From assembly GCF_016863015.1 (NCBI RefSeq), contig NZ_BOOB01000009.1, positions 62,001 through 126,000 of the forward strand: DNA of 64,000 bases, given 5' to 3'. Position numbers and translations under genes: made by a program. This document shows, piece by piece, positions 1 through 64,000 of this stretch. Origin of the DNA: Microbispora amethystogenes (GTDB taxonomy: Bacteria; Actinomycetota; Actinomycetes; Streptosporangiales; Streptosporangiaceae). Each line of letters starts with the position of its first letter. Within the stretch, counting starts at the first letter, position 1. Under the pieces are notes generated by a model, which was not told where the DNA came from, made no database searches, and saw nothing but the letters and a program-made list of their open reading frames with translations.

Positions 1-15
1 ACGGAAGGACGGACC

Positions 16-1614
16 ATGCGACGCAGAGGCGTCATCCTCACCGTTCTCGGCCTCGTGGCCGCGGGCGGGCTCGCCTTGGGACACACGACGGCGGCCGAGG
101 CCGCCGTGGCGTGCAAGGTGACCTACACAGCCAGCGAGTGGCAGGGCGGCATGTCCGCCAATCTCAGCATCCAGAACCTGGGTGATCCGGTTAACAACTG
201 GACGCTCACGTTCACGTTCCCGAACAGCGGCCAGAAGGTCACGCAGGGCTGGTCGGCGACCTGGAGCCAGTCGGGCAGCGCCGTGACGGCGACCGCGCTC
301 GACTGGAACAGGTCCCTGGCCGCCGGCGCGTCGACGAGCGCCGGCTTCAACGGCACCTGGTCCGGGAGCAACCCGGCGCCGTCCGACTTCAAGCTGAACG
401 GCGTCTCCTGCAACGGCACCCCGCAGTCGCCCTCGGCGTCCCCGTCGGCGTCCCCCTCGGCTTCGCCCACGCGGTCGCCCAGCCCCTCACCGAGTCCGTC
501 ACCGAGTCCGTCACCGAGTCCGTCACCGAGTCCGTCACCGAGTCCGTCACCCAGTCCGTCGCCCTCCGCCAGCCCCTCGGCGTCGCCCAGCCCGCAGACG
601 GGCGTGGCGCCGAAGCTGAAGGTGTCGGGCAACACGATCGTGAACGCCTCGACCGGAGCGGCATACCGGCTGCTGGGGGTCAACCGCTCGGGCGGCGAGT
701 TCATGTGCGTCCAGGGGCGCGGCATCTGGGACGGCCCGGTCGACAACGCGGCGATCGACGTGATGAAGACCTGGAAGGTCAGGGCCGTCCGCATCCCGCT
801 GAACGAGGAGTGCTGGCTCGGCCTGAGCAACATCCAGGCGTCGTACGGCGGCGCCGCCTACCAGAACGAGGTCAGGTCGTACGTCGACCGGCTCGTGGCC
901 AAGGGCATCACCCCGATCGTCGAGATGCACTGGAACTACGGCCAGTACACCGGCAACTCCTCCGGCTGCTCCGACGTGCACGCCTCCTGCCAGAAGCCGA
1001 TGCCGGACGCGCAGTACGCGCCGCAGTTCTGGACCGGGGTCGCCAACGCCTTCAAGGGCCGGGACGAGGTCGTGTTCGACCTGTTCAACGAGCCGTACCC
1101 GGAGCGGGCGACCGGTGGCGCGACGTCCGGATGGACCTGCTGGCGGGACGGCGGCACCTGCCCCGGCATCTCCTACCAGGTCGCGGGGTTCCAGTCGCTG
1201 GTGAACACCGTCCGGGCCACCGGCGCGACGAACATCATCCTGCTGGGCGGCCTGGCCTACTCCAACGACCTGACGCAGTGGCTGCAGTACAAGCCCACGG
1301 ACTCCCGCAACAACCTGGCCGCCGCGTGGCACGTGTACAACTTCAACTCCTGCGTCAGCGCCTCGTGCTGGGACAGCCAGCTCGCGCCGGTGGCCGCCCA
1401 GGTTCCGCTGGTCGCCGGGGAGATCGGGGAGAACACGTGCTCCCACGGGTTCATCGACCAGGTCATGAACTGGTTCGACGCCAAGGGACTGTCCTACCTC
1501 GGCTGGACCTGGAACACCTGGGACTGCTCCACCGGGCCGTCCCTGATCAGTGACTACAACGGGACCCCGACCGGGTTCGGGGCCGGACTGCGATCCCGCC
1601 TGCTGTCGTCCTGA
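16..1614 (+). CDS. Secreted GH5 endoglucanase with N-terminal CBM2
   Basis: Extracellular cellulase of 532 aa hydrolysing beta-1,4-glucan. Residues 1-30 form a Sec signal peptide ending AEAA. Residues about 31-132 are a CBM2 cellulose-binding module (starts with the typical ACKVTYTASEWQGG, Cys at both ends). Residues about 138-195 are a Pro/Ser linker coded by five exact 12-bp repeats. The rest is a GH5 catalytic domain: the acid/base Glu is in FNEP (E359) and the nucleophile in VAGEIGE (E469). The ATG has GGAAGGAC just upstream at the window edge, so its promoter is not visible. A strong terminator follows. It is the clearest sign of cellulose use here and gives context for the cellulose-type operator at 35538. 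Confidence 0.95.
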   Translation: MRRRGVILTVLGLVAAGGLALGHTTAAEAAVACKVTYTASEWQGGMSANLSIQNLGDPVNNWTLTFTFPNSGQKVTQGWSATWSQSGSAVTATALDWNRSLAAGASTSAGFNGTWSGSNPAPSDFKLNGVSCNGTPQSPSASPSASPSASPTRSPSPSPSPSPSPSPSPSPSPSPSPSPSPSPSASPSASPSPQTGVAPKLKVSGNTIVNASTGAAYRLLGVNRSGGEFMCVQGRGIWDGPVDNAAIDVMKTWKVRAVRIPLNEECWLGLSNIQASYGGAAYQNEVRSYVDRLVAKGITPIVEMHWNYGQYTGNSSGCSDVHASCQKPMPDAQYAPQFWTGVANAFKGRDEVVFDLFNEPYPERATGGATSGWTCWRDGGTCPGISYQVAGFQSLVNTVRATGATNIILLGGLAYSNDLTQWLQYKPTDSRNNLAAAWHVYNFNSCVSASCWDSQLAPVAAQVPLVAGEIGENTCSHGFIDQVMNWFDAKGLSYLGWTWNTWDCSTGPSLISDYNGTPTGFGAGLRSRLLSS

Positions 1615-1632
1615 TCTTCTCTCGTAACTCGC

Positions 1633-1671
1633 GTGCCCTCCTCCCGCTCCGGCCCCCTGGGAGGAGGGCAC
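1633..1671 (+). terminator. Rho-independent-like terminator of the cellulase gene
   Basis: Perfect 13-bp inverted repeat GTGCCCTCCTCCC / GGGAGGAGGGCAC with a 13-nt loop, 18 bases after the cellulase stop. There is no U tract, as is common in high-GC actinomycetes. Confidence 0.85.
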
Positions 1672-1802
1672 GTCCATGTCTGACTTTGCCACGTAATGGG
1701 GTGTTCATCCAGAAGGTAAAACTTTCGTCCTTAATGTCGAGACTTGGGGTCTTCCTGGTTTAGTGTCCGGTTACCCAACCGTGACCAGTCAGGAGATCCC
1801 CC

Positions 1803-2819
1803 ATTTCCAGCTACGCGGACCCCCATGAGCAGCACGCGACCGCCGTCTCCCTCGCGGCGGTCTCCCTCCCCGCCCACGCCGCCGAGGCGGCCGAAGCTCC
1901 GGCCGTTCCCGAGGTCGGCTGTCCCACGGCCGACGGCCGGACGGTGCTCTACACCGGCAAGACGACCGCGTCCTACTTCTGGGACGACGGCTCGGGCATC
2001 AACGGCGACACCGGAGCCCCCGCGTCGGGCGAGCCGATGCAGAAGGGCCTCGCGGCCAGCCCGAGCTGGCCCATGGGCACCAAGGGCTATGTGATCTACC
2101 AGGGCAAGAAGGCCGACTTCTTCGTCGGCGACCGCGGCCCCGGCGTTCCCTCCAGCAACGGGGTCATGCTCGACCTCGACGGCAAGACGTTCGCCGACCT
2201 CACCGGCGGCACCTGGGACAGCGGCTCGCTCACCGTCGAGGGCGCGGGCGGGCTCGGCCACATCCCCGTGAAGTACGTCATCACCGAGTGGGGCGAGGGG
2301 CGCGGCAAGACGGGCGCGCCCAAGCCGTTCTCCACCGGCGCGTACGGCGTGCGGGACAAGGCGGCGCCGCCGCCGCCCTGCCCGACCGCGGCCCCCGCCC
2401 CCTCCGATGCGTCCAATGCCGCCTCCGGGGCCTCCGAGGAGTCGCAGACCACCGCCTCCACGCAGGCTGCCAAGGAGGCCCCGGCACAGAAGTCGGCTCA
2501 GGAGTCGGCTTCTCCCGCCGCCCAGGCCGAGGCCGCTGCGGCGGCCATGGCCCCCTTCGCCGGCGGGCAGGACGCCGCGGGTGGCGCGCCCCCGGCCGCG
2601 CGGGCGGACGGAGCCGAGACCCCGGCGGCCGCCGCCACGACCGGTACGGCGTCGGTCCAGGCGGTCACCCCCGTGTCCGCCACCGGCGATCCGTCCGGCC
2701 GCGACGACGCCGCTCCGGCTGTCTCCGCCGCGATCGTCGTGTGCGCGCTCGTCGCGGTGAGCGCGAAAGTGGTGCACAGCCGGGTCACCCGCCGTTCGAG
2801 CGGCGACGAGGCCCGATAG
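1803..2819 (+). CDS. Secreted, C-terminally membrane-anchored protein with a 3D/RlpA-like barrel; apparent ATT start
   Basis: The reading frame is open back to a TGA at 1782 but has no ATG and no GTG or TTG before GTG 1944. A Shine-Dalgarno AGGAG (1791-1795) lies 7 nt before ATT 1803. Starting there adds a short signal-like segment (SLAAVSLPAHA) and the conserved-looking VGCPTADG before the domain. Residues about 40-170 show GTKGYVIYQGKKADFFVGDRGPG followed by GVMLDLDGKTFADL, which resembles 3D/RlpA-type double-psi barrels; this is my inference. A long Ala/Pro/Ser/Glu-rich spacer follows, then one C-terminal membrane helix (SAAIVVCALVAVSAKVV) and a basic tail. A sequencing error or start-codon mutation is the alternative. 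It is convergent with the secA2 gene. Confidence 0.65.
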   Translation: MSSYADPHEQHATAVSLAAVSLPAHAAEAAEAPAVPEVGCPTADGRTVLYTGKTTASYFWDDGSGINGDTGAPASGEPMQKGLAASPSWPMGTKGYVIYQGKKADFFVGDRGPGVPSSNGVMLDLDGKTFADLTGGTWDSGSLTVEGAGGLGHIPVKYVITEWGEGRGKTGAPKPFSTGAYGVRDKAAPPPPCPTAAPAPSDASNAASGASEESQTTASTQAAKEAPAQKSAQESASPAAQAEAAAAAMAPFAGGQDAAGGAPPAARADGAETPAAAATTGTASVQAVTPVSATGDPSGRDDAAPAVSAAIVVCALVAVSAKVVHSRVTRRSSGDEAR

Positions 2820-2843
2820 AGACTGGGGCGGGAGGGGCGGGGT

Positions 2844-5126
2844 CTACCTTTTACGGCCCCGGAGCGCTCCCGCGACCCGGTTGAACACCCGGTCCCACTC
2901 GGAGCCGAACGGGTTGTCCTGCACGAGATAGGTCCAGGTCGCCGTGGGCCGCTTCAGGCCCTGGTCAGCGAGATCCCGGGTGACGTCGGCCTTCTCGAAG
3001 GTCTCCCGGGAACGCCGTTCGACCTCGTCCAGCATCGCCCGGTAGGCGGGGACGGCCTCGCGGTTGAACTCGTCGAGCGGGTTGAGCCGCCCGAGCGCGC
3101 GCAGGTGGATGCCCTCGCGCAGGTCGGACAGGAAGCCGAGGTGCTCGGTCCAGCACTGGTCGAGGTGGTAGAGCACGATCTGCCGGGCGGCCCGCTCGAC
3201 CACCTCCTCGCCCGCCGTCTCGCACAGCTCGCGGTAGCGCTCCGGGCAGGCCGACTCCAGCGCCCGCGCCCCGGTGTCGCCGCGCAGGACCCGGTCGCGC
3301 TGTTCGAGCACCTCCGCCCGCTGGCGCTCCAGCAGCCGGGTGTACCGCCACGTGTTGCGGTGGATCTCCAGGTTCACGCCCTCGGCCACCCGCTGGGCGT
3401 GCGCCACGAGCGCGTGCGCCTCCGGTTTCCGTACGGCGCCGTCGGCGTCGGCGGGCGGCAGCGACTGGTCCGGCGCGTAGACCGTCAGGAGCGGGTCCTG
3501 GCCGCTGACGAAGAACACCGAGCCGCCCGGGTCGCCCTGCCGCCCGGCCCGGCCCCGGAGCTGGTCGTCCAGCCTGCTGCTGTCGTGCCTGCCGGTGCCG
3601 ATGACGTAGAGGCCGCCCAGCGAGGCGACCTCTTCCTCATCGCCGGGCTCCTCCTCGCCGGGGCCGCCCGCGCCGAGCCGGATGTCGGTGCCGCGCCCGG
3701 CCATCTGGGTGGAGACCGTGAGGGCCCAGCGCCGTCCGGCCCGCGCGATGATCTGCGCCTCCTCGGCGTCGTTCTTCGCGTTCAGGACGGTCGCGGAGAG
3801 ACCTCTGGCCGCGAGGGCCTCGGCCAGGCGCTCGGACTCGGCGACGTCGAGCGTGCCGACGAGGATCGGCTGCCCGGTGGCGTGCCGGGTCTCGATCTCG
3901 TCCAGCAGCGCCCCCTCCTTGTCCTCCGCGGTCGCGAAGATCCGGTCGGGCTCGTCCACCCGTACGCAGGGCCGGTTGGGCGGGACGACCACGACGGAGA
4001 GGTCGTAGAACTCGCGGAGCTGCTCGCCCACGGCGACGGCGGTGCCGGTCATGCCGCACACGCGGGGATAGCGGTGGACGAGACCCTGCACGGTGATCGA
4101 GTCGAGGATCTCGCCGGTCTCCGACGCCTGCAGGTGCTCCTTGGCCTCCACGGCGGCCTGCAGCCCGTCCGGCCAGCGCTGCAGCGCCGCGACCCGGCCG
4201 CGTGAGGTGTTGACGAGCTCGACCTTGCCGTCCCTGACGATGTAGTCGACGTCCCGGGTGAGCAGCGTGTGGGCGTGCAGCGCGAGGTTGACCTGCGTCA
4301 CCACGCCGGGGTGTTCGTAGATGTCGACGCCGAGGGCCTTCTCGACCGTGTCGATGCCCTTGGGGGTGAGGAAGACGGCCCGGCCCTCCTCGTCGATCGT
4401 GTAGTGGTAGCCGCGCGACAGCCGCCGTACGAGGGCCGCCATCTCGGGCAGGGCCGTGCCCGCGTCGGCCGCGCCGGCCAGCACCAGGGGCACCCGGGCC
4501 TCGTCCACCAGCACCGAGTCGGCCTCGTCGACGAGCGCGACCTCCGGGGCCGGCACGACCAGCTCGGCCGGGTCGGTGCACAGCCGGTCGCGCAGCACGT
4601 CGAAGCCGAGCTCGCTCACCGCCGCGTACGTGACGTCGCACGCGTACGCCTTCCTGCGCTCCTCCGGCGTGGAGGTCTCGGCGACCCATCCGGCCGTCAG
4701 GCCCAGCGTCTCGTACAGCGGGCCCATCCACTCGGCGTCGCGGCGGGCGAGGTAGTCGTTGACCGAGACCACGTGGACCCGGGCGCCGCGCAGCGCGTAC
4801 CCGGCCGCCGCCATGGCCCCGACCAGCGTCTTGCCCTCGCCGGTGGCCATCTGCGCGACGTGGCCCTCCAGCAGCGCCAGCATGCCCGCGAGCTGCACGT
4901 CGTACGGCCGCTGGCCGAGCGCGCGGCGGGCCGCCTCCCGCATCACCGCGCAGAAGTCGGCGGTGCCGACCCAGGCCGGGTCGACGACGGCGGGGCGCAG
5001 CTCGTCGCGCCGGCCGGCCTCGGCCTCACGCCCGGCCGCCTCCGCCGCGATCCGCTGGAAGGGGGCGAGATCGACGCTTCCCGGCTTCTCCAGGAACCGC
5101 CTGATCCATCGACCTACCCGCGTCAC
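2844..5126 (-). CDS. secA2: Accessory preprotein translocase ATPase SecA2
   Basis: 760-aa ATPase that moves a subset of proteins through the Sec channel. The DEAD motor is intact: Walker A MATGEGKT (about 93-100) and Walker B VDEAD (about 199-203), with the C-terminal helicase lobe (QMAGRGTDI) and helical wing/scaffold regions. It is shorter than housekeeping SecA (about 900 aa) and ends KRPTATWTYLVQDNPFGSEWDRVFNRV without the Cys-rich zinc tail, as in actinobacterial SecA2. I chose GTG 5126 because GGAG lies 5 nt upstream; an ATG at 5165 without a good ribosome site would add 13 residues. No SecY2 or glycan genes are nearby. The convergent neighbour is an exported protein that could be a client, though nothing shows this. 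Confidence 0.9.
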   Translation of the reverse strand: MTRVGRWIRRFLEKPGSVDLAPFQRIAAEAAGREAEAGRRDELRPAVVDPAWVGTADFCAVMREAARRALGQRPYDVQLAGMLALLEGHVAQMATGEGKTLVGAMAAAGYALRGARVHVVSVNDYLARRDAEWMGPLYETLGLTAGWVAETSTPEERRKAYACDVTYAAVSELGFDVLRDRLCTDPAELVVPAPEVALVDEADSVLVDEARVPLVLAGAADAGTALPEMAALVRRLSRGYHYTIDEEGRAVFLTPKGIDTVEKALGVDIYEHPGVVTQVNLALHAHTLLTRDVDYIVRDGKVELVNTSRGRVAALQRWPDGLQAAVEAKEHLQASETGEILDSITVQGLVHRYPRVCGMTGTAVAVGEQLREFYDLSVVVVPPNRPCVRVDEPDRIFATAEDKEGALLDEIETRHATGQPILVGTLDVAESERLAEALAARGLSATVLNAKNDAEEAQIIARAGRRWALTVSTQMAGRGTDIRLGAGGPGEEEPGDEEEVASLGGLYVIGTGRHDSSRLDDQLRGRAGRQGDPGGSVFFVSGQDPLLTVYAPDQSLPPADADGAVRKPEAHALVAHAQRVAEGVNLEIHRNTWRYTRLLERQRAEVLEQRDRVLRGDTGARALESACPERYRELCETAGEEVVERAARQIVLYHLDQCWTEHLGFLSDLREGIHLRALGRLNPLDEFNREAVPAYRAMLDEVERRSRETFEKADVTRDLADQGLKRPTATWTYLVQDNPFGSEWDRVFNRVAGALRGRKR

Positions 5127-5251
5127 ATCCGCTCCAACGACTCTTGGGTCCGACTGGTTCCACATGCCCGGTTCATGGTCCCACTATCGGGGCGCGCGAC
5201 AGGTGAGCGTACCTGACACTCCCTGACAGGTACGCGCGGCAGCATGGCCGT

Positions 5252-5608
5252 ATGACAACGATCGCGAAGCTCATCGCCGTGACCATGGACTGCGCCGAGC
5301 CGAAGAGGCTCGCCGACTTCTACTCCCAGATCACCGGGATGCCGGTGCAGTATGCCGAAGACGAGTACGCCGGCATCGGCGACGACACGACGGCCATCTA
5401 CTTCCAGCGGGTGCCCGACTGGAAGGCGCCGTCCTGGCCCGGCGCGGACAAGCAGTTCCACCTCGACTTCCGGGTGCCCGACGTGGCCAGGGCCGTGGAG
5501 GAGTACGTCGCGCTCGGAGCGTCCAAGCCGGAGTTCCAGCCAGGCGACTGGGTCGTGCTCGCCGACCCCGAGGGTCACCTTTTCTGCGTCTGTCCCGAGA
5601 GGTCCTGA
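5252..5608 (+). CDS. VOC (glyoxalase/bleomycin-resistance) family protein
   Basis: 118-aa single-domain VOC protein. It begins with the family pattern IAVTMDCAEPKRLADFYSQITG and ends VVLADPEGHLFCVCPE, the usual second beta-alpha-beta unit with the metal-ligand Glu region (DPEGHLF). Function within the VOC fold (dioxygenase, isomerase, antibiotic binding) cannot be told from sequence. It is divergent from secA2. Its stop codon lies inside a 20-bp tandem duplication (5601-5640). Confidence 0.85.
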   Translation: MTTIAKLIAVTMDCAEPKRLADFYSQITGMPVQYAEDEYAGIGDDTTAIYFQRVPDWKAPSWPGADKQFHLDFRVPDVARAVEEYVALGASKPEFQPGDWVVLADPEGHLFCVCPERS

Positions 5609-5640
5609 AGCGGGCCCAGTGGTCCTGAAGCGGGCGCAGT
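5601..5640. repeat. 20-bp tandem duplication over a stop codon
   Basis: Two adjacent copies of a 20-bp unit beginning GGTCCTGAAGCGGGC (5601-5620 and 5621-5640) differ at a single base. The TGA of the VOC gene (5606-5608) is in the first copy. Confidence 0.95.
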
Positions 5641-5757
5641 GTGGCCGACTCTCCTGACGATGCAAGAAGCGTGATTACATCGCGTGATCGTATCTAGTCT
5701 CTCCGTGATCGATTCCTGGCGGGCGAGGGGCCCGCCCGATGCGATGCGGAGGCATTC

Positions 5758-6567
5758 ATGACAACTCGTTCGGCGACCCGGCCCGGCCTGGTTCTCCTCG
5801 GGGCGACTCTCGCCTGTGCGGCGGGCCTGCTACCGGCGGGATTGGGCACGACCGCGGCGAGTGCGCAGTCGCGCGCGGCCGGCGCCCTGCCCCGGATCGG
5901 CGTGCTCAGGGGCGGCGGCGAGGCCCTGGTCAAGGAGGGTGGCCTGTCGGCGAGCTGGGTGCTGGAACACGACGGAGTCGTCCAGATCGCGCTCGCGGGT
6001 GACCGTATCGGCGTCCTCACCGGGGACGGGAGGGCCTGGGTGAAGGAGGGGGGCCTGTCGACCAACTGGGTGCTGGAGCACGACGACGTCAAGCAGCTCG
6101 CGCTGTCGGGCGACCGTATCGGCGTCCTGAGGGGCGATGGGAGGGCCTGGGTGAAGGAGGGCGGTCTGTCGGCGAGCTGGGTGCTGGAGCACGACAACGT
6201 CAAGCAGCTCGCGCTGTCGGGCGACCGCATCGGCGTGGTCCGGGCGGGCGGTGTCGCGCTGGTCAAGGCGGGCGGGCTGTCCGCCACCTGGGTGATCGAG
6301 AACACGGCTGTGAAGCAGCTCGTCCTGGCCGGCGACCGCATCGGCGTCGTCCGCGGTGACGGCACGGCGCTGGTGAAGGAGGGGGGCCTGTCGGCGACCT
6401 GGGTCACCGAGAACCTGGACGTCCTCGAACTCGCGCTCGCGGGCAATCGGATCGGAGTCCTCAAGGCCACCGGCGAGGCTCTGGTCAAGGAGGGAGGGCT
6501 GTCCGCCACCTGGGTGACCGAGAACACCGAGGTCGTCGACCTCGCCCTGTCCAGCGGCACCGACTGA
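5758..6567 (+). CDS. Secreted protein of six tandem 37-residue repeats
   Basis: 269 aa: a Sec signal peptide (cleavage after about residue 36, TTAASA) followed from residue 46 to the end by six head-to-tail repeats of exactly 37 residues (111 bp each, 5893-6558). Consensus: RIGVL-x-GDG-x-ALVKEGGLSA-(S/T)-WV-(L/T)-E, then a variable stretch and LALAGD. The strand-rich pattern with one Trp per repeat and six units suggests a six-bladed beta-propeller or a lectin-like fold; that is inference. Repeats 2 and 3 are the most alike, so the array may still be recombining. I know similar uncharacterised repeats only from actinobacterial proteins and can name no function. Confidence 0.85.
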   Translation: MTTRSATRPGLVLLGATLACAAGLLPAGLGTTAASAQSRAAGALPRIGVLRGGGEALVKEGGLSASWVLEHDGVVQIALAGDRIGVLTGDGRAWVKEGGLSTNWVLEHDDVKQLALSGDRIGVLRGDGRAWVKEGGLSASWVLEHDNVKQLALSGDRIGVVRAGGVALVKAGGLSATWVIENTAVKQLVLAGDRIGVVRGDGTALVKEGGLSATWVTENLDVLELALAGNRIGVLKATGEALVKEGGLSATWVTENTEVVDLALSSGTD

Positions 6568-6730
6568 GCGGACACCGCGCCTTCCCGGGGTCCGCACGTA
6601 CGGGGGCTTGAAGAGTGGGCCCGGCGCGGTCCTGAGAGTCGCGGGTTCCCGTGGCGCGGACCCACTCCCCCTAAACTTGCGTGGTGATATCTGGACACAC
6701 CGTCGGCTCCCGGCACCCCGGCCGGCACGC

Positions 6731-7624
6731 ATGATCTGGGCGGGAGTGGCGATCGCCCTCGTCGGGGCGCTCGGGTACGCGCTGGGCGCGGCGCTGCAGC
6801 AGTTCGAAGCCGTGCGCGACGGGGCGACGCTCGCGCTCGTGCGAAGGCCCCGCTGGCTGATCGGCGGGGTGATCGGCCTCGTCGGCGCGTCCCTGCACGC
6901 CGTGGCGCTCAGCGTGGCCCCGCTCGTCGTCGTGCAGCCGGTGAGCGTGGCGACGCTGGTCTTCGCGGTGCCGCTCGCCGCCACGCTGCACGGCAGGCGC
7001 CCCCGGCGGGCCGAGATCGCCGGGTCGATCGCGGTGGCGGTGGGCCTGCTCGGCCTGATGCTGCTGGTCCCGGCGCACAACGTGACCCCCGTGCTGTCGG
7101 ACGGAGGTGCCCTCGCGCTGATCGGCTGCGTCGCCCTGGTCGCCGCCGTCACCTTCACCGCCGCGCGCCTTCTGCGGGGACCGCTGAAGGCGCTGCTGAT
7201 GTCGGTCGGCGCCGGCGCGGTGACCGCGACCGTGTCCACGTTCGTCCGGGTCGTCGGCGGCGGGCTCCACGGGGACCTCGGGCGGCTGGTCCACTGGTTC
7301 ACCCTGGCCATCCCGGTGCTGCTGGTCTGCGCCATCGTGCTGCTGCAGAAGTCCTACGCCGTGGGCTACTTCGGGATCGCCTACGCCGGAGTGCAGGTGG
7401 TCGATCCCCTCACGTCGGTGGCGGCGGGGGCCCTGCTGCTGGGCGAGTCGCTGCCGACCGGACCCGACAAGGTGGTTCCCGCGCTGCTGGCCGCCGCCCT
7501 GCTGATCGCCGGGACGGTCACCCTGGGCCGCCTGGCCCCCGACCACTCCAAACCCGCCGTCGTACGCGGCGAGCCGGGCCCGCGCGAGGAGCCGGTGAGC
7601 GCGGTGACGCCCGAGGCGGCCTGA
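6731..7624 (+). CDS. DMT-superfamily (EamA-like) membrane transporter
   Basis: 297-aa integral membrane protein with about nine to ten hydrophobic helices arranged as two EamA-like halves; the first starts MIWAGVAIALVGALGYALGA and contains VVVQPVSVATLVFAVPLAA, the second contains YFGIAYAGVQVVDPLTSVAAGALLLGE. Such DMT proteins export or import small metabolites; the substrate is not predictable. I start it at ATG 6731, where the first membrane helix begins. An upstream in-frame start at 6608 would add 41 hydrophilic residues with no membrane or targeting pattern. Confidence 0.82.
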   Translation: MIWAGVAIALVGALGYALGAALQQFEAVRDGATLALVRRPRWLIGGVIGLVGASLHAVALSVAPLVVVQPVSVATLVFAVPLAATLHGRRPRRAEIAGSIAVAVGLLGLMLLVPAHNVTPVLSDGGALALIGCVALVAAVTFTAARLLRGPLKALLMSVGAGAVTATVSTFVRVVGGGLHGDLGRLVHWFTLAIPVLLVCAIVLLQKSYAVGYFGIAYAGVQVVDPLTSVAAGALLLGESLPTGPDKVVPALLAAALLIAGTVTLGRLAPDHSKPAVVRGEPGPREEPVSAVTPEAA

Positions 7625-7641
7625 CCCCTCGGGAAACCCTC

Positions 7642-8805
7642 TCAGCCCGGCCAGCGGAAGACGCTGTCGAACTGGCGCACCGCGACGGCGGGCCCGAGTA
7701 GGCCCGCCGCGCGCATCGCGCCGTCGCGCAGGGAGACCGCCAGCGGATCGCGCCAGCCGCTGATCCGCCCGACCAGCCGCGACCGCCGCACGATCGGCGT
7801 CGTGCGGGCCAGCCGCTCCCGGCTGTACGCGGCAAGTCCGGGGGCGGGATTCTCGGCGGGGCGACCGCCCGGCGAGACGTGCCGGGCGAGCACGACCGCG
7901 TCCTCGATCGCCTGGCAGGCGCCCTGCCCGAGGTTGGGCGTCATCGGATGCGCCGCGTCGCCCAGCAGCGCGATCCGCCCGGAGTGGAACGCGGGCAGCG
8001 GGGTGTCGAGCGAGTAGATGTCGTGGCGCAGCACCGCGCCGGGGTCGGCGGCGGCCAGCAGCGCGGGGATCGGGTCGTGCCAGCGGCCGAACAGGCGGAT
8101 CAGCTCGTCCTTCTCGCTCTCCGCGCGCAGGCCCGCGGCGACCGGCGCGGTGGCGTAGCAGTAGACCTGGCCGCCCGCCAGCGGCATGACCCCGAAGACC
8201 AGGCCCGCCCCCCAGGTCTCCGAGGCGCCGACCTGTTCGGCGCAGGGGACGATCGCCCGCCAGCTCGTCACGCCCGCGTAGACGGGCTCGGGGTGGCCGG
8301 GGAACAGCGCCGCGCGGGTCCGCGACCGGATCCCGTCCGCCGCCACGACGAGATCGGCCTGAATGGTCTCCGTGCCTGCCGGGGTGGCGAGGGTGACCAG
8401 GCCTGTGCCGGGGTCGGCCGGCTCGGGCTCGGCCCTGGTGCCCAGTCGCAGGGCGCCTTCTGGCAGGCGCGCGGCGAGGATGCCGACCAGCGCCGACCGG
8501 GTGAGCAGCACGATCGAGTCGCCGTAGCGGGCGGCGGCGTCCTCGGCGGTGGTCCGCGACAGCCAGCGGCCCGACGGCCGCCGGAGGCCCGCCTCGCCCT
8601 GGATCGCCGACAGCTTCCTGACCTCGTCCCCGAAGCCGATCATGTCCAGCGCCCGCAGCGCGTTGGGCGCGACCGCGAGCCCCGCGCCGACCGGCTCGAT
8701 CGAGGCCGCCTGCTCCAGCACGGTCACCTGCCAGCCGTTCCGCGCCAGGGCCAGTGCCGCCGTCAGCCCGCCGATGCCCGCCCCGACCACCACCGCGTGC
8801 GCCAT
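7642..8805 (-). CDS. FAD-dependent aromatic-type monooxygenase
   Basis: 387-aa group A flavin monooxygenase. It shows the FAD-binding GxGxxG (VVVGAGIGGLTAALALARNG), the DG motif (VVAADGIRSRTR), and the GD motif with FAD-ribityl contact (IALLGDAAHPMTPNLGQGACQAIEDA). This family hydroxylates aromatic or polyketide-like substrates with NAD(P)H and O2. The ATG is preceded by AAGGAGG (8812-8818). It is divergently transcribed from a TetR gene, with two operator palindromes between them, so substrate-induced de-repression is likely. Confidence 0.9.
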   Translation of the reverse strand: MAHAVVVGAGIGGLTAALALARNGWQVTVLEQAASIEPVGAGLAVAPNALRALDMIGFGDEVRKLSAIQGEAGLRRPSGRWLSRTTAEDAAARYGDSIVLLTRSALVGILAARLPEGALRLGTRAEPEPADPGTGLVTLATPAGTETIQADLVVAADGIRSRTRAALFPGHPEPVYAGVTSWRAIVPCAEQVGASETWGAGLVFGVMPLAGGQVYCYATAPVAAGLRAESEKDELIRLFGRWHDPIPALLAAADPGAVLRHDIYSLDTPLPAFHSGRIALLGDAAHPMTPNLGQGACQAIEDAVVLARHVSPGGRPAENPAPGLAAYSRERLARTTPIVRRSRLVGRISGWRDPLAVSLRDGAMRAAGLLGPAVAVRQFDSVFRWPG

Positions 8806-8819
8806 GTCCGGCCTCCTTC

Positions 8820-8833
8820 ACTACAGATGTAGT
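8820..8833. promoter_or_regulatory. TetR operator copy 1 (ACTAC-N4-GTAGT)
   Basis: ACTACAGATGTAGT has perfect 5-bp arms around 4 bases. It sits 14 bp upstream of the monooxygenase start codon and overlaps its leader. Confidence 0.75.
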
Positions 8834-8841
8834 TAGAGGCT

Positions 8842-8855
8842 ACTACGCCTGTAGT
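8842..8855. promoter_or_regulatory. TetR operator copy 2 (ACTAC-N4-GTAGT)
   Basis: ACTACGCCTGTAGT repeats the architecture of the site at 8820 exactly 22 bp away, so both lie on nearly the same face of the helix. It ends 11 bp before the TetR start, which fits autoregulation. Confidence 0.75.
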
Positions 8856-8866
8856 GCGCCCGTACG

Positions 8867-9451
8867 ATGGGGGCCGTGAACAGTCAGCGGGCGGTCCTCG
8901 TCGCGGACGCGGCCATCGCGATCCTGGCCGAGCGCGGCATGCGGGGGCTGACGCACCGGGCGGTCGACGAGGCCGCCGGTCTCCCTCCCGGGTCCACGTC
9001 GAACTGCGCCCGCACGCGTGCGGCGCTGCTGGAGCTGACGCTGGCCCGGCTGTCCGAGCGCGAGGCGGCGGCGCTCTCCACGGTCGTGTCCGGCCTCCCG
9101 TTCGGCGAGGGGGGCGCCGGTGACCTGACGGACCTGCTCGCCGCCTTCGCGTACGCGGCGATGACCGAGCACCGGGAGACCACCGTCGCCCGGTACGAAC
9201 TGGCGCTGGAGGCGACCCGCCGGCCGGAGCTGCGCGGGCTGTACGACGAGCTGGGCCGCCGCATCCGCGAGCCCGCCGTCGCCATGCTGGCCGCCGCGGG
9301 CTCGCCCGACCCCGTACGCCGGGGCGGGCAGATGGTGGCCTACGTCGAGGGCCTGCTGTTCGACGCGGTGGCGGGCGCGGGCGGCACCCCGTCCCCGGAG
9401 GACCTGCGCGCGGCCTGCGAGGACCTCATGAGCCTGTTCCTCCGGAGCTGA
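8867..9451 (+). CDS. TetR-family transcriptional regulator
   Basis: 194 aa. The N-terminal helix-turn-helix is AAIAILAERGMRGLTHRAVDEAAGLPPGSTSNC, the usual TetR pattern but with SNC where most have YHYF/YRHF in the recognition-helix tail. The C-terminal part is a ligand-binding helical domain. It is divergent from the FAD monooxygenase, which it probably represses through the ACTAC-N4-GTAGT sites. ATG 8867 is used here; GTG 8876 is an alternative start. Its 3' end overlaps the convergent GNAT gene by 26 bp. Confidence 0.9.
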   Translation: MGAVNSQRAVLVADAAIAILAERGMRGLTHRAVDEAAGLPPGSTSNCARTRAALLELTLARLSEREAAALSTVVSGLPFGEGGAGDLTDLLAAFAYAAMTEHRETTVARYELALEATRRPELRGLYDELGRRIREPAVAMLAAAGSPDPVRRGGQMVAYVEGLLFDAVAGAGGTPSPEDLRAACEDLMSLFLRS

Positions 9452-10040
9452 GCAACGCCGCGAACCGGCCCTCCAGGCGGGCGCGATGGGCCGGCCACTC
9501 GTCGTCCAGGACGGAGTAGAGCGGGCTGTCGCGCCAGGTCCCGTCGGGGCGGCGCAACTGCCGGCGGAGCACGCCCTCCCGCACCCCGCCGATGCGCTCG
9601 ATGGCGGCCTGCGACCGCAGGTTGCGGATGTCGGTCCGCAGCACGACGCGATTGAACCCGAGAGCGAAGGCGTGGTCGAGCAGCAGGATCTTGCAGTCGG
9701 TGTTCACGCCCGTGCGCCAGTGGGCCCTGGCGTACCAGGTGGACCCCACCTCCACGCTCTCGTCGAAGCCCGCGACGTCCCAGTAGGCGGTCGAGCCGAT
9801 CGCCCGCCCGGTCTCCTTGAGGATCACGGCGAACTGGGTGGTCAGCGGCCTGGCGAGGAGGCCCGCCACGTGGCGGTGCATCCCCTCCTCGGCAGCCGGG
9901 AAGAGCCGCGGACTGAAGCGCCACACCTCCGCGTCGTCCCGGCCGGCCGCGTACAGGTCGGGGACGTGGCCGAGGGTGAGGGGCTCCAGCCGTACGACGC
10001 GGCCGTCGAGCACGACGGGCGCGGGCATCTTCGCGGTCAT
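9426..10040 (-). CDS. GNAT-family N-acetyltransferase (RimJ/RimL-like)
   Basis: 204 aa. Begins with the RimJ/RimL-type VVLDGRVVRLEPLTLGHVPDL and has the acetyl-CoA region around GVNTDCKILLLDHAF and NRVVLRTDIRNLRSQAAIERIGGVREGVLRRQ, the hallmark of this subgroup, which acetylates protein N-termini, amines or small molecules. Start ATG 10040 places the domain at the N-terminus; a longer frame to 10133 would run into the divergent operator. It is convergent with and overlaps the TetR gene at 8867. Confidence 0.88.
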   Translation of the reverse strand: MTAKMPAPVVLDGRVVRLEPLTLGHVPDLYAAGRDDAEVWRFSPRLFPAAEEGMHRHVAGLLARPLTTQFAVILKETGRAIGSTAYWDVAGFDESVEVGSTWYARAHWRTGVNTDCKILLLDHAFALGFNRVVLRTDIRNLRSQAAIERIGGVREGVLRRQLRRPDGTWRDSPLYSVLDDEWPAHRARLEGRFAALLSSGGTGS

Positions 10041-10132
10041 GCGGCCGACGCTACCGAGCGCGTACGGCGCGGAGAACGGCCACTTCGGCGGCGTCGGCGA
10101 GGACCACTTGCGCGGCGCCGTGTCGACACGCA

Positions 10133-10148
10133 TACCGGCTGGTCGGTA
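10133..10148. promoter_or_regulatory. TetR-type operator before the acyl-CoA dehydrogenase operon
   Basis: TACCGGCTGGTCGGTA, arms TACCG/CGGTA. It matches the site at 15423 (TACCGACTGGTCGGTC) in 14 of 16 bases. It ends 10 bp before GTG 10159, so a repressor bound here would block initiation; the transcript may be nearly leaderless. Confidence 0.8.
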
Positions 10149-10158
10149 CGCTCACGGG

Positions 10159-11154
10159 GTGGACGCCGACCCGCCCGGCCTCGATCTCGCCCGCCTCGCC
10201 GGGCATCTCCAGCGCGCGGGCCTGACCGAGGGGCCGCTCACCGCCGAGCTGATCGTCGGCGGAAGATCCAACCTCACGTACGTGGTCCGCGACGCCGAGC
10301 GGACGTACGTCGTGCGCCGACCGCCGCTCGGCCACGTTCTGGCCACGGCCCACGACATGGCGCGGGAGCACCAGGTGATGAGCGCACTGCGCGACACCGC
10401 GGTCCCCGTGCCGCGCATGTTCCATCTGTGCCGGGACGCCGAGGTGATCGGCGCGCCCTTCTTCGTGATGGAGCACGTCGAGGGCGGGCAGCCGCCGCTG
10501 ACCCCCGCCCTCGCCCACGCGCTGGTGGACGTGCTGGCCGCGCTGCACTCGATCGCTCCCGGGAGCGTGGGGCTCGGCGACTTCGGCAGGCCGGAGGGCT
10601 TCCTGGAGCGGCAGGCCGCCCGGTGGAAACGGCAGCTCGACGCCTCCCGCAGCCGGGACGTCCCCGGCTTCGACGACCTGTACGAACGCCTCATCCGCGA
10701 CGTACCCCCTCAGGGCGGCTCGGCGATCCTGCACGGCGACTTCAAGCTCGGCAACACGCTGGTCGCCGGCGGCGAGGTGCGGGCCGTGCTCGACTGGGAG
10801 ATGTCCACACTCGGCGACCCGCTCACCGACCTGGCGCTGTTCCTCCTGTACGGCGAGGTCGCCGCGCTCGACCCCGCCGCGGGCCGCGCCGTCGGCGCGG
10901 TGGTCGAGGCCGGGGGTGAGGCGCCACCCCTGCCGATCGAAGCGGGGGCGGACCTCGCCGCACGCTACGGGGAGGCGTCCGGGCGCGACCTGTCCCGGTT
11001 CGGCTGGTACACCGGCCTCGCCTGCTTCAAGCTCGCGGTGATCGCCGAGGGCATCCACTTCCGGCATGCGATGGGCCTCACGGTGGGGGAGGGCTTCGCC
11101 GGGATCGGCGAGCAGGTCGCCCCGCTCGTCGCCCGCGGGCTCATGGAGGTCTGA
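10159..11154 (+). CDS. APH-like phosphotransferase (ACAD10/11-type kinase partner)
   Basis: 331-aa aminoglycoside-phosphotransferase-fold kinase. Motifs: ATP-side LIVGGRSNLTYVV, catalytic loop ILHGDFKLGNTLV (HGDxxxGN) and metal-binding AVLDWEMSTLGDP. Proteins of this subgroup sit beside or are fused to acyl-CoA dehydrogenases (ACAD10/ACAD11), where they phosphorylate 4-hydroxyacyl-CoA so the dehydrogenase domain can eliminate phosphate; the same role is likely here but not proven. GTG 10159 is chosen because the domain starts immediately; the open frame upstream overlaps the GNAT gene and operator. Its TGA abuts the ATG of the next gene, indicating an operon. Confidence 0.88.
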   Translation: MDADPPGLDLARLAGHLQRAGLTEGPLTAELIVGGRSNLTYVVRDAERTYVVRRPPLGHVLATAHDMAREHQVMSALRDTAVPVPRMFHLCRDAEVIGAPFFVMEHVEGGQPPLTPALAHALVDVLAALHSIAPGSVGLGDFGRPEGFLERQAARWKRQLDASRSRDVPGFDDLYERLIRDVPPQGGSAILHGDFKLGNTLVAGGEVRAVLDWEMSTLGDPLTDLALFLLYGEVAALDPAAGRAVGAVVEAGGEAPPLPIEAGADLAARYGEASGRDLSRFGWYTGLACFKLAVIAEGIHFRHAMGLTVGEGFAGIGEQVAPLVARGLMEV

Positions 11155-12372
11155 ATGCACTTCGCGTTCGACGAGAGGACGGAGGAGCTGCGGGCGCGGC
11201 TGCTCGCCTTCATGGACGAGTGCGTCCACCCGGCCGAGCACGCCTTCCACGAGCAGGCGGCCCAGGTCCGGGCGGCGGGCGGCTGGGGTCCGCCGCCGCT
11301 GCTGGAGGACCTGAAGGCCGAGGCCCGCGCGCGCGGCCTGTGGAACCTCTTCCTGCCCGGAGAGCGGGGCGCGGGCCTGACCAACCTCCAGTACGCGCCG
11401 CTCGCCGAGATCATGGGCAGGTCGCCGGCCATCGCGCCGCCCGCGACCAACTGCGCCGCCCCCGACACCGGCAACATGGAACTGCTGGCGGAGTTCGGCA
11501 GCGAGCGGCAGCGCGCGGAGTACCTGGAGCCGCTGCTGGCCGGGGAGATCAGGTCGGCCTTCGCGATGACCGAGCCCGAGGTGGCCTCCTCCGACGCGAC
11601 GAACATCGCGACCTCCATCAGGAGGGACGGCGACGAGTACGTCATCAACGGCCGCAAGTGGTACATCACCGGCGCGATGGACCCGAACTGCCGGGTCTTC
11701 GTCGTGATGGGCAAGACCGACCCCGAGGCGCCCCGGCACCGGCAGCAGAGCATGGTGCTCGTCCCGCGCGACACCCCCGGTCTCACCGTGCGGCGCGGCA
11801 TGACCGTCTTCGGGTACGACGACGCCGACCACGGCGGCCACGCCGAGGTGGTGTTCGAGGACGTACGCGTGCCCGTGGGCAACCTGGTCGGCGAGGAGGG
11901 CGGCGGCTTCGCCATCGCCCAGGCGCGGCTCGGGCCGGGCCGGATCCACCACTGCATGCGGCTCGTCGGCATGGCCGAGCGGGCGGTGGAGCTGACCTGC
12001 CGCCGGGTGCTGTCGCGCGAGGCGTTCGGCGGGCCGCTGGCCCGGCAGGGGGTGGTCCAGGACTGGATCGCCGAGTCGCGGGTGCGCATCGAGCAACTGC
12101 GCCTGCTGGTGCTCAAGACCGCCTGGCTGATGGACACCGCCGGCAACCGGGGCGCGCACACCGAGATCCAGGCCATCAAGATCGCCGCACCCGCGACCGT
12201 GGAGTGGATCCTGGACAAGGCGATCCAGGCCCACGGCGCCGCCGGGCTGAGCCAGGACTATCCCCTCGCCGCGCTGTGGGCGGGCGCACGGGCCCTGCGG
12301 TTCGCCGACGGCCCCGACGAGGTCCACAAGCGGTCGCTGGCCCGCCGCGAGCTCAAGAGACACATGGGGTGA
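11155..12372 (+). CDS. Acyl-CoA dehydrogenase (ACAD10/11-like)
   Basis: 405-aa FAD enzyme of the acyl-CoA dehydrogenase family. The family signatures are present: [32 protein letters not shown], and the C-terminal [35 protein letters not shown]. The N-terminus ([24 protein letters not shown]) and the kinase gene in front fit the ACAD10/11 group that handles 4-hydroxyacyl-CoA. Start codon directly follows the previous stop (TGAATG), so it is translationally coupled. Confidence 0.92.
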
Positions 12373-12379
12373 TCTTCTG

Positions 12380-13552
12380 GTGACATGGGATGAGGCGTCG
12401 GTCGCCCGGCGCGCCGCGGCCTTCCTCGCGGAGCATGACCCGGCGACGGTGGACCGCCTGGAGTTCCTGCGCGCCCGGTTCGACGCGGGGCTCGCCTGGG
12501 TGCACTTCCCCGAGGGGCTCGGCGGCCTCGGCGCGCCCCGGGAGCTGCAGGCGGTGGCCGACCGGGAGCTGAGGGGCACGCCCGACAACCAGCCGGGCCG
12601 CATCGGCATCGGCCTCGGCATGGCCGCCCCGACGATCCTCGCCTTCGGCACCGAGGAGCAGAAGAGGCGCTTCCTGCGTCCCCTCTGGACCGGCGAGGAG
12701 GTGTGGTGCCAGCTCTTCAGCGAGCCGGGCGCCGGTTCCGACCTCGCCACCCTGGCCACCCGCGCCGTACGCGAGGGTGACGAGTGGGTGGTGGACGGCC
12801 AGAAGGTGTGGACGTCGAGCGCGCACACCGCCCGCTGGGGTCTCCTGCTGGCCCGCACCGACCCCGGCGTGCCCAAGCACCGCGGGCTGACCTACTTCGT
12901 CTGCGACATGCACGCGCCAGGCGTCGAGGTGCGCCCGCTGCGCCAGATCACCGGCGAGGCCGAGTTCAACGAGGTCTTCCTCACCGGGGTCCGCCTGCCC
13001 GAGGCGCTGCGGCTGGGCGAGGCCGGAGACGGCTGGCGGGTCGCGCAGGCCACGCTGATGAACGAGCGGGTCGCCATCGGCGGCATGCCGGTCCGCCGCA
13101 CCATGATGGAGGTCGTCGCCGACACCTGGCGCTCCCGGCCCGAGCTCCGCACCCACGACCTGCACCAGCGGCTGCTGCGGCTCTGGGTGGAGTCGGAGGT
13201 CATGCGCCTGACGGCCGCGCGGCTGCGCGAGCAGCTCGCCGCCGGGCACCCGGGGCCGGAGGGCTCGGGGATGAAGCTCGCCTTCGCCCGGCTGCACCAG
13301 GAGCTCTCCGGCCTGGAGGTCGAGCTGCTCCGCGAGGACGGCCTCGCCTACGACGACTGGACCTTCCGCCGCCCCGAGGCGGTCGACTTCCTCGGCCGGG
13401 AGGCGGGCTACCGCTACCTGCGGGCCAAGGGCAACTCGATCGAGGGCGGCACCTCGGAGATCCTGCGGAACATCATCGCCGAACGCGTGCTCGGGCTGCC
13501 CGCCGAGCCGCGTGCCGACAAGGACGTCGCGTGGAAGGACCTCCCCCGATGA
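12380..13552 (+). CDS. Acyl-CoA dehydrogenase, second paralogue
   Basis: 390 aa, acyl-CoA dehydrogenase of the FadE6/FadE29-like actinobacterial type. Signatures: QLFSEPGAGSDLATLATRAVR, DGQKVWTSSAHTARWGLLLARTD, and C-terminal KGNSIEGGTSEILRNIIAERVLGLP. Starts GTG 12380, 7 bp after the upstream gene, and its TGA overlaps the next ATG (ATGA). Such paired FadE proteins often form heteromers acting on CoA esters of bulky (steroid- or terpenoid-like) acids, and the third gene is the likely partner. Confidence 0.9.
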   Translation: MTWDEASVARRAAAFLAEHDPATVDRLEFLRARFDAGLAWVHFPEGLGGLGAPRELQAVADRELRGTPDNQPGRIGIGLGMAAPTILAFGTEEQKRRFLRPLWTGEEVWCQLFSEPGAGSDLATLATRAVREGDEWVVDGQKVWTSSAHTARWGLLLARTDPGVPKHRGLTYFVCDMHAPGVEVRPLRQITGEAEFNEVFLTGVRLPEALRLGEAGDGWRVAQATLMNERVAIGGMPVRRTMMEVVADTWRSRPELRTHDLHQRLLRLWVESEVMRLTAARLREQLAAGHPGPEGSGMKLAFARLHQELSGLEVELLREDGLAYDDWTFRRPEAVDFLGREAGYRYLRAKGNSIEGGTSEILRNIIAERVLGLPAEPRADKDVAWKDLPR

Positions 13553-14727
13553 CCCTGCTCTACACGGAGGTGGAGGAGGAGCTGCGGGCCGCCGTGCGCG
13601 ACCTGCTCGCCGACAGGTGCTCTTCGTCCGCCGTGCTCGGCCGCGTGGAATCCGGTGTCGAGTCCGGCATGCCGTACGACGCGGAGCTGTGGAAGACGCT
13701 GGCCCGCGACATCGGCGTGGCCGGGTTGCTGGTGCCCGAGGAACTCGGGGGCGCCGCTTCCGGTGCGGGCGGGGCGTCGGCCCGCGAGGCCGCCGTCGTG
13801 CTGGAGGAGCTGGGCCGCGCCGTGGCGCCGGTGCCGTACCTCTCCAGCGCCGTCCTCGCGACCCAGGCGCTCCTGACTGCGTGGGGAGCGGCGGGGGGAG
13901 AGGTGGCCGGGGAGCTGCTGGGCCGTCTGGCGGCGGGGGAGGCCACCGCCGCGCTCGCGGTGCCGTTCGCCGCCTCGCCGTACGCTCCGCCGGCCCCCGC
14001 GGTGAGCCTCAGTGAGGACGGCACGGTGACCGGCACCGTCGGCGGCGTGATCGGCGCGGAGATCGCCGACGTGCTGCTCGTCCCGGTACGGCTGACGCGG
14101 GGCACCGCCTTGTGCGCGGTGGAGACGTCCCCGGCCGGCACCGTGCAGGGGGCCGTACGGGTGGCCCCGGTCACCTCGCTCGACCTGACCCGGCCGATCG
14201 CGACGGTGTCGTTCGCCTCGGCCCCCGCGCGGGTCGTCGCCACAGCCGGCGGCCCGGAGACGCCGTGGGTGCGGGAGGCCCTGCTGCGCGGCGCGGGGCT
14301 GCTCGCCTCCGAGCAGCTCGGGATCGCCGAGTGGTGCCTCGCCACGACGGTCGCGTACGTCAGGGAGCGCAGGCAGTTCGCCCGGCCGGTGGGGTCGTTC
14401 CAGGCGGTCAAGCACCGGCTGGCCGACCTGTGGCTGGAGATCGCCGGGGCCAGGGCGGCGGCCCGGAACGCGGCCGCCCGGCTGGCGGAGGCGCCGGTCG
14501 CCGGGGACATCACGGTGGCCGTCGCCGTGGCGCAGGCGCACTGCGGAGCGGTCGCCGTCCACGCCGCCGAAGAGTGCGTGCAGCTTCACGGCGGCATCGG
14601 GATGACCTGGGAGCATCCCGCGCACCTGTATCTCAAGCGGGCCAAGGCCGACCAGATCGCGCTCGGCACCCCCGGCGACCACCGCGAGGCCCTCGCCGGT
14701 CCGGCGGACCTCCCCGCGCCGGTCTGA
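13549..14727 (+). CDS. Acyl-CoA dehydrogenase, third paralogue (probable heteromer partner)
   Basis: 392 aa, divergent member of the acyl-CoA dehydrogenase family. The middle domain is Ala/Val-rich and lacks the usual T-E-P-x-x-GSD FAD signature, but the C-terminal part is typical: RRQFARPVGSFQAVKHRLADL and CVQLHGGIGMTWEHPAHLYLKRAKADQIALG. In known FadE heteromers one subunit is degenerate in this manner. ATG 13549 overlaps the previous stop by the ATGA quartet. It is the last gene of the operon; the convergent TetR gene follows. Confidence 0.88.
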   Translation: MTLLYTEVEEELRAAVRDLLADRCSSSAVLGRVESGVESGMPYDAELWKTLARDIGVAGLLVPEELGGAASGAGGASAREAAVVLEELGRAVAPVPYLSSAVLATQALLTAWGAAGGEVAGELLGRLAAGEATAALAVPFAASPYAPPAPAVSLSEDGTVTGTVGGVIGAEIADVLLVPVRLTRGTALCAVETSPAGTVQGAVRVAPVTSLDLTRPIATVSFASAPARVVATAGGPETPWVREALLRGAGLLASEQLGIAEWCLATTVAYVRERRQFARPVGSFQAVKHRLADLWLEIAGARAAARNAAARLAEAPVAGDITVAVAVAQAHCGAVAVHAAEECVQLHGGIGMTWEHPAHLYLKRAKADQIALGTPGDHREALAGPADLPAPV

Positions 14728-14740
14728 CCGCTCGGGGCCG

Positions 14741-14776
14741 CTCCTCAGGGGGCTCTTCAGGGGGCTCTTCAGGGGC
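14741..14776. repeat. Three copies of a 12-bp unit over the TetR stop codon
   Basis: CTCCTCAGGGGG, CTCTTCAGGGGG and CTCTTCAGGGGC in tandem. The TGA of the minus-strand TetR gene (14771-14769) is in the third copy, and the 12-bp period keeps the repeated TGA in frame. Confidence 0.9.
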
Positions 14777-15392
14777 GCAGTGAGCCGAGCAGGAGGTCGG
14801 CGAAGTGGCGGCCGACCTCCTTGCCGGTCAGCGGGCCGTCGGGGTGATACCAGGTGCCGAGGTGGTGGACCGAGCCGAAGAAGAAGTCGACCACCATCTC
14901 GGCCGGGATGTCGTCGCGGAAGACGCCGTCGCGCTGTCCCTCGGCGACGAGGCCGCGGAACCGCTCGTGGTAGCGGCGCCGCTCGGCCCGCACGCTCCGG
15001 TAGGTCTCGGGGGCCAGCTGGTGCATCGACCTGAAGAAGATCTTGGAGTCGTCCAGGTTGTCGACCGTGGTCACGACGACGTCGGTCGCCGCCGCGTGGA
15101 GCCGCTCGGCCACCGGGCCCCCGGCGTCGGCGAAGCGGTTGAGCCGCTCCATCTGCAGGCGCAGCACCCGGGCGTAGATCTCGTGCAGCAGGTCGTCCTT
15201 GGACCCGAAGTAGTGGTACATCGCGCCCTTGGTGACCCCGGCCGCCGCGACGATCTCCTGGACCGAGGTGCTCTCGAAGCCCCGCTCGGCGAACAGCCGG
15301 GTCGCCTCGGCGAGCAGGCGCCGCCGTACGGGCTCCTCCGCGGGTGCGCCGCGATCGGCGGGTGCGGGGAGATTCGATGCACGCCGGGACAT
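14769..15392 (-). CDS. TetR-family regulator of the acyl-CoA dehydrogenase operon
   Basis: 207 aa with a canonical TetR DNA-binding domain: RRLLAEATRLFAERGFESTSVQEIVAAAGVTKGAMYHYFGSKDDLLHE. The C-terminal domain resembles regulators of fatty-acyl or FadE-type operons. ATG 15392 has a GGAGG (15396-15400) in front. An operator 31 bp upstream (15423) is nearly identical to the one before the phosphotransferase gene at 10133, so it probably represses both itself and the convergent operon, with an acyl-CoA as inducer (inference). Confidence 0.92.
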   Translation of the reverse strand: MSRRASNLPAPADRGAPAEEPVRRRLLAEATRLFAERGFESTSVQEIVAAAGVTKGAMYHYFGSKDDLLHEIYARVLRLQMERLNRFADAGGPVAERLHAAATDVVVTTVDNLDDSKIFFRSMHQLAPETYRSVRAERRRYHERFRGLVAEGQRDGVFRDDIPAEMVVDFFFGSVHHLGTWYHPDGPLTGKEVGRHFADLLLGSLRP

Positions 15393-15422
15393 CCCGACCT
15401 CCTTCGTCATCCGGCCCAAGCA

Positions 15423-15438
15423 TACCGACTGGTCGGTC
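15423..15438. promoter_or_regulatory. TetR operator before its own gene
   Basis: TACCGACTGGTCGGTC contains perfect 6-bp arms ACCGAC-TG-GTCGGT. It shares 14 of 16 bases with the site at 10133-10148 and lies just upstream of the TetR start. Confidence 0.85.
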
Positions 15439-15556
15439 GCCGCCTGGGGACCGCGCTGCCCGGGTAATGCGTTGTCCAAGGACTGGCGGAATCGCATTAC
15501 TTCCCTCACCTTAGGAGGGTTGGGATTCCCGCTCGGGTATCCCGGGAGAAAGCCGC

Positions 15557-16345
15557 ATGCAGACTGTGGGGGTTGGCGTGCCAAACGGTTCCATCTATGT
15601 GCCGAAAGACGAGAAGTTCACCGGCGCGTCGCCGCAGAACCTGTACGTGACGTTCTGGTTCGCCGGGCGCAAGAACCGGCTCCGGATTCGGGCCGCCATC
15701 GCGGTCGCGGGCTTCGTCGCGGGCAACATGCTGGGCTCGCGGCTCGGGCTAAATGCGTTCGTCGCGGGGGTCGTGCTGGGCGCGCTGGCGGGTGGCGTCG
15801 ACTGGTTCGTCGCCTGGCGCCTGTACGAGCGCACGGCGGTGTGGCGGGGCAAGCGCCGCGGTGAGGTGCGCACCGGGCGGCTGCTGCGCCTCATGCTGCG
15901 CCGGCACGGCTACCGGGTCATGGACGGCCGGGCCGTCCCCGGAGAGGCGTCGATCGACCACCTCGTCATCGGCCCCGGCGGCGTGTGGATCGTGGACAAC
16001 GAGGCGTGGTCGCCCGACACCCTCATCGCGCGGTACGGCGAGCGGCTGTTCTTCGACGAGAAGTTCGGCACCTCGGTCGCCAAGGGCCTGATCTCCGCCG
16101 CCGAGTCGATGGCCGCGCTGCTGACCAAGGAGACCGGGATCGCGGTGACGATCGTCCCGGTGCTCGCCGTACACGGCGGGAAGATCAAGTCCTGGGGCGG
16201 CGTCCTGACCGGCGAGGGGCTGACGGTCGCCTATCCCCGCCGGGTCGCGGGCTGGATCCGCGCCAACGGCACGACGGCGTACACGGAGGAGCAGATCGAC
16301 CTGCTGGCGCGCACGGCCGCCCGCATCCTGCGCCGCATGAGCTGA
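15557..16345 (+). CDS. Membrane-anchored NERD-domain-like protein
   Basis: 262 aa. Two adjacent hydrophobic helices (about residues 40-90, AAIAVAGFVAGNMLGSRLG and AFVAGVVLGALAGGVDWFVAW) are followed by a cytosolic NERD-like domain (about 100-210): RTGRLLRLMLRRHGYRVMDGR, then IDHLVIGPGGVWIVDNEAW. NERD domains have a restriction-endonuclease-like fold; the usual E-x-K pair reads DNEAW here, so the catalytic Lys seems absent and nuclease activity is doubtful. Homologues of this layout occur throughout actinobacteria without assigned function. It is the only gene between the TetR gene and the tRNA. Confidence 0.72.
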   Translation: MQTVGVGVPNGSIYVPKDEKFTGASPQNLYVTFWFAGRKNRLRIRAAIAVAGFVAGNMLGSRLGLNAFVAGVVLGALAGGVDWFVAWRLYERTAVWRGKRRGEVRTGRLLRLMLRRHGYRVMDGRAVPGEASIDHLVIGPGGVWIVDNEAWSPDTLIARYGERLFFDEKFGTSVAKGLISAAESMAALLTKETGIAVTIVPVLAVHGGKIKSWGGVLTGEGLTVAYPRRVAGWIRANGTTAYTEEQIDLLARTAARILRRMS

Positions 16346-16388
16346 TCGAAGCCGCCCCAGCCGACCGGGCCGTCGCTCCGATCCGATT

Positions 16389-16416
16389 TTGACTGCTCCG
16401 AGGGGTGCGATAACCT
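16389..16416 (+). promoter_or_regulatory. Probable promoter of tRNA-Lys
   Basis: TTGACT (16389-16394) and TAACCT (16411-16416) spaced by 16 bp, ending 11 bp before the mature tRNA. Confidence 0.55.
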
Positions 16417-16427
16417 CTAAGAGCTCT

Positions 16428-16501
16428 GCGCCGCTAGCTCAGTTGGTTAGAGCAGCTGACTCTTAATCAGCGGGTCCGGGGTTCGAGTCCCTGGCGGCGC
16501 A
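16428..16501 (+). tRNA. tRNA-Lys (anticodon CTT)
   Basis: Full cloverleaf: acceptor GCGCCGC/GCGGCGC, D arm GCTC...GAGC, anticodon stem GCTGA/TCAGC around loop CTCTTAA (anticodon CTT), and T arm CGGGG-TTCGAGT-CCCTG. The discriminator base is A at 16501. The genome reads ACCCA, so CCA is not encoded in register. Confidence 0.97.
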
Positions 16502-16508
16502 CCCATTC

Positions 16509-16540
16509 GAAAGCCCAGGTCGTCATCGGCCTGGGCTTTC
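16509..16540 (+). terminator. Terminator after tRNA-Lys
   Basis: GAAAGCCCAGG / CCTGGGCTTTC, an 11-bp perfect stem with a 10-nt loop and a short T run inside the 3' arm. Confidence 0.85.
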
Positions 16541-16692
16541 GTCGTTCACGAGCGTCGTGGTCGGTGCCGGTGGAACGAGGCCGTGGGCCTGTCCCGGCGC
16601 GCACCCGGGATCGGCCCGAAGTGCTACTCGAACGGCGCCGGCCGTACCTTCGGCCGATACCGCGCCGCGTTCGGGCCCCGCAGGATCAGGCC

Positions 16693-17997
16693 ATGCCATC
16701 TGAAGATCAGTATGTGGCGCTGAGCGCCGAGGGCCCCACCAGGGATGAGAAGGCTCGTCCGGCTGTGACCGAGCGTCGGCCGGGCGGCGGAGATCCGACG
16801 CTCCGGACTCCGATCCTGCGGGCCGGTCTGGCCGCGGTCGCGGGACTGCTCACTCTGGTGATCCCCGCCTCCTGGACGCCGGCGTCCGCCTCGTCCGCAC
16901 ACACCTCCGGCGGCTCTTCCGTCACGTCGAGCGGCACGCCGTATCTGCCCGAGCCGACCGGTCCCCATCCGGTCGGCACGACGTCCCTGCGTCTGGAGGA
17001 CACCTCGCGCCCTGATCCCTGGGTCCCTCAGGCCAGGTCGAGGGAGCTCATGGTCTCCCTCTGGTATCCGGCGAAGTCCCGGAACGGACGGCGCGCGCCC
17101 TACGTGACGCCCAAGGAGTCGGAGCTCATCCTGAAGGGCAAGGGGGTGACGGGCGTGCCGCCCGACGTGCTGAGCAGAACGCGGACCCACGCGTTCCGCG
17201 GCGCGGAACCGGCGGGACGCGGGCACACCCTGCCCCTCGTCGTGCTCTCTCCCGGCTTCACCGACCCCCGCAGCTCGCTCACCGCCCTGGCCGAGGAACT
17301 GGCGAGCAGAGGCTACGTGGTGGCCGGTGTCGACCACACGTACGAGACCTTCGCCACCACGTTCCCCGGCGGACGGCTGACCACCTGCGCCGCGTGCGAA
17401 CTCGAAGGCGTCGACGTCTTCGGTGAGAAAGCGGTGAAGAACCGGGCGGTCGACGTCTCCTTCGTGATCGATCAGCTGACCGGTCCACACGTCAGGTGGA
17501 CGGGCGCCCCACTGATCGACGCGTCCCGGATCGCGATGGCGGGCACGTCCCTCGGAGGCGCGAGCGCCGCCGAGACGATGCTGAAGGACTCCCGGGTGCG
17601 CGCCGGGATCAACATGGACGGCCTCATGTTCGCCCCGATCCCCGCGAGCGGGGTGGCGCGCCCGTTCCTGTTCCTGGGCCAGCCGTTGCACAGCCCGGGC
17701 GGCGAAGACGCCACTTGGGACCGCGACTGGGCACACCTGACCGGGTGGAAGCGCTGGCTCGTGGTGGCCGGAGCCGTACACCCGTCCTTCAGCGACTACG
17801 ACCTGCTGGCCCAGCAGATCGGCGTCGACCTCGGCAGCGAGCTCCGCGGAAGCCGCTCCGTGGACATCACCCGCAGGTACGTCCGGGCCTTCCTCGACCT
17901 GCACCTGCGCGGTAGGCCACAACCCCTGCTGGACAGGCCGTCGGCGCGCTATCCCGAGGTCCGGTTCTGCTCGCCGGAACGCAAGACCTGCACTTGA
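16693..17997 (+). CDS. Secreted alpha/beta hydrolase (PAF-acetylhydrolase-like lipase)
   Basis: 434 aa. A basic N-terminus is followed by a hydrophobic segment (ILRAGLAAVAGLLTLVIPASW) ending near ASA, so it is exported or signal-anchored. The alpha/beta-hydrolase core has the nucleophile elbow GTSLGG (Ser286), an acid in NMDGLMF and the His in GAVHPSFSDYD. The LPLVVLSPGF oxyanion strand and the order of motifs match platelet-activating-factor acetylhydrolase-like esterases. I start at ATG 16693, because residues encoded upstream (from 16564) look like read-through of the tRNA flank. The substrate is unknown; lipid or polyester is possible. Confidence 0.85.
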   Translation: MPSEDQYVALSAEGPTRDEKARPAVTERRPGGGDPTLRTPILRAGLAAVAGLLTLVIPASWTPASASSAHTSGGSSVTSSGTPYLPEPTGPHPVGTTSLRLEDTSRPDPWVPQARSRELMVSLWYPAKSRNGRRAPYVTPKESELILKGKGVTGVPPDVLSRTRTHAFRGAEPAGRGHTLPLVVLSPGFTDPRSSLTALAEELASRGYVVAGVDHTYETFATTFPGGRLTTCAACELEGVDVFGEKAVKNRAVDVSFVIDQLTGPHVRWTGAPLIDASRIAMAGTSLGGASAAETMLKDSRVRAGINMDGLMFAPIPASGVARPFLFLGQPLHSPGGEDATWDRDWAHLTGWKRWLVVAGAVHPSFSDYDLLAQQIGVDLGSELRGSRSVDITRRYVRAFLDLHLRGRPQPLLDRPSARYPEVRFCSPERKTCT

Positions 17998-18045
17998 ACT
18001 CCTCCCCGGCCTGAAGGCCGGAGATTCTCCCGTCGTGTCGCGGTC
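17998..18045 (-). ncRNA. omega-RNA 3' hairpin / right end of the TnpB element
   Basis: Minus-strand CTCCGGCC-TTCA-GGCCGGGGAG hairpin (core 18006-18021) directly downstream of the tnpB stop, followed by GAGTTCAAG. This is the standard right-end/omega-RNA guide-scaffold structure of IS605-type tnpB genes; the guide would begin around 17997 and read into the flank. The 5' end of the RNA inside tnpB is not determined. Confidence 0.6.
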
Positions 18046-19309
18046 AGGCGGCGCGCGGGGGTTGACGCTTCGCGGACCGGGCAGCCCCGAGGTCTCCACG
18101 TCCTGACACCGCAGTTCCTGCGGCGTTGCGTATGTTGATCGCGGCGTTGGTGTCGGCGTGCCCGGTCCACCCGCAGGCGGGGTTGACGCAGGCGTACCTG
18201 ATCCCGTTCCGGGCCGCCGGGTGGCGGTGCCCGCATTGGTGGCAGGTCTGTGACGTGCCCGGGGCGGGGACCTTCACCACAAGGCCGCCGCGGTCACGGG
18301 TTTTGTATTCCAGCAGGGTGACGGTGCGGCCCCACGCCTGCCCGGTGATGGCGCGGTTCAGTCCGGCCTTCTGCCGCACGTTCCGGCCGGGTCGTTCGAT
18401 CGTGCCGGTAGCGGAGCGGACCATGGTCGTAATCCGCAGGTCCTCCACCACGACCACGCCGAAGGTGCGCGCGAGTTCGGTGGTGGTCTGGTGCTGCCAG
18501 TTCACGGCTCGGCGCTTGGCTGTCGCGCGGAGCCGGGCGATCCGGTCGTAGGTGCGGGCCAGCCGTGTGGACGCAGGCCGGCCGGGAGCGCGAGCGCGGC
18601 GCTGGCGGGCGGACTTCTTCTCCAAGCGGCGAAGGTGTTCCTTCTCACCGCCGGTGAGCCAGTCCCCATGTGCACGCGTGGTGCCGTCCGACAGGGCCAG
18701 GGCGACGGTGACTCCCCGGTCGATCCCCACCACAGGGCCGGGGCGGGCGGCCGGGGCAGGCACCTGGCGTTCGGTCCGGAACACGATGTACCAGCCGTCG
18801 GCTTCTTTGACCAGCCGGGCGCCGGTGATCCGTCCGGCGGGGCCGCCCCTGGTGGCGCCGGGCAGGTCCTTGGTCCACCGGAAGCGCACCCGCCCGGCCT
18901 TGGGCAGGTTGACCGCGCCCCACCGCCGGTTCAGCCGGGCGATGTTCAGGTCCCGCCCCTGGGGGACGTCCACGGCCGGCCGGGATCGGGCCCGGCTCTT
19001 GAAGCCGGGCCGTCCGGCGGGGTGGGCGGGGTTGAAGTAGTTCGCCCACGCCTGCCGGTAGGTTTTCAGCACCGCTTGGGCCGCCTGGGCGGGCAGTCGC
19101 CCCATCCAGTCGATCTCGCGGCGGGCCTGCCGGATCGCGGTGTCGCAGTCCTTGACCGTCGCCAACCGGCCCTGCCGGAAGGTGCAGTACTCGTGCAGCA
19201 GGTTCCACAGCGCGCGGGCGGTGTGGGCCTGACCGTCCAGCACCGCCACCTGGGCGGCGGTGAGGTCGAGTCGCGCCACGTGCGCCCGCGCCTGCCTGGC
19301 CACCTCCAC
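18044..19309 (-). CDS. tnpB: TnpB RNA-guided nuclease (IS605 OrfB family)
   Basis: 421-aa TnpB, ancestor-type of Cas12. All three RuvC acidic residues are present: D197 in VVGIDRGV, E289 in VVVEDLR, and D386 in GHADTNAAIN. The zinc finger is intact (C356-x2-C359 and C374-x4-C379). The N-terminal helical/RNA-binding part begins with the common ARLDLTAAQVAVLDGQAHTARALWNLLHE. The protein appears complete and potentially active. The gene is between a lipase-like gene and an unassigned spacer, with the omega-RNA hairpin immediately 3'. Confidence 0.92.
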   Translation of the reverse strand: MEVARQARAHVARLDLTAAQVAVLDGQAHTARALWNLLHEYCTFRQGRLATVKDCDTAIRQARREIDWMGRLPAQAAQAVLKTYRQAWANYFNPAHPAGRPGFKSRARSRPAVDVPQGRDLNIARLNRRWGAVNLPKAGRVRFRWTKDLPGATRGGPAGRITGARLVKEADGWYIVFRTERQVPAPAARPGPVVGIDRGVTVALALSDGTTRAHGDWLTGGEKEHLRRLEKKSARQRRARAPGRPASTRLARTYDRIARLRATAKRRAVNWQHQTTTELARTFGVVVVEDLRITTMVRSATGTIERPGRNVRQKAGLNRAITGQAWGRTVTLLEYKTRDRGGLVVKVPAPGTSQTCHQCGHRHPAARNGIRYACVNPACGWTGHADTNAAINIRNAAGTAVSGRGDLGAARSAKRQPPRAA

Positions 19310-19360
19310 ACCCGGATCGTACCCCCGGGTTTACACCACCGTGATGGAATCCACACGGTG

Positions 19361-19761
19361 AGTGACCCGATCTGCGGCGCGGACGCCAACCGCACTGAAG
19401 GGCGTCTCGGAGCGGATCCCAGCGAGATATACACCGCTCCCGTCCGCTGGTACCCCGTGGAGCGAGCACTTCTGGGTGCGGCTGCCCCCTTGCCGGAAGC
19501 GTGGGCAACGCCCGCTCACGGTCCTCAAGCACTACATCGACCAGCAGAAACGACCCATGTGAGCGGACAGTGTGAGCATCTCTCCCGCCAGGGCTTGACC
19601 CATGAGCTGACCTGTTCACGGGCGGAGGGCCAGGGCACGCTCGCGCCCTTGCGGGCACTCCCGCGTGGGCCTTCACCCCCGGCGTGAACGCCGGAGCACT
19701 GGCCCACAGGTCGGTAGAGAGGTTCGGCGGCCGGGGCCGCAGGGGCTGGAAAGACTCCCGT
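19361..19761. other. Unassigned spacer between the TnpB element and the MmyB-like regulator
   Basis: About 400 bp with no convincing gene. A short plus-strand frame ends at 19562 with ...RPLTVLKHYIDQQKRPM and looks like the C-terminus of a decayed protein, but I cannot assign it. The stretch next to an insertion element is plausibly debris. Confidence 0.4.
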
Positions 19762-20649
19762 TCAGAGCGGCCGGGGTTCCAGTCCCTGGTGCCGCGCTTC
19801 GCGCGTGGCGTGCAGGGACGCGAGCAGCTGGATGCGTTCGGCGTCGGCGGTGCCGGGCTCCGCCGTGTAGACGAGCAGGACCGGCCCGGGGTTGCCGGGC
19901 AGGGGATAGACGTCCCAGGTGAGGGTGATCTCGCCCACCTGGGGATGCCGGAACAGCTTCGTCCCGTGGACCGTCTCACGCACCTCGTGCCGGGCCCAGA
20001 GCCGGCGGAAGTCCGCGCTGCGGATGCTCAGCTCACCGATGATCGTGGTGGCGCGCGGATGGGTCGGGTCGGTCGCGACGGCGGCCCGCAACATGCCGAT
20101 GTACTGCAGGGCGGTCGCCTCCCAGTCGGGGCAGCGCGCCCGTGCCCCTGAATCCTCGAACAGCGCCATGAGCAGGTTCCGCCGCCCCGGCGGCAGGGTG
20201 GCCGGATCGCCGAGCAGCGCCTCGGCGAGCGTGTTCCACGCGAGCACGTCGAGGTGCCGGCCGAGCACGACGGCGGGAGCGCCCATGACGTGCAGCAGCC
20301 GCCTCGTGCTGTCCGGCACGCGTTCGGGGGCGCGGCGCGTGCGGACGGCCGCCGGCCGCCGTGCCGCCCGGGCGAGGGTGAACAGGTGCCGCCGTTCCTC
20401 GTCGTCGAGGTCGAGCGCGGAGGCGAGGGCGTCGAGCACCTCGTCGGAGGGCCGCACCTCGCGGCCCTGCTCCATGCGCTGGTAGTAGTCGGTGCTCAGC
20501 CCGGCCAGCAACGCGACCTCCTCGCGCCGCAGTCCGGCCACCTTGCGCCGGAGCCCCGGCTCCAGGCCGACGTCCCGTGGGCGCAGCCGGCCGCGCCGGG
20601 CACGCAGGAAGTCACCGAGCTCACGGGCGTACGGGTGGTCGACGGCCAT
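19762..20649 (-). CDS. MmyB-like helix-turn-helix regulator
   Basis: 295 aa. XRE-type helix-turn-helix (KVAGLRREEVALLAGLSTDYYQRMEQGR, about residues 35-65) followed by the MmyB ligand-binding domain (PAVVLGRHLDVLAWNTLAEALLGD ... RLWARHEV ... KLFRHPQVGEITLTWD), which binds a lipid-like ligand in the family. These regulators typically control a divergently transcribed short-chain dehydrogenase, exactly the layout here (101 bp to the SDR start). Confidence 0.93.
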   Translation of the reverse strand: MAVDHPYARELGDFLRARRGRLRPRDVGLEPGLRRKVAGLRREEVALLAGLSTDYYQRMEQGREVRPSDEVLDALASALDLDDEERRHLFTLARAARRPAAVRTRRAPERVPDSTRRLLHVMGAPAVVLGRHLDVLAWNTLAEALLGDPATLPPGRRNLLMALFEDSGARARCPDWEATALQYIGMLRAAVATDPTHPRATTIIGELSIRSADFRRLWARHEVRETVHGTKLFRHPQVGEITLTWDVYPLPGNPGPVLLVYTAEPGTADAERIQLLASLHATREARHQGLEPRPL

Positions 20650-20750
20650 GCAGACAGTCTGCCGCCGCGATCCGCGCCGAAGGTAGGTCTGGCGTTCCCA
20701 GGCAGACGCGTACGACCGAGATCCGGAGCTCCCGTCCTAGCGTCGTCGCC

Positions 20751-21671
20751 ATGACCGAATGGAACGCCAGTCACATCCCCGACCAGCACGGCCGGGTCGC
20801 CGTCGTCACCGGCGCGAACTCAGGACTCGGCCTGGTCACCGCGACCGAGCTCGCCCGCCACGGGGCACACGTCGTGATGGCCGTACGGGACACCGCCGCG
20901 GGTGAGCGGGCGGCCGAAGCGATCCGAGGCTCCGTGCCACGGGCCGAGGTCGAGGTGCGTGAGCTCGACCTGGCCTCACTCGCCTCGGTGCGCGCCTTCG
21001 CGAAGAGAATGACCGGCGACTTCCCGGCGATCGATCTGCTGGTCAACAACGCCGGGCTGGTCCTCCTCGGCCCGGCCCGCACGACGGCCGACGGGTTCGA
21101 GCTCCAGCTCGGCACCAACATGCTGGGCCACTTCGCCCTCACCGGTCTGCTACTCGACAGCCTCGGCCAGGCGGACGCCGCACGGGTGGTCAGCCTCAGC
21201 TCGATCACCCACAAGAACGCCCGCCTCGACTTCGACGACCTGATGTCGCGGCGCGACTTCACCGCCAGTCGCGCGTACGGCCGCTCCAAGCTCGCCACCA
21301 CCGCCTTCGGCCTCGAACTCGACCGTCGCCTGCGGGCCGCCGGATCACCGATCGTCAGCGTCGTCGCCCACCCTGGGCTGTCCAGAAGCAATCTCACTCC
21401 CCGGGCCTGGGAGCACCGCCCCCGGGCCGGGCGGATCATCGCGCGGCTGTCCGTGGTGACGACCCAGCCGGTCGAGCGGGGGGCGCTGCCCCAGCTCTTC
21501 GCCGCGACCGCGCCCGGCGTGCGCGGCGGCCAGTTCTTCGGGCCGTCCGGCCTCTTCGAGATGCGCGGCCGGGTCGTGGAGGTCCGCCCCAGCGCGCACG
21601 CGGCCGACCCCACCGTCGGGCGCCGCCTCTGGACCGCCGCCGAAGCCCTGACCGGCGTCACCTACCTCTGA
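20751..21671 (+). CDS. Short-chain dehydrogenase/reductase (retinol-dehydrogenase-like)
   Basis: 306-aa classical-type SDR: nucleotide-binding VAVVTGANSGLGL, NNAG (LLVNNAGLV), catalytic Ser in VVSLSSITHK and YxxxK in AYGRSK. The extended C-terminus (FFGPSGLFEMRGR) is the form usually annotated as retinol dehydrogenase/WW-oxidoreductase-like; the substrate is unknown. ATG 20751 is the natural start. Likely target of the divergent MmyB-like regulator. Confidence 0.92.
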   Translation: MTEWNASHIPDQHGRVAVVTGANSGLGLVTATELARHGAHVVMAVRDTAAGERAAEAIRGSVPRAEVEVRELDLASLASVRAFAKRMTGDFPAIDLLVNNAGLVLLGPARTTADGFELQLGTNMLGHFALTGLLLDSLGQADAARVVSLSSITHKNARLDFDDLMSRRDFTASRAYGRSKLATTAFGLELDRRLRAAGSPIVSVVAHPGLSRSNLTPRAWEHRPRAGRIIARLSVVTTQPVERGALPQLFAATAPGVRGGQFFGPSGLFEMRGRVVEVRPSAHAADPTVGRRLWTAAEALTGVTYL

Positions 21672-21834
21672 CCCGACCCGCTGCAGCGAATGGGCCGCTA
21701 CGCCGTCGAGAAACAAGAGGACTTTCTTCGCGGTTCACCACGATTCGGTCGGCCGGCAGCCCGGGAGGAGAGGAAGGGAAAGGCCGGCGTCGATACAGGC
21801 CGCTTGACTAGCCTCGGCATCACCTGAAGAGGAG

Positions 21835-22200
21835 GTGCGTGAGCTGTACGGCTTTTAAATCGAGCCGGAAGTCCGGAAGTGGCTCGACAACCTCGGTGAC
21901 AGCGATTTCAAGCGAGTCGACGAGGTGGCCGGCCTTCTTGCGGAGAAGGGCACCGAGCTCGGCGGGCCCTGGTCGGATCACCTGGAAGGTCCTGTCTGGG
22001 AACTGCGCGTCCGGCTTCGGGATGGTGCGGCACGGGTAACGTACTGGTGTACTCCACGAAGGACCATCGTGTTGCTCACTGTCTTTCACAAGACGAGGCA
22101 GCACGATCAGCGGTAGATCGATCGGGCGGTCCGGGCGCAGAAGGTCTGCGAACGCGATCACCGGGGACCGGTGTCCGAGACCTATGAGAGGCAGGTGTGA
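21835..22200 (+). pseudogene. HigB/RelE-like toxin, inactivated by two in-frame stops
   Basis: One frame read from GTG 21835 to TGA 22198 gives RELYGF*IEPEVRKWLDNLG, continues through WELRVRLRDGAARVTYWC and IVLLTVFHKTRQHDQR*IDRAVRAQK, and ends SETYERQV. This is a full-length (about 121 aa) phage Gp49/HigB-type mRNA interferase. TAA 21856 stands where GAA is expected (F-E-I) and TAG 22114 where CAG is expected. No frameshift is needed, so two point mutations killed it. AGGAG lies at 21830-21834. The final TGA overlaps the antitoxin ATG, as in a functional toxin-antitoxin operon. Confidence 0.8.
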
Positions 22201-22508
22201 TGGTCGGCTACCACACCCGCTGGGTGCGACCGGAGGCGTCGGCTGAGGATCCTGAGCGTGTCGCCATCCGCGAGGCGCTGGCATTCGGCAAGGCCCTGTA
22301 TGACCGGCGCACCGCACTTAATCTGAGCGTGGCGCAACTGGCCGACCGCGCGGGGATGACCGAGGACGACATCGAGTGCATCGAGGAAGGCGTTACGGCG
22401 CCGACGGTACCGCTACTCCGGCTTCTGGCCGCCGCTCTCGACGCCGACGTCCGCCTGACCCCCGGCCATGATGTGGGTTCCCTGTGGTTCGAGGCGCACG
22501 CCGCGTAG
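22200..22508 (+). CDS. HigA-like antitoxin (XRE helix-turn-helix), orphaned
   Basis: 102 aa with an XRE-type helix-turn-helix (LNLSVAQLADRAGMTEDDIECIEEGVTAPTVPLLRLLAAALDADVRLTPG). It is the expected second gene of a higBA module, overlapping the toxin stop (TGATG). The toxin frame is broken, so this antitoxin has no visible cognate partner here; it may still autoregulate or neutralise related toxins. GTG 22197 is an alternative start adding one residue. Confidence 0.82.
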   Translation: MVGYHTRWVRPEASAEDPERVAIREALAFGKALYDRRTALNLSVAQLADRAGMTEDDIECIEEGVTAPTVPLLRLLAAALDADVRLTPGHDVGSLWFEAHAA

Positions 22509-22798
22509 CTCACGCGCCGGTGCGCCGCCGCCTTCCACGTCACCGGGCCGCCGCTGCTCGTTCGAAGCTGCCGACAAGCCGCCCACACCGGCGCGATGGC
22601 GCACGCAACGCGCACGGCGTGGTCGTCAACTGCAGCCGTTCTACACGTCTCACCCCGTGACGAGGTGCAGGGTCGCCTCCGCACTGTCATGCTTGACGCT
22701 CATCTGCGGGCGGCGCGTGGCGTTGTACCCGACTTCCTGATCAGGACGTTCGGCACCGAGCGCCGTGTAGCGGTAGAACTGCGGCTCCACCTCGTTGG
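22509..22798. other. Spacer without recognisable gene
   Basis: 290 bp between the orphan antitoxin and the convergent RAMA-like gene. Short frames occur on both strands, but none has a ribosome site, a conserved motif or the GC-rich third-position pattern of the neighbours. Confidence 0.4.
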
Positions 22799-23059
22799 TC
22801 AGGACGTCTCCCGGATGCTCTGGAGGAACCTACCGGAGCCGTCGTCGAGCATCCAGAAAGCCCAGCCGTTGCGGTTCGGGCTGACACCGGGCTTGTAGTG
22901 CGCCACCACGGCTCGGGCCGCACCGGTCGGCGTCTTGAAGCTCCGCCCCGCGAGCGGTCCCGAGATGATGTCTATGCGTGTGGTCGCCCTGTCGTATATG
23001 CCCTGCGTGCGGTGTCCCTCGTAGTCGACGTAAACCGCCACGCCGCTGGCCACCTCCAT
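22799..23059 (-). CDS. Small RAMA-like (modified-DNA-reader-type) domain protein
   Basis: 86 aa if started at ATG 23059, which has AAGGAGGA upstream (cctcctt on the plus strand at 23071-23077); the frame stays open to 23272. The whole product is one domain: VAVYVDYEGHRTQGIYD, then ISGPLAGRSFKTPTGAARAVV, then NRNGWAFWMLDDGSGRFLQSIR. The order glycine turn - SPSGAA-like - nGWxxW - LxxxR fits the RAMA/DUF4357 domain found in modified-DNA readers and restriction systems. It lies in a low-density, mobile-element-rich stretch. Confidence 0.6.
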   Translation of the reverse strand: MEVASGVAVYVDYEGHRTQGIYDRATTRIDIISGPLAGRSFKTPTGAARAVVAHYKPGVSPNRNGWAFWMLDDGSGRFLQSIRETS

Positions 23060-23335
23060 TTGCTCCGATTCCTCCTTTTTCGGCGGCGGCATACTCGCCG
23101 CGGCGACCAGTCGAGCACTGAGATCCGTCTCAGGTGTCGACTCGGCCTGGCTTGAGTGGTGAGTGGACTGGGGACCTCGGCCGGAGGACAAGCAGTTGGT
23201 CCTGACACCCAGGGCGCGCTCTTCGCGAAGACTGTCGCTGCCCGTCGTTTGACGGAAGTAAGAGCCTGACAAGGCCCACCTGGCCGAGACGGCTCGTACA
23301 CCAGCCTGTGAGTTTCCCGTCAGTCGTACGGCGGG

Positions 23336-24586
23336 CTACGGACGCATCGGGGCGAGGGTGTGGATGCGGCCGAACTCGCCGTCGTAGCCGGGGTCCTTGG
23401 TCACTTCGCCGTTTCGCAGGCGGCCGACGGCCTCGGCGAGGCGCGGGGAGCAGGCGGCGATGTCACCGAGGGGGAGATCGCCCAGGATCGCGAGTTCCGG
23501 GCCGAGCGCGGCCACGAGCCGGTCGGTCTCGGCGGCCACCTTCTTGCTCTTCGGGCCGACGCCGAGGATCTCCGCCACGACGTCCGGCAGCGGGAGGAGG
23601 TTGCGGAAGCCCGCCGCGCCGCGCGGGCTCCTGCCCGCCGGGCGGTCGGCGAGGTCCTCGACCCTGCTCTGCACGCCGACCGTGAGCGTACGGCCGCACA
23701 CCGGGCAGACCCCGCCGAGCTTGCGGGTCTCCTCGGGGTCGAGTCGCACGCCGCACTTGCGGTGACCGTCGACGTGGTACTTGCCCGCCTCGGGGAAGAA
23801 CTCGGTCGTGCCGGCCAGCCCGTCACCGCTGCGCAGGGCCCGCAGTACGGCGAAGTAGTCGAGGTAGGTGTCGAACACCGTCGTCTCGCGGCCGACGATG
23901 GGCGGCGAGTGCGCGTCGGAGTAGCTCACCAGCCGATAGCCGTCCAGCCCGGAGACCTGCCACATCATCCCGGGGTCGGCCGACAGCCCCGTCTCCAGCG
24001 CGAACACGTGCTCGGTGAGGTCGCCGAAGCACTCCTCCAGCGTGTCGAACCCCGACTTCGAGCCGAAGACGCCGAACCAGGGGGTCCAGACGTGCGCCGG
24101 CACCAGGTAGGCGCCCTCGCCCTGGGCCAGCGTCGTCTCCAGCAGGTCGCGTGCGCTCATGCGCACGGTGGGCCGCCCGTCCACGCCGAGGTCGGCGATC
24201 CCGGCGAGGACCCGGTTGAACGCCTCCACCTGCTCGAAGCCGGGCAGGTGGACGAGATGGTGGATCTTGCGGGACCGGCCGCCCTGGGAGTAGACCGTGG
24301 AGACCTCCACGGTCAGCATCCACCGCACGGGCGCGGACGCGACGCTGCCGGGGAGGGTGCGGGAGACCTCCCGGTCGAGGTCATCGCGGAGCCGGAACAG
24401 CCCCGGCTCGGCCGGCACGAGCGCGGTGCGCAGCCGGTCCAGCCAGGCCGGATGGGTGAAGTCGCCGGTGCCCATCAGCGTGACGCCCTTGCGCCGCGCC
24501 CACCAGGTCAGCTGCTCCAGGTCGCTGTTCTTGCTGCACGCGTAGGCGTACCTGGAGTGCATGTGCAGGTCGGCGTGGAAACGCAC
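23336..24586 (-). CDS. Endonuclease Q (EndoQ)-family PHP-domain nuclease
   Basis: 416 aa. The N-terminal PHP metal site is clear: HADLHMHSRYA (H8-x-H10), GTGDFTHP, EVSTVYSQGG, the conserved HLVHLPGF and VSYSDAHSPP. A Cys cluster KCGV...CPVCGR forms the zinc site of EndoQ, and the C-terminal part (LPDVVAEILGVGPKSKKV) is the helical DNA-binding region. EndoQ, known mainly from Thermococcales and some Bacillus, nicks DNA 5' of deaminated bases (uracil, hypoxanthine) and abasic sites. GTG 24586 is set by GGGGAGG 6-7 nt upstream and by the HxH position near the N-terminus. Confidence 0.85.
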   Translation of the reverse strand: MRFHADLHMHSRYAYACSKNSDLEQLTWWARRKGVTLMGTGDFTHPAWLDRLRTALVPAEPGLFRLRDDLDREVSRTLPGSVASAPVRWMLTVEVSTVYSQGGRSRKIHHLVHLPGFEQVEAFNRVLAGIADLGVDGRPTVRMSARDLLETTLAQGEGAYLVPAHVWTPWFGVFGSKSGFDTLEECFGDLTEHVFALETGLSADPGMMWQVSGLDGYRLVSYSDAHSPPIVGRETTVFDTYLDYFAVLRALRSGDGLAGTTEFFPEAGKYHVDGHRKCGVRLDPEETRKLGGVCPVCGRTLTVGVQSRVEDLADRPAGRSPRGAAGFRNLLPLPDVVAEILGVGPKSKKVAAETDRLVAALGPELAILGDLPLGDIAACSPRLAEAVGRLRNGEVTKDPGYDGEFGRIHTLAPMRP

Positions 24587-24693
24587 GGCGAACCTCCCCT
24601 CGCTTGACCAACGATCTACCACGTTGCCGACGCCGCCAGGTCGAAACACGGCAAAAAGCTCCGCCCTCCCCTTGACCGCTCCCAGGATGGGTT

Positions 24694-24705
24694 GAGAACC
24701 TTCTC
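24694..24705. promoter_or_regulatory. LacI-type operator 1
   Basis: GAGAACCTTCTC, palindromic arms GAGAA/TTCTC, 38 bp before the SIS gene start. Confidence 0.7.
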
Positions 24706-24716
24706 ATCATCCCGGT

Positions 24717-24728
24717 GAGAACGTTCTA
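24717..24728. promoter_or_regulatory. LacI-type operator 2
   Basis: GAGAACGTTCTA, a near-perfect palindrome with the central CG typical of LacI sites, 23 bp (about two helical turns) from operator 1. Confidence 0.75.
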
Positions 24729-24742
24729 CATGCGGAGTGCCC

Positions 24743-25771
24743 ATGACTGCGAACCCCGGCCTGCGACCCATCGACCCCCAGCTCAGGGAGGTCATCGGGG
24801 GAGCGGTCGACCAGCGTGGCATCGCGGCCAAGGTGGCGGCGGAGGCGGCCGCGCGCGGGGTGACGGACGTGTTCTTCGTCGGCTGCGGCGGCTCCTGGGC
24901 CTCCTCGGTGCCGGCGCACGCCTCGCTGTCCGCCTCGGCGGCGGGCCTGGCCAGCCACAACGTCAACGCCGCGGAGTTCCTGGCCGCGCCGCCGCCCCGG
25001 CTGTCGGAGCGCGCGCTGGTCGTGGCCTCGTCCCACTCGGGCGCGACCCCGGAGACGGTGGCCGCCGCGCGCCTGGCCAGGGAGGCGGGCGCGTACGTCG
25101 TGTCGGTGGCGACCGACGCCGACAACCCCCTCGGCGAGCTGGGCGACGCCGCCTTCACCTACCACAGCGAGAAGACGATCACGGCGGCCAAGCACGTCCT
25201 GCTCGGCCAGCTCGTCCAGGAACTGCTCCGGGCCGGTGGCGCGGACTTGGACTACGACACGCTGACCCGCGGCTACGAGGCCCTGCCGGACGCGCTCGCC
25301 GACGCCACCGAGGCGCACGAGGAGGTCTCCGCGACGATCGCGCGGGAGACCGCGGACGCCGACCTGACCTTCGTGGTCGGCGGCGGCAACGCGTACGGCG
25401 TCGCCTTCCTGCTCTCGGTCTGCTACCTGATGGAGATGCAGTGGAAGAAGTCGGTGTGCGTGGCGTCCGGCGACTTCTTCCACGGCGCGTTCGAGATGGT
25501 GGTCGGCGACGCGCCGCTGATCCTGCTGCGGAGTGAGGACGGCACGCGGGCGATGGCCGACCGGGTCGCCGCGTTCGCCCCCAAGGCGACCTCCCGGCTG
25601 TACACACTCGACTCGGCCGCCCTCGAACTGCCGGGCGTGCCCGCGGCGGCCCGGGCGGAGCTGTCGGCCCCGGTGCTGGCCAACCTCGCCACCCGCCTGG
25701 CCGACCACTTCGAGTCCGTCACCGGCCACTCGCTCGACGAGCGGCGCTACATGCACAAGATGGCGTACTGA
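24743..25771 (+). CDS. SIS-domain sugar-phosphate isomerase/deglycase (FrlB/GlmS-like)
   Basis: 342 aa with two SIS domains. SIS1 shows DVFFVGCGGSWASS and the phosphate-binding VVASSHSGATPETV; SIS2 shows TFVVGGGNAYGVAF and SVCVASGDFFHGAFEMV. There is no glutaminase domain. The order matches the FrlB-type fructosamine-6-phosphate deglycases and related amino-sugar isomerases. No transporter or kinase gene is adjacent, so the exact sugar is open. It is followed 48 bp later by a LacI gene, and two operators precede it. Confidence 0.85.
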   Translation: MTANPGLRPIDPQLREVIGGAVDQRGIAAKVAAEAAARGVTDVFFVGCGGSWASSVPAHASLSASAAGLASHNVNAAEFLAAPPPRLSERALVVASSHSGATPETVAAARLAREAGAYVVSVATDADNPLGELGDAAFTYHSEKTITAAKHVLLGQLVQELLRAGGADLDYDTLTRGYEALPDALADATEAHEEVSATIARETADADLTFVVGGGNAYGVAFLLSVCYLMEMQWKKSVCVASGDFFHGAFEMVVGDAPLILLRSEDGTRAMADRVAAFAPKATSRLYTLDSAALELPGVPAAARAELSAPVLANLATRLADHFESVTGHSLDERRYMHKMAY

Positions 25772-25819
25772 CATGCGCCTCTGCGCGCGCGGTGACCGGT
25801 GGCGAGAGAGGGAGGATCG

Positions 25820-26938
25820 GTGACCCCATCCGGCAGGCCACGCCGGGCGACGCTCCCGGACGTGGCGGCGCTGGCCGGCGTCTCCACGGCCGCCGCCGGG
25901 CGCGCGCTGGGAGGGTACGGAAGCGTCAGCGAGGACGTGCGGCGGCGGGTGGCGGAGGCGGCGCGGCAGCTCGACTACCGCGCCAACCGCCTCGCCGCCA
26001 GCGTCCGCACCGGCCGGACCGACACCATCGGGGTCGTGTGCGCCGACATCGAGAGCCCCTTCTTCGCCCGCGCGCTGCGGGGGATCTCCGACGTCGCGCG
26101 CGAGAAGGGCTTCAGCACCCTCGTCACCAACAGCGACGAGGACCTCGCCAGCGAGCGTGAGGCGGTCCAGCTGCTCCTGCACAAGCAGGTGGACGGGATC
26201 ATCTGCGCGCCCGCCGACGTCACGCGGGTCGACCATCTGGCCCGGGCGCAGAGCGACGGCACACCCGTCGTCCTGTTCGACCGCGTGAGCGACCGCCTGG
26301 AGGCCGACGCCGTCGTCGTGGACGGCATGAAGGCCGCCTACCAGGCCGTACGGCGCCTGCTCGACCTCGGTCACCGGCGCGTCGCGATCGTCACGGAGCT
26401 GCGCCAGCCGCGGGAGCAGGACTGGGCGCGGCTGCTCGACCCGGAGATCGCGGCGTCGCCGGGCGAGCTCAGCCCGAGCGAGGCCCGGCTCCTCGGCTAT
26501 CTCCGGGCCCACTGGGACGCCGGGGTGCCGGTGCGCCGCGAACTGGTGCGGCGCACCGGCACCTACGCCGCCGACGCGGCCTACCAGCAGACGCGGCGGG
26601 TCCTCGCGCTCAAGAACCCGCCGACGGCGATCTTCACCGTGGACAACCTGATGACGGTCGGCGCCTACCGCGCGATCCGCGAGCTGGGCATCGCCGTGCC
26701 CGACCGGCTCTCGGTGGTGGCGTTCGACGACCTGGACTGGACCGTGCTGGTCTCCCCGGCGCTGACCGTCATCGCGCAGCCCGTCTACGAGATGGGCGCG
26801 GAGGCCGCCCGGCGGTTGATCCGGCGCCTGCGTGACCCGCAGCCGGAGCCGCCCGCCACTCTGTTCATGGACGTCGCCCTGATCGAGCGGGAGTCCGTAG
26901 CCCCGGTCGGCGGACAGACCCCCGCGACGCCGCGGTGA
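25820..26938 (+). CDS. LacI-family transcriptional repressor
   Basis: 372 aa. The helix-turn-helix and hinge (TLPDVAALAGVSTAAAGRALGGYGSVSEDVRRRVAEAARQLDYRAN) are followed by a periplasmic-binding-protein-like effector domain (TDTIGVVCADIESPFFARALRGI ... AVPDRLSVVAFDDLDW). The hinge helix has AASVRTGRT. GTG 25820 has GGGAGG 5 nt upstream (25810-25815). It probably binds the GAGAAC-GTTCTC sites before the SIS gene and is co-transcribed with that gene. Confidence 0.92.
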   Translation: MTPSGRPRRATLPDVAALAGVSTAAAGRALGGYGSVSEDVRRRVAEAARQLDYRANRLAASVRTGRTDTIGVVCADIESPFFARALRGISDVAREKGFSTLVTNSDEDLASEREAVQLLLHKQVDGIICAPADVTRVDHLARAQSDGTPVVLFDRVSDRLEADAVVVDGMKAAYQAVRRLLDLGHRRVAIVTELRQPREQDWARLLDPEIAASPGELSPSEARLLGYLRAHWDAGVPVRRELVRRTGTYAADAAYQQTRRVLALKNPPTAIFTVDNLMTVGAYRAIRELGIAVPDRLSVVAFDDLDWTVLVSPALTVIAQPVYEMGAEAARRLIRRLRDPQPEPPATLFMDVALIERESVAPVGGQTPATPR

Positions 26939-26983
26939 CGGACGTCCGGTCCGGAGCCGCCACGGGCTGCGATCGGCCCGCCG

Positions 26984-27943
26984 TCACCCAGTAGGGCTGG
27001 GGGACGGCCGGGGGCCGCCGGCGCAGCCCGGCCGCAGGGGAGCGGGGTGCTCGGCCCAGCGCAGCTCGCAGCCCACCGTGACGACCGGATACCAGCGGCG
27101 CAGCGCCCCACCGGGCTCCAGCGCGCCGGCCAGCGCCTCCAGCATCGCGACGTACGACGGCCAGCCCATCGGGCCGTCGTACGCCAGCCTCTCCCGCCGC
27201 GAGGCCTCACCCACGCGGCCCGTACGCGGCTCGACGAACAGGTTCCGGCCGCGGCTGTCGCTGCCGACGGCCAGGAGGCTGCCGTGCCATTTTCCGTGCT
27301 CGGGGTCGGCGCCCTCCCGATCCCCCCACAGCACTAGGGGGAGGCAGCGGCCGCTGTTGACCTGGTCGATGTCGTACAGGCCGAGCAGGCCGTACGACAT
27401 GGGGAGCTGGAAGCCCGACCCGAGGTTGCCGTCGGCGCCGTTGTGCCGCAGGTAAGAGGCGTACAGGTCGTCGGGCAGGCGGCGGCCTCGCGTGGCCTCC
27501 CAGCGGGCGAGGTCCTGCGGGCCGGTGCCGAACTCGAGCCGGCGCAGCGTGGCCGAGGCGTGCGCGCCCAGCCACCGCTCGATCCGGTCCCACGCCTGGT
27601 TCACCCGCGTGGCGACCGCCTGACCGGGCGCGCGCAGGGGGTACGTGGGCGGGTCGCCCGTGGAGACCTGTTGCTGTGCCTCACGCTCAAGCGCGGCCAG
27701 GTCGTGGTCGTCCTCCCACAGGACCGGCGGGCAGCCGATGGCCTTCGCCTCATCCGGGGTGAGCGCGTGTGCCTTGATCCTCGCTTCGAGCCCGGGGTCG
27801 CCGCAGGACAGCGACAGCAGGCCACCGTAGGAGACGAAGCACCTCACGGACCCACCGGCATCCGGCTCACCCACGGCTCCCGCGATCAGGAGCGCGACCG
27901 CGAGCGCCGGCCCCGCGACGCGTGTCCACCGGGATGCGATCAC
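26984..27943 (-). CDS. Exported SMI1/KNR4 (SUKH)-domain protein
   Basis: 319 aa. An N-terminal signal peptide (VAGPALAVALLIAGAVG) leads a Cys-containing segment (CFVSYGGLLSLSCGD). The second half is an SMI1/KNR4 fold: LEFGTGPQDLARWEATRGRRLPDDLYASYLRHNGADG, then LPMSYGLLGLYDIDQV and NLFVEPRTGRVGE. SUKH proteins are usually cytosolic immunity proteins against polymorphic toxins, so the export signal is unusual. No toxin gene is next to it. It is divergent from the DUF2332 gene. Confidence 0.75.
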   Translation of the reverse strand: MIASRWTRVAGPALAVALLIAGAVGEPDAGGSVRCFVSYGGLLSLSCGDPGLEARIKAHALTPDEAKAIGCPPVLWEDDHDLAALEREAQQQVSTGDPPTYPLRAPGQAVATRVNQAWDRIERWLGAHASATLRRLEFGTGPQDLARWEATRGRRLPDDLYASYLRHNGADGNLGSGFQLPMSYGLLGLYDIDQVNSGRCLPLVLWGDREGADPEHGKWHGSLLAVGSDSRGRNLFVEPRTGRVGEASRRERLAYDGPMGWPSYVAMLEALAGALEPGGALRRWYPVVTVGCELRWAEHPAPLRPGCAGGPRPSPSPTG

Positions 27944-28043
27944 CCGCGCACCTTATCGATCTTGCGCCCCGCCATACCGGGAAATTCGCATATATGTGCG
28001 GTCGGTCGTGCCACGCGGTGATCCGGGTTGATTTGATGAGGAC

Positions 28044-29027
28044 ATGGAGACGGCGGAGTGGTACCGGTTCTTCGCGGAGCGCGAGGCCAGGGGACACAGC
28101 CCGGTCTACGAGGCGCTGGGCCTCGCCGTCGCCGCCGACCCCGGGCTGCTCGAACTGATCGACGGCCTGCCGGAGCCGAAGCGGCAGCCCAACCTGCTGC
28201 TCGCCGCGGTGCGCTTCATCGGCGGGCCGTACGACGACTTCGGCCGCTTCCGCGCCTGGACCGTACGGCACTGGGACCGGGTGCGGGAGACCGTGCTCGC
28301 CCGGCGGACGCAGACCAACGAGACGGGCCGGTGCGCGAGCCTGCTGCCCGTGCTGGCGGCGCTGCCGCGGCCGCTGGCCCTGATCGAGGTGGGCGCGTCG
28401 GCGGGGCTGTGCCTCTACCCGGACCGCTACCGCTACCGGTACGACGACCCCGCCGGCCGTGGGCGGGAGATCGGACCGGCCGCGAGCCCGGTCCTGCTCA
28501 CCTGCCGGACGAACGGCAGGGTGCCGGTGCCGGACCACCCGCCGGAGATCGTGTGGCGGGCTGGGATCGACCTCGACCCCGTCGACGTACGCGACGACGA
28601 GGCCGTGCGCTGGCTGGAGTGCCTGGTCTGGCCGGGACAGGACGACCGGCTGGCGCGGCTGCGCGGGGCGGTGCGGATGGCGAGGGCCGACCCGCCGCGC
28701 CTGGTGCGCGGGGACGCCTCCGCCGCCCTGCCCGGCCTCGTCGCCGCCGCGCCCGCCGGGACGACGGTCGTCGTCTTCCACAGCGCGGTGATGCCGTACC
28801 TGGACGCCGGCGCGCGGAACCGGTTCGTGGCACTGGTCCGCGGCCTGCGGGCCCACGACATGCCGGTGCGGTGGATCTCCAACGAGGGCGCGCCCCGGCT
28901 GCCCTTGGTGCTCGCGGGGCTGACGACCGGCCTGCCGGAGGGCCGGCTGACGTTCCTGACCGCGCTCGACGGCCGCCCGCTCGCCATGACCGGCCCGCAC
29001 GGCGAGTGGCTGGACTGGCTCGCCTGA
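28044..29027 (+). CDS. DUF2332 family protein
   Basis: 327 aa, matching the DUF2332 pattern: EWYRFFAEREARGHSPVYEALG at the N-terminus, the Gly-rich ALIEVGASAGLCLYPDRY (a Rossmann/methyltransferase-like turn), and TTVVVFHSAVMPYL near the middle. The family is restricted mainly to actinobacteria and proteobacteria and has no proven function. A SAM-methyltransferase gene follows 36 bp downstream, so the two are probably co-transcribed. Confidence 0.85.
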   Translation: METAEWYRFFAEREARGHSPVYEALGLAVAADPGLLELIDGLPEPKRQPNLLLAAVRFIGGPYDDFGRFRAWTVRHWDRVRETVLARRTQTNETGRCASLLPVLAALPRPLALIEVGASAGLCLYPDRYRYRYDDPAGRGREIGPAASPVLLTCRTNGRVPVPDHPPEIVWRAGIDLDPVDVRDDEAVRWLECLVWPGQDDRLARLRGAVRMARADPPRLVRGDASAALPGLVAAAPAGTTVVVFHSAVMPYLDAGARNRFVALVRGLRAHDMPVRWISNEGAPRLPLVLAGLTTGLPEGRLTFLTALDGRPLAMTGPHGEWLDWLA

Positions 29028-29063
29028 CCGAGGGCCGGCACCGGGGATGCCGATACTGGGATC

Positions 29064-29804
29064 ATGACGCTTTACGACGAGATCGGCACGACGTACAGCG
29101 CGGTCCGCCGGCCGGACCCGAGGGTGGCGGCCCGGATCACCGCCGCGATCGGGGACGCCGCCACGGTCGTCAACGTGGGGGCGGGCGCGGGGTCGTACGA
29201 GCCGCCGTGGACCCTGCTCGCGGTCGAGCCGAGCGCGGTGATGATCGCGCAGCGGCCGCCGGGGGCGGCCCCCGTGGTGCGGGCCCGGGCCGAGGCCCTG
29301 CCCCTCGCCGACGGCGTGGCCGACGCCGCGATGGCGATCCTGACCGTGCACCACTGGTCGGACCTCGCGGCCGGGATCGCCGAGATGCGCCGGGTCGCGC
29401 GGCGCCGGGTGGTGATCCTCACCTGGGACCAGGAGGTCACCAGGGACTACTGGTTCCTCGCCGAATATCTGCCCGAGGGCGCGGCGCTGGACGAGGGCCG
29501 CGCCCCCTCGCTCGCCGATCTCGGCCGGATGCTCGGCGGCGCCAGGGTGGAGGCCGTGCCGATCCCGCACGACTGCGCCGACGGGTTCGGCGCCGCCTAC
29601 TGGCGCCGCCCGGAGGTCTATCTCGACCCCGTCGCCCAGTCGGGCATGTCCGTGATCACCCAGCTCGGCCCGGAGGTCGTACGGCCGGCCCTCGACCGGC
29701 TCGCGGCCGACCTGGAGTCGGGCCGCTGGCACGAGTTGCACCGCGACCTGCTCGGCCTGGAGGAGTACGACGCCGGCTACCGGCTGCTCGTCGCGGACCT
29801 GTGA
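29064..29804 (+). CDS. Class I SAM-dependent methyltransferase
   Basis: 246 aa. Short form of the class I fold with motif I TVVNVGAGAGSYEPP, acidic motif II LLAVEPS, and MAILTVHHWSDLAAGIAEMRRVARRRVVILTWD, the pattern of Methyltransf_11-type enzymes. The substrate is unknown. Its stop lies in a 12-bp tandem duplication (29795-29818). It converges on the NRPS gene, so it could tailor that product, but its co-direction with DUF2332 argues for an independent unit. Confidence 0.87.
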   Translation: MTLYDEIGTTYSAVRRPDPRVAARITAAIGDAATVVNVGAGAGSYEPPWTLLAVEPSAVMIAQRPPGAAPVVRARAEALPLADGVADAAMAILTVHHWSDLAAGIAEMRRVARRRVVILTWDQEVTRDYWFLAEYLPEGAALDEGRAPSLADLGRMLGGARVEAVPIPHDCADGFGAAYWRRPEVYLDPVAQSGMSVITQLGPEVVRPALDRLAADLESGRWHELHRDLLGLEEYDAGYRLLVADL

Positions 29805-29818
29805 GAGGACCTGTGAGC
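29795..29818. repeat. 12-bp tandem duplication over a stop codon
   Basis: GGACCTGTGAGA followed by GGACCTGTGAGC; the methyltransferase TGA (29802-29804) is in the first copy and the in-frame copy repeats it. Confidence 0.95.
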
Positions 29819-29867
29819 CGCCGGCCGCCGCGAGCCGCGGCGGCCGGCGAGCCACTTGTCCTACTCG

Positions 29868-32800
29868 TCAGGCCTTGACCTTGACCGCCTCGACCGCTTC
29901 GACGGCCTGCGGCGCCTCGCCGCGGCTGCGCAGCGTCTTCAGGCCGACCAGGTCGTCGGCCTCGGCGTCCGGGGTCTCCTCGTCGAACCGCGCCAGCGCC
30001 GGGTGACGAAGGGCGATCGTGATCGTGAGGGCGATGGCCAGCCCGCAGACCACGTACAGCAGGCCGATCCCGCGCCCCTCGCCGACTCCGAGGACCTTGC
30101 CGACCGAGCCGGCCAGCGCGCCGCCCGGCCGCATCAGCGGCTCGAAGACCAGCCCCACCAGCCAGGCCTGTACGGCCAGCCCGACCGGCTGGGTCGACAG
30201 CGCGAGCATCCGGTTGATCGAGATGACGCGGGCGTGGTAGCGCTGCGGCACCTTCGAGTGGATGATCGTCAGCCAGATGCTGTCGCTGATCGTCATCATC
30301 AGCGACATGCCGAACGCGCCGAGCGTGATCAGGATGAGCGACGGCCGCAGACCGGCGATGGCGCAGAAGATGCCGAGCACTCCGGCGGCCGCCAGCATGC
30401 CGAACATCCGGCGGTCGCGCGGGCCGCCCCACAGCGTGATGATCAGGCCGCCGCAGACCGCCCCGATGCCCGCGAGCACCGCGACCCGCCCGGTGTCGGC
30501 CAGCTCGCCGACCGACAGCACCAGCGGCGGGATCATGATGAACCCGGTGAACAGGAAGAAGTTCACGATGAACATCGTGAAGGCCATCGCCCGCAGGCCC
30601 CGCCGCCGGAGCAGGTAGCGGAAGCCGTTGCGGATCTCGGCGGAGACGGTCTCCCGGCGCCGCCAGGCCATCGTGGCGGGGAAGCGGACCAGCAGCGTCA
30701 CCGTGAACGCGACCGCGTAGCACACCACGTTGGCCGTGAGGATGCCCTCGATGCCGATCAGCGCCAGTACGGCGACGGAGAAGAGCGGCACCATCAGCTG
30801 GGCCACGGCGTTGCCGAGCTGGACGACCCCGCCGACGTGGTGCAGGTAGGCCTTGGGCGCCAGTTGCGGGCCGGCCGACTGCCAGGCCACCCGTTGCAGG
30901 GTCACCGACAGCGAGAGCAGCACCAGCAGGGCGTAGAGCAGCGGCATGTTCAGGGAGTCGGAGACCATCAGCGCGAGCAGCCCGGCCTGAACGCCGAGCG
31001 ACATCCCGTCGGCCACCAGCATCGCCCGTTTGCGGTCGTACCGGTCGACCAGCGCGCCGATCAGCGGCGCGAGGATCAGCCCCGGCACCAACCCGACGAT
31101 GGCGAACAGGCCGAACTGCACCAGCGAGCCGCTCTTCAGGTACGCCCAGATCGGCACGGCGAACTCGGTCATCACCGCGCCGATCATGGAGACGATCTGG
31201 CCCGTCGCCACCGTGAAGAACCGGCCGAGGCTGGGCTGCGGCCCGTCCGTGTCGGCCTTCCGGTCGGACGAGACGGCCTCCCGCCACCAGGTGGCAGTGT
31301 CGCCGGGCGCCGGGACGTGCCACTCCTCGGGACGGTCCACGGAGGTGTGCGCGGTGGTGACGATCGCGGCCAGCTCCTCGGTGCGGTACCGGAGGAAGTA
31401 GTGCCCGGCCTCGGCCATCACCACCAGCGCGGTGGTCTCGGAGACGCAGTGCCAGTCGCGGTAGCGCTCCTCGTAGAAGTCGGTCAGCGCGTCGCGGTCG
31501 CCCACGATGGAGATCACCGGGGCGCGCAGCTGCGGGCTCTGCTGCTCGACCAGCTCGCTGAAGTAGTCCTCACCGGCCCGCGCGTCCACCCGCATCGTGC
31601 TGATGATGTGGTCGACCTGCTCGGGGTCGAGGTCCTGCAGGTCGGCGCCCATCGCGCGCAGCCAGTTGGCGTGCGCGTTGGCGTTGTCCAGCGCCTTGCT
31701 GCGGAAGATCCGGCCGAGCAGGCCGTTCAGGCCCTTCGTGGGGGTGGCGAACGGGAAGCTGCCGCCCGTGTAGACGGCCTCGACGCGCCGGCCCGCCGCC
31801 TCCAGCCTCCGGGCGATCTCGGCGGTGAGCGCGCTGCCGACGCAGTGGCCGTAGAGCGCGACCGGGCCGCGCACGCGCTCGACGACCTCGTCGCAGACCC
31901 GCTGGGCGGCCTCGTGGAACGGGATCGTGCTCTCCTCGACCCCGAGCTCGTGGCCCGGCAGGGCGACCGAGAACAGCGAGTGCCCGGCCGGCAGCGCGTC
32001 GGCCAGCGGCTGGTAGACCATCGCGCTGGCCCCGCCGTACGGGATGCAGACCAGTGACAGCGTCGGCGTCTTCACCGGCCGGGTCAGCTCGACCAGCAGG
32101 CCGCGCGCGCCCTCGTCCGCGGCGCCCTCCGGGGCGCCGTTGGCCCTGTCGATCAGCGCGGCCAGGTCCCGTACGGTGCGGTTGGCGATCGCGTCGAGCA
32201 CGGTCACCTGGTAGCCGTCGGAGGGCAGCGCCTGGCGCAGCTTGGCGACCATGCGGATGAGCAGCAGCGAGTGGCCGCCCAGCGCGTTGAAGTCGCTGTC
32301 GATCGAGATCGCCTCGATGCCGAGGACCTCCCGCCAGACCCCGGCCACCACGATCTCGGTCTCGGTCTCCGGCTCCGCCAGGTCCTCGGTCGCCCGGACG
32401 ACCGGGTCGGGCAGCGCCTTGCGGTCCACCTTGCCGTTGGCGTTGAGCGGGATGCTCTCCAGCGGCACGAACATCGACGGGACCATGTACTCCGGCAGCC
32501 GCGCCGCGCAGTGCTCCGCCAAATCACGGGACGCCGGTTCCGCGGGCTCCCGAGCCTCGGGCACGTAGTAGGCGACGAGCCGCTTGTCCTCGGGCGTGAA
32601 CGCGTGCACGACGACGACCGCGTCGCGTACGCCCAGGTGGTCGAGCACCGCCGCCCTGACCTCGTCCAGCTCGATGCGGTAGCCGCGGATCTTGACCTGG
32701 TCGTCGAAGCGGCCGAGGAAGACCACGTTCCCGTCGCGGGCCCAGGCCACGCGGTCGCCGGTGCGGTACATCCGCCCGCCCGGCACGAACGGATCGGCCA

Positions 32801-35402
32801 GGAACCGCTCCTCGGTGAGGTCGGGCCGGTTCAGGTAGCCGCGGGTGACGCCCACGCCGCCGACGTAGAGCTCGCCCGGCACGCCGACCGGCTGCAGCCG
32901 CCGGTTCGCGTCGAGGACGTACATCCGCATGTTGGGCAGCGGACGGCCGATCGGCACGACCTCCACGAGCTGGGCGTCGCGCACCGGGTAGATGCACGTG
33001 CCGACCGACGCCTCGGTGGGGCCGTACTCGTTGACGAGCCGCCCCGGGCCGAGCATCTCCATCCAGCGGTTGGCCATCGACCCGGGCAGCGCCTCGCCCG
33101 CCACGACGATCACGCCGGCGAGCGCCTCGGCCTGCCGGGCGTCGATCTGGTGACCGAGCACCTCCAGGTGTCCGGGGGTGCACTTGATGAAGCTGTACGG
33201 CCCGCCCGCGACGAGCAGCGCGCCCAGCTCACCCATGTCGAAGTCCTGCTCCAGCACCGTGACCCGCTGCCCGGTGACGAGCGGCGCCCAGAGGTTCGGG
33301 ACCACCAGGTCGAAGGCCACCGAGCCGAACAGCGGCGCTCCGCCGTCGCCCTGGCTCGCCAGGTCCTCCACGGCCCACCACACGTGGTTCACCAGGCCGC
33401 GGTGGGTGACCTGCACGCCCTTCGGCTTCCCGGTCGACCCCGAGGTGAAGATCACGTACGCCAGCCGGTCGATGTCGTACGGCACGCCCACCGGCTCGGC
33501 GGGCCGGCCGTCGAGCACGCCGCTCCCCACGTCGACCACGTCGACCGGGTCGTCCGGCACGCCGACGCCGTCGAACAGGTGCGCGTACCCCGCTGAGGTC
33601 AGGACCAGCGGGGTCGCGGCGATCGACAGCATGTCCGAGACGCGCTGCGCGGGAAACTTGGGATCCATCGGCAGGTAGGCCGCGCCGGCCTTCCACACGC
33701 CGAGCAGGCAGGCGATCAGCTCCGGGCTCCGGTCGAGCAGCACGCCCACCGTGTCCTCGGGCCCGATGCCCCGCTCGCGCAGCAGGTGCGCGACCTGGTT
33801 GGCGCGGGCGTGCAGCTCGGCGTACGTCGTGGTGCGGCCCTCGAACGCGACCGCGACCGCGTCGGAGTCCGCGTGCCGCTCCAGCAGTTCGGGCAGGGCC
33901 ACGTCCGGGTACGGCCGGGCCGAGTCGTTCCAGGCGTCCAGCGCGAGGTCGCGTTCGGCGTCGGTCAGCAGGTCCAGGTCGGCGAGCGGGGTGTCCGGGG
34001 CGGCGGCGATCCGCTCGGCCAGCGCGCGGTAGTGCCCGGCGAGCCGGGCGACCGCGTCCGCGTCGAACCGGTCCTTCTGGTAGGTCAGGTAGAGCTCGGG
34101 GTCGCCGCCGCCGTTCAGGTGCACCAGCAGCGCGAGGTCGTAGGTGAAGTCGTCGACCTCGTGCGCCCAGACCGACGCCTCCAGCCCGGGCCAGCGCCCG
34201 CGCTGGTCGCGGAAGACCCGCAGCGAGAAGCCCACCGTCGACAGCGAGAAGTTGCGGGCGTCCCGGTCGCGCAGCGCCCCCGCCAGCTCGGAGAACGGCA
34301 GGTGGTTGGTGAGCGCCTCGCCGAGCCGCCGCCGCACCCCCGCCGCGGCCTCGCGGAACGAGGGGTTGCCCGACAGGTCGGCGCGCAGCGGCAGGGCGTT
34401 GACGAAGCAGCCGAGCACGGGCTCCAGCTCCACCCGGCGGCGCCCGCCGTCGACCGTGGCGATCGTCAGGTCGTCCTGCCCGGTGTAGCGCGCCAGCGCC
34501 ATCGAGAAGACCGTGAGCAGGGCCACGAACGGCGTGGTCCCGGGGCCGCCCGCCTCCCGCAGCGCCCGCAGGACATCCTCCGGCAGCGTGAACAGGTGGC
34601 AGTCGCTCCGCCTGCCCTCGGGAACGGGCTGGTCGTTCCTGGCGATCGGCAGTTCGACCGAGGCGGCGCCGTCGAGCCGGTCGCGCCAGTACGCGAGCCG
34701 CCGCTCCCGCCGCTCGCCGGTCAGCTCACGCCGCGACCAGGCCGCGTAGTCGGCGTACTGGAGCGGGGGAGGGGTGACCCCGGCGGGGCGGCCCTCGTGG
34801 GCGGCGGCGTACACGGTGGTGAGCTCGTCCACGATGATGCCGACCGACCACCCGTCACAGGCGATGTGGTGGCAGACGAACATCAGCACGTGGTCCTCGT
34901 CGCCCAGCCGGACCAGCGTCGTACGGTGGACCGGCCCGGTCTCCAGGTCGAAGCGCTCGACCGCGGCCCGGGACGTGAGCTCCCGGGCCCGCTCCTCCCG
35001 TTCGGACTCGGGCAGGTCGCGCAGGTCGACGACGTCGAGAGGCGCGGGCCCGGGGTCAAGGATGACCTGCCGGGGCTCGGGCCCGTCGCCCTCGTAGACC
35101 GTGCGCAGGATCTCGTGGCGTTCGACCAGGGTGTCCAGGGCGACGGTCAGCGCCCGGACGTCGAGCGGGCCGGTGAGCCGCAGGCCGATCGTGGCGTTCG
35201 GCGCCGGAGCGCCTTCGGCGAAACGGGCGCCGAGCCACATCTGGGCCTGCTCGTAGGAGCAGGGGGCGGGCCCCGCGCCGCGCGGGGTGATCGCGTCCGC
35301 GGCGGCCGCCCGGGCGGCGAGCAGCCGGCGCAGCGCCTCCTGCCTGCGTGGGGAAAGCGACGCTATTAGATGCTCGTTGTCAGTCGTCGGCGTTATCGTC
35401 AC
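29868..35402 (-). CDS. NRPS/MFS fusion: C-A-PCP-TE-MFS, TE with Cys nucleophile
   Basis: 1844-aa single protein. Condensation domain about 45-480 with intact HHIACDG (H178-H179...D183). Adenylation domain about 500-985: FTSGSTGKPKG, NEYGPTEAS, YRTGDRVAW, NANGKVDRKAL. PCP with GGHSLLLI (Ser1045). Thioesterase about 1100-1340 with YGHCVGS (Cys1187), VGDRDALTD and AGHYF (His1334). From about 1395 there is a 12-helix MFS exporter. Hand-aligning the A-domain pocket gives D-L-P-K-V-A-E-V-G-K, closest to the Asn and then the Asp codes. GTG 35402 is chosen for GAGGAG 8 nt upstream; a longer frame to 35552 would cross the palindromic operator. No MbtH-like gene is in view. The single elongation-type module needs an acyl donor, probably the glyceryl-PCP protein encoded divergently. 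Confidence 0.93.
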   Translation of the reverse strand: MTITPTTDNEHLIASLSPRRQEALRRLLAARAAAADAITPRGAGPAPCSYEQAQMWLGARFAEGAPAPNATIGLRLTGPLDVRALTVALDTLVERHEILRTVYEGDGPEPRQVILDPGPAPLDVVDLRDLPESEREERARELTSRAAVERFDLETGPVHRTTLVRLGDEDHVLMFVCHHIACDGWSVGIIVDELTTVYAAAHEGRPAGVTPPPLQYADYAAWSRRELTGERRERRLAYWRDRLDGAASVELPIARNDQPVPEGRRSDCHLFTLPEDVLRALREAGGPGTTPFVALLTVFSMALARYTGQDDLTIATVDGGRRRVELEPVLGCFVNALPLRADLSGNPSFREAAAGVRRRLGEALTNHLPFSELAGALRDRDARNFSLSTVGFSLRVFRDQRGRWPGLEASVWAHEVDDFTYDLALLVHLNGGGDPELYLTYQKDRFDADAVARLAGHYRALAERIAAAPDTPLADLDLLTDAERDLALDAWNDSARPYPDVALPELLERHADSDAVAVAFEGRTTTYAELHARANQVAHLLRERGIGPEDTVGVLLDRSPELIACLLGVWKAGAAYLPMDPKFPAQRVSDMLSIAATPLVLTSAGYAHLFDGVGVPDDPVDVVDVGSGVLDGRPAEPVGVPYDIDRLAYVIFTSGSTGKPKGVQVTHRGLVNHVWWAVEDLASQGDGGAPLFGSVAFDLVVPNLWAPLVTGQRVTVLEQDFDMGELGALLVAGGPYSFIKCTPGHLEVLGHQIDARQAEALAGVIVVAGEALPGSMANRWMEMLGPGRLVNEYGPTEASVGTCIYPVRDAQLVEVVPIGRPLPNMRMYVLDANRRLQPVGVPGELYVGGVGVTRGYLNRPDLTEERFLADPFVPGGRMYRTGDRVAWARDGNVVFLGRFDDQVKIRGYRIELDEVRAAVLDHLGVRDAVVVVHAFTPEDKRLVAYYVPEAREPAEPASRDLAEHCAARLPEYMVPSMFVPLESIPLNANGKVDRKALPDPVVRATEDLAEPETETEIVVAGVWREVLGIEAISIDSDFNALGGHSLLLIRMVAKLRQALPSDGYQVTVLDAIANRTVRDLAALIDRANGAPEGAADEGARGLLVELTRPVKTPTLSLVCIPYGGASAMVYQPLADALPAGHSLFSVALPGHELGVEESTIPFHEAAQRVCDEVVERVRGPVALYGHCVGSALTAEIARRLEAAGRRVEAVYTGGSFPFATPTKGLNGLLGRIFRSKALDNANAHANWLRAMGADLQDLDPEQVDHIISTMRVDARAGEDYFSELVEQQSPQLRAPVISIVGDRDALTDFYEERYRDWHCVSETTALVVMAEAGHYFLRYRTEELAAIVTTAHTSVDRPEEWHVPAPGDTATWWREAVSSDRKADTDGPQPSLGRFFTVATGQIVSMIGAVMTEFAVPIWAYLKSGSLVQFGLFAIVGLVPGLILAPLIGALVDRYDRKRAMLVADGMSLGVQAGLLALMVSDSLNMPLLYALLVLLSLSVTLQRVAWQSAGPQLAPKAYLHHVGGVVQLGNAVAQLMVPLFSVAVLALIGIEGILTANVVCYAVAFTVTLLVRFPATMAWRRRETVSAEIRNGFRYLLRRRGLRAMAFTMFIVNFFLFTGFIMIPPLVLSVGELADTGRVAVLAGIGAVCGGLIITLWGGPRDRRMFGMLAAAGVLGIFCAIAGLRPSLILITLGAFGMSLMMTISDSIWLTIIHSKVPQRYHARVISINRMLALSTQPVGLAVQAWLVGLVFEPLMRPGGALAGSVGKVLGVGEGRGIGLLYVVCGLAIALTITIALRHPALARFDEETPDAEADDLVGLKTLRSRGEAPQAVEAVEAVKVKA

Positions 35403-35417
35403 CGAGCGTTCTCCTCT

Positions 35418-35435
35418 CTGCGCACTAATGCGCAG
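35418..35435 (-). promoter_or_regulatory. Hairpin/palindrome in the NRPS leader
   Basis: CTGCGCA-CTAA-TGCGCAG, perfect 7-bp arms, immediately upstream of the NRPS ribosome site. It could be an operator or a leader hairpin that affects translation. Confidence 0.5.
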
Positions 35436-35537
35436 GCGCCAACTGACCAGACGGAAAAGTGGTTGATCGAGAAACGCTTGAACGTTGAATTCCGCAGGGG
35501 TCGCCGCGTATCTCGCCGCTTTCGGCGACGGGACGCA

Positions 35538-35551
35538 TGGGAGCGCTCCCA
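35538..35551. promoter_or_regulatory. CelR/CebR-type operator TGGGAGCGCTCCCA
   Basis: A perfect 14-bp palindrome identical to the CelR site known from Thermobifida fusca cellulase genes and to the core of Streptomyces CebR boxes. It lies 136 bp upstream of the NRPS start and about 350 bp upstream of the divergent dioxygenase gene. No celR/cebR gene is in the window. Confidence 0.85.
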
Positions 35552-35902
35552 CGAAAGGATTATTACGATACGTGATACACCCTGGTAACGCAAGCCTTAC
35601 ATTGACCTGCCCTCAGCCACATTCGGTAAGAGGAAATCGACCTTCCGTGATCAAGCGCAGACGAGGGAAGGTTCGGCCGCACAGGCATTGCCGGGTGTTA
35701 CAGCAAGGTGTCGAATCGGCTGACTGACGTGGTCGGAGAAGGGGTGGAACTTGTTTCTTGCGCGGCACCCTATCCGGGTTCTATGTTGGCCGCCGGAATG
35801 AATTTCCGCAGGGGCGCCGCCTATTCGAGGGCCCGCCTGCCTCCTCAATTCGACTCGTCGTCGTGGCCGAATACGGCCGGATATCGCTCAGCAGGAGGAC
35901 GC
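35552..35902. promoter_or_regulatory. Divergent intergenic region of the NRPS locus
   Basis: About 350 bp, markedly less GC-rich than its surroundings, with no gene of its own. TTGCGC (35758) and TATGTT (35782) with 18-bp spacing is a possible promoter for the dioxygenase operon. AGGAGG at 35893-35898 is the ribosome site of the dioxygenase. Confidence 0.5.
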
Positions 35903-36826
35903 ATGAACGACGGCTGGACGCCCCTGGAGATAACCCCGGACGGCCCCGCCACTCCGGAAGGACTGGTCGAGCGCCTGCGCGGGCTCGACGTGGGCGATCT
36001 GCTCGTACGGGAGAAGGCCCTCGTCTTCCGGGGGTTCGGCGTCACGCCCGAGACGCTGGACCCGGTCATGGACATGCTCCTGCCCAACCGGCTGGCGTAC
36101 GTCCACGGCAACTCGCCCCGCACCAAGGTCGGCGGCAACGTCTACACCTCCACCGAGTACCCGCCCGAGTACACGATCTCGATGCACAACGAGCTGTCGT
36201 ACTCCGCCGCCTGGCCCTCCCGGCTGCTGTTCTTCTGCGAGAAGGCGGCCGAGACCGGCGGGGCCACCCCGGTGGTGGACGGCGTGCGCTGGCTGGAGTC
36301 GCTCGACGACGAGGTCAGGGAGGCCTTCGCCAAGGGTGTGCGCTACACCCAGAACCTGCACGCCGGCCGGGGGCTCGGCAAGAGCTGGCAGGAGACGTTC
36401 GAGACCGAGGACCGCGACCAGGTGGCCGAGTTCCTCGACGGCATCGGGGCCGACTGGCAGTGGCGGCCCGACGGCGGCGTGCGGGTCTCGCAGATCAGGC
36501 CGTCCACCACCCGGCACCCGGTGACCGGGGCCGAGGTGTGGTTCAACCAGGCCGACCAGTGGCACCCCGCCTCGCTCGGCGACGAGACCGCCGCGATGCT
36601 CGCCGAGCTCATGCCGCCGGAGGAGCTGCCGCAGTCCGTGACGTTCCCGGACGGCGCGCCGATCCCCGGCGACTACGTCATCCAGGCGCGCGACCGCGGC
36701 CTGGACAACGCGGTGGACGTCGACTGGCGGAGCGGCGACCTGCTGCTGATCGACAACGTGCTCGTCGGTCACGGCCGCCGGCCCTTCACCGGCTCCCGCC
36801 GCGTCCTCGTCGCGATGTCCGACTGA
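35903..36826 (+). CDS. TauD/TfdA-type Fe(II)/2-oxoglutarate dioxygenase (SyrP/AsnO-like)
   Basis: 307 aa. Iron ligands: H95-x-E97 in MHNELSYSAAWP and the distal His at H290 in VGHGRRPFTG, with the 2-oxoglutarate-binding Arg in GRRPFTGSRR. The run NVYTSTEYPPEYTISMHNELSY and FCEKAAETGGATPVVDGVRW is characteristic of the SyrP-like beta-hydroxylases acting on carrier-bound Asp or Asn in NRPS pathways. This fits the Asn/Asp-like pocket of the divergent NRPS. ATG 35903 follows AGGAGG by 4 nt. First gene of the rightward arm of the locus. Confidence 0.88.
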   Translation: MNDGWTPLEITPDGPATPEGLVERLRGLDVGDLLVREKALVFRGFGVTPETLDPVMDMLLPNRLAYVHGNSPRTKVGGNVYTSTEYPPEYTISMHNELSYSAAWPSRLLFFCEKAAETGGATPVVDGVRWLESLDDEVREAFAKGVRYTQNLHAGRGLGKSWQETFETEDRDQVAEFLDGIGADWQWRPDGGVRVSQIRPSTTRHPVTGAEVWFNQADQWHPASLGDETAAMLAELMPPEELPQSVTFPDGAPIPGDYVIQARDRGLDNAVDVDWRSGDLLLIDNVLVGHGRRPFTGSRRVLVAMSD

Positions 36827-36842
36827 GCATGTCCGACTGAGC
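36815..36842. repeat. 14-bp exact tandem duplication over a stop codon
   Basis: ATGTCCGACTGAGC twice (36815-36828, 36829-36842). The dioxygenase ends MSD-stop in the first copy. The spacer up to the next gene holds further degenerate CCGACTGA-like units. Confidence 0.95.
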
Positions 36843-36929
36843 GCACGCCCGACCGCAAGCACGCAAGCCTCGCCCGACTGAACGCCGTCTCCGACTTCCA
36901 AGCCGTCTCCGGCTGAAAGGGGATCCGCA

Positions 36930-39056
36930 GTGAGCAAGATCGCTTTGGGGGTCGCCGCGACCTTCACCGCCGAGCCGCTCGGGGACGCCCTGAGATTCTG
37001 GCTCGCCGAGCTGGGGACCGAGGGGGACGTCGCCTTCGCTCCGTACGACCAGGTCTTCCCCTCGCTGCTCGACCCGGGCAGCGTGCTCGGCCGGGCCGGC
37101 GCCGTGGTCGTCCTCGTCCGCGCCGAAGACCTCGCCGGGAACGTCACGGCCGGTGCCGCCGACAAGGATACGGCCGCTCTCGACGCCGCCGCGGACGACC
37201 TCGCCACCGCGCTCCGGACGTCGGCGGCCGCGGCGGGCACCCCCCATCTCGTCGCCGTCTGCCCCGCCTCGCCCGGGCACGGCTCGCCCGAAGCCCATGC
37301 GCGCCTGACCGGCGGGCTGGTCGAGGCGCTGAAGGACGACCGGTCGGTCGGCGTGCTCACCTCCGCCGAGCCGTACGAGCCGGCGGACCCGGAGGCCGTC
37401 CACGACGCGTTCGCCGACCGGACCGGCAACGTCCCGTACACCGACCACTACTTCGCCGCGCTCGCCGCGGCGGTCGTACGCCGCCTCCAGGCCGTGACCA
37501 CCCCGCGTCCCAAGGTCGTCGTCGCCGACTGCGACGGCACGCTGTGGGACGGCGTGGTCGGCGAGGACGGCCCGGACGGCGTCGTGATCGGCCCCGAGCG
37601 CGAGGAGATCTGGCGCGAGCTGGCCCGGCAGGTCGCGGCGGGGCGGCTGCTGTGCCTGTGCAGCAAGAACGAGGAGAAGGACGTCCGCGAGGTCTTCGCC
37701 CGGCATCCCGGGCTGCCGTTCGGCCTGGACGACGTCACGGCGATGCGCGTCGGCTGGGAGGCCAAGTCGCAGGCCCTGCGCTCGCTGGCCGACGAGCTGA
37801 ACCTCGGGCTCGACTCCTTCGTCTTCCTCGACGACAGCCCGGTCGAGTGCGCCGAGGTCCGGGCCGGTTGCCCCGAGGTGCTGACCCTTCAGATGCCAAC
37901 CGCCGCCGCGGACGCGGCGGCGTTCCTGCGGCACTGCTGGCCGCTCGACCTCGCCGCCGTCACCGATGCCGACCGCGAGCGCACCCGGCGCTACCAGGAG
38001 GAACGGCGGCGCGAGCAGGCCAGGGGCGAGATGTCCCTCGCCGACTTCTACGCCACGCTCGACCTGCGGGTGACGATCACCCCGGCGGGCCCCGAGCACG
38101 AGGCGCGGGCGGCCCAGCTCGCCGAGCGGACCAACCAGTTCAACCTGTCGGGGACGCGGCGCCTGGACGGCGACGAGACGTTCGTCGTGGACGTGCGCGA
38201 CCGGTTCGGCGACTACGGCGTCGTCGGCCTCACCGACGTGCGGACGGACGGGGACACGCTGCGCGCCGGCGCGTTCCTGCTGAGCTGCCGCACCCTCGGG
38301 CGCGGGGTCGAGCATCGCATGCTCGCCCACCTGGGCGCGCTCGCGCGCGACCGCGGGCTGGCCCGGGTCGCGCTGGCGTTCCGGCCGACCGAGCGCAACC
38401 AGCCCGCCAGGGACTTCCTGGCCACCCTGCCCGCCACCATCGAGCCGTACGGCGAGGAGGCGGCGGAGACGGCGTGGCACGTCCTCACCGCCGCCGACGC
38501 CGCGGCCGTCGTCCACTCACCCGCCCACACACCCGTCCACTCATCGGGCCCTGCTGAGGAGAGGGCAGCGGGGCCCGCCCGGATCGGTTCGGCGGCCGCG
38601 CCCGCCGGATGGGCGGCCGTCGAGCGGATCGCGACCCGGCTCACCGGCCCCGAGGCGATCCTGGACGCGATGCGGGCCGCCCGCCCGGCGACAGCGGTGG
38701 CCGCCGAGGTGGCCGGGGCGACCCCCGTCGAGGCGACCGTCATGCGGTGGTGGGCGGAGCTGCTCGACAAGCCGCCCACCTCGGTGAACGACGGGTTCTT
38801 CGAGCTGGGCGGCCACTCGCTGCGGCTGGTGCAGTTCATGGCGCGGGTGCGTGCCGAGTTCGGGGTCGAGCTGCCCTTCGACACCCTCTACACCACCTCG
38901 TTCACCATCGCCGAGGTCGCCAAGGTGATCGAGGAGCGGCAGCTCGCCGAGACCGGCGACGAGGAGCTGGCCGGGCTGCTCGACGAGCTCGCGGGCCTGT
39001 CGGACGAGGAGATCGACGCCCTGCTCGAATCAGGGCTCGAATCAGGGAACGGCTGA
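36930..39056 (+). CDS. FkbH-like glyceryl-loading HAD-IIIC enzyme fused to a carrier domain
   Basis: 708 aa. Residues about 1-190 are the FkbH N-terminal region. The HAD phosphatase core has VVVADCDGTLWDGVVGE (DxDGT near residue 199), CLCSKNEEKDV and FVFLDDSPVECAEV. A GNAT-like acyl-transfer region follows (about 370-530: ERTNQFNLSGTRRL ... LSCRTLGRGVEHRML). The C-terminus is a PCP/ACP with FELGGHSLRLVQ (Ser near 630). FkbH proteins take 1,3-bisphosphoglycerate and load a glyceryl thioester on a carrier protein; here the carrier is built in. This supplies the likely donor for the NRPS C domain. Starts GTG 36930 after AAAGGGGA. Confidence 0.9.
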   Translation: MSKIALGVAATFTAEPLGDALRFWLAELGTEGDVAFAPYDQVFPSLLDPGSVLGRAGAVVVLVRAEDLAGNVTAGAADKDTAALDAAADDLATALRTSAAAAGTPHLVAVCPASPGHGSPEAHARLTGGLVEALKDDRSVGVLTSAEPYEPADPEAVHDAFADRTGNVPYTDHYFAALAAAVVRRLQAVTTPRPKVVVADCDGTLWDGVVGEDGPDGVVIGPEREEIWRELARQVAAGRLLCLCSKNEEKDVREVFARHPGLPFGLDDVTAMRVGWEAKSQALRSLADELNLGLDSFVFLDDSPVECAEVRAGCPEVLTLQMPTAAADAAAFLRHCWPLDLAAVTDADRERTRRYQEERRREQARGEMSLADFYATLDLRVTITPAGPEHEARAAQLAERTNQFNLSGTRRLDGDETFVVDVRDRFGDYGVVGLTDVRTDGDTLRAGAFLLSCRTLGRGVEHRMLAHLGALARDRGLARVALAFRPTERNQPARDFLATLPATIEPYGEEAAETAWHVLTAADAAAVVHSPAHTPVHSSGPAEERAAGPARIGSAAAPAGWAAVERIATRLTGPEAILDAMRAARPATAVAAEVAGATPVEATVMRWWAELLDKPPTSVNDGFFELGGHSLRLVQFMARVRAEFGVELPFDTLYTTSFTIAEVAKVIEERQLAETGDEELAGLLDELAGLSDEEIDALLESGLESGNG
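39024..39047. repeat. 12-bp exact tandem duplication just before a stop codon
   Basis: CTCGAATCAGGG twice, coding LES-G LES-G, three codons before the stop of the FkbH-PCP gene. Confidence 0.92.
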
Positions 39057-39061
39057 TCCGC

Positions 39062-40336
39062 ATGGCCACGATGCTGCTGAGCACCCACGGCACGAACGGC
39101 GACGTGCTCCCGTTCATACGGATCGGGCGCGAGCTGGCGGAGCGCGGCCACGAGGTCACCGTGCTCACGCACTCCTGGTTCGCCGACCGGATAGCGGCCG
39201 CGGGCCTGCGGCACCTCCCGATCGACACCGACGAGGGCTACGACCGGCACCTTGACGACGCGCGGCGCTACATGCTCGACCCGCTGAAGGACCCGGACGG
39301 CGTGCTCCGGCTCTACCGGCGCAACGGCCTGTTCGAGCTGCTGGCCGAGGAGGTGCGCATGATCGAGGCGCACTACCGGCCGGGGGAGACGGTGGTGGTG
39401 GCCCGGCACACCTCGGGCATCGCCGCGCTGATGGCCGCCGAGATGCACGGGGTCCCCGTGGCGCTGGCGTCCGTCACACCCCACCAGTACGTCTCGCTGC
39501 CGGTCCTCGCCGACCTCTTCCGGCGCGTGCTCGGGGAGGGGTACGACGAGGTCTACCGGTCGTTCGGCCTGCGCCCGGTCCGCGACTGGGCCGCCTACCT
39601 CAACAACGCCCCGGTGCAGCTGGTGCTGTGGCCGGAGTGGTTCGACGCCGCGGGCCAGCGGGCGCCCGCGAACGCCGTGCGCTGCGGGTTCGTGCTCGGC
39701 GACACGGCGGAGGGGCCGGTCCCCGACTGGGCCGAGCCCCCCGTCCTGATCACCGGAGGCACCGGCCAGGTGCTGCACGACCGGTTCTACGAGGTGGCGG
39801 CCGCCGCGTGCCAGAGGATCGGCAGGCGGGCCCTGCTGGTGAACCGGCACCCGGCGTTCCAGCCCGAGTCGCTGCCCGACGGGGTGGAGTGGCTGCCCTC
39901 GGCGCCGTTCGCCTCGTTCATGCCTCGTGTCGCCGCGGTCGTCCACCATGGCGGGATCGGCACGCTCGCCCGGGCGCTGTCGTCGTCGACCCGGCAGGTG
40001 CTGCTCGCCCACGGCGTCGACCGTCCCGACAACGCCGAGCGGCTCGACCGCGCGGGCGTCGCGGAATGGCTCCCCGTGTCCCACTGGGACGAGGAACGGG
40101 CCGCCGCGCTGCTCGCCCGCACCCTCGCCGACGACGGGTACCACGAGCGGATCGCCCCGCTCGCCGCCGACGCCGCCTCGGAGGACGGCGTACGGATCGC
40201 CGCCGACCACGCCGAGGCTTTGATCGGCGCCGACGAGATCCTGCGGCGGCCGGTCCCGCGCGAGAGACTGGCCCGGCTCACCCCGGAGCAGAAGGTGCGC
40301 CTGGCCGCCCTGGCCCGCGCCCGCAGGGGCGGCTGA
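39062..40336 (+). CDS. GT1-family glycosyltransferase (antibiotic type)
   Basis: 424 aa of GT-B fold. N-terminal acceptor domain begins with the family pattern MLLSTHGTNGDVLPFIRIGRELAERGHEV. The C-terminal donor domain contains VAAVVHHGGIGTLARALSSSTRQVLLAHGVDRPDNAERL, the HHGG and D-N nucleotide-sugar site of erythromycin/vancomycin-type transferases. Begins 5 bp after the FkbH-PCP stop, so it is in the same operon and probably glycosylates the NRPS product. The C-terminal tail LTPEQKVRLAALARARR is unlike usual GT1 ends and resembles the linker in front of NRPS condensation domains. Confidence 0.9.
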   Translation: MATMLLSTHGTNGDVLPFIRIGRELAERGHEVTVLTHSWFADRIAAAGLRHLPIDTDEGYDRHLDDARRYMLDPLKDPDGVLRLYRRNGLFELLAEEVRMIEAHYRPGETVVVARHTSGIAALMAAEMHGVPVALASVTPHQYVSLPVLADLFRRVLGEGYDEVYRSFGLRPVRDWAAYLNNAPVQLVLWPEWFDAAGQRAPANAVRCGFVLGDTAEGPVPDWAEPPVLITGGTGQVLHDRFYEVAAAACQRIGRRALLVNRHPAFQPESLPDGVEWLPSAPFASFMPRVAAVVHHGGIGTLARALSSSTRQVLLAHGVDRPDNAERLDRAGVAEWLPVSHWDEERAAALLARTLADDGYHERIAPLAADAASEDGVRIAADHAEALIGADEILRRPVPRERLARLTPEQKVRLAALARARRGG

Positions 40337-40415
40337 CGCGACGGTTGAGGGAGGGCCTCCCGGGTACGCCGTACGGCCACCGTACGGGCATCGTATGGCC
40401 ACGAGGGGGAGGCCC

Positions 40416-41240
40416 ATGAGCGAGGTGACGGCGCCGATCTCGCGCTTCGACTACGACAAGGTGGCGATCGTCACCGGAGCCGACTCGGGGATCGGGCGGG
40501 CGACCGCGGTGGCGCTCGCCGCGCACGGGTTCGACGTCGGCGTCACCTACCACCGGGACGAGGAGGGCGCGCGGGAGACGGCCCGGCAGGTGGCGGAGCA
40601 GGGCCGCCGCGCGGCCGTCCGGCGGCACGACCTCACCGACCCCGTGACCGCCGCCGAGGTGATCGACGAGCTCGCCGACGAGCTGGGCGGCCTCGGCGTG
40701 CTGGTGAACAACGCGGGCACCGGAACGGCCGAGCCGCTGCTCGACATCGGCTACGACCGGTGGCGTGAGGTGGTCGCGGTCGACCTGGACGGGCCGTTCC
40801 TGTGCGCCCAGCGCGCCGCCCGCCGGATGATCGACCGCGGCGCGGGCGGGCGGATCGTCAACGTGACGAGCGTCCACGAGGAGTATCCCCGCCTGGGAGC
40901 GGGGCCGTACTGCGCGGCGAAGGGCGGCCTGCGGATGCTCAGCCGCACGCTCGCGCTGGAGCTGGCCAGGCACGGCATCACGGTCAACACCGTGGCCCCA
41001 GGAGAGATCGCTACTCCGATGACCGGCCAGGAGGACCGGCCGCCCAGGCCCGGCACCCGGCCCGGCTACCCGCTGGGCCGTCCCGGCGACGCCCGCGAGG
41101 TCGCCCAGGTGATCGCCTTCCTGGCCGGTCCCGCCTCGTCGTACGTCACCGGCGCGTCGGTCTTCGTGGACGGCGGGCTCGGTCTGATGGGTCCCCAGGC
41201 CGCCGGTGACGCGGAAAAGGACCTCTGGGCGTCCGCCTGA
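40416..41240 (+). CDS. Short-chain dehydrogenase/reductase
   Basis: 274-aa classical SDR: VAIVTGADSGIGRA, NNAG (LVNNAGTG), Ser in VNVTSVHEEYP and Y-x3-K in YCAAKGG, C-terminal VTGASVFVDGGLGLMG. The VTSVHEEYPR insertion resembles glucose 1-dehydrogenase/glucose-dehydrogenase-like SDRs. ATG 40416 has GGGGGAGG in front; an in-frame ATG at 40395 is less likely. It is 79 bp after the glycosyltransferase and could be the last member of the biosynthetic operon, or an unrelated gene. Confidence 0.9.
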   Translation: MSEVTAPISRFDYDKVAIVTGADSGIGRATAVALAAHGFDVGVTYHRDEEGARETARQVAEQGRRAAVRRHDLTDPVTAAEVIDELADELGGLGVLVNNAGTGTAEPLLDIGYDRWREVVAVDLDGPFLCAQRAARRMIDRGAGGRIVNVTSVHEEYPRLGAGPYCAAKGGLRMLSRTLALELARHGITVNTVAPGEIATPMTGQEDRPPRPGTRPGYPLGRPGDAREVAQVIAFLAGPASSYVTGASVFVDGGLGLMGPQAAGDAEKDLWASA

Positions 41241-41250
41241 GCGAACCGGC

Positions 41251-42405
41251 TCAGGCGCGGTCGCGGAGCCAGCGGAGGGCGACCGCGCCGGCCAGGCGGG
41301 GTGGCACCGTCCCCGCGCCGAGCCCGACGTCCACGAGCAGGTCGAAGACCTCGGTACGCCGGGCGGCCACGGAGATCGCCGCGTCGATGAAGCCGGGGGA
41401 GCGGGCGGCCAGGGAGAGCGCGTCGGTGGTGCGCAGGTGCCGCCCGAGCGCCCGGCGCAGAGCCCGCCGGTAGGCCCGCAGCGGGTCCGCCGGCGAGCCG
41501 ATCGCGGCCTCGGCGGCGAGCCGCCCCGACAGCAGCGCGTAGTAGATGCCCTCGCCGGTCAGCGGGTTGATCAGGCTCGCCGCGTCGCCCGCCAGCAGCA
41601 CCCGGCCCGCCCCGGGCACCGGCCGTCCGCTCGACAGCGGCAGGTGATGGGCCCGCAGGTCGCGGACCGGCGACCTGATCTCGCCGAGCAGGGGCAGCAG
41701 CCGGGCCAGCCGCCCGTGCAGGATCTCGCGCCCGGGCCGGCCGGTCTGTCGCAGCATCGGCAGCAGCAGGCCGTAGCCGACGTTGGCCGTGCCGTCGCCC
41801 ACCGGGAACGACCAGGCGTAGGCCGGCCAGCCCTCGCTCCGCATGACGATGACCTGCACGTCGTCGTCCGGCGGCACGTCGGCGTACCCGCGAACCGCGA
41901 TGGCGGTGTGCCGGTCCGGGCTCGGCGGGACGCCGATCAGCCGCCGTACGGCGGAGTTGGCGCCGTCGGCGGCGACGACCACCCGGGCGGCCACCTCGCC
42001 GTCGAGCACGACGAGCCCGTCGCGGGTGGTCAGCGTGCGCACGCGGTGGCGGCGCACCTCCGCACCGCGCGCCGCGGCGGCCTCGACCAGCCGGGCGTCG
42101 AAGACCATGCGGGGGACCACGTGGTTGGGCCGCGCGACCGCGGCCGAGACCTCGATCCCGCCGGGCGACGTCACCGACAGGCGCGGCGTCGGCCGGTGGT
42201 CGTCGAGCAGGCCGGGCAGTCCGAGCAGCGCGAGCTCCTGCCGCGCGTGCGCCGCGATGCCGTCGCCGCAGGCCTTGTCCCGAGGGAAGGCCGCCCGGTC
42301 GAGCAGCAGCACCCGGCCGCCGGGGTCGAGCTGCCTGGCCCGCAGCGCGGCGGCGGCGCCGGCCGGTCCCGCGCCGACCACCACCAGGTCCCAGACGTCG
42401 TCCAC
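41251..42405 (-). CDS. Geranylgeranyl-reductase-family flavoprotein
   Basis: 384-aa FAD oxidoreductase: WDLVVVGAGPAGAAAALRARQL dinucleotide fold, RDKACGDGI, the family-defining WPAYAWSFPVGDGTANVGYG, and LLAGDAASLINPLTGEGIYYALLSG. Members saturate isoprenoid double bonds of lipids or menaquinone. The start is uncertain: GTG 42405 puts the FAD motif at the N-terminus and follows the stop of the upstream serine hydrolase gene, while GTG 42447 would overlap that gene by 40 bp. Convergent with the SDR gene. Confidence 0.88.
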   Translation of the reverse strand: MDDVWDLVVVGAGPAGAAAALRARQLDPGGRVLLLDRAAFPRDKACGDGIAAHARQELALLGLPGLLDDHRPTPRLSVTSPGGIEVSAAVARPNHVVPRMVFDARLVEAAAARGAEVRRHRVRTLTTRDGLVVLDGEVAARVVVAADGANSAVRRLIGVPPSPDRHTAIAVRGYADVPPDDDVQVIVMRSEGWPAYAWSFPVGDGTANVGYGLLLPMLRQTGRPGREILHGRLARLLPLLGEIRSPVRDLRAHHLPLSSGRPVPGAGRVLLAGDAASLINPLTGEGIYYALLSGRLAAEAAIGSPADPLRAYRRALRRALGRHLRTTDALSLAARSPGFIDAAISVAARRTEVFDLLVDVGLGAGTVPPRLAGAVALRWLRDRA

Positions 42406-42407
42406 AT

Positions 42408-43673
42408 CTACAGACCGTACGTGGAGAAGAGGTTCGTGGTGGGCCACGACTTCACCGAGTTCGCGGCGGTGTGGAGCTGGGCGTCGATGTCCCCGTAGTT
42501 CAGCCCCGAGGCGTCGTCGCGCTGGTCGAACAGCACCACCCAGCTCAGCCCGTCGTAACGCCGGACCATGAGCGTGGAGGTGCCGGCCAGCGACCCCGTG
42601 TGCCAGGTGTTGCGGCCCCCGGTGACCGGGCGGACCTGCCAGCCGAGGCCGTAGTACCAGCCGTCGGAGTTGACCCCGATCGACGGCTTGGCGAACGCCT
42701 TGGAGATCGACGCCGAGGTCAGCACGCCGGCCGCGTCGAACAGGGTGGTGAACTTGGCCAGGTCGGCGGCCGTGGCGAGCCAGCCGCCGTGGGCGGCCAT
42801 GTTCTCGAGGTTGAACCCGCCGTAGGGGAAGGGCACCACGGAGTCCGAGGTGTCGATCACGCTCTTGCCGGTGTACTGCGAGAAATAGGGAGCCTCACCC
42901 GATTTGCGGAGGCTCTTCGCGGTCCTGCCGAGCGTCATCCGCTTGATCTTGAGGGGTGTCAGCACCTTGCTCTGGACGTAGCTCGCGTACGAGACGCCGC
43001 TCACCTTCTCGATGATCTTCTGGAGGAGGAGGTATCCGTAGTTCGAGTACGCGTACGTCGTGCCGGGGGCGTGGTCGAGCCTGAGGCCGGACGTGTGCGT
43101 GATGATCTGCGCCTGAGTGATCGGCAGCGGCACGCCGAGCGCCGCCGCGATGACCCGGTCCCTGAACATCGGGTCGCCCGAGACCTCGGAGTCCCACCCG
43201 CCGAGGTGCTGGAGCAGGTGGGTCACGGTGACGGCGGCGAGGCGCGGATCGGCGGTCGTGCTCAGTCCCAGCAGCGACGCGACCTTGGCCGAGAGACTGA
43301 GCTTGCCGTCCTGCGCCAGCTTCAGCACCGCGGCGGCGGTGACCGGCTTGCTCAGGCTCGCGACGCGGAACAGCGAGGTGGGGCCGGCCGCGAACGAGGT
43401 GTCCGCGGTCCAGTTGTAGCCCCGCGCGAGCACCAGCTTGCCCTTGCGAACCACGGCGAGGGATGCGTGCGGGATCGTCCGCGCCTGCATGAAGCGCTTC
43501 AGCGTGTCGTCGAAGGGCTTCAGCGACGTCGCGCTACGGCCGGTGACGCTCCACACGCGGGCCGCCGCGCTCGCCGGCGACGCGGGCAGCCCGGCGGCGA
43601 GCCCCGACGCGGCGCCGCCCGCCAGCAGGCGCAGGGCGTTCCTCCGGGAAACGGAAAACCTGTCCGAAATCAT
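42408..43673 (-). CDS. Tat-exported serine hydrolase (class C beta-lactamase/esterase family)
   Basis: 421 aa. A twin-arginine signal (SVSRRNALRLLAGGAASG) ends near SPASA. The beta-lactamase-like core has S-x-x-K (RVASLSKPVT), Y-x-N (YAYSNYGYLLLQ) and the third box HTG (WHTGSLAGTS). These are D-alanyl-carboxypeptidase/esterase-type hydrolases; true beta-lactamase activity is not implied. ATG 43673 begins right at the Tat signal. Directly followed by the geranylgeranyl-reductase-like gene. Confidence 0.9.
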   Translation of the reverse strand: MISDRFSVSRRNALRLLAGGAASGLAAGLPASPASAAARVWSVTGRSATSLKPFDDTLKRFMQARTIPHASLAVVRKGKLVLARGYNWTADTSFAAGPTSLFRVASLSKPVTAAAVLKLAQDGKLSLSAKVASLLGLSTTADPRLAAVTVTHLLQHLGGWDSEVSGDPMFRDRVIAAALGVPLPITQAQIITHTSGLRLDHAPGTTYAYSNYGYLLLQKIIEKVSGVSYASYVQSKVLTPLKIKRMTLGRTAKSLRKSGEAPYFSQYTGKSVIDTSDSVVPFPYGGFNLENMAAHGGWLATAADLAKFTTLFDAAGVLTSASISKAFAKPSIGVNSDGWYYGLGWQVRPVTGGRNTWHTGSLAGTSTLMVRRYDGLSWVVLFDQRDDASGLNYGDIDAQLHTAANSVKSWPTTNLFSTYGL

Positions 43674-43845
43674 GACGGCTGATCTTAGAGGAGCCCTGAC
43701 CGGCCATGGCCGCGACCCTGACCGAGGCCCTGACCGCAACGGAGGCTGAGTGCGGAAGGCAGATCCCGGTGGCAATCCACTGCTGGTTTCCTGATCCGTG
43801 ACCGGTCGTCACTTTCTGCAATCTTCCGCGACGATGAGTGGCTAC

Positions 43846-43882
43846 TTGATAAGTTCAATTAGCTGCTGGTGAGGCTTATCAA
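43846..43882. promoter_or_regulatory. Inverted repeat TTGATAAG-N21-CTTATCAA before the Fic gene
   Basis: Perfect 8-bp arms (43846-43853 and 43875-43882) in an AT-rich island directly upstream of the Fic start. Likely an operator for the Fic protein itself or an unlinked regulator. Confidence 0.6.
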
Positions 43883-43899
43883 AATGGAAGAGGTGGCGG

Positions 43900-44928
43900 G
43901 TGGCGGGCAGAGGCAGGCCGAGCCGTACCACGGTGTACGCACGTCTGGATATGGCGCTCACCGAACTCAACGACCGGCTCGGCGGCTTGCCCAATCCTCG
44001 GGAGGCCCAGGAGATCTGGGACGACATCTGGCACGAGGAGGCTCATCACTCTACGGCCCTCGAGGGGAACACGCTCGTGCTTCGCGAGGTTCGAGCACTT
44101 CTCGACCAAGGCAGGGCGGTGGGAGCGAAGGCTCTCCGCGAGTACAACGAGGTGCGTGGCTATGCCACGGCAGCGCAGTGGGTTTACGGGCAGGCGCTGG
44201 AGCCGGACGCCTGGCACGACGGGAACCTCATCACGGTCAATGAGGTCCGGAGGGTGCATCATGCGGCGATGACTCCGGTATGGGATGTCGCGCCACATCC
44301 GGACGCGACGGATCGAGAGGGGCCGGGAAACTTCCGCGAGCACGACATCATGCCCTTCTCCGAAGGGATGACGCCGCCGCCTTGGCCCTTGGTGCCGGAA
44401 CAGGTCAGTCAATGGGTCATGGAGGTGTGCGCTCTGGGCAAACGGATCGAGGCGGGCGACGAGCTTGAACATCCCCTGCCTGAGGAACTGGCCAGATTGC
44501 ACAACGGCTTCGAGCGCATCCACCCCTTCCTTGACGGCAACGGTCGTACGGGACGTCTCGTTGTGAACCTCGTTCTCGTCAGACTTCGCTACCCTCCGAT
44601 CATCATTCTTAAGCGACAGCGTTCCTCTTACCTTGCGGCGCTGCGGCGAGCGGACAGCGGGGACTACGGTGCGCTGGGTGAGTTGATCGCGCGCGCGATG
44701 GAAGACAATCTCAACCGCTTCATCGTCCCGAACATCGCAGGGCCCGCCCGTCTGGTTCCGCTGGCGGCGCTTGCCGACGACGAGTTCAGCCTCGCGGCTC
44801 TCCGGCAGGCCGCTCAGCGTGGCCGTCTCAAGGCCGTCCAGGGGGCCGACGGGATCTGGAGGTCTTCACGCAAGTCCGTCGAGGCGTACCGGGCCTCGAA
44901 GCACCAGCGGCCGGTGGGGCGCGGATAG
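43900..44928 (+). CDS. Fic-domain AMPylator with N-terminal inhibitory helix
   Basis: 342 aa. Active-site loop HPFLDGNGRTGR (about residues 208-219) is canonical for AMP transfer from ATP to target hydroxyls. The inhibitory motif S-x-x-x-E-G-N is present (STALEGN, residues 51-57), making it a class II (intramolecularly inhibited) Fic. The C-terminal about 60 residues (LAALRQAAQRGRLKAVQGADGIWRSSRKSVEAYRASK) look like an excisionase-type winged helix, so it may bind DNA and regulate itself. GTG 43900 is the start; there is no good ribosome site, so leaderless translation is possible. Third-position GC is lower than in its neighbours, hinting at transfer. Confidence 0.92.
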   Translation: MAGRGRPSRTTVYARLDMALTELNDRLGGLPNPREAQEIWDDIWHEEAHHSTALEGNTLVLREVRALLDQGRAVGAKALREYNEVRGYATAAQWVYGQALEPDAWHDGNLITVNEVRRVHHAAMTPVWDVAPHPDATDREGPGNFREHDIMPFSEGMTPPPWPLVPEQVSQWVMEVCALGKRIEAGDELEHPLPEELARLHNGFERIHPFLDGNGRTGRLVVNLVLVRLRYPPIIILKRQRSSYLAALRRADSGDYGALGELIARAMEDNLNRFIVPNIAGPARLVPLAALADDEFSLAALRQAAQRGRLKAVQGADGIWRSSRKSVEAYRASKHQRPVGRG

Positions 44929-44936
44929 GTGTGAGG

Positions 44937-44964
44937 GAGGCCGCGGCGGGGTGGCCGCGGCCTC
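44937..44964. terminator. Bidirectional terminator between fic and the pectate lyase gene
   Basis: GAGGCCGCGGC / GCCGCGGCCTC, an 11-bp perfect stem with a 6-nt loop, between the two convergent stop codons. Confidence 0.8.
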
Positions 44965-44988
44965 GTGTGTGTCTCTGGGCGTCCGGAA

Positions 44989-46545
44989 CTAGATCTTGCC
45001 GGTGCCCGCGTTCGCGAGAACGTTCGCCTTCACGCCGCTCGGGTTGTCGACCGTGTACGAGTACGGGATGGAGGCGACGCTGCCGGAGGTCTGCGGTGTG
45101 CCGGAGTTCACGAGGTAGTTGTTGCGGGCGACGATCGAGCCGCCCGGCGAGGAGCCCTCGGAGGTGTGCGTGGGCTCGGCGACGTTCTCGAAGTAGTTGC
45201 CCTCGACGAGCACCCCGGCGCCGCAGGTGGAGGCGATGCCGTAGCTGTAGTCGGTGTACGACGGGTTCTTGTAGTAGTAGTTGCTGAACACGTGGACCGG
45301 GTTGCCGAAGCGCACCCTCGGGTTGCGCTGGGCGCAGGTCTGGAACGCGTTGTGGTGGTATGTCACCCGCAGGTGCCCGGTGTCCTCGGAGCTGTTGCTG
45401 TCGCTGTGGCCGACGAGCGAGCACTTGACGTGGTCGTGGAGCTTGTTCCAGGACACGGTGACGTAGTCGGAGCCGTGTGTGATGTCGAGCAGGCCGTCGT
45501 AGTAGTCCGTGCCGTGACTGGTGTCGCTCGACAGGTCGTTGTGGTCGAGCCACACCCGCTTGGCGTTGTCGAGGTGGATCGCGTCGCCGTTGCCGTTGCC
45601 GGCCGGGACCTTGGAGATCTTCAGGTTGCGCACGATGACGTTGGAGACGTCACGGATGTTGACGCCGCAACCGGTCAGCCCGGAGTTCGCGCCGACCCCG
45701 ACGAGGGTGGTGTTGCCGCCCACCCGTACGTCGTCGGAGCAGGTGAAGTTGCCGTTGATCTGCACGGTCTTCGCGGTGTCGCCCTTCACGGCGGCGGTGA
45801 GCGCGCTCAGGGAGGTGACCGTCGTCGCCGGGCCGCCCGCGCCGCCGCTGGTGCCGCCGCCCTGCGTCGCCCAGCCGACCAGCCCGGTGGTGGGCGGAGT
45901 GGTCGGGCCGCCCGTCGGAGTGGAGCTCGGGGTGCTGGTGGGGGTCCTCGTGGGGGTGGAGGTGGGCGTGCCGGTGGAGCCGGTGGGCTGGAGGGTCCAC
46001 TGTTTGGTGGCGACGGAGTCGCAGGAGTTCTGCTGGACGAGGGCGCCGGAGGAGGTGCTGTTGTCCTTGGTGTTCAGGCACTTGTCGCTGTTTGCGTTGA
46101 CGACCTGGTAGTTGGCTCCGGAGGTGGTGAGTTCCCAGGTCTGGGAGGTGGCGCCGGTGCAGGTCTCCTGTTGGACGGCTTTGCCGGCGGAGGTGGAGGC
46201 GCCGGTGACGCCGGCGCATTTGCCGCTGTTGCCGGCGGTGAGGCGGACGCCGCTGCCCTGGGCGGCGAGGGTCCAGGTCTGGTTGCTCGCGCCGTTGCAG
46301 GCGGAGACGGTGAGTTGTACGCCGTCGGAGCCGCTGGCGCCGGGGACGGTCAGGCACAGGCCGCTGGCGCCGTTGACGATCCGGTAGGCGCCGCTGGTGG
46401 GCGCGCCGGTGGTGGGCGCGCCGGTGGTGGGCGCGCCGGTGGTGGGCGCGGCAGTGGAGACGCCGGTGAAGACGCCGCCGACCAGGGCGACGACCCCCGC
46501 CACGGCACCGGCCACCGCGGCTGCGGTTCTGGTTCTGGTTCTCAC
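44989..46545 (-). CDS. Secreted pectate lyase (PL1) with CBM13 ricin-type module
   Basis: 518 aa. Signal peptide from RTRTRTAAAVAGAVAGVVALVGG, then a GAPTT repeat (four 15-bp units), then a CBM13/ricin-B beta-trefoil (about 45-175) with three Q-x-W units (NQTWTL, SQTWEL, TKQWTL), a Thr/Pro linker and the PL1 beta-helix. Calcium/catalytic features: DAIHLDNAKRVWLDHNDLS, DITHGSDYVTVSWNKLHDH and the conserved RNPRVRFGNPVHVFSNYY. It cleaves polygalacturonate by beta-elimination outside the cell. GTG 46545 is preceded by GAGGAG at 5 nt; the longer frame to 46629 crosses the operator. Confidence 0.93.
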   Translation of the reverse strand: MRTRTRTAAAVAGAVAGVVALVGGVFTGVSTAAPTTGAPTTGAPTTGAPTSGAYRIVNGASGLCLTVPGASGSDGVQLTVSACNGASNQTWTLAAQGSGVRLTAGNSGKCAGVTGASTSAGKAVQQETCTGATSQTWELTTSGANYQVVNANSDKCLNTKDNSTSSGALVQQNSCDSVATKQWTLQPTGSTGTPTSTPTRTPTSTPSSTPTGGPTTPPTTGLVGWATQGGGTSGGAGGPATTVTSLSALTAAVKGDTAKTVQINGNFTCSDDVRVGGNTTLVGVGANSGLTGCGVNIRDVSNVIVRNLKISKVPAGNGNGDAIHLDNAKRVWLDHNDLSSDTSHGTDYYDGLLDITHGSDYVTVSWNKLHDHVKCSLVGHSDSNSSEDTGHLRVTYHHNAFQTCAQRNPRVRFGNPVHVFSNYYYKNPSYTDYSYGIASTCGAGVLVEGNYFENVAEPTHTSEGSSPGGSIVARNNYLVNSGTPQTSGSVASIPYSYTVDNPSGVKANVLANAGTGKI

Positions 46546-46610
46546 CCGAGCTCCTCGCGTGTCGTGCAGGACCCCTGACCGAGGGGGTGAATCCTGGTCC
46601 TGTGAGTGAT

Positions 46611-46635
46611 TCATGAATGTGAACAGCATTCATGA
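46611..46635. promoter_or_regulatory. Operator TCATGAATG-N7-CATTCATGA before the pectate lyase gene
   Basis: Perfect 9-bp inverted repeat spaced by TGAACAG, 66 bp upstream of the pectate lyase start and between divergent genes. Its size and spacing fit a dimeric regulator; the regulator gene is not in the window. Confidence 0.8.
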
Positions 46636-46783
46636 TGGGGAACACCCGCGCTCAAGGTACGGACCCGCACATCGGTGGTCAACGGTCACCGGCGGGGTCT
46701 CGTGCGTACGCAGCGCGTCATAGGAGATCATCGTGAAACGTTCACGCCGGACGTGCCGGAGAGGAATGGCGGATGATCGACGG

Positions 46784-47422
46784 ATGACCGAGGAGCAGGT
46801 GTTCAGCGCGTGGCTGCGGGCCCGCAGCGAGCCCGACTGGACGGCGGTGGTCACGCATCCCTTCGCCGCGGAGATCAGCCGCGGCACCGCCGCCATGCGG
46901 CGTTATCTGGAGCAGGACTTCCAGTTCGTGGACGCCTTCACGGCGCTGCTCGGCGCCGCGGTCGCCGCCGCCGACTCCTTCGAGGCGCGGGTGGCCGTGG
47001 GCCGCTTCCTCGGGCAGACGGTGGCCGACACCGAGCGCGGCTACTTCCACCGCGCGCTCGCCGCGGTCGGCGGTGATCCGGCCCCGCCCACGCTGGAACC
47101 GGTGACGATCGAGTTCCGCGCGCTGATGGACGAGGTGCGGCGCAGCCAGGACTATCCGCTGATCCTGGCCGTGCTGTGCGTGGCCGAGTGGACCTATCTC
47201 GGCTGGGCCACCCGGATCCCCGTCATGGGCGAGAGCTTCGTCCACCGTGAGTGGGTCGACCTGCACAGCGGGCCGGAGTTCGAGGCGTGGGTCGGCTTCC
47301 TGCGCCGCGAGCTCGACCGGCTCGGCCCGGAGCTGGACGAGGGCGGCCGGGCCCGCGTGCTGGACGTCTTCCGTCACGCGACCACCCTGGAGCGCCGCTT
47401 CTTCGACATGGCGGCCGGCTGA
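46784..47422 (+). CDS. TenA/thiaminase-II-family protein
   Basis: 212-aa all-helical TenA-like protein: FAAEISRGTAAMRRYLEQDFQFVDAFTALLGAAVAAA, the family helix around ILAVLCVAEWTYLGWA (the Cys position of the TenA catalytic pocket), and FLRRELDRLGPELDEGGRARVLDVFRHATTLERRFFD at the end. TenA enzymes salvage thiamine pyrimidine by hydrolysing amino-pyrimidine. No TPP riboswitch or thi gene is nearby, so a related amide-hydrolase role is possible. ATG 46784 is preferred; ATG 46766 is an alternative. Confidence 0.8.
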   Translation: MTEEQVFSAWLRARSEPDWTAVVTHPFAAEISRGTAAMRRYLEQDFQFVDAFTALLGAAVAAADSFEARVAVGRFLGQTVADTERGYFHRALAAVGGDPAPPTLEPVTIEFRALMDEVRRSQDYPLILAVLCVAEWTYLGWATRIPVMGESFVHREWVDLHSGPEFEAWVGFLRRELDRLGPELDEGGRARVLDVFRHATTLERRFFDMAAG

Positions 47423-47462
47423 TCGACAGACCTAATCTGCGGGGCTGATCCGCAGGGCTCTG

Positions 47463-47906
47463 TCAGGGAGCGCGCAGGGCCAGCGCGGCGAGGCGGCGCA
47501 GGGACAGCCGGAGGAAGACGGCGCTCAGCGGCCCGGCGACCCGCCAGCCGATCCGGCCGGCCACCCCGAAGGGCAGGTGCAGGTGCTCCTCCCACAGGAT
47601 CCTGCTCCCGCCACCGGGGCGGGGCAGCACCTGGAACCTCCCCGTCCCGCGGACGACCCGGCCGGTGTGGCGGACCTCCACCTCGTCCGGGGGCCGCCAG
47701 CCGGTGACGTCCATCGTGTCCAGGAACGACAGCGGGCCGATCCCGGTCGCCGCCGCGAGCCTGCTGCCCCTGCTGTGGCCGTCGCCCTCGACGACCCACG
47801 CCCGGGTCAGCAGCATCCACTCGCGGTGCCGGGGCCAGTCGGTCAGCACGGCGAAGACGCGCTCCGGGCTCGCCTGCGCGTCCACCGTCACCGTGAGAGT
47901 CTCCAT
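47463..47906 (-). CDS. SRPBCC (START/Bet v1-like) family protein
   Basis: 147 aa: TVTVDAQASPERVFAVLTDWPRHREWM opening, VVEGDGHSRGSRLAAATG and EVRHTGRVVRGTGRFQVLPRPGGGSRILWEEHLHLPFG, the usual helix-grip fold with a hydrophobic cavity. Proteins of this type bind lipids or act as polyketide-cyclase-like or coenzyme-Q-like carriers; no specific ligand can be named. It is downstream of the HTH_42 gene with an 8-bp gap, in one operon. Confidence 0.85.
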   Translation of the reverse strand: METLTVTVDAQASPERVFAVLTDWPRHREWMLLTRAWVVEGDGHSRGSRLAAATGIGPLSFLDTMDVTGWRPPDEVEVRHTGRVVRGTGRFQVLPRPGGGSRILWEEHLHLPFGVAGRIGWRVAGPLSAVFLRLSLRRLAALALRAP

Positions 47907-47914
47907 GCCTGTCC

Positions 47915-49072
47915 CTACGTTCCGATCGTCGCCGCCGGACGCCTCCCGTCCAGGAAGCGGACCGCGTGCGACGCGGCGCGGTCCGCGGCGAACCCGAGCA
48001 GGCGCTCGCCCTCGTCGGCCAGCGCGTCGCGGGCCGCCGGGGCCAGCGGTGCGAACGGCTCGATCTCCAGGGTCGCCGTCTCCCCGGCCCGCTCGATCCG
48101 CCACAGCCCGGCCACGAAACCGTCGACCAGGATCGTCGCCCGGATGATCCCGTTGACCGTGAAGACCCGCCGCCGGTGCTCGTCGGCGATGATCCGCCTC
48201 CGGTCGGCGTGCGAGAGCAGCAGGTTGTCGAACTCGGGCAGGAACCGCACCGGCGCCTCGGCGTCCGGCTCCGGCGGCGCCGCGCCCGGCACGTCGAGAA
48301 GCTCCACCCCGTTCTCGTCCCGGTACGCCACCAGGTCCAGGCGCTTCACCACCGAGCGCAGCCCGGTCAGGCCGGACCAGACCCGCATGTCCGCGACCGA
48401 CGCCGGCCCGAAGGCGCCGAGATACCGCAGCACCATGTGACCGGCCGCGTCACCGGCGGCCGGACCGTCGCCGAGCGGGCGGCCCAGCCACGACTCGGCC
48501 GGCACGTGGCGGGCCTGCGACGAGGCGCCCCACACGCCCCGGGGCGGCACCTGCACCAGCGGCACGATCGCGCGTACGGCCCTCGCCAGGGCCTCGCCGT
48601 CCGGCCACCGCTCGCCCAACTTCTCGCCCAGCCGTACGGCGAGCTCGGCGAACGTGAGGGGCCGCTCCTCCATCAGGGCGCGGGCGGCGGCGTCGACCTC
48701 CCGGAGGTCGGCCTCCGCCAGGCGTCCCGCGCCCGACGTGCGGAGCCAGCGGTCGATGACGGGCTGCACGACCGGGCGAAGGGCGAGGCAGTCGTCGGCG
48801 CTGACCAGGTGGATCGTGCTACGCATCAGCGCGATCCGCACGGCGGACCGGCCGGTGAGCAGATCGGCCAGGTCCTCGTGCCGGAAGCCGAGCAGCCGCG
48901 TCCACAGGCCGACGTACGGCGACAGGGGCGCCTGGGACTGCATGCCCACCAGGTGCTCGATCGCGGCCAGCGCCTTCATGTCGTGGCGGCGCAGCAGCAT
49001 CTGGCGGTCGAGCAGGGCGCGGTTGAGCGCACGTGTGGTCAGCACGGGGGTCGGCACGCGTCGGGTGGGCAC
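47915..49072 (-). CDS. HTH_42 winged-helix protein (AlkZ-like DNA glycosylase family)
   Basis: 385 aa, three tandem winged helices of the HTH_42 superfamily. N-terminal ALLDRQMLLRRHDMKALAAIEHLVGMQSQAPLSPYVGLWTRL contains Q45-S-Q47, the position of the QxQ/QxD catalytic motif of AlkZ/YcaQ glycosylases. Other signatures: RIALMRSTIHLVSADD and VRFLPEFDNLLLSHADRRRI. YcaQ removes crosslinks and bulky alkylated bases, and AlkZ gives self-resistance to DNA-alkylating products; this protein belongs to the wider uncharacterised group. The ATG is 8 bp upstream of the SRPBCC gene in the same operon. Confidence 0.82.
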   Translation of the reverse strand: MPTRRVPTPVLTTRALNRALLDRQMLLRRHDMKALAAIEHLVGMQSQAPLSPYVGLWTRLLGFRHEDLADLLTGRSAVRIALMRSTIHLVSADDCLALRPVVQPVIDRWLRTSGAGRLAEADLREVDAAARALMEERPLTFAELAVRLGEKLGERWPDGEALARAVRAIVPLVQVPPRGVWGASSQARHVPAESWLGRPLGDGPAAGDAAGHMVLRYLGAFGPASVADMRVWSGLTGLRSVVKRLDLVAYRDENGVELLDVPGAAPPEPDAEAPVRFLPEFDNLLLSHADRRRIIADEHRRRVFTVNGIIRATILVDGFVAGLWRIERAGETATLEIEPFAPLAPAARDALADEGERLLGFAADRAASHAVRFLDGRRPAATIGT

Positions 49073-49181
49073 GCCGTCAAACTAGCGTCCCGGACCGACA
49101 TTCTCCGGACCGGCCAATTACCGCCGAGCTCTGCCGCCGCGCCCTGTTCTCGCCCTGCAGTCGAGACCGTCGCCCCAGGGA

Positions 49182-49766
49182 TCAGGTGCGCACGAGCGGC
49201 GTGTCGACGAGGTGCTCGGCGAGGAACCAGGCCTGCAGCTCACCCGTGCGGACGACCTCGGAGACGAGCAGGTCGTCGGTGCCGTCGTCGCCCATGTCGG
49301 CCGCGCGGGAGGCGGCGTCGTGCGCGGCGACCAGGATCGTCTCGTGGGCTTCGAGGAGCCTGGAGAGCATCGCGGGCACCTCCTCCACGCCGTCCGGCGG
49401 CCGTGGGATCACGGTCATCTCCGCCACCTGGCGCGGATCGCCGACCGCGACCCCGCCGAGCGTCTGGATGCGTTCGGCGATGGCGTCGATGATCGGCAGT
49501 TGCTCGCCCGCGTGCTTGTCGAGCAGCAGGTGCAACTGGTAGAAGGTCGGCCCCCGCATGAGCCAGTGGTGCTTCTTGTACAGGCTGTACAGGATCTGCG
49601 TGTCGGCCAGGATCTGGTTGAGCCGCTGGCAGGAGTATTCCCGGGTCTCCCTCGGCAGGCCGACGGGGAAGTCCCGGACCGTGCCGAACGACTGGATCTC
49701 CACGCCCCTCTGGTGCAGCCAGGGCTGGCTGCTCGCACGGACTCCGGAGGAAGGGTTGACAGCCAA
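49182..49766 (-). CDS. dps: Dps-family DNA-protecting ferritin
   Basis: 194 aa. The ferroxidase ligands are present: H-H in KKHHWLMRGPTFYQLHLLLDKHAGEQ and D/E in the same helix, with helices LNQILADTQILYSLYK and LLEAHETILVAAHDAA. Dps oligomers oxidise Fe2+ with H2O2 and protect DNA. I start at TTG 49766 because AGGAG lies 7 nt upstream; the GTG at 49781 overlaps that site. An AT-rich promoter region (49790-49850) follows upstream, shared with a divergent lipoprotein gene. Confidence 0.92.
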   Translation of the reverse strand: MAVNPSSGVRASSQPWLHQRGVEIQSFGTVRDFPVGLPRETREYSCQRLNQILADTQILYSLYKKHHWLMRGPTFYQLHLLLDKHAGEQLPIIDAIAERIQTLGGVAVGDPRQVAEMTVIPRPPDGVEEVPAMLSRLLEAHETILVAAHDAASRAADMGDDGTDDLLVSEVVRTGELQAWFLAEHLVDTPLVRT

Positions 49767-49893
49767 GACGTCACTCCTCACTCAATCGGTTTGTATCCAA
49801 TAGTGAGTCTTTCGCCTTTTATGTCCCTTAAACGCCTTATATGGCGATTTGCCCAAGGTGAACCCTCCGGGCCCGCGCCTGCGTACCTCGGAG

Positions 49894-50304
49894 GTGTCGA
49901 GACTTCCGCATCACCACGCTCTCGCGGTCGCCGCCGTCGCGGCGGCCGCCCTGGCGTCCGCTCTGACGTCCGCCTGCGCCGGCCCGGACGCGACTCCCGC
50001 GTACGGCCCGCCGCCCACCGTCGAGCAGCTCGCCGCGCGGGCGGGCTGCACCCCGAAGATCCAGATTGACGCGGCGGAACTCCGCCAGGGGCACTGCCAC
50101 ACGCCGATCGGGGACTTCTTCCTCACCACGTTCGCCACCCAGCGGGGCAAGGACGAGTGGATGGACCAGGCGCCGGAGTACAGCCCCCACCTCGTCGGCG
50201 ACATCTGGACCGCCCTCGCGCCCCGGAGCGTCCTCGACCGGCTCCGGCTGAGGATCGGCGGCGACCTCCACCTCAAGGACCACAGGGTCAAGAGCCCCGG
50301 ATGA
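49894..50304 (+). CDS. Small putative lipoprotein, unknown function
   Basis: 136 aa if started at GTG 49894. The frame is open from TTG 49849, and no start has a well-placed ribosome site. A hydrophobic signal (LAVAAVAAAALASALTSAC) ends in an acceptable lipobox Cys. The mature part has two more Cys (GCTPK, GHCHTP) in a compact about 100-residue domain: CTPKIQIDAAELRQGHCHTPIG followed by DFFLTTFATQRGKDEW. I recall similar unannotated actinobacterial lipoproteins but no function. Convergent with the MFS gene. Confidence 0.72.
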   Translation: MSRLPHHHALAVAAVAAAALASALTSACAGPDATPAYGPPPTVEQLAARAGCTPKIQIDAAELRQGHCHTPIGDFFLTTFATQRGKDEWMDQAPEYSPHLVGDIWTALAPRSVLDRLRLRIGGDLHLKDHRVKSPG

Positions 50305-50313
50305 GCCCGGGCG

Positions 50314-51729
50314 CTATCCGGCCTGCAGGGCCTCCTCCCGGCCCTCCGACAGCCGGGCGGCCGTGCGCTCCGCCGTACGCCGGGCCCAGCGGCCGGTGGT
50401 CAGAACGGCGAGACACAGGACGAGCAGGCCGTACGCGGCGGTGATCCAGTGCCCGGTGCGTGCGGCCGGCACGAAGCGCGCGCCGGAGGCGGCGGCCACG
50501 ACGGCTCCGGCGATGGCCACACCCAGCGACTGGCCGACCTGGCGGCTGGTCGAGGCGACCGCGGAGGCCACTCCCGCCTGCTCCAGCGGCATCCCGGAGA
50601 CCGCGGTGTTGGTGATCGGCGGGTTCAGCATGCCGAACCCCACGCCGAAGACGACGTAGATCCCGAGCAGCAGGGGGAGGGGCGTGGTGAGCGTCACCTG
50701 GGCGAGCAGCGCCCCGGCGGCGGCCAGGCAGACGCCCCCGGCGACCAGCGGCGCGCGCGGGCCGCGCGTGCCCACGAGCCGGCCGGACAGCGGGCCGACG
50801 ATCATCGTGCTCACCGCCACGGGCAGCGTGCACAGCCCGGCGTCGAGCGCGGAAAGGCCGCGGTGCCCCTGCAGATAGAGCGTGTTGAGGAAGAGGAACG
50901 CGCCCAGGGCGGCGAAGCCGGAGACCGCCATGAGGGCCGCTCCGGAGAACGGCGCGCTGCCGAAGAACCGCATGTCGATGAGTGGTTCGGGCCGGCGCAG
51001 TTCGTAGGCGACCAGCCCGGCCAGGGCCGCGACCGCGACCGCGAAGCAGACGGCGCTGAGCGCGGCGCCCGCCGACGGGCCCTCGATGATCCCGTACGTG
51101 AGCGTGCCGAGCAGGACGACGACGAGCACCTGCCCGACCGGGTCGATCCGGCGTGCCGCGGGGGCCTTCGACTCGGGCACGTACCGCCAGGTCAGGAACA
51201 CCGCGAGCAGGCCGATGGGCACGTTGATCCAGAAAATCGCCCGCCAGCCCACGCTGTCGGTGAGCAGGCCGCCGACCACCGGGCCGAGCGCCATGCTGAT
51301 CCCCACGACCCCGCCCCACACGCCGATCGCCTGGGCCCGCTCCCTGCGGTCGGTGAACGTGTTCGTGATGATCGACATGGCGACCGGGTTCATCATCGAC
51401 CCGCCGACGGCCTGGAGGACCCGGGAGGCGACCAGCCAGGCGAGACTCGGCGCGAGGCTGCACAGCAGCGACCCGGCCGAGAAGATCACCAGCCCGGTCT
51501 GGAAGGTGCGCCGGCGGCCCACGCGGTCCGCCGTGGAGCCCGCGAGCATGAGCAGCCCGGCGAGCGTCAGCGTGTAGGCGTCGACCGTCCACTGCAGGCC
51601 GGAGATCGGCGCGTGCAGGTCCCGCCCGAGGGCGGGCAGCGCGACGTTCACGATCGTGTTGTCCAGCGACACGATCAGCAGGCTCATGCAGCAGATCAGG
51701 AGAACAAGAATCCGCCTTCGGCGGGTCAT
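50314..51729 (-). CDS. MFS drug exporter (DHA2/EmrB-QacA family)
   Basis: 471 aa with about 14 membrane helices. Family motifs: DNTIVNVALPALGRDL (motif D1), WTVDAYTLTLAGLLMLAGSTADRVGRRR (motif A between helices 2 and 3), and ALGPVVGGLLTDSVGWRAIFWINVPIG (motif C, antiporter type). Expected to expel hydrophobic cations or antibiotics by proton antiport. No TetR/MarR gene is adjacent. Begins with a basic MTRRRR. Confidence 0.92.
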   Translation of the reverse strand: MTRRRRILVLLICCMSLLIVSLDNTIVNVALPALGRDLHAPISGLQWTVDAYTLTLAGLLMLAGSTADRVGRRRTFQTGLVIFSAGSLLCSLAPSLAWLVASRVLQAVGGSMMNPVAMSIITNTFTDRRERAQAIGVWGGVVGISMALGPVVGGLLTDSVGWRAIFWINVPIGLLAVFLTWRYVPESKAPAARRIDPVGQVLVVVLLGTLTYGIIEGPSAGAALSAVCFAVAVAALAGLVAYELRRPEPLIDMRFFGSAPFSGAALMAVSGFAALGAFLFLNTLYLQGHRGLSALDAGLCTLPVAVSTMIVGPLSGRLVGTRGPRAPLVAGGVCLAAAGALLAQVTLTTPLPLLLGIYVVFGVGFGMLNPPITNTAVSGMPLEQAGVASAVASTSRQVGQSLGVAIAGAVVAAASGARFVPAARTGHWITAAYGLLVLCLAVLTTGRWARRTAERTAARLSEGREEALQAG

Positions 51730-51841
51730 TTACGACACCCCACCACGCAACCGTACAGAAGCGGTCAAAAGCGGGCTGAGGTGGGTCGGGAGGCCGCCCC
51801 CCGGCGGCCTCCTCGCGACATCACCGGCGACTCTCGCGAGG

Positions 51842-52213
51842 TCAGATCTCCAGTCTGTCCTCGATCGAGCGGAGCTGGTGCCGGGCCAGCGCCAGGTTGG
51901 CCCGGCCGCGGTCCAGGGCGAGGTAGAGGAAGAGGCCCTTGCCGCCGCGGCCGGTGAGCGGCCGGATGAGGTGATACTGCGAGCCCAGCGTGATGAGGAT
52001 GTCCTCGATCGTCTCGTTCAGCTGGAGCGCCTCGATCGCCCGCAGCTTGGCCCTGACCACCTCGGTGTTGGCCGCCGCGGCGACCTGGAGGTCGAGGTCC
52101 TTCGACCCGCCGAGCGCGCCCAGCGCCATCCCGCTTCCGTAGTCGGCCACCACCGCGCCGACCGCGCCGTCGATGGTCAGCATCTCCTTGAGGGAGACAT
52201 CCATGTTCGCCAT
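51842..52213 (-). CDS. Roadblock/LC7-domain protein (third in the operon)
   Basis: 123 aa, single Roadblock/LC7 domain: MLTIDGAVGAVVADYGSGMALGALGG, the helix LRAIEALQLNETIEDILITLGSQYHLIRPL, and the strand GKGLFLYLALDRGRANLALARHQLRSIE. The SQYHLIRPL signature is shared with the first roadblock gene of the operon (TSYHLVRPM), so these two are paralogues. Such proteins regulate or scaffold small Ras-like GTPases (MglA-type), but no GTPase gene is present here. Last gene of the set, 46 bp after the second roadblock gene. Confidence 0.88.
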   Translation of the reverse strand: MANMDVSLKEMLTIDGAVGAVVADYGSGMALGALGGSKDLDLQVAAAANTEVVRAKLRAIEALQLNETIEDILITLGSQYHLIRPLTGRGGKGLFLYLALDRGRANLALARHQLRSIEDRLEI

Positions 52214-52259
52214 GCGTTCCTCTCCTGGTTCCTGTCGTGTACGCGGGCGCCGGTCGGCG

Positions 52260-52670
52260 CTATCCGCGTCCGGCGATGGCGGCGATCCTGTCCGCCGCCC
52301 TGCGTCCCTCGATCCGGAGCAGGCCGAGGTTCGCCCCCGGGCCTGCGAGAACGGTGAGGACGAGCGTGGGTCCCGCGGCGTAGCACGCGGTGTGCCCCTG
52401 GGCCGCGGAGATCAGCGTCTCCTCCAGCCGGCCGATCCGGGCGAGATCGGTCATCTGGCGGCTCAGCGACAGCAGCGCCGACGTGAGCGCCGCCGTCTGC
52501 TCGGTGCTGCTGATGGCGAGGTCCGTCGTCACGAGCAGGCCGTCGACCGTGCACGTGAGCGCACCGGTGATCTCGGGCGCCCGCTCGCGCAGGACGACCA
52601 GCTCCCGATGAATGTCGTGGCGTAGATCCACCGAAACATCCCTCCCGGCCCGCCTGAGCCACCCGATCAC
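52260..52670 (-). CDS. Roadblock/LC7-domain protein (second)
   Basis: 136 aa: HRELVVLRERAPEITGALTCTVDGLLVTTDLAISSTEQTAALTSALLSLSRQMTDLARIGRLEETLI, the larger form close to the CvnB/MglB group. It starts GTG 52670, overlapping the previous stop by one base (TAGTG), so translation is coupled. Lacks the SYHL(I/V)RP motif of its two paralogues. Confidence 0.85.
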   Translation of the reverse strand: MIGWLRRAGRDVSVDLRHDIHRELVVLRERAPEITGALTCTVDGLLVTTDLAISSTEQTAALTSALLSLSRQMTDLARIGRLEETLISAAQGHTACYAAGPTLVLTVLAGPGANLGLLRIEGRRAADRIAAIAGRG

Positions 52671-53536
52671 TACAGCGCCTCCAGCGCGTCACGCACTCTG
52701 AGCAGCAGCTTCACGTCGGTCACCGCGTCCGCGACCGGCGCCGTCGGCGGCCGGGGCGTGCGCCGGGGCAACGCGGCCTGCTGCTCGCCGAGCTGCTTGT
52801 CCGGCTGCTTGTCCGGCTGCTCGTGCGGCTGTTCGTCCGGTGCCGTCCGTGCCGCCGCGGGTGCCGTCGCCAGCAGGCCCGCCGCCGCGAGCTCCCGTAC
52901 GGCCAGCAGCGTGGAGTAGGCCGGGTGCCCGAGGCGGCGGGCCAGCTCGACCGGCGTGGCGGCGGAGTCGGCGGCCAGCAGCAGCTCCCACTGCAACCGG
53001 GTGAGCAGCGCGTGCGTGCCGGGAATCCGCCGCAGGGGCGTCACCGGCCGCGCGTCCAGCTCGGCCGACGGCCACGCCCGCTCCAGCCGCGCCCGGCGCC
53101 TGGCGCACTCGCGCAGCAGCCCCGGCACGTCGAAGAACCAGTGGACCCCGAGCCAGTGGGCGTCGCCCGCCCTGAACCTGGTGCGGAGCGTCCTCGGGGT
53201 GAGCAGGAAGAACGCCGCGTCCAGCGTGGCCGAAAGCACGCAGAACTCCAGCTCGCCCCGGCTGAGCACGCCCCTGCTCACGAGCAGCGCGCCGCCGTCC
53301 CCGCCCGGCCCGGCCTCCTGCCGCGCGTGCCGGATCCCGGCGGCGCCGATCCGGCCCGACCCGCAGAGCAGCTCCTCCACCCCGGGCGTGGCCGCGCAGT
53401 CCACGTACGACACCCGGCCGCGTACGAGGTAGACCGTGCCCTCCTTGCCCACCCGCAGCGAGCCGGTGGCCTCGTCCTGGGCGAGGCCGGTGAGCACGGT
53501 GTCCAGAGCCGGAGCCGACACGGGCCGGGTTCCCAT
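52670..53536 (-). CDS. PATAN/DUF4388-like protein in the roadblock operon
   Basis: 288 aa. The N-terminal about 60 residues (LDTVLTGLAQDEATGSLRVGKEGTVYLVRGRVSYVDCA) match the DUF4388/PATAN fold often linked to response regulators and roadblock proteins. The middle (about 120-230) is helical with RLQWELLLAADSAATPVELARRLG, a winged-helix-like DUF4388 C-terminal pattern. A Gln-rich tail with a repeated EQPDKQPDKQ (12-bp DNA repeats) precedes the end. ATG 53536 overlaps the upstream stop (TGATG). Confidence 0.68.
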   Translation of the reverse strand: MGTRPVSAPALDTVLTGLAQDEATGSLRVGKEGTVYLVRGRVSYVDCAATPGVEELLCGSGRIGAAGIRHARQEAGPGGDGGALLVSRGVLSRGELEFCVLSATLDAAFFLLTPRTLRTRFRAGDAHWLGVHWFFDVPGLLRECARRRARLERAWPSAELDARPVTPLRRIPGTHALLTRLQWELLLAADSAATPVELARRLGHPAYSTLLAVRELAAAGLLATAPAAARTAPDEQPHEQPDKQPDKQLGEQQAALPRRTPRPPTAPVADAVTDVKLLLRVRDALEAL

Positions 53537-53907
53537 CAGGAGGCGACCAGCTCGTTCGTGATGGCGCGCAGCCGCAGCCGGGCCAGGGCGAGGTTCGCCC
53601 GCTCCACGTCCAGCCGTACGCACAGCAGCAGCGGGCCGTCGAACATCATCTCCATCGGCCGTACGAGGTGGTAGGACGTGCCGGTGGTCACGATCACGTC
53701 CTCGACCCGGAGGCTGGTCTCCTCGGACGCCGTCGCGACGCCGTCGAGCGTGGCGCGGTAGGCCCCGCTGAGCCCGGCGGCGGCCCGGCCGGGATCGGCG
53801 ATCCCCTTCGCCGCCACGGGCATGCCGCTGGTGTGGTCGACCAGAATCGCGCCGAGCGCGCCAGGAATCGACATGGCCTCCGAGAGGCAGTCCTCTATCC
53901 CGATCAA
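53536..53907 (-). CDS. Roadblock/LC7-domain protein (first in the operon)
   Basis: 123 aa: IEDCLSEAMSIPGALGAILVDHTSGMPVAAKG, LRVEDVIVTTGTSYHLVRPMEMM and LLLCVRLDVERANLALARLRLRAI. TTG 53907 is used because AGGAG lies 7 nt upstream; the frame to 54003 reads a repetitive, non-conserved stretch. Heads a four-gene operon of coupled cistrons (roadblock, PATAN-like, roadblock, roadblock). Confidence 0.85.
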   Translation of the reverse strand: MIGIEDCLSEAMSIPGALGAILVDHTSGMPVAAKGIADPGRAAAGLSGAYRATLDGVATASEETSLRVEDVIVTTGTSYHLVRPMEMMFDGPLLLCVRLDVERANLALARLRLRAITNELVAS

Positions 53908-53920
53908 CCCGTCACTCCTC

Positions 53921-53950
53921 GTCGCTTCTCGTCGCTTCTCGTCGCTTCTG
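53921..53950. repeat. Three 10-bp direct repeats upstream of the roadblock operon
   Basis: GTCGCTTCTC, GTCGCTTCTC, GTCGCTTCTG in tandem, one helical turn apart, directly upstream of the ribosome site of the first roadblock gene. Either slippage product or activator-type direct repeats. Confidence 0.9.
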
Positions 53951-54151
53951 TCGCCTCGCCGGTGCAGCGCGGCCAACACTAGAGGAGCAGGTGGACGGGC
54001 CACCCGAGCCGGAAAGGGGCTGGGATGAATTGATTAGTCCAGAAGAATAAGAATTGTTCTCCCCGGAATGGTAATCCCGGTTTTCGTGAAATTTCCTCGT
54101 ATCGAGGAGAGTCGAGGGGAGGGTACGGGGTGGTGCCGTACGGCGGCCAGA

Positions 54152-54670
54152 ATGGGAGGCGTGGAGCGCATTCTGGTCAGCGCCTGCCTGCTCGGCCGCC
54201 GGGTGCGGTACGACGGCGGCGCCAAGACGAGCGACGACGACCTGCTCGCCCGGTGGCGCGCGGAGGGGCGGCTCGTGCCGTTCTGCCCCGAGGTCGAGGG
54301 CGGGCTGCCCGTCCCCCGCCCGCCGGCCGAGATCGAGGGCGGGGCGGGCGGCGCGGCGGTGCTGGCCGGGGAGGCCCGGATCCTGACGCCGGACGGCGCC
54401 GACGTGACCGAGGCGTTCCTGTCCGGCGCGCGGCAGGCCCTCGCCGCCGCACGATCCTCCGGCGTACGGGTAGCGGTCCTCAAGGAGGGCAGCCCGTCGT
54501 GCGGATCGCTGCGGATCTACGACGGCGCCCACCGCGGCAGGACCGTCCCGGGGCAGGGCGTGACGACCGCGCTGCTGGAGCTGAACGGCATCCGCGTCTT
54601 CGGCGAGGACCGCGTCCCCGACGCCGCCCGCTACCTCGAAGGCCTCAGGGGGACAGGGGATCCGCGGTGA
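54152..54670 (+). CDS. DUF523 / TudS-type desulfidase family protein
   Basis: 172 aa from ATG 54152 (GTG 54161 possible). It has the three Cys that hold a [4Fe-4S] cluster in TudS: C12 in VSACLLGRRVRYDGG, C45 in VPFCPEVEGGLPVPR, and C117 in KEGSPSCGS. TudS removes sulfur from thiouracil. The full DUF523 order is intact, ending at DRVPDAARYLEGL. Its 3' end overlaps the convergent DUF4032 gene by 26 bp. Confidence 0.85.
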   Translation: MGGVERILVSACLLGRRVRYDGGAKTSDDDLLARWRAEGRLVPFCPEVEGGLPVPRPPAEIEGGAGGAAVLAGEARILTPDGADVTEAFLSGARQALAAARSSGVRVAVLKEGSPSCGSLRIYDGAHRGRTVPGQGVTTALLELNGIRVFGEDRVPDAARYLEGLRGTGDPR

Positions 54671-55871
54671 CGATGACAGCCTTCTCGTCCGGCTTGTACA
54701 CCAGGACGTTGTCCACGTAGGACCGCACCGCCGCGTCGAGGCCGACGTCCTTGCCCGCCGCCTCCGACATGTACCAGCGGTGGTCGAGCACCTCGTGGAA
54801 GAGCTGGGCGGGCTCCAGCTTGCGCCGCAGGGCGGCCGGGACCGCGGTCACCACCGCCTGGAACACCTCGGCCAGCCACCGGTGGGCCACGATCGCCTCG
54901 TCCTCGTGCCGCAGCCCGTTCGACACGCGGAACGCGTCGAGGTCGTTGAGCAGCCGCCTGGCCTGGTTCTCCTCCACGTCGAGGCCGGTCAGGCGGAGCA
55001 GCCGGCGCTGGTGGTGCCCGGCGTCCACGACCTTCGGCCGTACGATCAGCCGGGACGTGCCGGCCTTGCGGCGCACCATCATCTCGGCGACGTCGAAACC
55101 GAGGGAGTTGAGCCGGCGGACCCGCTGGTCGACCCGATGCCAGTCGACCTCCTCGATGATCTCGTCCTCGGTCAGCTCGTCCCACAGCCGGTGATAACGC
55201 TCGACCAGCTGGTCGGCGAAGACCAGCGGGTCGATGGTCGGGTGGAGCAGCCCGCCGGCCTCCAGGTCGAGCATCTCGCCGTAGATGTTCACGTGCGCGA
55301 CGTCGATGTCGTGGGCCCGCTGGCCCTCGCTGATCGCGGGGTGGAGGTCGCCCGTCTCGGCGTCCACGAGATAGGCGGCGAACGCGCCGGCGTCCCGGCG
55401 GAACAACGTGTTCGACAGCGAGCAGTCACCCCAGTAGAAGCCGCTCAGGTGGAGCCGTACGAGCAGGACGGCGAGCGCGTCGAGCAGGCGGGTCAGCGTG
55501 TCGGGCCGCACCGAGCCCGACAGCACGGCGCGGTACGGCAGGGAGAACTGCAGGTGCCGGGTGATCAGAGCCGAGTCGAGCTCCGAGCCGTCCGCGGCGG
55601 TGCGCCCGGTCACGACGGCCACCGGCTCGACCGCGGGCGCGTCGTGCCGGGCCAGATCCCACAGCAGGCGATACTCCCGCTTGGCGTACCGGGTGCTGAT
55701 CTCCTTGATCGCGTAGACCCGGCCGGACAGCCGGGCGAAGCGCACGACGTGCCGGGAGATGCCGCGCGGCAGCGTCACCAGGTGGTGGACGGGCCATTCT
55801 TCGAGGGGGACGTCCCAGGGCAGGCGGATCAGGTCGGGGTCGCTGGGGGCTCCGGTGATCTGCAGGGGCAC
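54645..55871 (-). CDS. DUF4032-family kinase-like protein
   Basis: 408 aa. N-terminal kinase-like domain: YAIKEISTRYAKREYRLLWDLARHDAPAVEPVAVV (Lys-containing strand), then LLVRLHLSGFYWGDCSLSNTLFRRDAGAFAAYLVDAETGDLH, where GDCSLSNT stands where protein and sugar kinases have HGDxxxxN, and VDAE for the DFG/DxE metal site. C-terminal DUF4032 with WYMSEAAGKDVGLDAAVRSYVD. Role unknown; lipopolysaccharide-kinase-like is a common label. GTG 55871 has AAGGAG 6 nt upstream. Confidence 0.85.
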   Translation of the reverse strand: MPLQITGAPSDPDLIRLPWDVPLEEWPVHHLVTLPRGISRHVVRFARLSGRVYAIKEISTRYAKREYRLLWDLARHDAPAVEPVAVVTGRTAADGSELDSALITRHLQFSLPYRAVLSGSVRPDTLTRLLDALAVLLVRLHLSGFYWGDCSLSNTLFRRDAGAFAAYLVDAETGDLHPAISEGQRAHDIDVAHVNIYGEMLDLEAGGLLHPTIDPLVFADQLVERYHRLWDELTEDEIIEEVDWHRVDQRVRRLNSLGFDVAEMMVRRKAGTSRLIVRPKVVDAGHHQRRLLRLTGLDVEENQARRLLNDLDAFRVSNGLRHEDEAIVAHRWLAEVFQAVVTAVPAALRRKLEPAQLFHEVLDHRWYMSEAAGKDVGLDAAVRSYVDNVLVYKPDEKAVIVTADPLSP

Positions 55872-55944
55872 CGATTGCTCCTTATCTGGGTTGCTCCCTA
55901 TCTGAGGGGCTTCCACACAAGTGTCGCGGATAGAGTCGGGCGCT

Positions 55945-57519
55945 ATGACGCTGGTGGACGAGTTCATCGATTGGTACCTGGCCGAGAACCCGGTCATGGC
56001 CGCTCTGCTGGGGGCCGACGGGTACGACCGCACGCTGGGCGACTTCAGCGAGGCCGCCTTCACGGGACGTGAGCGGGCGGTCGAGGAATGGCTGCGCAAG
56101 CTGTCGGAGGCGGCTCCCGGCGACCCGGAGGACGAGATCGACCGCGACCTGGTCGCCGCCCATCTGCGCGGGGCCGTGGCGCTGGCCCGCTGGCCGGAGT
56201 GGCGGCGGGACCCGGCCGCCTACCTCGGACTGGTCTTCGCCTCGATGTTCACGCCGTTCCAGCAGCGCCTCAAGCCGGAGGCCGAGCTGGTCGACGCCGC
56301 CGTCGCGCGCCTCGCCGAGGTGCCGGCCGTGCTCGCCGCCTGCCGGGCGAACCTGGACCCCGACATCGCCGCCGACCTGCTGGTCCGGCGCGGCCTCGAC
56401 CAGGCGCGTACGGGACGCCGGTTCCTGACCGAGACGCTGCCCGCCCAGGTCGGCGACCCGGAGCTGCGGGCGCGCCTCGCCCGGGCCGCCGAGCCCGCCG
56501 CCGACGCCTTCGACGGGCTGGTCGGCTTCCTGGAGGACTTCCGGCCCCGGGGCAGCTGGCGGATGGGCGAGGAGCTCTACTCGGCCCTGCTGCGCGAGCG
56601 GGAGATGCTCGGCTACGGCGCCCCCGAACTGCACGAGAAGGGCAGGCAGGCCTGGGCCGAGATCGACGGGCGGATGACCGAGGTCGCGTCCCGCCTCGGG
56701 CCGGGCACCTGGCGGGAGGTGATGGAGTCGCTCATGGACGACCACCCGCCGACCCTGGAGGCCATGCGGGCGGAGTACGAGGCCGAGACGCTGCGGGCTC
56801 GCGACTTCGTCCGCGAGCGGGGCCTGGTGACCTTCCCGGAGGGGGAGGAGTGCCGGGTCGAGCCGTCTCCGGAGTTCCAGCGGCCCATCATCGCCGTGGC
56901 CAGCTACCTCGCCCCGCCGCCGCTGTCGGCCTCGCGGGACGGGATCTTCTTCGTGCCGTACACGCCCGACGGCTTCACCGAGGAGCAGGTGCGGCAGCGG
57001 CTGCGGACCAACTCGCGGGCGCAGATGCCCTCGATCAGCGTCCACGAGGCCTACCCCGGCCACCACTGGCACCTCGGGTGGATGGCCGGCAATCCGCGCC
57101 GGGCCCGCAAGATCTTCCGTACGCCGTACTTCGTGGAGGGCTGGGCGCTCTACGTCGAGAAGGTGATGCACGAGCAGGGCTACTTCGACACCCCGGAGAC
57201 CGAGCTCGCCCACCTCGACTGCCGCATCTGGCGGGCCGCCCGCATCGTGGTGGACACCGCGCTGCACTGCGACGACATGACGCCGGAGCAGGCGGAGGAG
57301 TTCCTCACCACGAAGGCGTCCCTGTCGCCGGGGACCGCCGCGGGGGAGGTCAGCCGCTACTGCGCCTGGCCCACCCAGGCTCCCTCGTACCTCACCGGCG
57401 CGCTGGAGATCGAGCGCATCAGGGCCGGCTACGCGGGCGACCTGCGGACCTTCCACGACACGATCGCCGGGTCGGGCGGCCTGCCGCTCGGCCTCGCCCG
57501 GAAGGCCGTGCTGGGCTGA
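55945..57519 (+). CDS. DUF885-family metallopeptidase-like protein
   Basis: 524 aa, mostly helical. The DUF885 signature SISVHEAYPGHHWHLGW (H-E-A-x-P-G-H-H, about residues 365-375) and downstream YFVEGWALYVEKVM form a gluzincin-like zinc site. Residues include the C-terminal QAPSYLTGALEIERIRAGY substrate region. Family members are carboxypeptidase- or dipeptidase-like; no signal peptide is seen, so it is probably cytosolic. Divergent from the DUF4032 gene with a 73-bp gap. Confidence 0.88.
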   Translation: MTLVDEFIDWYLAENPVMAALLGADGYDRTLGDFSEAAFTGRERAVEEWLRKLSEAAPGDPEDEIDRDLVAAHLRGAVALARWPEWRRDPAAYLGLVFASMFTPFQQRLKPEAELVDAAVARLAEVPAVLAACRANLDPDIAADLLVRRGLDQARTGRRFLTETLPAQVGDPELRARLARAAEPAADAFDGLVGFLEDFRPRGSWRMGEELYSALLREREMLGYGAPELHEKGRQAWAEIDGRMTEVASRLGPGTWREVMESLMDDHPPTLEAMRAEYEAETLRARDFVRERGLVTFPEGEECRVEPSPEFQRPIIAVASYLAPPPLSASRDGIFFVPYTPDGFTEEQVRQRLRTNSRAQMPSISVHEAYPGHHWHLGWMAGNPRRARKIFRTPYFVEGWALYVEKVMHEQGYFDTPETELAHLDCRIWRAARIVVDTALHCDDMTPEQAEEFLTTKASLSPGTAAGEVSRYCAWPTQAPSYLTGALEIERIRAGYAGDLRTFHDTIAGSGGLPLGLARKAVLG

Positions 57520-57563
57520 GCTTCGGGCCTGCCCTGTGGCTGCTTAGGTTCTGGGCGCGGGCG

Positions 57564-58205
57564 TCAGCCGGCGAGCGCGCGTTCGATCACGGCGGTGAGC
57601 TGGTCCTCGGTGAGAACCGCGGGCCGGCCCACCCCCAGGGCGCGGACGTAGACCTCGCACAGCCATTCGAGCAGGCGGGTCGCCTCGAACGCCTGCTCCA
57701 GGCCGTTCCCGATCGTCACCGCGCCGTGACTGGCCATCAGGGCGGCCTGCCTGCCCTCGATCGCGGCGAGGACGCCCCGCGCCAGTTCCGGCGTGCCGTA
57801 CGTCGCGTACGGGGCGACCCGGACCGTGCCGCCGAGCAGCAGCGCGTTGTAGTGGATCGGCGGCAGTTCGGTCATGGTGGAGGCGACGACGGTCGCGAAG
57901 ACCGAGTGTGTGTGGACCACGGCCCGCGCGGAGGTCGCCTCGTACAACGCGAGATGCGTCGGCGTCTCGGAGGAGGGCCTGGTCCCGCCGTCGACGACCC
58001 GGCCGGTGAGGTCGAGGACCGGGCAGTCCTCGGGCCGGAGCCGGTCGAGCGCGACCCCCGACGGAGTGACGACGACGAGGTCACCCTTACGGGCGCTCAG
58101 GTTGCCCGAGGTCCCGATGACCAGGCCGAGATCCGCCGCCCTGCGGCCGTACTCGCACAGCTCACGCCGCAACTCGTCCATCTGCTCATTCACCTGCTCA
58201 TCCAC
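57564..58205 (-). CDS. Class II aldolase/adducin-family protein (L-fuculose-phosphate aldolase-like)
   Basis: 213 aa. Zinc site: AVVHTHSVFATVVAS (H-x-H) and ASHGAVTIG, with the phosphate-binding GTSGNLSARKGD and TPSG. The fold is that of L-fuculose-1-phosphate aldolase and methylthioribulose-1-phosphate dehydratase; the reaction is not certain. The start is uncertain: GTG 58205, ATG 58181 or TTG 58223. The first codons are a tandem duplication (VDEQ-VNEQ-MDEL, 12-bp units). Divergent from the PCD gene. Confidence 0.85.
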   Translation of the reverse strand: MDEQVNEQMDELRRELCEYGRRAADLGLVIGTSGNLSARKGDLVVVTPSGVALDRLRPEDCPVLDLTGRVVDGGTRPSSETPTHLALYEATSARAVVHTHSVFATVVASTMTELPPIHYNALLLGGTVRVAPYATYGTPELARGVLAAIEGRQAALMASHGAVTIGNGLEQAFEATRLLEWLCEVYVRALGVGRPAVLTEDQLTAVIERALAG

Positions 58206-58252
58206 GTCGGCGAATCTACACAATCGGCCGGTTTTCGTGATGTCCTGAACCT

Positions 58253-58525
58253 ATGTACGAGGCTTCCGAGTGGCGCCGCGAGGGTGACACGATCCGCAGG
58301 ACCGTCGCCGCCCGCGACTTCCGTACGGCCATCGCGATCGTCAACGACATCGCGGAGCAGGCCGAGGCGCTGAACCATCATCCCGACATAGACATCCGGT
58401 GGCGCACCCTGCATCTGGCGCTGACCACCCACGACGCGGGCGGTCTCACCGACCTCGACTACAAACTCGCCGCCCGCATCGACGCCATAGTCGCCGACCA
58501 CGAGGCGGGATCCCCTCAGACCTGA
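58253..58525 (+). CDS. Pterin-4a-carbinolamine dehydratase
   Basis: 90-aa DCoH/PhhB protein: FRTAIAIVNDIAEQAEALNHHPDIDIRWRTLHLALTTHDAGGLTDLD. The catalytic NHHPDIDIRW motif and the later THDAGGLT are complete. It regenerates tetrahydrobiopterin by dehydrating 4a-hydroxytetrahydrobiopterin. No aromatic amino-acid hydroxylase gene is adjacent. Confidence 0.95.
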   Translation: MYEASEWRREGDTIRRTVAARDFRTAIAIVNDIAEQAEALNHHPDIDIRWRTLHLALTTHDAGGLTDLDYKLAARIDAIVADHEAGSPQT

Positions 58526-58632
58526 ACCAGCCAGGCCGGCCGGCCTGGTGATGAGTCGTCACGGTGATGAGTTGTCGCGCCCGCACCCGTCACACCTACG
58601 AAGGGACACGACGAGGCGGAAGGACGCGAGTG

Positions 58633-59631
58633 ATGAGTGCGGACACGCGGCTGGAGGAACTGGGCGTGAGCGGTCTGGGCGAGGTCGACGAGTCGGCGTT
58701 CTCGGGGCTGGCGGAGCGGCACCGGCGGGAGCTGCACGTGCACTGCTACCGGATGCTCGGGTCGTTCGAGGACGCCGAGGACACGGTGCAGGAGACGTTC
58801 CTCCGCGCCTGGCGGCGGCGGGAGACCTTCGAGGGGCGGTCGACGTTCCGGGCCTGGCTGTACCGGATCGCCACCAACGCCTGCCTGGACCTGCTCGCCA
58901 AGTGCCGCCCGGAGCCCGCGACCGGCGGCGAGGTGCTGTGGCTGCAGCCCTACCCGGACCGGCTGCTCGACGAGCTGCCCGCGGGCGACGCCGACGAGCC
59001 GGAGACCGTCGCCGTCGCGCGGGAGACGATCGAGCTGGCCTACCTGGTCGCCGTACAGCACCTCGCGCCGCGCCCGCGGGCCGTGCTGATCCTGCGGGAC
59101 GTGCTCGGCTGGCCGGCGAAGGACGTCGCGGAGCTGCTCGGCGACTCCGTCAATTCGGTGAACAGCGCGCTGCAGCGGGCCCGCGCCGGCATGCGGGAGC
59201 ACCTGCCCGCCGAGCGGCAGGACTGGACCGGCGGCGACGAGGACGCCGGGACGCGCGAGCTGGTGCGCCGCTACACCGACGCCAGCGTGGCCACGGACGT
59301 CGACCGGCTCGCCGCACTGCTGCGGGACGACGTCCGCTTCTCGATGCCGCCCACGCCGGGCCTGTACGTCGGCCGCGACACGGTGGTGAACGGCTGGGTC
59401 GCGGGCGGCTTCGAGGACATGGAGCCCATGCGCGCCGTCCTCACCTCCGTGAACCGGCAGCCCGCCGTCGCGTTCTACCTCTGGCGGAAGCGAGAGGGCG
59501 CGTACCTGCCGCTGGCGATCGACGTCCTGCGCGTCACCGGCGGGGCGATCACCGAGATCGTCACCTTCCACGACGACCGGTTCCCCGGGCTCGGGCTGCC
59601 GGAGCGCCTGCCGGCGTACGGCACCGAGTAG
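58633..59631 (+). CDS. ECF-type sigma factor with C-terminal SnoaL-like domain
   Basis: 332 aa. Sigma region 2 (FSGLAERHRRELHVHCYRMLGSFEDAEDTVQETFLRAWRRRETFEGRSTFRAWLYRIATNACLDLL) and region 4 (QHLAPRPRAVLILRDVLGWPAKDVAELLGDSVNSVNSALQRARA) are clear. A C-terminal SnoaL_2-type domain (TRELVRRYTDASVATDVDRLAALLRDDVRFSMPP) follows, as in large ECF groups that lack an anti-sigma partner and are regulated by this domain. ATG 58633 is preferred, GTG 58630 possible. Five bases later a cupin-like/DUF6069 frame begins, probably co-transcribed. Confidence 0.92.
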   Translation: MSADTRLEELGVSGLGEVDESAFSGLAERHRRELHVHCYRMLGSFEDAEDTVQETFLRAWRRRETFEGRSTFRAWLYRIATNACLDLLAKCRPEPATGGEVLWLQPYPDRLLDELPAGDADEPETVAVARETIELAYLVAVQHLAPRPRAVLILRDVLGWPAKDVAELLGDSVNSVNSALQRARAGMREHLPAERQDWTGGDEDAGTRELVRRYTDASVATDVDRLAALLRDDVRFSMPPTPGLYVGRDTVVNGWVAGGFEDMEPMRAVLTSVNRQPAVAFYLWRKREGAYLPLAIDVLRVTGGAITEIVTFHDDRFPGLGLPERLPAYGTE

Positions 59632-59636
59632 TCCCG

Positions 59637-60386
59637 GTGCGGACGCTCGCGCTGCGCGGCGGCGCGCGTGTCGCGGTGGTCGCGGCCGAGTGGCGCGACG
59701 CGTTCGGCGTCGTCACCCGCGGGCGGGTGCAACTGGAGCTGCGCGACGGCGAGCCCGGGCCGGTCCTCGGACGCGACGCCGGGTTCTGGCTCCGGGGCAC
59801 CGGCGTCCGCGCCCTGCGCAACCCCGGCCGTCGTACGGCGAGGGTCCGCGTCGTCACCCTCGGAGGCCAGGACCGTCACCCGCCCGTCAACACACCCCGT
59901 ACGCCGGCTACCGGACAACAGAGGAACGACATGAACAGCGTGAACGACACCGATGTCGTCGTAGGCCCGGCAGCGGGCCGGGCCGGCCACACCCACCGAT
60001 TCCGCGGGCTCGCCGGCACCGGCCTCATCGCCACGCTCGCAGCGATGGCGGCCACCACCCTCGCCGCTGCGCTCGCCCAGGCCGTCGGCGTCGACTTCGC
60101 GATCCCCAATGGTGGCGAGACGATCCCGTTGCCCGGGTTCGCCGTGGTGACCGGTTTCTTCTCGGCCGTGGGCATCGTCATCGCGGTCGCCCTTCTCCGT
60201 TGGAGCGCTCGCCCCGCCGAGCGATTCGTGTGGACGGCGGTGTCGCTGACCGCGATTTCGTTGGTCCCGCCCCTCCTCTCCGGGGCGAACACAGCCGCCA
60301 CCATCTCCCTCCTCGGGCTACACCTCGTCCCTGCGACGGTGATGATCCCCACCCTGGCGCGGAGTCTCCGCGCCCGGACGGATTAA
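59637..60386 (+). CDS. Cupin-like N-terminus fused in frame to DUF6069 membrane protein
   Basis: 249 aa from GTG 59637, 5 bp after the sigma-factor stop. Residues 1-80 look like half a cupin (VTRGRVQLELRDGEPGPVLGRDAGFWLRGTGVRALRNPGRRTARVRVVTLGG). A second start, ATG 59931, has its own ribosome site (AGAGGA, 5 nt spacing) and begins a complete 151-aa DUF6069 protein with four membrane helices (LIATLAAMAATTLAAALAQAV to LHLVPATVMIPTLARS). No stop separates the parts, and GC-rich third positions continue through the join. Either one fused protein or two nested products is possible. Confidence 0.72.
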   Translation: MRTLALRGGARVAVVAAEWRDAFGVVTRGRVQLELRDGEPGPVLGRDAGFWLRGTGVRALRNPGRRTARVRVVTLGGQDRHPPVNTPRTPATGQQRNDMNSVNDTDVVVGPAAGRAGHTHRFRGLAGTGLIATLAAMAATTLAAALAQAVGVDFAIPNGGETIPLPGFAVVTGFFSAVGIVIAVALLRWSARPAERFVWTAVSLTAISLVPPLLSGANTAATISLLGLHLVPATVMIPTLARSLRARTD

Positions 60387-60650
60387 CGATCCCGCGACAG
60401 GCCAACGCGCGGCGCAAGGGCGTGCGCGAGCGCACCACCGTGGTCCCTGCGGCCCTGTGCGAGCGCACCATCGTGGTCGTCCCTGCGGCCCTGCGCCGCC
60501 ACCCGCCACGCCGAAGCCGAGTCGCGTGGGCGAAAAAGCACACGGCACCGTGGCTTCCCCCGTGGAGCCGGCTCCTGCGCGGCGGTTTGAGCCGGATCTG
60601 GCCCCTGGGGTCGGCGTCAGGCTCAAGCCGCGCCAGGACGCGCTCGCGCC

Positions 60651-60716
60651 CGAGCCCTGACGCCCGAGCCCGCGCCCGCGCCCGAGCCCGCGCCCGCGCC
60701 CGAGCCCGAGCCCGCG
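60651..60716. repeat. GC-only hexamer array (CCCGAG/CCCGCG)
   Basis: About eleven tandem hexamers mixing GCCCGA and GCCCGC units, forming strong (GC)n-like secondary structure. Not a CRISPR: no spacers. Confidence 0.85.
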
Positions 60717-60981
60717 CAAGGCTGCCACCCCCGTAGCCGCGGGGCAGGGAGCGCTGGGTGCGGCGTGGGAGATGGGAAGGAATCGGCACATACCTGTGGG
60801 GCTGGCTCGGAAGTTGACGACAATTCCTATCCGTGGGGTGACATACGCCGAATTATCCAGTTCGCTCGCGCGATATCGGCCGGTGAAAAAGCATCGCGAC
60901 CTCCTCCCGGGTGGGCAGAATTTCTGCGCGCCTGTGACCCCAACAACTTGCTGCTCAGGGATGTTCAGGGAGCGGCAGCAT

Positions 60982-61012
60982 GAGAGAATTCATACATAGT
61001 TTCGATTCTCTC
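60982..61012 (+). promoter_or_regulatory. Inverted repeat in the leader of the DUF222/HNH gene
   Basis: GAGAGAAT-N15-ATTCTCTC, perfect 8-bp arms. The 3' arm abuts the ribosome site GGGGAGG, so the hairpin could hide it or serve as an operator. Confidence 0.55.
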
Positions 61013-61023
61013 GGGGAGGTGTG

Positions 61024-63393
61024 ATGGATCTGTTTGATTCTGATCCTGGCCACCTCCAGCGTTCTAATGATATCGGCGACGATTGGTGGGATCAGCTCAC
61101 CGCCGGCTCGCCCCTGTGGTCACCCGAAGACTCGCTCGCTCGCGAATATGTGCCGATTGTCGACCCTGGGACGGCAAAGCACACGGGCCGGCTCGATAAC
61201 ACGGCGGAATCGCCCGGACCTGCCCGTTCATTCACAACCCGTGGTGGCACGGCGTCCGATGCCGAATCCACCCACGATGAGATCACGGGTGATGCTTCTC
61301 CTGATGGCGCCGGGGGTGCTGGCAGCGGTGATCCCACTGGCATTTTCGGCGACGCGTCCGGCAGCGCTTCCGCTGATACTCCCGGTGGCGCGCCTGGTGG
61401 TGCGTCCGATGGCGCGCCCGGTGGTGCGTCTAATGGCGCCTTCGGCGGTGCTTCCGGCGGTGCTTGTGGTGGTGCTTTCGGCGCTGGGTCGTCGTCGTGG
61501 GTGGCGGTGGCGGCGGTTGTCGAGGCGGCGCGGGCGGTGGCGCTGGTGCCGGTGCCCGAGGCGGTGGAGGTGTGTCTGACCGAGGCCGAGGAGTTGCTGT
61601 CGGCGCGCGACCGGATCACTTCAGCGTTGGCCGCCCGGGTCGGCCGGGTGCACCGGGCCGGGGAGGCGAAGAGCCATGGGCATGCGTCCACCAAGTTGTG
61701 GCTGCGTAGCGCCGGGGGGATGACGCCTGCGGGAGCCGCCCGGTTGGTGACGATGAGCCTGGAACTGCACCGCCTCTCGCAGGTGCGCGAGCGCTTCGCC
61801 GAAGGCACCTTGCCCGAGGGCATTGTGGAGGCGATCTGCACCGCGACCTCCGGGCTGACCGACGACCAGGCCACCACCGCCGAGCGAATCTTGCTGGAGT
61901 TGGCGGGGTCGGCGGGTGCGGCGGAGGTGGCCAAGGCGGGGCGGTATCTGCGGGCGGTGCTGGACCCCGACGGGCATGAGAAGGATGAGCAGGCGGACTT
62001 CGACCGCCGGTTCTTCCGGGTCCGTCGGCGCAGGAGCGGCGGTGTGGAGGGGGAGTTCTACCTGCCGGTGGAGGCCGCCGCGCGGTTGCAGCACCTGTTC
62101 GACGTCTACGCCAAGCCCAAGGCGGAGGGTGATGACCGGACGCTGAGTGTGCGGAACGCCGACGCGCTGATCGCGCTCCTGGAGAACAAGATCGCCACCG
62201 AGCTTCTGGTACTGGTCAACGCCGAATCCCTCCCCGACGACCCTCCAGCCGAGGACTGCGCAACCGAGGACCCTGCAGCCGGGCATCCCGCAGACAACCT
62301 CGCCGGCACGGCCGCGTCAGGCACGGATTTCTCGGGGGACCATCCCACAGATACCGGCCCCCCGAGCGGCTTTCCCTCGGACGAGGGCGAGCCCACCGTT
62401 GAGGAGTGCGCCGGCGAAGAGGCAGCGGGTGCGGAGCCTGGCACTCGGCCATTGACCGTCAGCCCCGAACACACAGCCACAGTGCCCCCGGCGGGCACTG
62501 ATAGCTCTGCCGACGATGATGGGTGCTCGGCCGTTGCGCACTCCGCAGGAGATGACACCTCCCCTGCCGCCTTCCCTGCCGCGACCTCCGCGGCCGCAGG
62601 TGCGGGCGGTGACGGACAGGAGCCCGCCACCGGCCGCCCAGCCGCCGGTAGCTCGCCCACCGACGGTCCTGTCGCCTGGCCGCACTTCGACCCAACCGAA
62701 AACGACGAGCGCGGCGACCTGCGCGACGGCGATGACATCCAGCAGGGCCACGCCAATGACCCCGACGACGACCCCGGCGCTCAAGAAGAGGGGACCGAGC
62801 AGGGACACCACAGAAACCGAGTGCGGCGGTCGCAGCAGGCACCCCCGCAGCAGGCGCATGCCCCTGATCCTCCACTGGAGCACAACGCTCCGCCGGGTGC
62901 GGATCACGGCGGCGACGCCTGGCCAGGAGCCGACGCTCGGTCGGGGTTGGGGGTGAATGGTCCGCCGGGGGTGTGGTTGCGGGGGTTGCCGGGGCTGATC
63001 CTGGCGACCGGGCATCTGCTGCCCGTCTCCAGCGTGCACCGGCTGGCTCGCACCAGCACTTTGGTGAGGATCGTCATGGATGCCGCTGGGCAGGTGCTGG
63101 ACATGGGCCGCAAGGTTCGCCTGGCCACCCCGGCCCAGCGGCGGGCGGTCTTCGCCCGGTATGCCACCTGCTGGGTCGACGGCTGCCCCCTGCCCGCCAC
63201 GATGTGCCAGATCGACCACGCCGACGACTGGTGCAGCGGCGGGCTTACCGACTTGAAGCTGCTCGGGCCGGCGTGCCAGTTCCACAACCGCGACCGCTAC
63301 CGCCACCCCACTCGCTACACCCGCCGCAACATCGGCGACGACCGTTGGGCCTTCGCCTACCGCAATCCCCGCACCAACCGGAGACGCCTATGA
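61024..63393 (+). CDS. DUF222 / HNH endonuclease (13E12-family) with long low-complexity inserts
   Basis: 789 aa. Residues about 75-150 are a Gly/Ala/Ser-rich repeat (GGAPGGASDGAPGGASNGAF). DUF222 (13E12) spans about 155-395 (LTEAEELLSARDRITSALAARVGRVHRAGEAKSHGHASTKLWLR). An acidic Pro/Glu/Asp/Thr-rich spacer of about 230 residues follows (about 395-640), then the HNH domain at the end: DGCPLPATMCQIDHADDWCSGGLTDLKLLGPACQFHNRDRYRHP. Members are multicopy in actinobacteria and are often seen as selfish or mobile-intron-like elements; the activity is a probable DNA nuclease. ATG 61024 follows GGGGAGG; GTG 61021 would add one residue. Confidence 0.9.
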   Translation: MDLFDSDPGHLQRSNDIGDDWWDQLTAGSPLWSPEDSLAREYVPIVDPGTAKHTGRLDNTAESPGPARSFTTRGGTASDAESTHDEITGDASPDGAGGAGSGDPTGIFGDASGSASADTPGGAPGGASDGAPGGASNGAFGGASGGACGGAFGAGSSSWVAVAAVVEAARAVALVPVPEAVEVCLTEAEELLSARDRITSALAARVGRVHRAGEAKSHGHASTKLWLRSAGGMTPAGAARLVTMSLELHRLSQVRERFAEGTLPEGIVEAICTATSGLTDDQATTAERILLELAGSAGAAEVAKAGRYLRAVLDPDGHEKDEQADFDRRFFRVRRRRSGGVEGEFYLPVEAAARLQHLFDVYAKPKAEGDDRTLSVRNADALIALLENKIATELLVLVNAESLPDDPPAEDCATEDPAAGHPADNLAGTAASGTDFSGDHPTDTGPPSGFPSDEGEPTVEECAGEEAAGAEPGTRPLTVSPEHTATVPPAGTDSSADDDGCSAVAHSAGDDTSPAAFPAATSAAAGAGGDGQEPATGRPAAGSSPTDGPVAWPHFDPTENDERGDLRDGDDIQQGHANDPDDDPGAQEEGTEQGHHRNRVRRSQQAPPQQAHAPDPPLEHNAPPGADHGGDAWPGADARSGLGVNGPPGVWLRGLPGLILATGHLLPVSSVHRLARTSTLVRIVMDAAGQVLDMGRKVRLATPAQRRAVFARYATCWVDGCPLPATMCQIDHADDWCSGGLTDLKLLGPACQFHNRDRYRHPTRYTRRNIGDDRWAFAYRNPRTNRRRL

Positions 63394-63420
63394 GGGCGGG
63401 CGCCTTGATGCCTCTGGTTG

Positions 63421-63459
63421 GTCAGCCGAACAGGTCAGCCGAACAGGTCAGCCGAACAG
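63421..63459. repeat. Three exact 13-bp copies over a stop codon
   Basis: GTCAGCCGAACAG three times in a row (63421-63459), then a decayed GTCGGCC. The minus-strand stop of the spermidine-synthase-like gene (63450-63448) lies in the third copy. Confidence 0.97.
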
Positions 63460-64000
63460 GTCGGCCGGGGGCACGGGAGCGAGGACGGCGTCGCCGTCGT
63501 TGATGGGGGCGGCTCCGGCGACCAGCCGGGTCAGGTCCTCACCCGCGACGCATCGGGCCTGGGTGAGGCCGCCCGCGGCCCGGCGGGTCAGTGCCTCAAC
63601 GGGCAACTGCCCGGGGGCCGCCGTCAGGATGACGTTGCCGAACCTGCGGCCGCGCAGAATGCCGGGCTCGGCGATCAGGGCGGTGTGCGGGAACACGCGG
63701 GCAACCGTGGAGACGACCCGTTTGACGAAGGGCAGGCCCTTGCCGTCCGCCACGTTGATCAGGGCGGTTCCGGAGGGCCGCAGCACGCGGGCGATCTCCG
63801 TCATGTATTCCGTGGTCGCGAGTTCGACCGGCATGGTCGCGCCCGTGAACGCGTCGAGCACGAACAGGTCGGCCGAGGCGTCCGGCAGGGCGGCGGTCGC
63901 CGCGCGGCCGTCCGCCACCCGGACCTTCAGCCGGGGCACGGACTTGAGACTCAGCTGGTCGCGTACGAGCTGGACCAGCCCGGCGTCCGGTTCGACGACG
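63448..64000 (-). CDS. Spermidine-synthase-like methyltransferase fold (partial, continues past the window)
   Basis: The visible 184 residues are the C-terminal part of a spermidine/spermine-synthase-like protein: the Rossmann motif side VEPDAGLVQLVRDQL, LKVRVADGRAATAALPDASADLFVLDAFTGATMPVELATTEYMTEIARVLRPSGTALINVADGKGLPFVKRVVSTVARVFP, ending PADLFG. Such proteins, often fused to MFS-like helices, are common in actinobacteria and need not make spermidine. The start lies beyond 64000, and the reading frame is open at the edge. Confidence 0.8.
   Translation of the reverse strand, partial: VVEPDAGLVQLVRDQLSLKSVPRLKVRVADGRAATAALPDASADLFVLDAFTGATMPVELATTEYMTEIARVLRPSGTALINVADGKGLPFVKRVVSTVARVFPHTALIAEPGILRGRRFGNVILTAAPGQLPVEALTRRAAGGLTQARCVAGEDLTRLVAGAAPINDGDAVLAPVPPADLFG

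Follow-up and report, generated by a model that had tools for sequence, protein, structure and literature searches.

A four-gene Microbispora locus predicted to make and export a small glyceryl-asparagine compound, perhaps closed as a beta-lactone

To our knowledge, very few NRPSs have thioesterases (TEs) that close four-membered rings. One close described system is ObiF1, the beta-lactone-forming obafluorin synthetase, in which one C-A-PCP-TE module takes its acyl group, dihydroxybenzoate, from a donor on a separate carrier (described in part of PMC6668435). Its TE works on a carrier-bound beta-hydroxy residue with a Cys nucleophile, a Gly at position I and an Asp on a later strand (position II), and a Cys-to-Ser mutant yields the hydroxy acid only (PMC6668435, same part). 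Glycerate enters other NRPS products through an FkbH domain and carrier, as in the vioprolide, cystomanamide, dysinosin and suomilide synthetases; cystomanamides also contain beta-hydroxy-Asn, and two of them carry a sugar (passages of PMC8949500, PMC9581180, PMC6520454 and PMC8609519). In cystobactamid biosynthesis, the SyrP-like enzyme CysJ acts in trans to hydroxylate L-Asn bound to a carrier (PMC7966384, in part).

The locus described here brings these elements together in four genes. It lies within the window, the whole 64,000-nucleotide stretch of Microbispora amethystogenes DNA that was analysed, and has the following features:

29868..35402, minus strand: NRPS-exporter with domains C-A-PCP-TE-MFS, 1844 aa, collinear across 16 distinct genomes
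33948..35255, minus strand: condensation domain, HHxxxDG beginning at 34871
32430..33869, minus strand: adenylation domain (AMP-binding and C-terminal part), code DLPKVAEVGK (Asn-like)
32151..32348, minus strand: carrier domain (PCP), Ser codon at 32268-32270
31359..32054, minus strand: thioesterase with an ObiF1-like triad, Cys at 31842-31844, Asp at 31491-31493, His at 31401-31403
30204..31208, minus strand: MFS exporter domain, MFS_1; best NCBIfam match TIGR00900, under its cut-off
35538..35551, no strand assigned: CebR/CelR box TGGGAGCGCTCCCA, a 14-bp palindrome lying about 136 bp ahead of the NRPS start codon and 352 bp ahead of that of TauD
35903..36826, plus strand: TauD/SyrP-like Fe(II)/2-oxoglutarate oxygenase, 307 aa, HxE...H (H95, E97, H290)
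36930..39056, plus strand: FkbH-type protein with its own carrier, 708 aa; an N-terminal domain, FkbH at 37509-38429 and PCP at 38739-38927
39062..40336, plus strand: glycosyltransferase, macrolide/EryCIII-like, 424 aa, with EryCIII-like and MGT-like matches

Each described relative differs from the locus in turn. The locus is set apart from ObiF by its Asn-type code, together with a glyceryl donor and a SyrP-like hydroxylase; ObiF is not known to carry an exporter. ObiF in turn includes a second A domain and an MbtH-like one, and a transaldolase makes its beta-hydroxy amino acid in advance (PMC6668435, in part). The glycerate-using lines are multi-module and hold FkbH inside the synthetase, as far as the cited passages describe them, whereas here FkbH is a separate protein with a carrier and the NRPS has just one amino acid module. 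In the cystobactamid pathway, CysH contains an aminomutase/dehydratase domain and hands its Asn to an assembly line (PMC7966384, in part); in the locus, the NRPS carrier leads into a TE and an exporter.

The four-gene arrangement is conserved. All five NRPS-exporter domains (Condensation, AMP-binding, PP-binding, Thioesterase, MFS_1) fall in one frame, whose longest form spans 29868-35552 on the minus strand. Its likely start is GTG 35402 and that of TauD is ATG 35903, so the divergent region runs from 35403 to 35902; the glycosyltransferase likely starts at ATG 39062. The original prediction had proposed a search for the arrangement in other genomes, and the order NRPS / TauD - FkbH-PCP - glycosyltransferase recurs in 16 distinct ones (14 of 15 Microbispora and 2 Planobispora), which excludes a chance ORF or frame artefact. 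These counts follow removal of rows from genomes already represented (L038, same as L018; L039, as L022; L040, as L014; L074, as L025; L075, as L024) and of L071, a carrier match only, from the FkbH rows. Profile matches bear out every domain called in the original prediction, and the sequence also supports its proposal of export by the same polypeptide that performs synthesis. Its remark that no characterised pathway has this gene set agrees with our search of open-licence PMC papers, which found none. Neighbouring DUF2332, methyltransferase, SDR and geranylgeranyl-reductase-like genes are not counted in the unit, being relocated or not found in some other loci. The genome has three MbtH genes, none on the contig of the cluster.

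Sequence motifs point to glyceryl and asparagine as building blocks. The FkbH protein scores 263.9 bits against TIGR01686 (cut-off 146.65), followed by PP-binding, and each of the 16 distinct FkbH-type genomes has its DCDGTLW motif (HAD DxD), the Cys of SCRxLGRGVE and the carrier Ser, consistent with the predicted glyceryl donor on its own carrier. The Cys of CSKN is not the essential thiol, as M. oryzae has Ser in its place and both Planobispora have Ala; the better candidate is Cys453, presumably the Cys of the acyltransferase part. The A-domain code DLPKVAEVGK is unchanged in all 23 DLPK rows (22 distinct). The meanings of the Asn, Asp-like, Ser and Cys codes are those we presume, and for six A codes, the Asn code included, we found no paper assigning them. 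The original prediction had left the residue as Asn or Asp. We favour Asn because the code retains Lys278 and Glu322, as in what we take to be the Asn code, and because several TauD relatives adjoin DLPKVAEVGK, DLPKVGEVGK or DLTKxGEVGK domains; Asn is quite probably the substrate.

The TauD protein is probably a carrier-type beta-hydroxylase, as originally proposed. It matches PF02668 at 113.8 bits, is present in 16 of 16 FkbH-type genomes and has a partner A domain with an Asn-like code. H95, E97 and H290 of its HxE...H motif, presumably the iron ligands, are invariant across 15 aligned sequences. Relatives at 66-71% identity adjoin DLPKVAEVGK or DLPKVGEVGK domains at four loci (L145-L148), and others at 38-43% adjoin Asn-coded DLTKxGEVGK at three (L096, L111, L115), plus one partly read. 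TauD is not always paired with an Asn-type code: L149 (65%, on a short contig) has DIWEVTAVTK and DAPITAAVAK, and L150 and L152 (about 45-49%) have Ser-type or other codes.

A second type of cluster shares the core and the operator. These sister clusters have a free carrier in place of FkbH. FkbH is thus not required by the core: none of the six sister clusters read has it in cis, an observation that counts against the FkbH-based scheme, and in the four sister-genus genomes inspected, the FkbHs encoded at other loci are 32-38% relatives. TauD has no match anywhere in 2 of 11 sister genomes (G062 and G064), and L070, from G062, retains the A code and the Cys TE.

The divergent promoter carries an exact CebR box, TGGGAGCGCTCCCA, a palindrome that the original prediction had overlooked. 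All 22 distinct clusters examined, of the FkbH and the sister type alike, have the box. It occurs at 15 exact sites in the genome, the others including GH6, GH48, GH9, GH1/epimerase and sugar-uptake genes. The exact palindrome between the divergent genes, its recurrence at cellulase genes and a CebR-like LacI protein, as encoded at G000:C49:93435-94466, suggest that the unit is part of the cellulose regulon, bound by a predicted CebR-type repressor. The identical box serves the Streptomyces CebR regulon, the thaxtomin promoter included, where one cello-oligosaccharide sensor likewise governs cellulases and a specialised-metabolite locus; site numbers there are similar, at 18 and 19 in two Streptomyces by a different method (PMC4898821, in part). 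That case differs in its genus and in its unrelated metabolite genes; here, repressor binding to the box is a prediction. The LacI gene at 25799 of the window is not the CebR candidate: the 90% relative of the sister-cluster LacI sits on another contig, where the match is flagged with one TAG.

The thioesterase resembles that of ObiF1. Its nucleophile, also overlooked originally, is Cys. Among solved structures ObiF1 is the best relative (E 1.3e-27, about 30% identity), followed by 6vap (9e-19) and 8w2c (1.2e-12). After a 20-residue chain offset, the Cys, Asp and His align with ObiF1 C1146, D1254 and H1284; a Gly aligns with Gly1173, the diagnostic Gly at position I, and the Asp is at position II. 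The GxCxG nucleophile motif reads YGHCVG against YGHCAG in ObiF1, and GHCVG is present in 23 of 23 DLPK rows. We take 8w2c, which its structure record calls just an NRPS, for SulM by its Gln-Cys-Asn motif; at the position of that beta-lactam motif the locus TE has His-Cys-Val.

We propose that the probable output of the unit is a small, exported glyceryl-asparagine compound, which may be a reactive beta-lactone. The ObiF1-like Cys TE, Asn-like A domain and SyrP-like hydroxylase lead us to infer an N-glyceryl beta-hydroxy-Asn beta-lactone as the best prediction. Cello-oligosaccharides would free a CebR-type repressor from the 35538-35551 box, and the divergent genes would be expressed. The FkbH protein would transfer glyceryl from 1,3-bisphosphoglycerate to its C-terminal carrier; the A domain would load Asn onto the NRPS carrier, where the TauD enzyme would hydroxylate the beta carbon, and the C domain would couple glyceryl to the Asn amino group. 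The Cys TE would then take the chain, and attack of the beta-hydroxyl on the thioester would release it as an N-glyceryl-alpha-amino-beta-lactone, in the way that ObiF forms obafluorin. The glycosyltransferase would attach a sugar, with a hydroxyl of the glyceryl group as the probable site, and export would run through the fused MFS domain. This whole scheme, from cellulose regulation to fused export, is our best explanation and a tentative one, to which we give a little under an even chance.

The chain could instead leave by hydrolysis. The same assembly, ending in a hydrolysing Cys TE, would yield the open-chain, glycosylated and exported N-glyceryl-beta-hydroxyasparagine of the original prediction, whose glyceryl donor, Asn/Asp-type residue and carrier-bound hydroxylation have sequence support. 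The domains support such a chain, and Cys may not mean ring closure: rows read from the two sister genomes without TauD and from the DFTKxGHVGK group have it too. No TauD relative was found in stretches of up to 20 kb around the 17 members with this Asp-like code, nor around two DVRN members, all with a Cys TE, so the Cys is no proof of a beta-hydroxyl. The sister genomes and the 17 members count against a beta-lactone. Yet the catalytic positions match those of ObiF1, which its paper sets against EntF-type triads (PMC6668435, in part). With a Cys TE of the obafluorin type, a ring is likelier than a plain open-chain amide, and we regard hydrolysis as unlikely.

Other rings are chemically available. 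Glyceryl hydroxyls could close a six- or seven-membered depsipeptide, the Asn amide could close an aminosuccinimide, or several units could be lactone-joined; the amide route would account for the two sister genomes without TauD. Against this, such an amide is missing from the Ser- and Cys-coded relatives, whose similar TE has just the beta nucleophile to work with, and the literature, PMC6668435 among the partial sources, ties the ObiF-type triad to four-membered rings, which leaves a different ring rather improbable. A siderophore, with glycerate and beta-hydroxyaspartate or beta-hydroxyasparagine as alpha-hydroxy-acid type ligands and MFS export, has a precedent in cupriachelin, a siderophore for which SyrP-like TauD enzymes hydroxylate Asp on its carrier (according to part of a review). 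It seems very improbable here, given that the conserved upstream operator is recognised as a CebR box and that the six neighbours scanned include no uptake genes.

Synthetase-exporter fusions extend well beyond this locus. The original prediction took the one-protein design to be special here; the family has many such fusions, often Ser-coded, although we found no open-licence PMC paper describing such a protein. Our 75 family rows comprise 23 DLPK and 52 non-DLPK rows, the latter chosen among the matches listed. The other Streptosporangiaceae proteins have the same domain order at 40-45% identity; of their 52 rows read, 49 have a Cys TE, and 25, in contrast to the locus, are Ser-coded. Three family rows have a Cys code; by the meanings we assume, both Ser and Cys carry a beta nucleophile. 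None of 12 non-DLPK fusions checked of the 52 (L072, L073, L076-L085) has FkbH beside it, and a multi-module NRPS precedes the fusion in 2 of 3 loci with neighbours scanned (L078, L084).

These proteins might form a class of synthetase-exporters not yet described, whose products are strained rings (beta-lactones where the residue is Ser or beta-hydroxy-Asn, beta-thiolactones where it is Cys) pumped out by the same polypeptide, with the glyceryl-Asn branch and its sister in the cellulose regulon; we consider this generalisation doubtful. If it holds, a reactive small molecule would be released during cellulose digestion, perhaps in glycoside form, to be opened by a beta-glucosidase belonging to that regulon, and a new compound may be linked to plant-matter breakdown. 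The box would connect a specialised metabolite with the degradation of plant biomass in a further genus, the published case being that of Streptomyces. The cellulose switch suggests simple induction on cellobiose or cellulose medium, and a four-gene, single-residue pathway is small enough for in vitro rebuilding.

The catalytic Cys is nearly constant across the family. Among the matches listed, 72 of 75 rows (74 distinct) have it, with Cys, Asp and His where ObiF1 has them. ObiF1 and SulM form long branches of unsure placement in the TE tree. The remaining three rows have Ser; their common A code is DTED, and they group as a single clade inside the Cys rows, so that the change from Cys to Ser represents a single event.

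Four genes form an NRPS cluster in which a predicted ObiF-like release step meets an FkbH donor, a fused exporter and a cellulose-regulon box. Searches of open-licence PMC text listed no paper describing this gene set. Gene calling and profile searches confirmed the four genes and the domains originally predicted for them, in a genome of 8.13 Mb and 167 contigs.

29868–35552, minus strand: NRPS frame, a single polypeptide holding C, A, PCP, TE and MFS
Residues 100–535 of this frame: C domain (profile search, as for all domains below)
Residues 562–1041: A domain
Residues 1069–1134: PCP
Residues 1167–1398: TE
Residues 1449–1783: MFS

The starts were put at 35402 (NRPS), 35903 (TauD) and 39062 (glycosyltransferase) on the strength of Shine-Dalgarno-like sequences (NRPS, TauD) and of lengths and conservation across other genomes. 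Judging by its family, the MFS part would perform export. Beyond the NRPS (25799–29804) lie a LacI-family regulator, a SUKH-type gene, a DUF2332 gene and a methyltransferase; the last two stand near the NRPS in many, not all, fetched Microbispora loci.

The unit is more constant than its surroundings, as its flanking genes vary more than it does. Of 14 other Microbispora genomes searched, 13 have a near-full-length FkbH relative (72–95% identical) and G014 lacks one. Scanning contigs of named genomes yielded 21 FkbH loci (10 Microbispora, 2 Planobispora, 9 distant or partial), and NRPS, TauD, FkbH and glycosyltransferase keep identical order in 16 distinct genomes, the window included.

Sister clusters, where read, do without FkbH in cis. 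Among the matches listed from 345 genomes of the order, the TE-MFS part is 66–69% identical in 11 further genomes, four of one genus and seven of another. In the six whose clusters we read, the NRPS is 61–64% and the glycosyltransferase 45–46% identical to the window's, no FkbH adjoins the NRPS, and its place is held by a carrier 52–58% identical to the FkbH carrier tail (106 aa in sister locus L069). TauD (73–79% identical) is present in five of these six and, by genome-wide search, in 9 of 11 sister genomes; whole-genome search found none in G062 and G064. Elsewhere in G062, G064, G093 and G094, FkbH proteins are 32–38% relatives in other loci. The core therefore looks like TauD plus NRPS, with an exchangeable acyl donor. 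In both loci examined (L066 12823–14384, L069 12345–13882), the free carrier replacing FkbH is followed by an extra glycosyltransferase from a different family (GT4-type). Genes for 2-oxoacid dehydrogenase (E1/E2) recur beside NRPS loci L077, L093, L095, L100, L101, L107, L119, L123, L130, L066 and L069, with GH1 next to some, so several of these loci may share one chromosomal neighbourhood.

The thioesterase resembles that of the obafluorin synthetase ObiF1. Its nucleophile is Cys, and phmmer against solved structures ranked ObiF1 first (1.3e-27), then 6vap (9e-19), 8w2c (1.2e-12) and RifR. The Cys, Asp and His align with ObiF1 chain residues 1166, 1274 and 1304 (C1146, D1254 and H1284 in the paper's numbering, a constant offset of 20), and the second Gly of YTGGSF with Gly1173. 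According to excerpts of the ObiF1 report, the Cys is required for beta-lactone formation and its change to Ser yields the hydroxy acid (PMC6668435). Excerpts of the SulM paper tie an ObiF1-like triad layout to beta-lactam/lactone closure, group the SulM and ObiF1 thioesterases with type-II thioesterases in a tree, and mention AB3403, uncharacterised there, as a Cys thioesterase with another Asp position. Unlike SulM, the window thioesterase lacks a Gln-Cys-Asn motif. Beta-lactone closure by this thioesterase is predicted here as an evenly balanced call, in view of contrary cases.

The comparison extends to the wider C-A-PCP-TE-MFS family. A-domain code and thioesterase residues were read for 75 rows, 74 of them distinct; 23 are of present or sister type, and the remaining 52 are a selection among the matches listed in the order-wide search. 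The nucleophile is Cys in 72 and Ser in 3, catalytic Asp and His occur in all 75, and position I is occupied by Gly in 52 rows and by Ala in the other 23. By start, the codes are DVWH (25 rows, which we take to be Ser-coded), DLPK (23), DFTK (17), DLYN (3, presumably Cys), DTED (3), DVRN (2) and DFLK (2). By tblastn (E up to 1e-4) across the stretch fetched, TauD relatives lie beside 22 of 23 DLPK, 2 of 2 DFLK and 4 of 25 DVWH rows, and beside none of the DFTK, DVRN, DLYN or DTED rows. The DFTK group, 17 rows with an Asp-like code and a Cys thioesterase yet no TauD relative within the fetched stretch, is the chief contrary case: a Cys thioesterase may not imply a beta-hydroxyl. Ser nucleophiles coincide with the DTED code (L077, L112, L114; DTEDxGTxIK); in the thioesterase tree these three rows form a single clade adjoining two Ser-coded Cys rows inside the Ser-code group, which indicates a single joint change of A code and nucleophile. 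L101, L104 and L107 pair DLYNxSLIWK, which we assume to be Cys-type, with a Cys thioesterase and are candidate beta-thiolactone makers. The window's own genome holds a second C-A-PCP-TE(Cys)-MFS synthetase on contig C49 (L172:12677–18898; code DFTKLGHVGK, TE GHCG). It has its own CebR box and adjoins GH1, aldose epimerase and E1 dehydrogenase genes; farther along are genes for sugar ABC transport and for a CebR-like LacI protein.

The divergent NRPS/TauD region carries the published CebR site, TGGGAGCGCTCCCA, at 35538–35551. The box is identical in 11 of 11 aligned divergent regions, the remainder being barely alignable in the Planobispora row, and is the window's single match at ≤1 mismatch (0.03 expected). 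All 21 fetched distinct present or sister clusters have it, ≤122 bp from the NRPS match's 5' end; counting the window, 22 clusters carry it. A scripted rule restricted to 0–900 bp upstream scored 16 of the 21; in the other five the BLAST match overruns the box (distance −1 to −14). Near other codes it occurs in 6 of 17 DFTK and 1 of 3 DTED rows, and in none of the DVWH (25), DVRN (2), DFLK (2) or DLYN (3) rows. The genome holds 15 exact sites against 0 for the reversed control; seven adjoin sugar-polymer or sugar-uptake genes and six lie elsewhere.

Neighbours of the 15 box sites (sugar-related genes by Pfam)
One site: GH6-CBM2
One site: GH48-CBM2, then GH9
One site: GH9-CBM2
One site: aldose epimerase/GH1
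Two sites: before one sugar-binding protein
One site: family-8 polysaccharide lyase
Two sites: before the window and C49 NRPSs
Elsewhere: before GGDEF/EAL and HATPase genes
Elsewhere, one site: 0.8 kb past a CtaA gene
Elsewhere, one site: within one long frame
Elsewhere, two sites: contig C27, one directly before another LacI-family match

A LacI protein on C49, near sugar-uptake genes, is 90% identical to the LacI adjoining a sister cluster. CebR has 18 sites in S. scabiei and 19 in S. acidiscabies, the thaxtomin promoter included, according to excerpts of PMC4898821. CebR very probably controls the unit.

The code DLPKVAEVGK, invariant in 23 of 23 DLPK rows, resembles the Asn code DLTKLGEVGK. 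TauD relatives 66–71% identical, from another genus of the class, adjoin A domains reading DLPKVAEVGK (L146 and, sharing one genome, L147 and L148) or DLPKVGEVGK (L145); all four loci have two TauD genes close together. More distant relatives (38–43%) adjoin DLTKLGEVGK or DLTKVGEVGK in L096, L111 and L115, with L094 partly read. The pairings in these seven loci, L094 aside, give partly independent support for an Asn-type residue. Counting against a strict TauD/code link are L149 (TauD 65%, 8.4-kb contig; DIWEVTAVTK and DAPITAAVAK), L150 (45%; Ser-type codes) and L152 (49%; DAFAVTGVGK); fetched loci L144, L151 and L153 contain no full A domain. CysJ, called SyrP-like by its authors, hydroxylates carrier-bound Asn in excerpts of PMC7966384. 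By family knowledge, the NRPS residue is probably Asn and quite probably beta-hydroxylated.

FkbH keeps the motifs of its family. The HAD motif DCDGTLW, the Cys of LSCRxLGRGVE (residue 453), which we take to carry the glyceryl group in this family, and the carrier Ser are kept in 16 of 16 genomes; the Cys of the CSKN motif is not conserved. The Cys453 counterpart also occurs in the distant L026 and L030, FkbH-PCP proteins 31–37% identical, in Pirellulaceae and Nitrospirales MAGs. FkbH is a proposed glyceryl loader in NRPSs, as excerpts of PMC8949500, PMC9581180, PMC6520454 and PMC8609519 have it, and from its family the present protein quite probably loads glyceryl. The FkbH carrier (38739–39056, LSDEEIDALL) and the free sister carrier (L069 12345–12665, MSDDEINELL) share an acidic tail that may dock onto the C domain as a helix.
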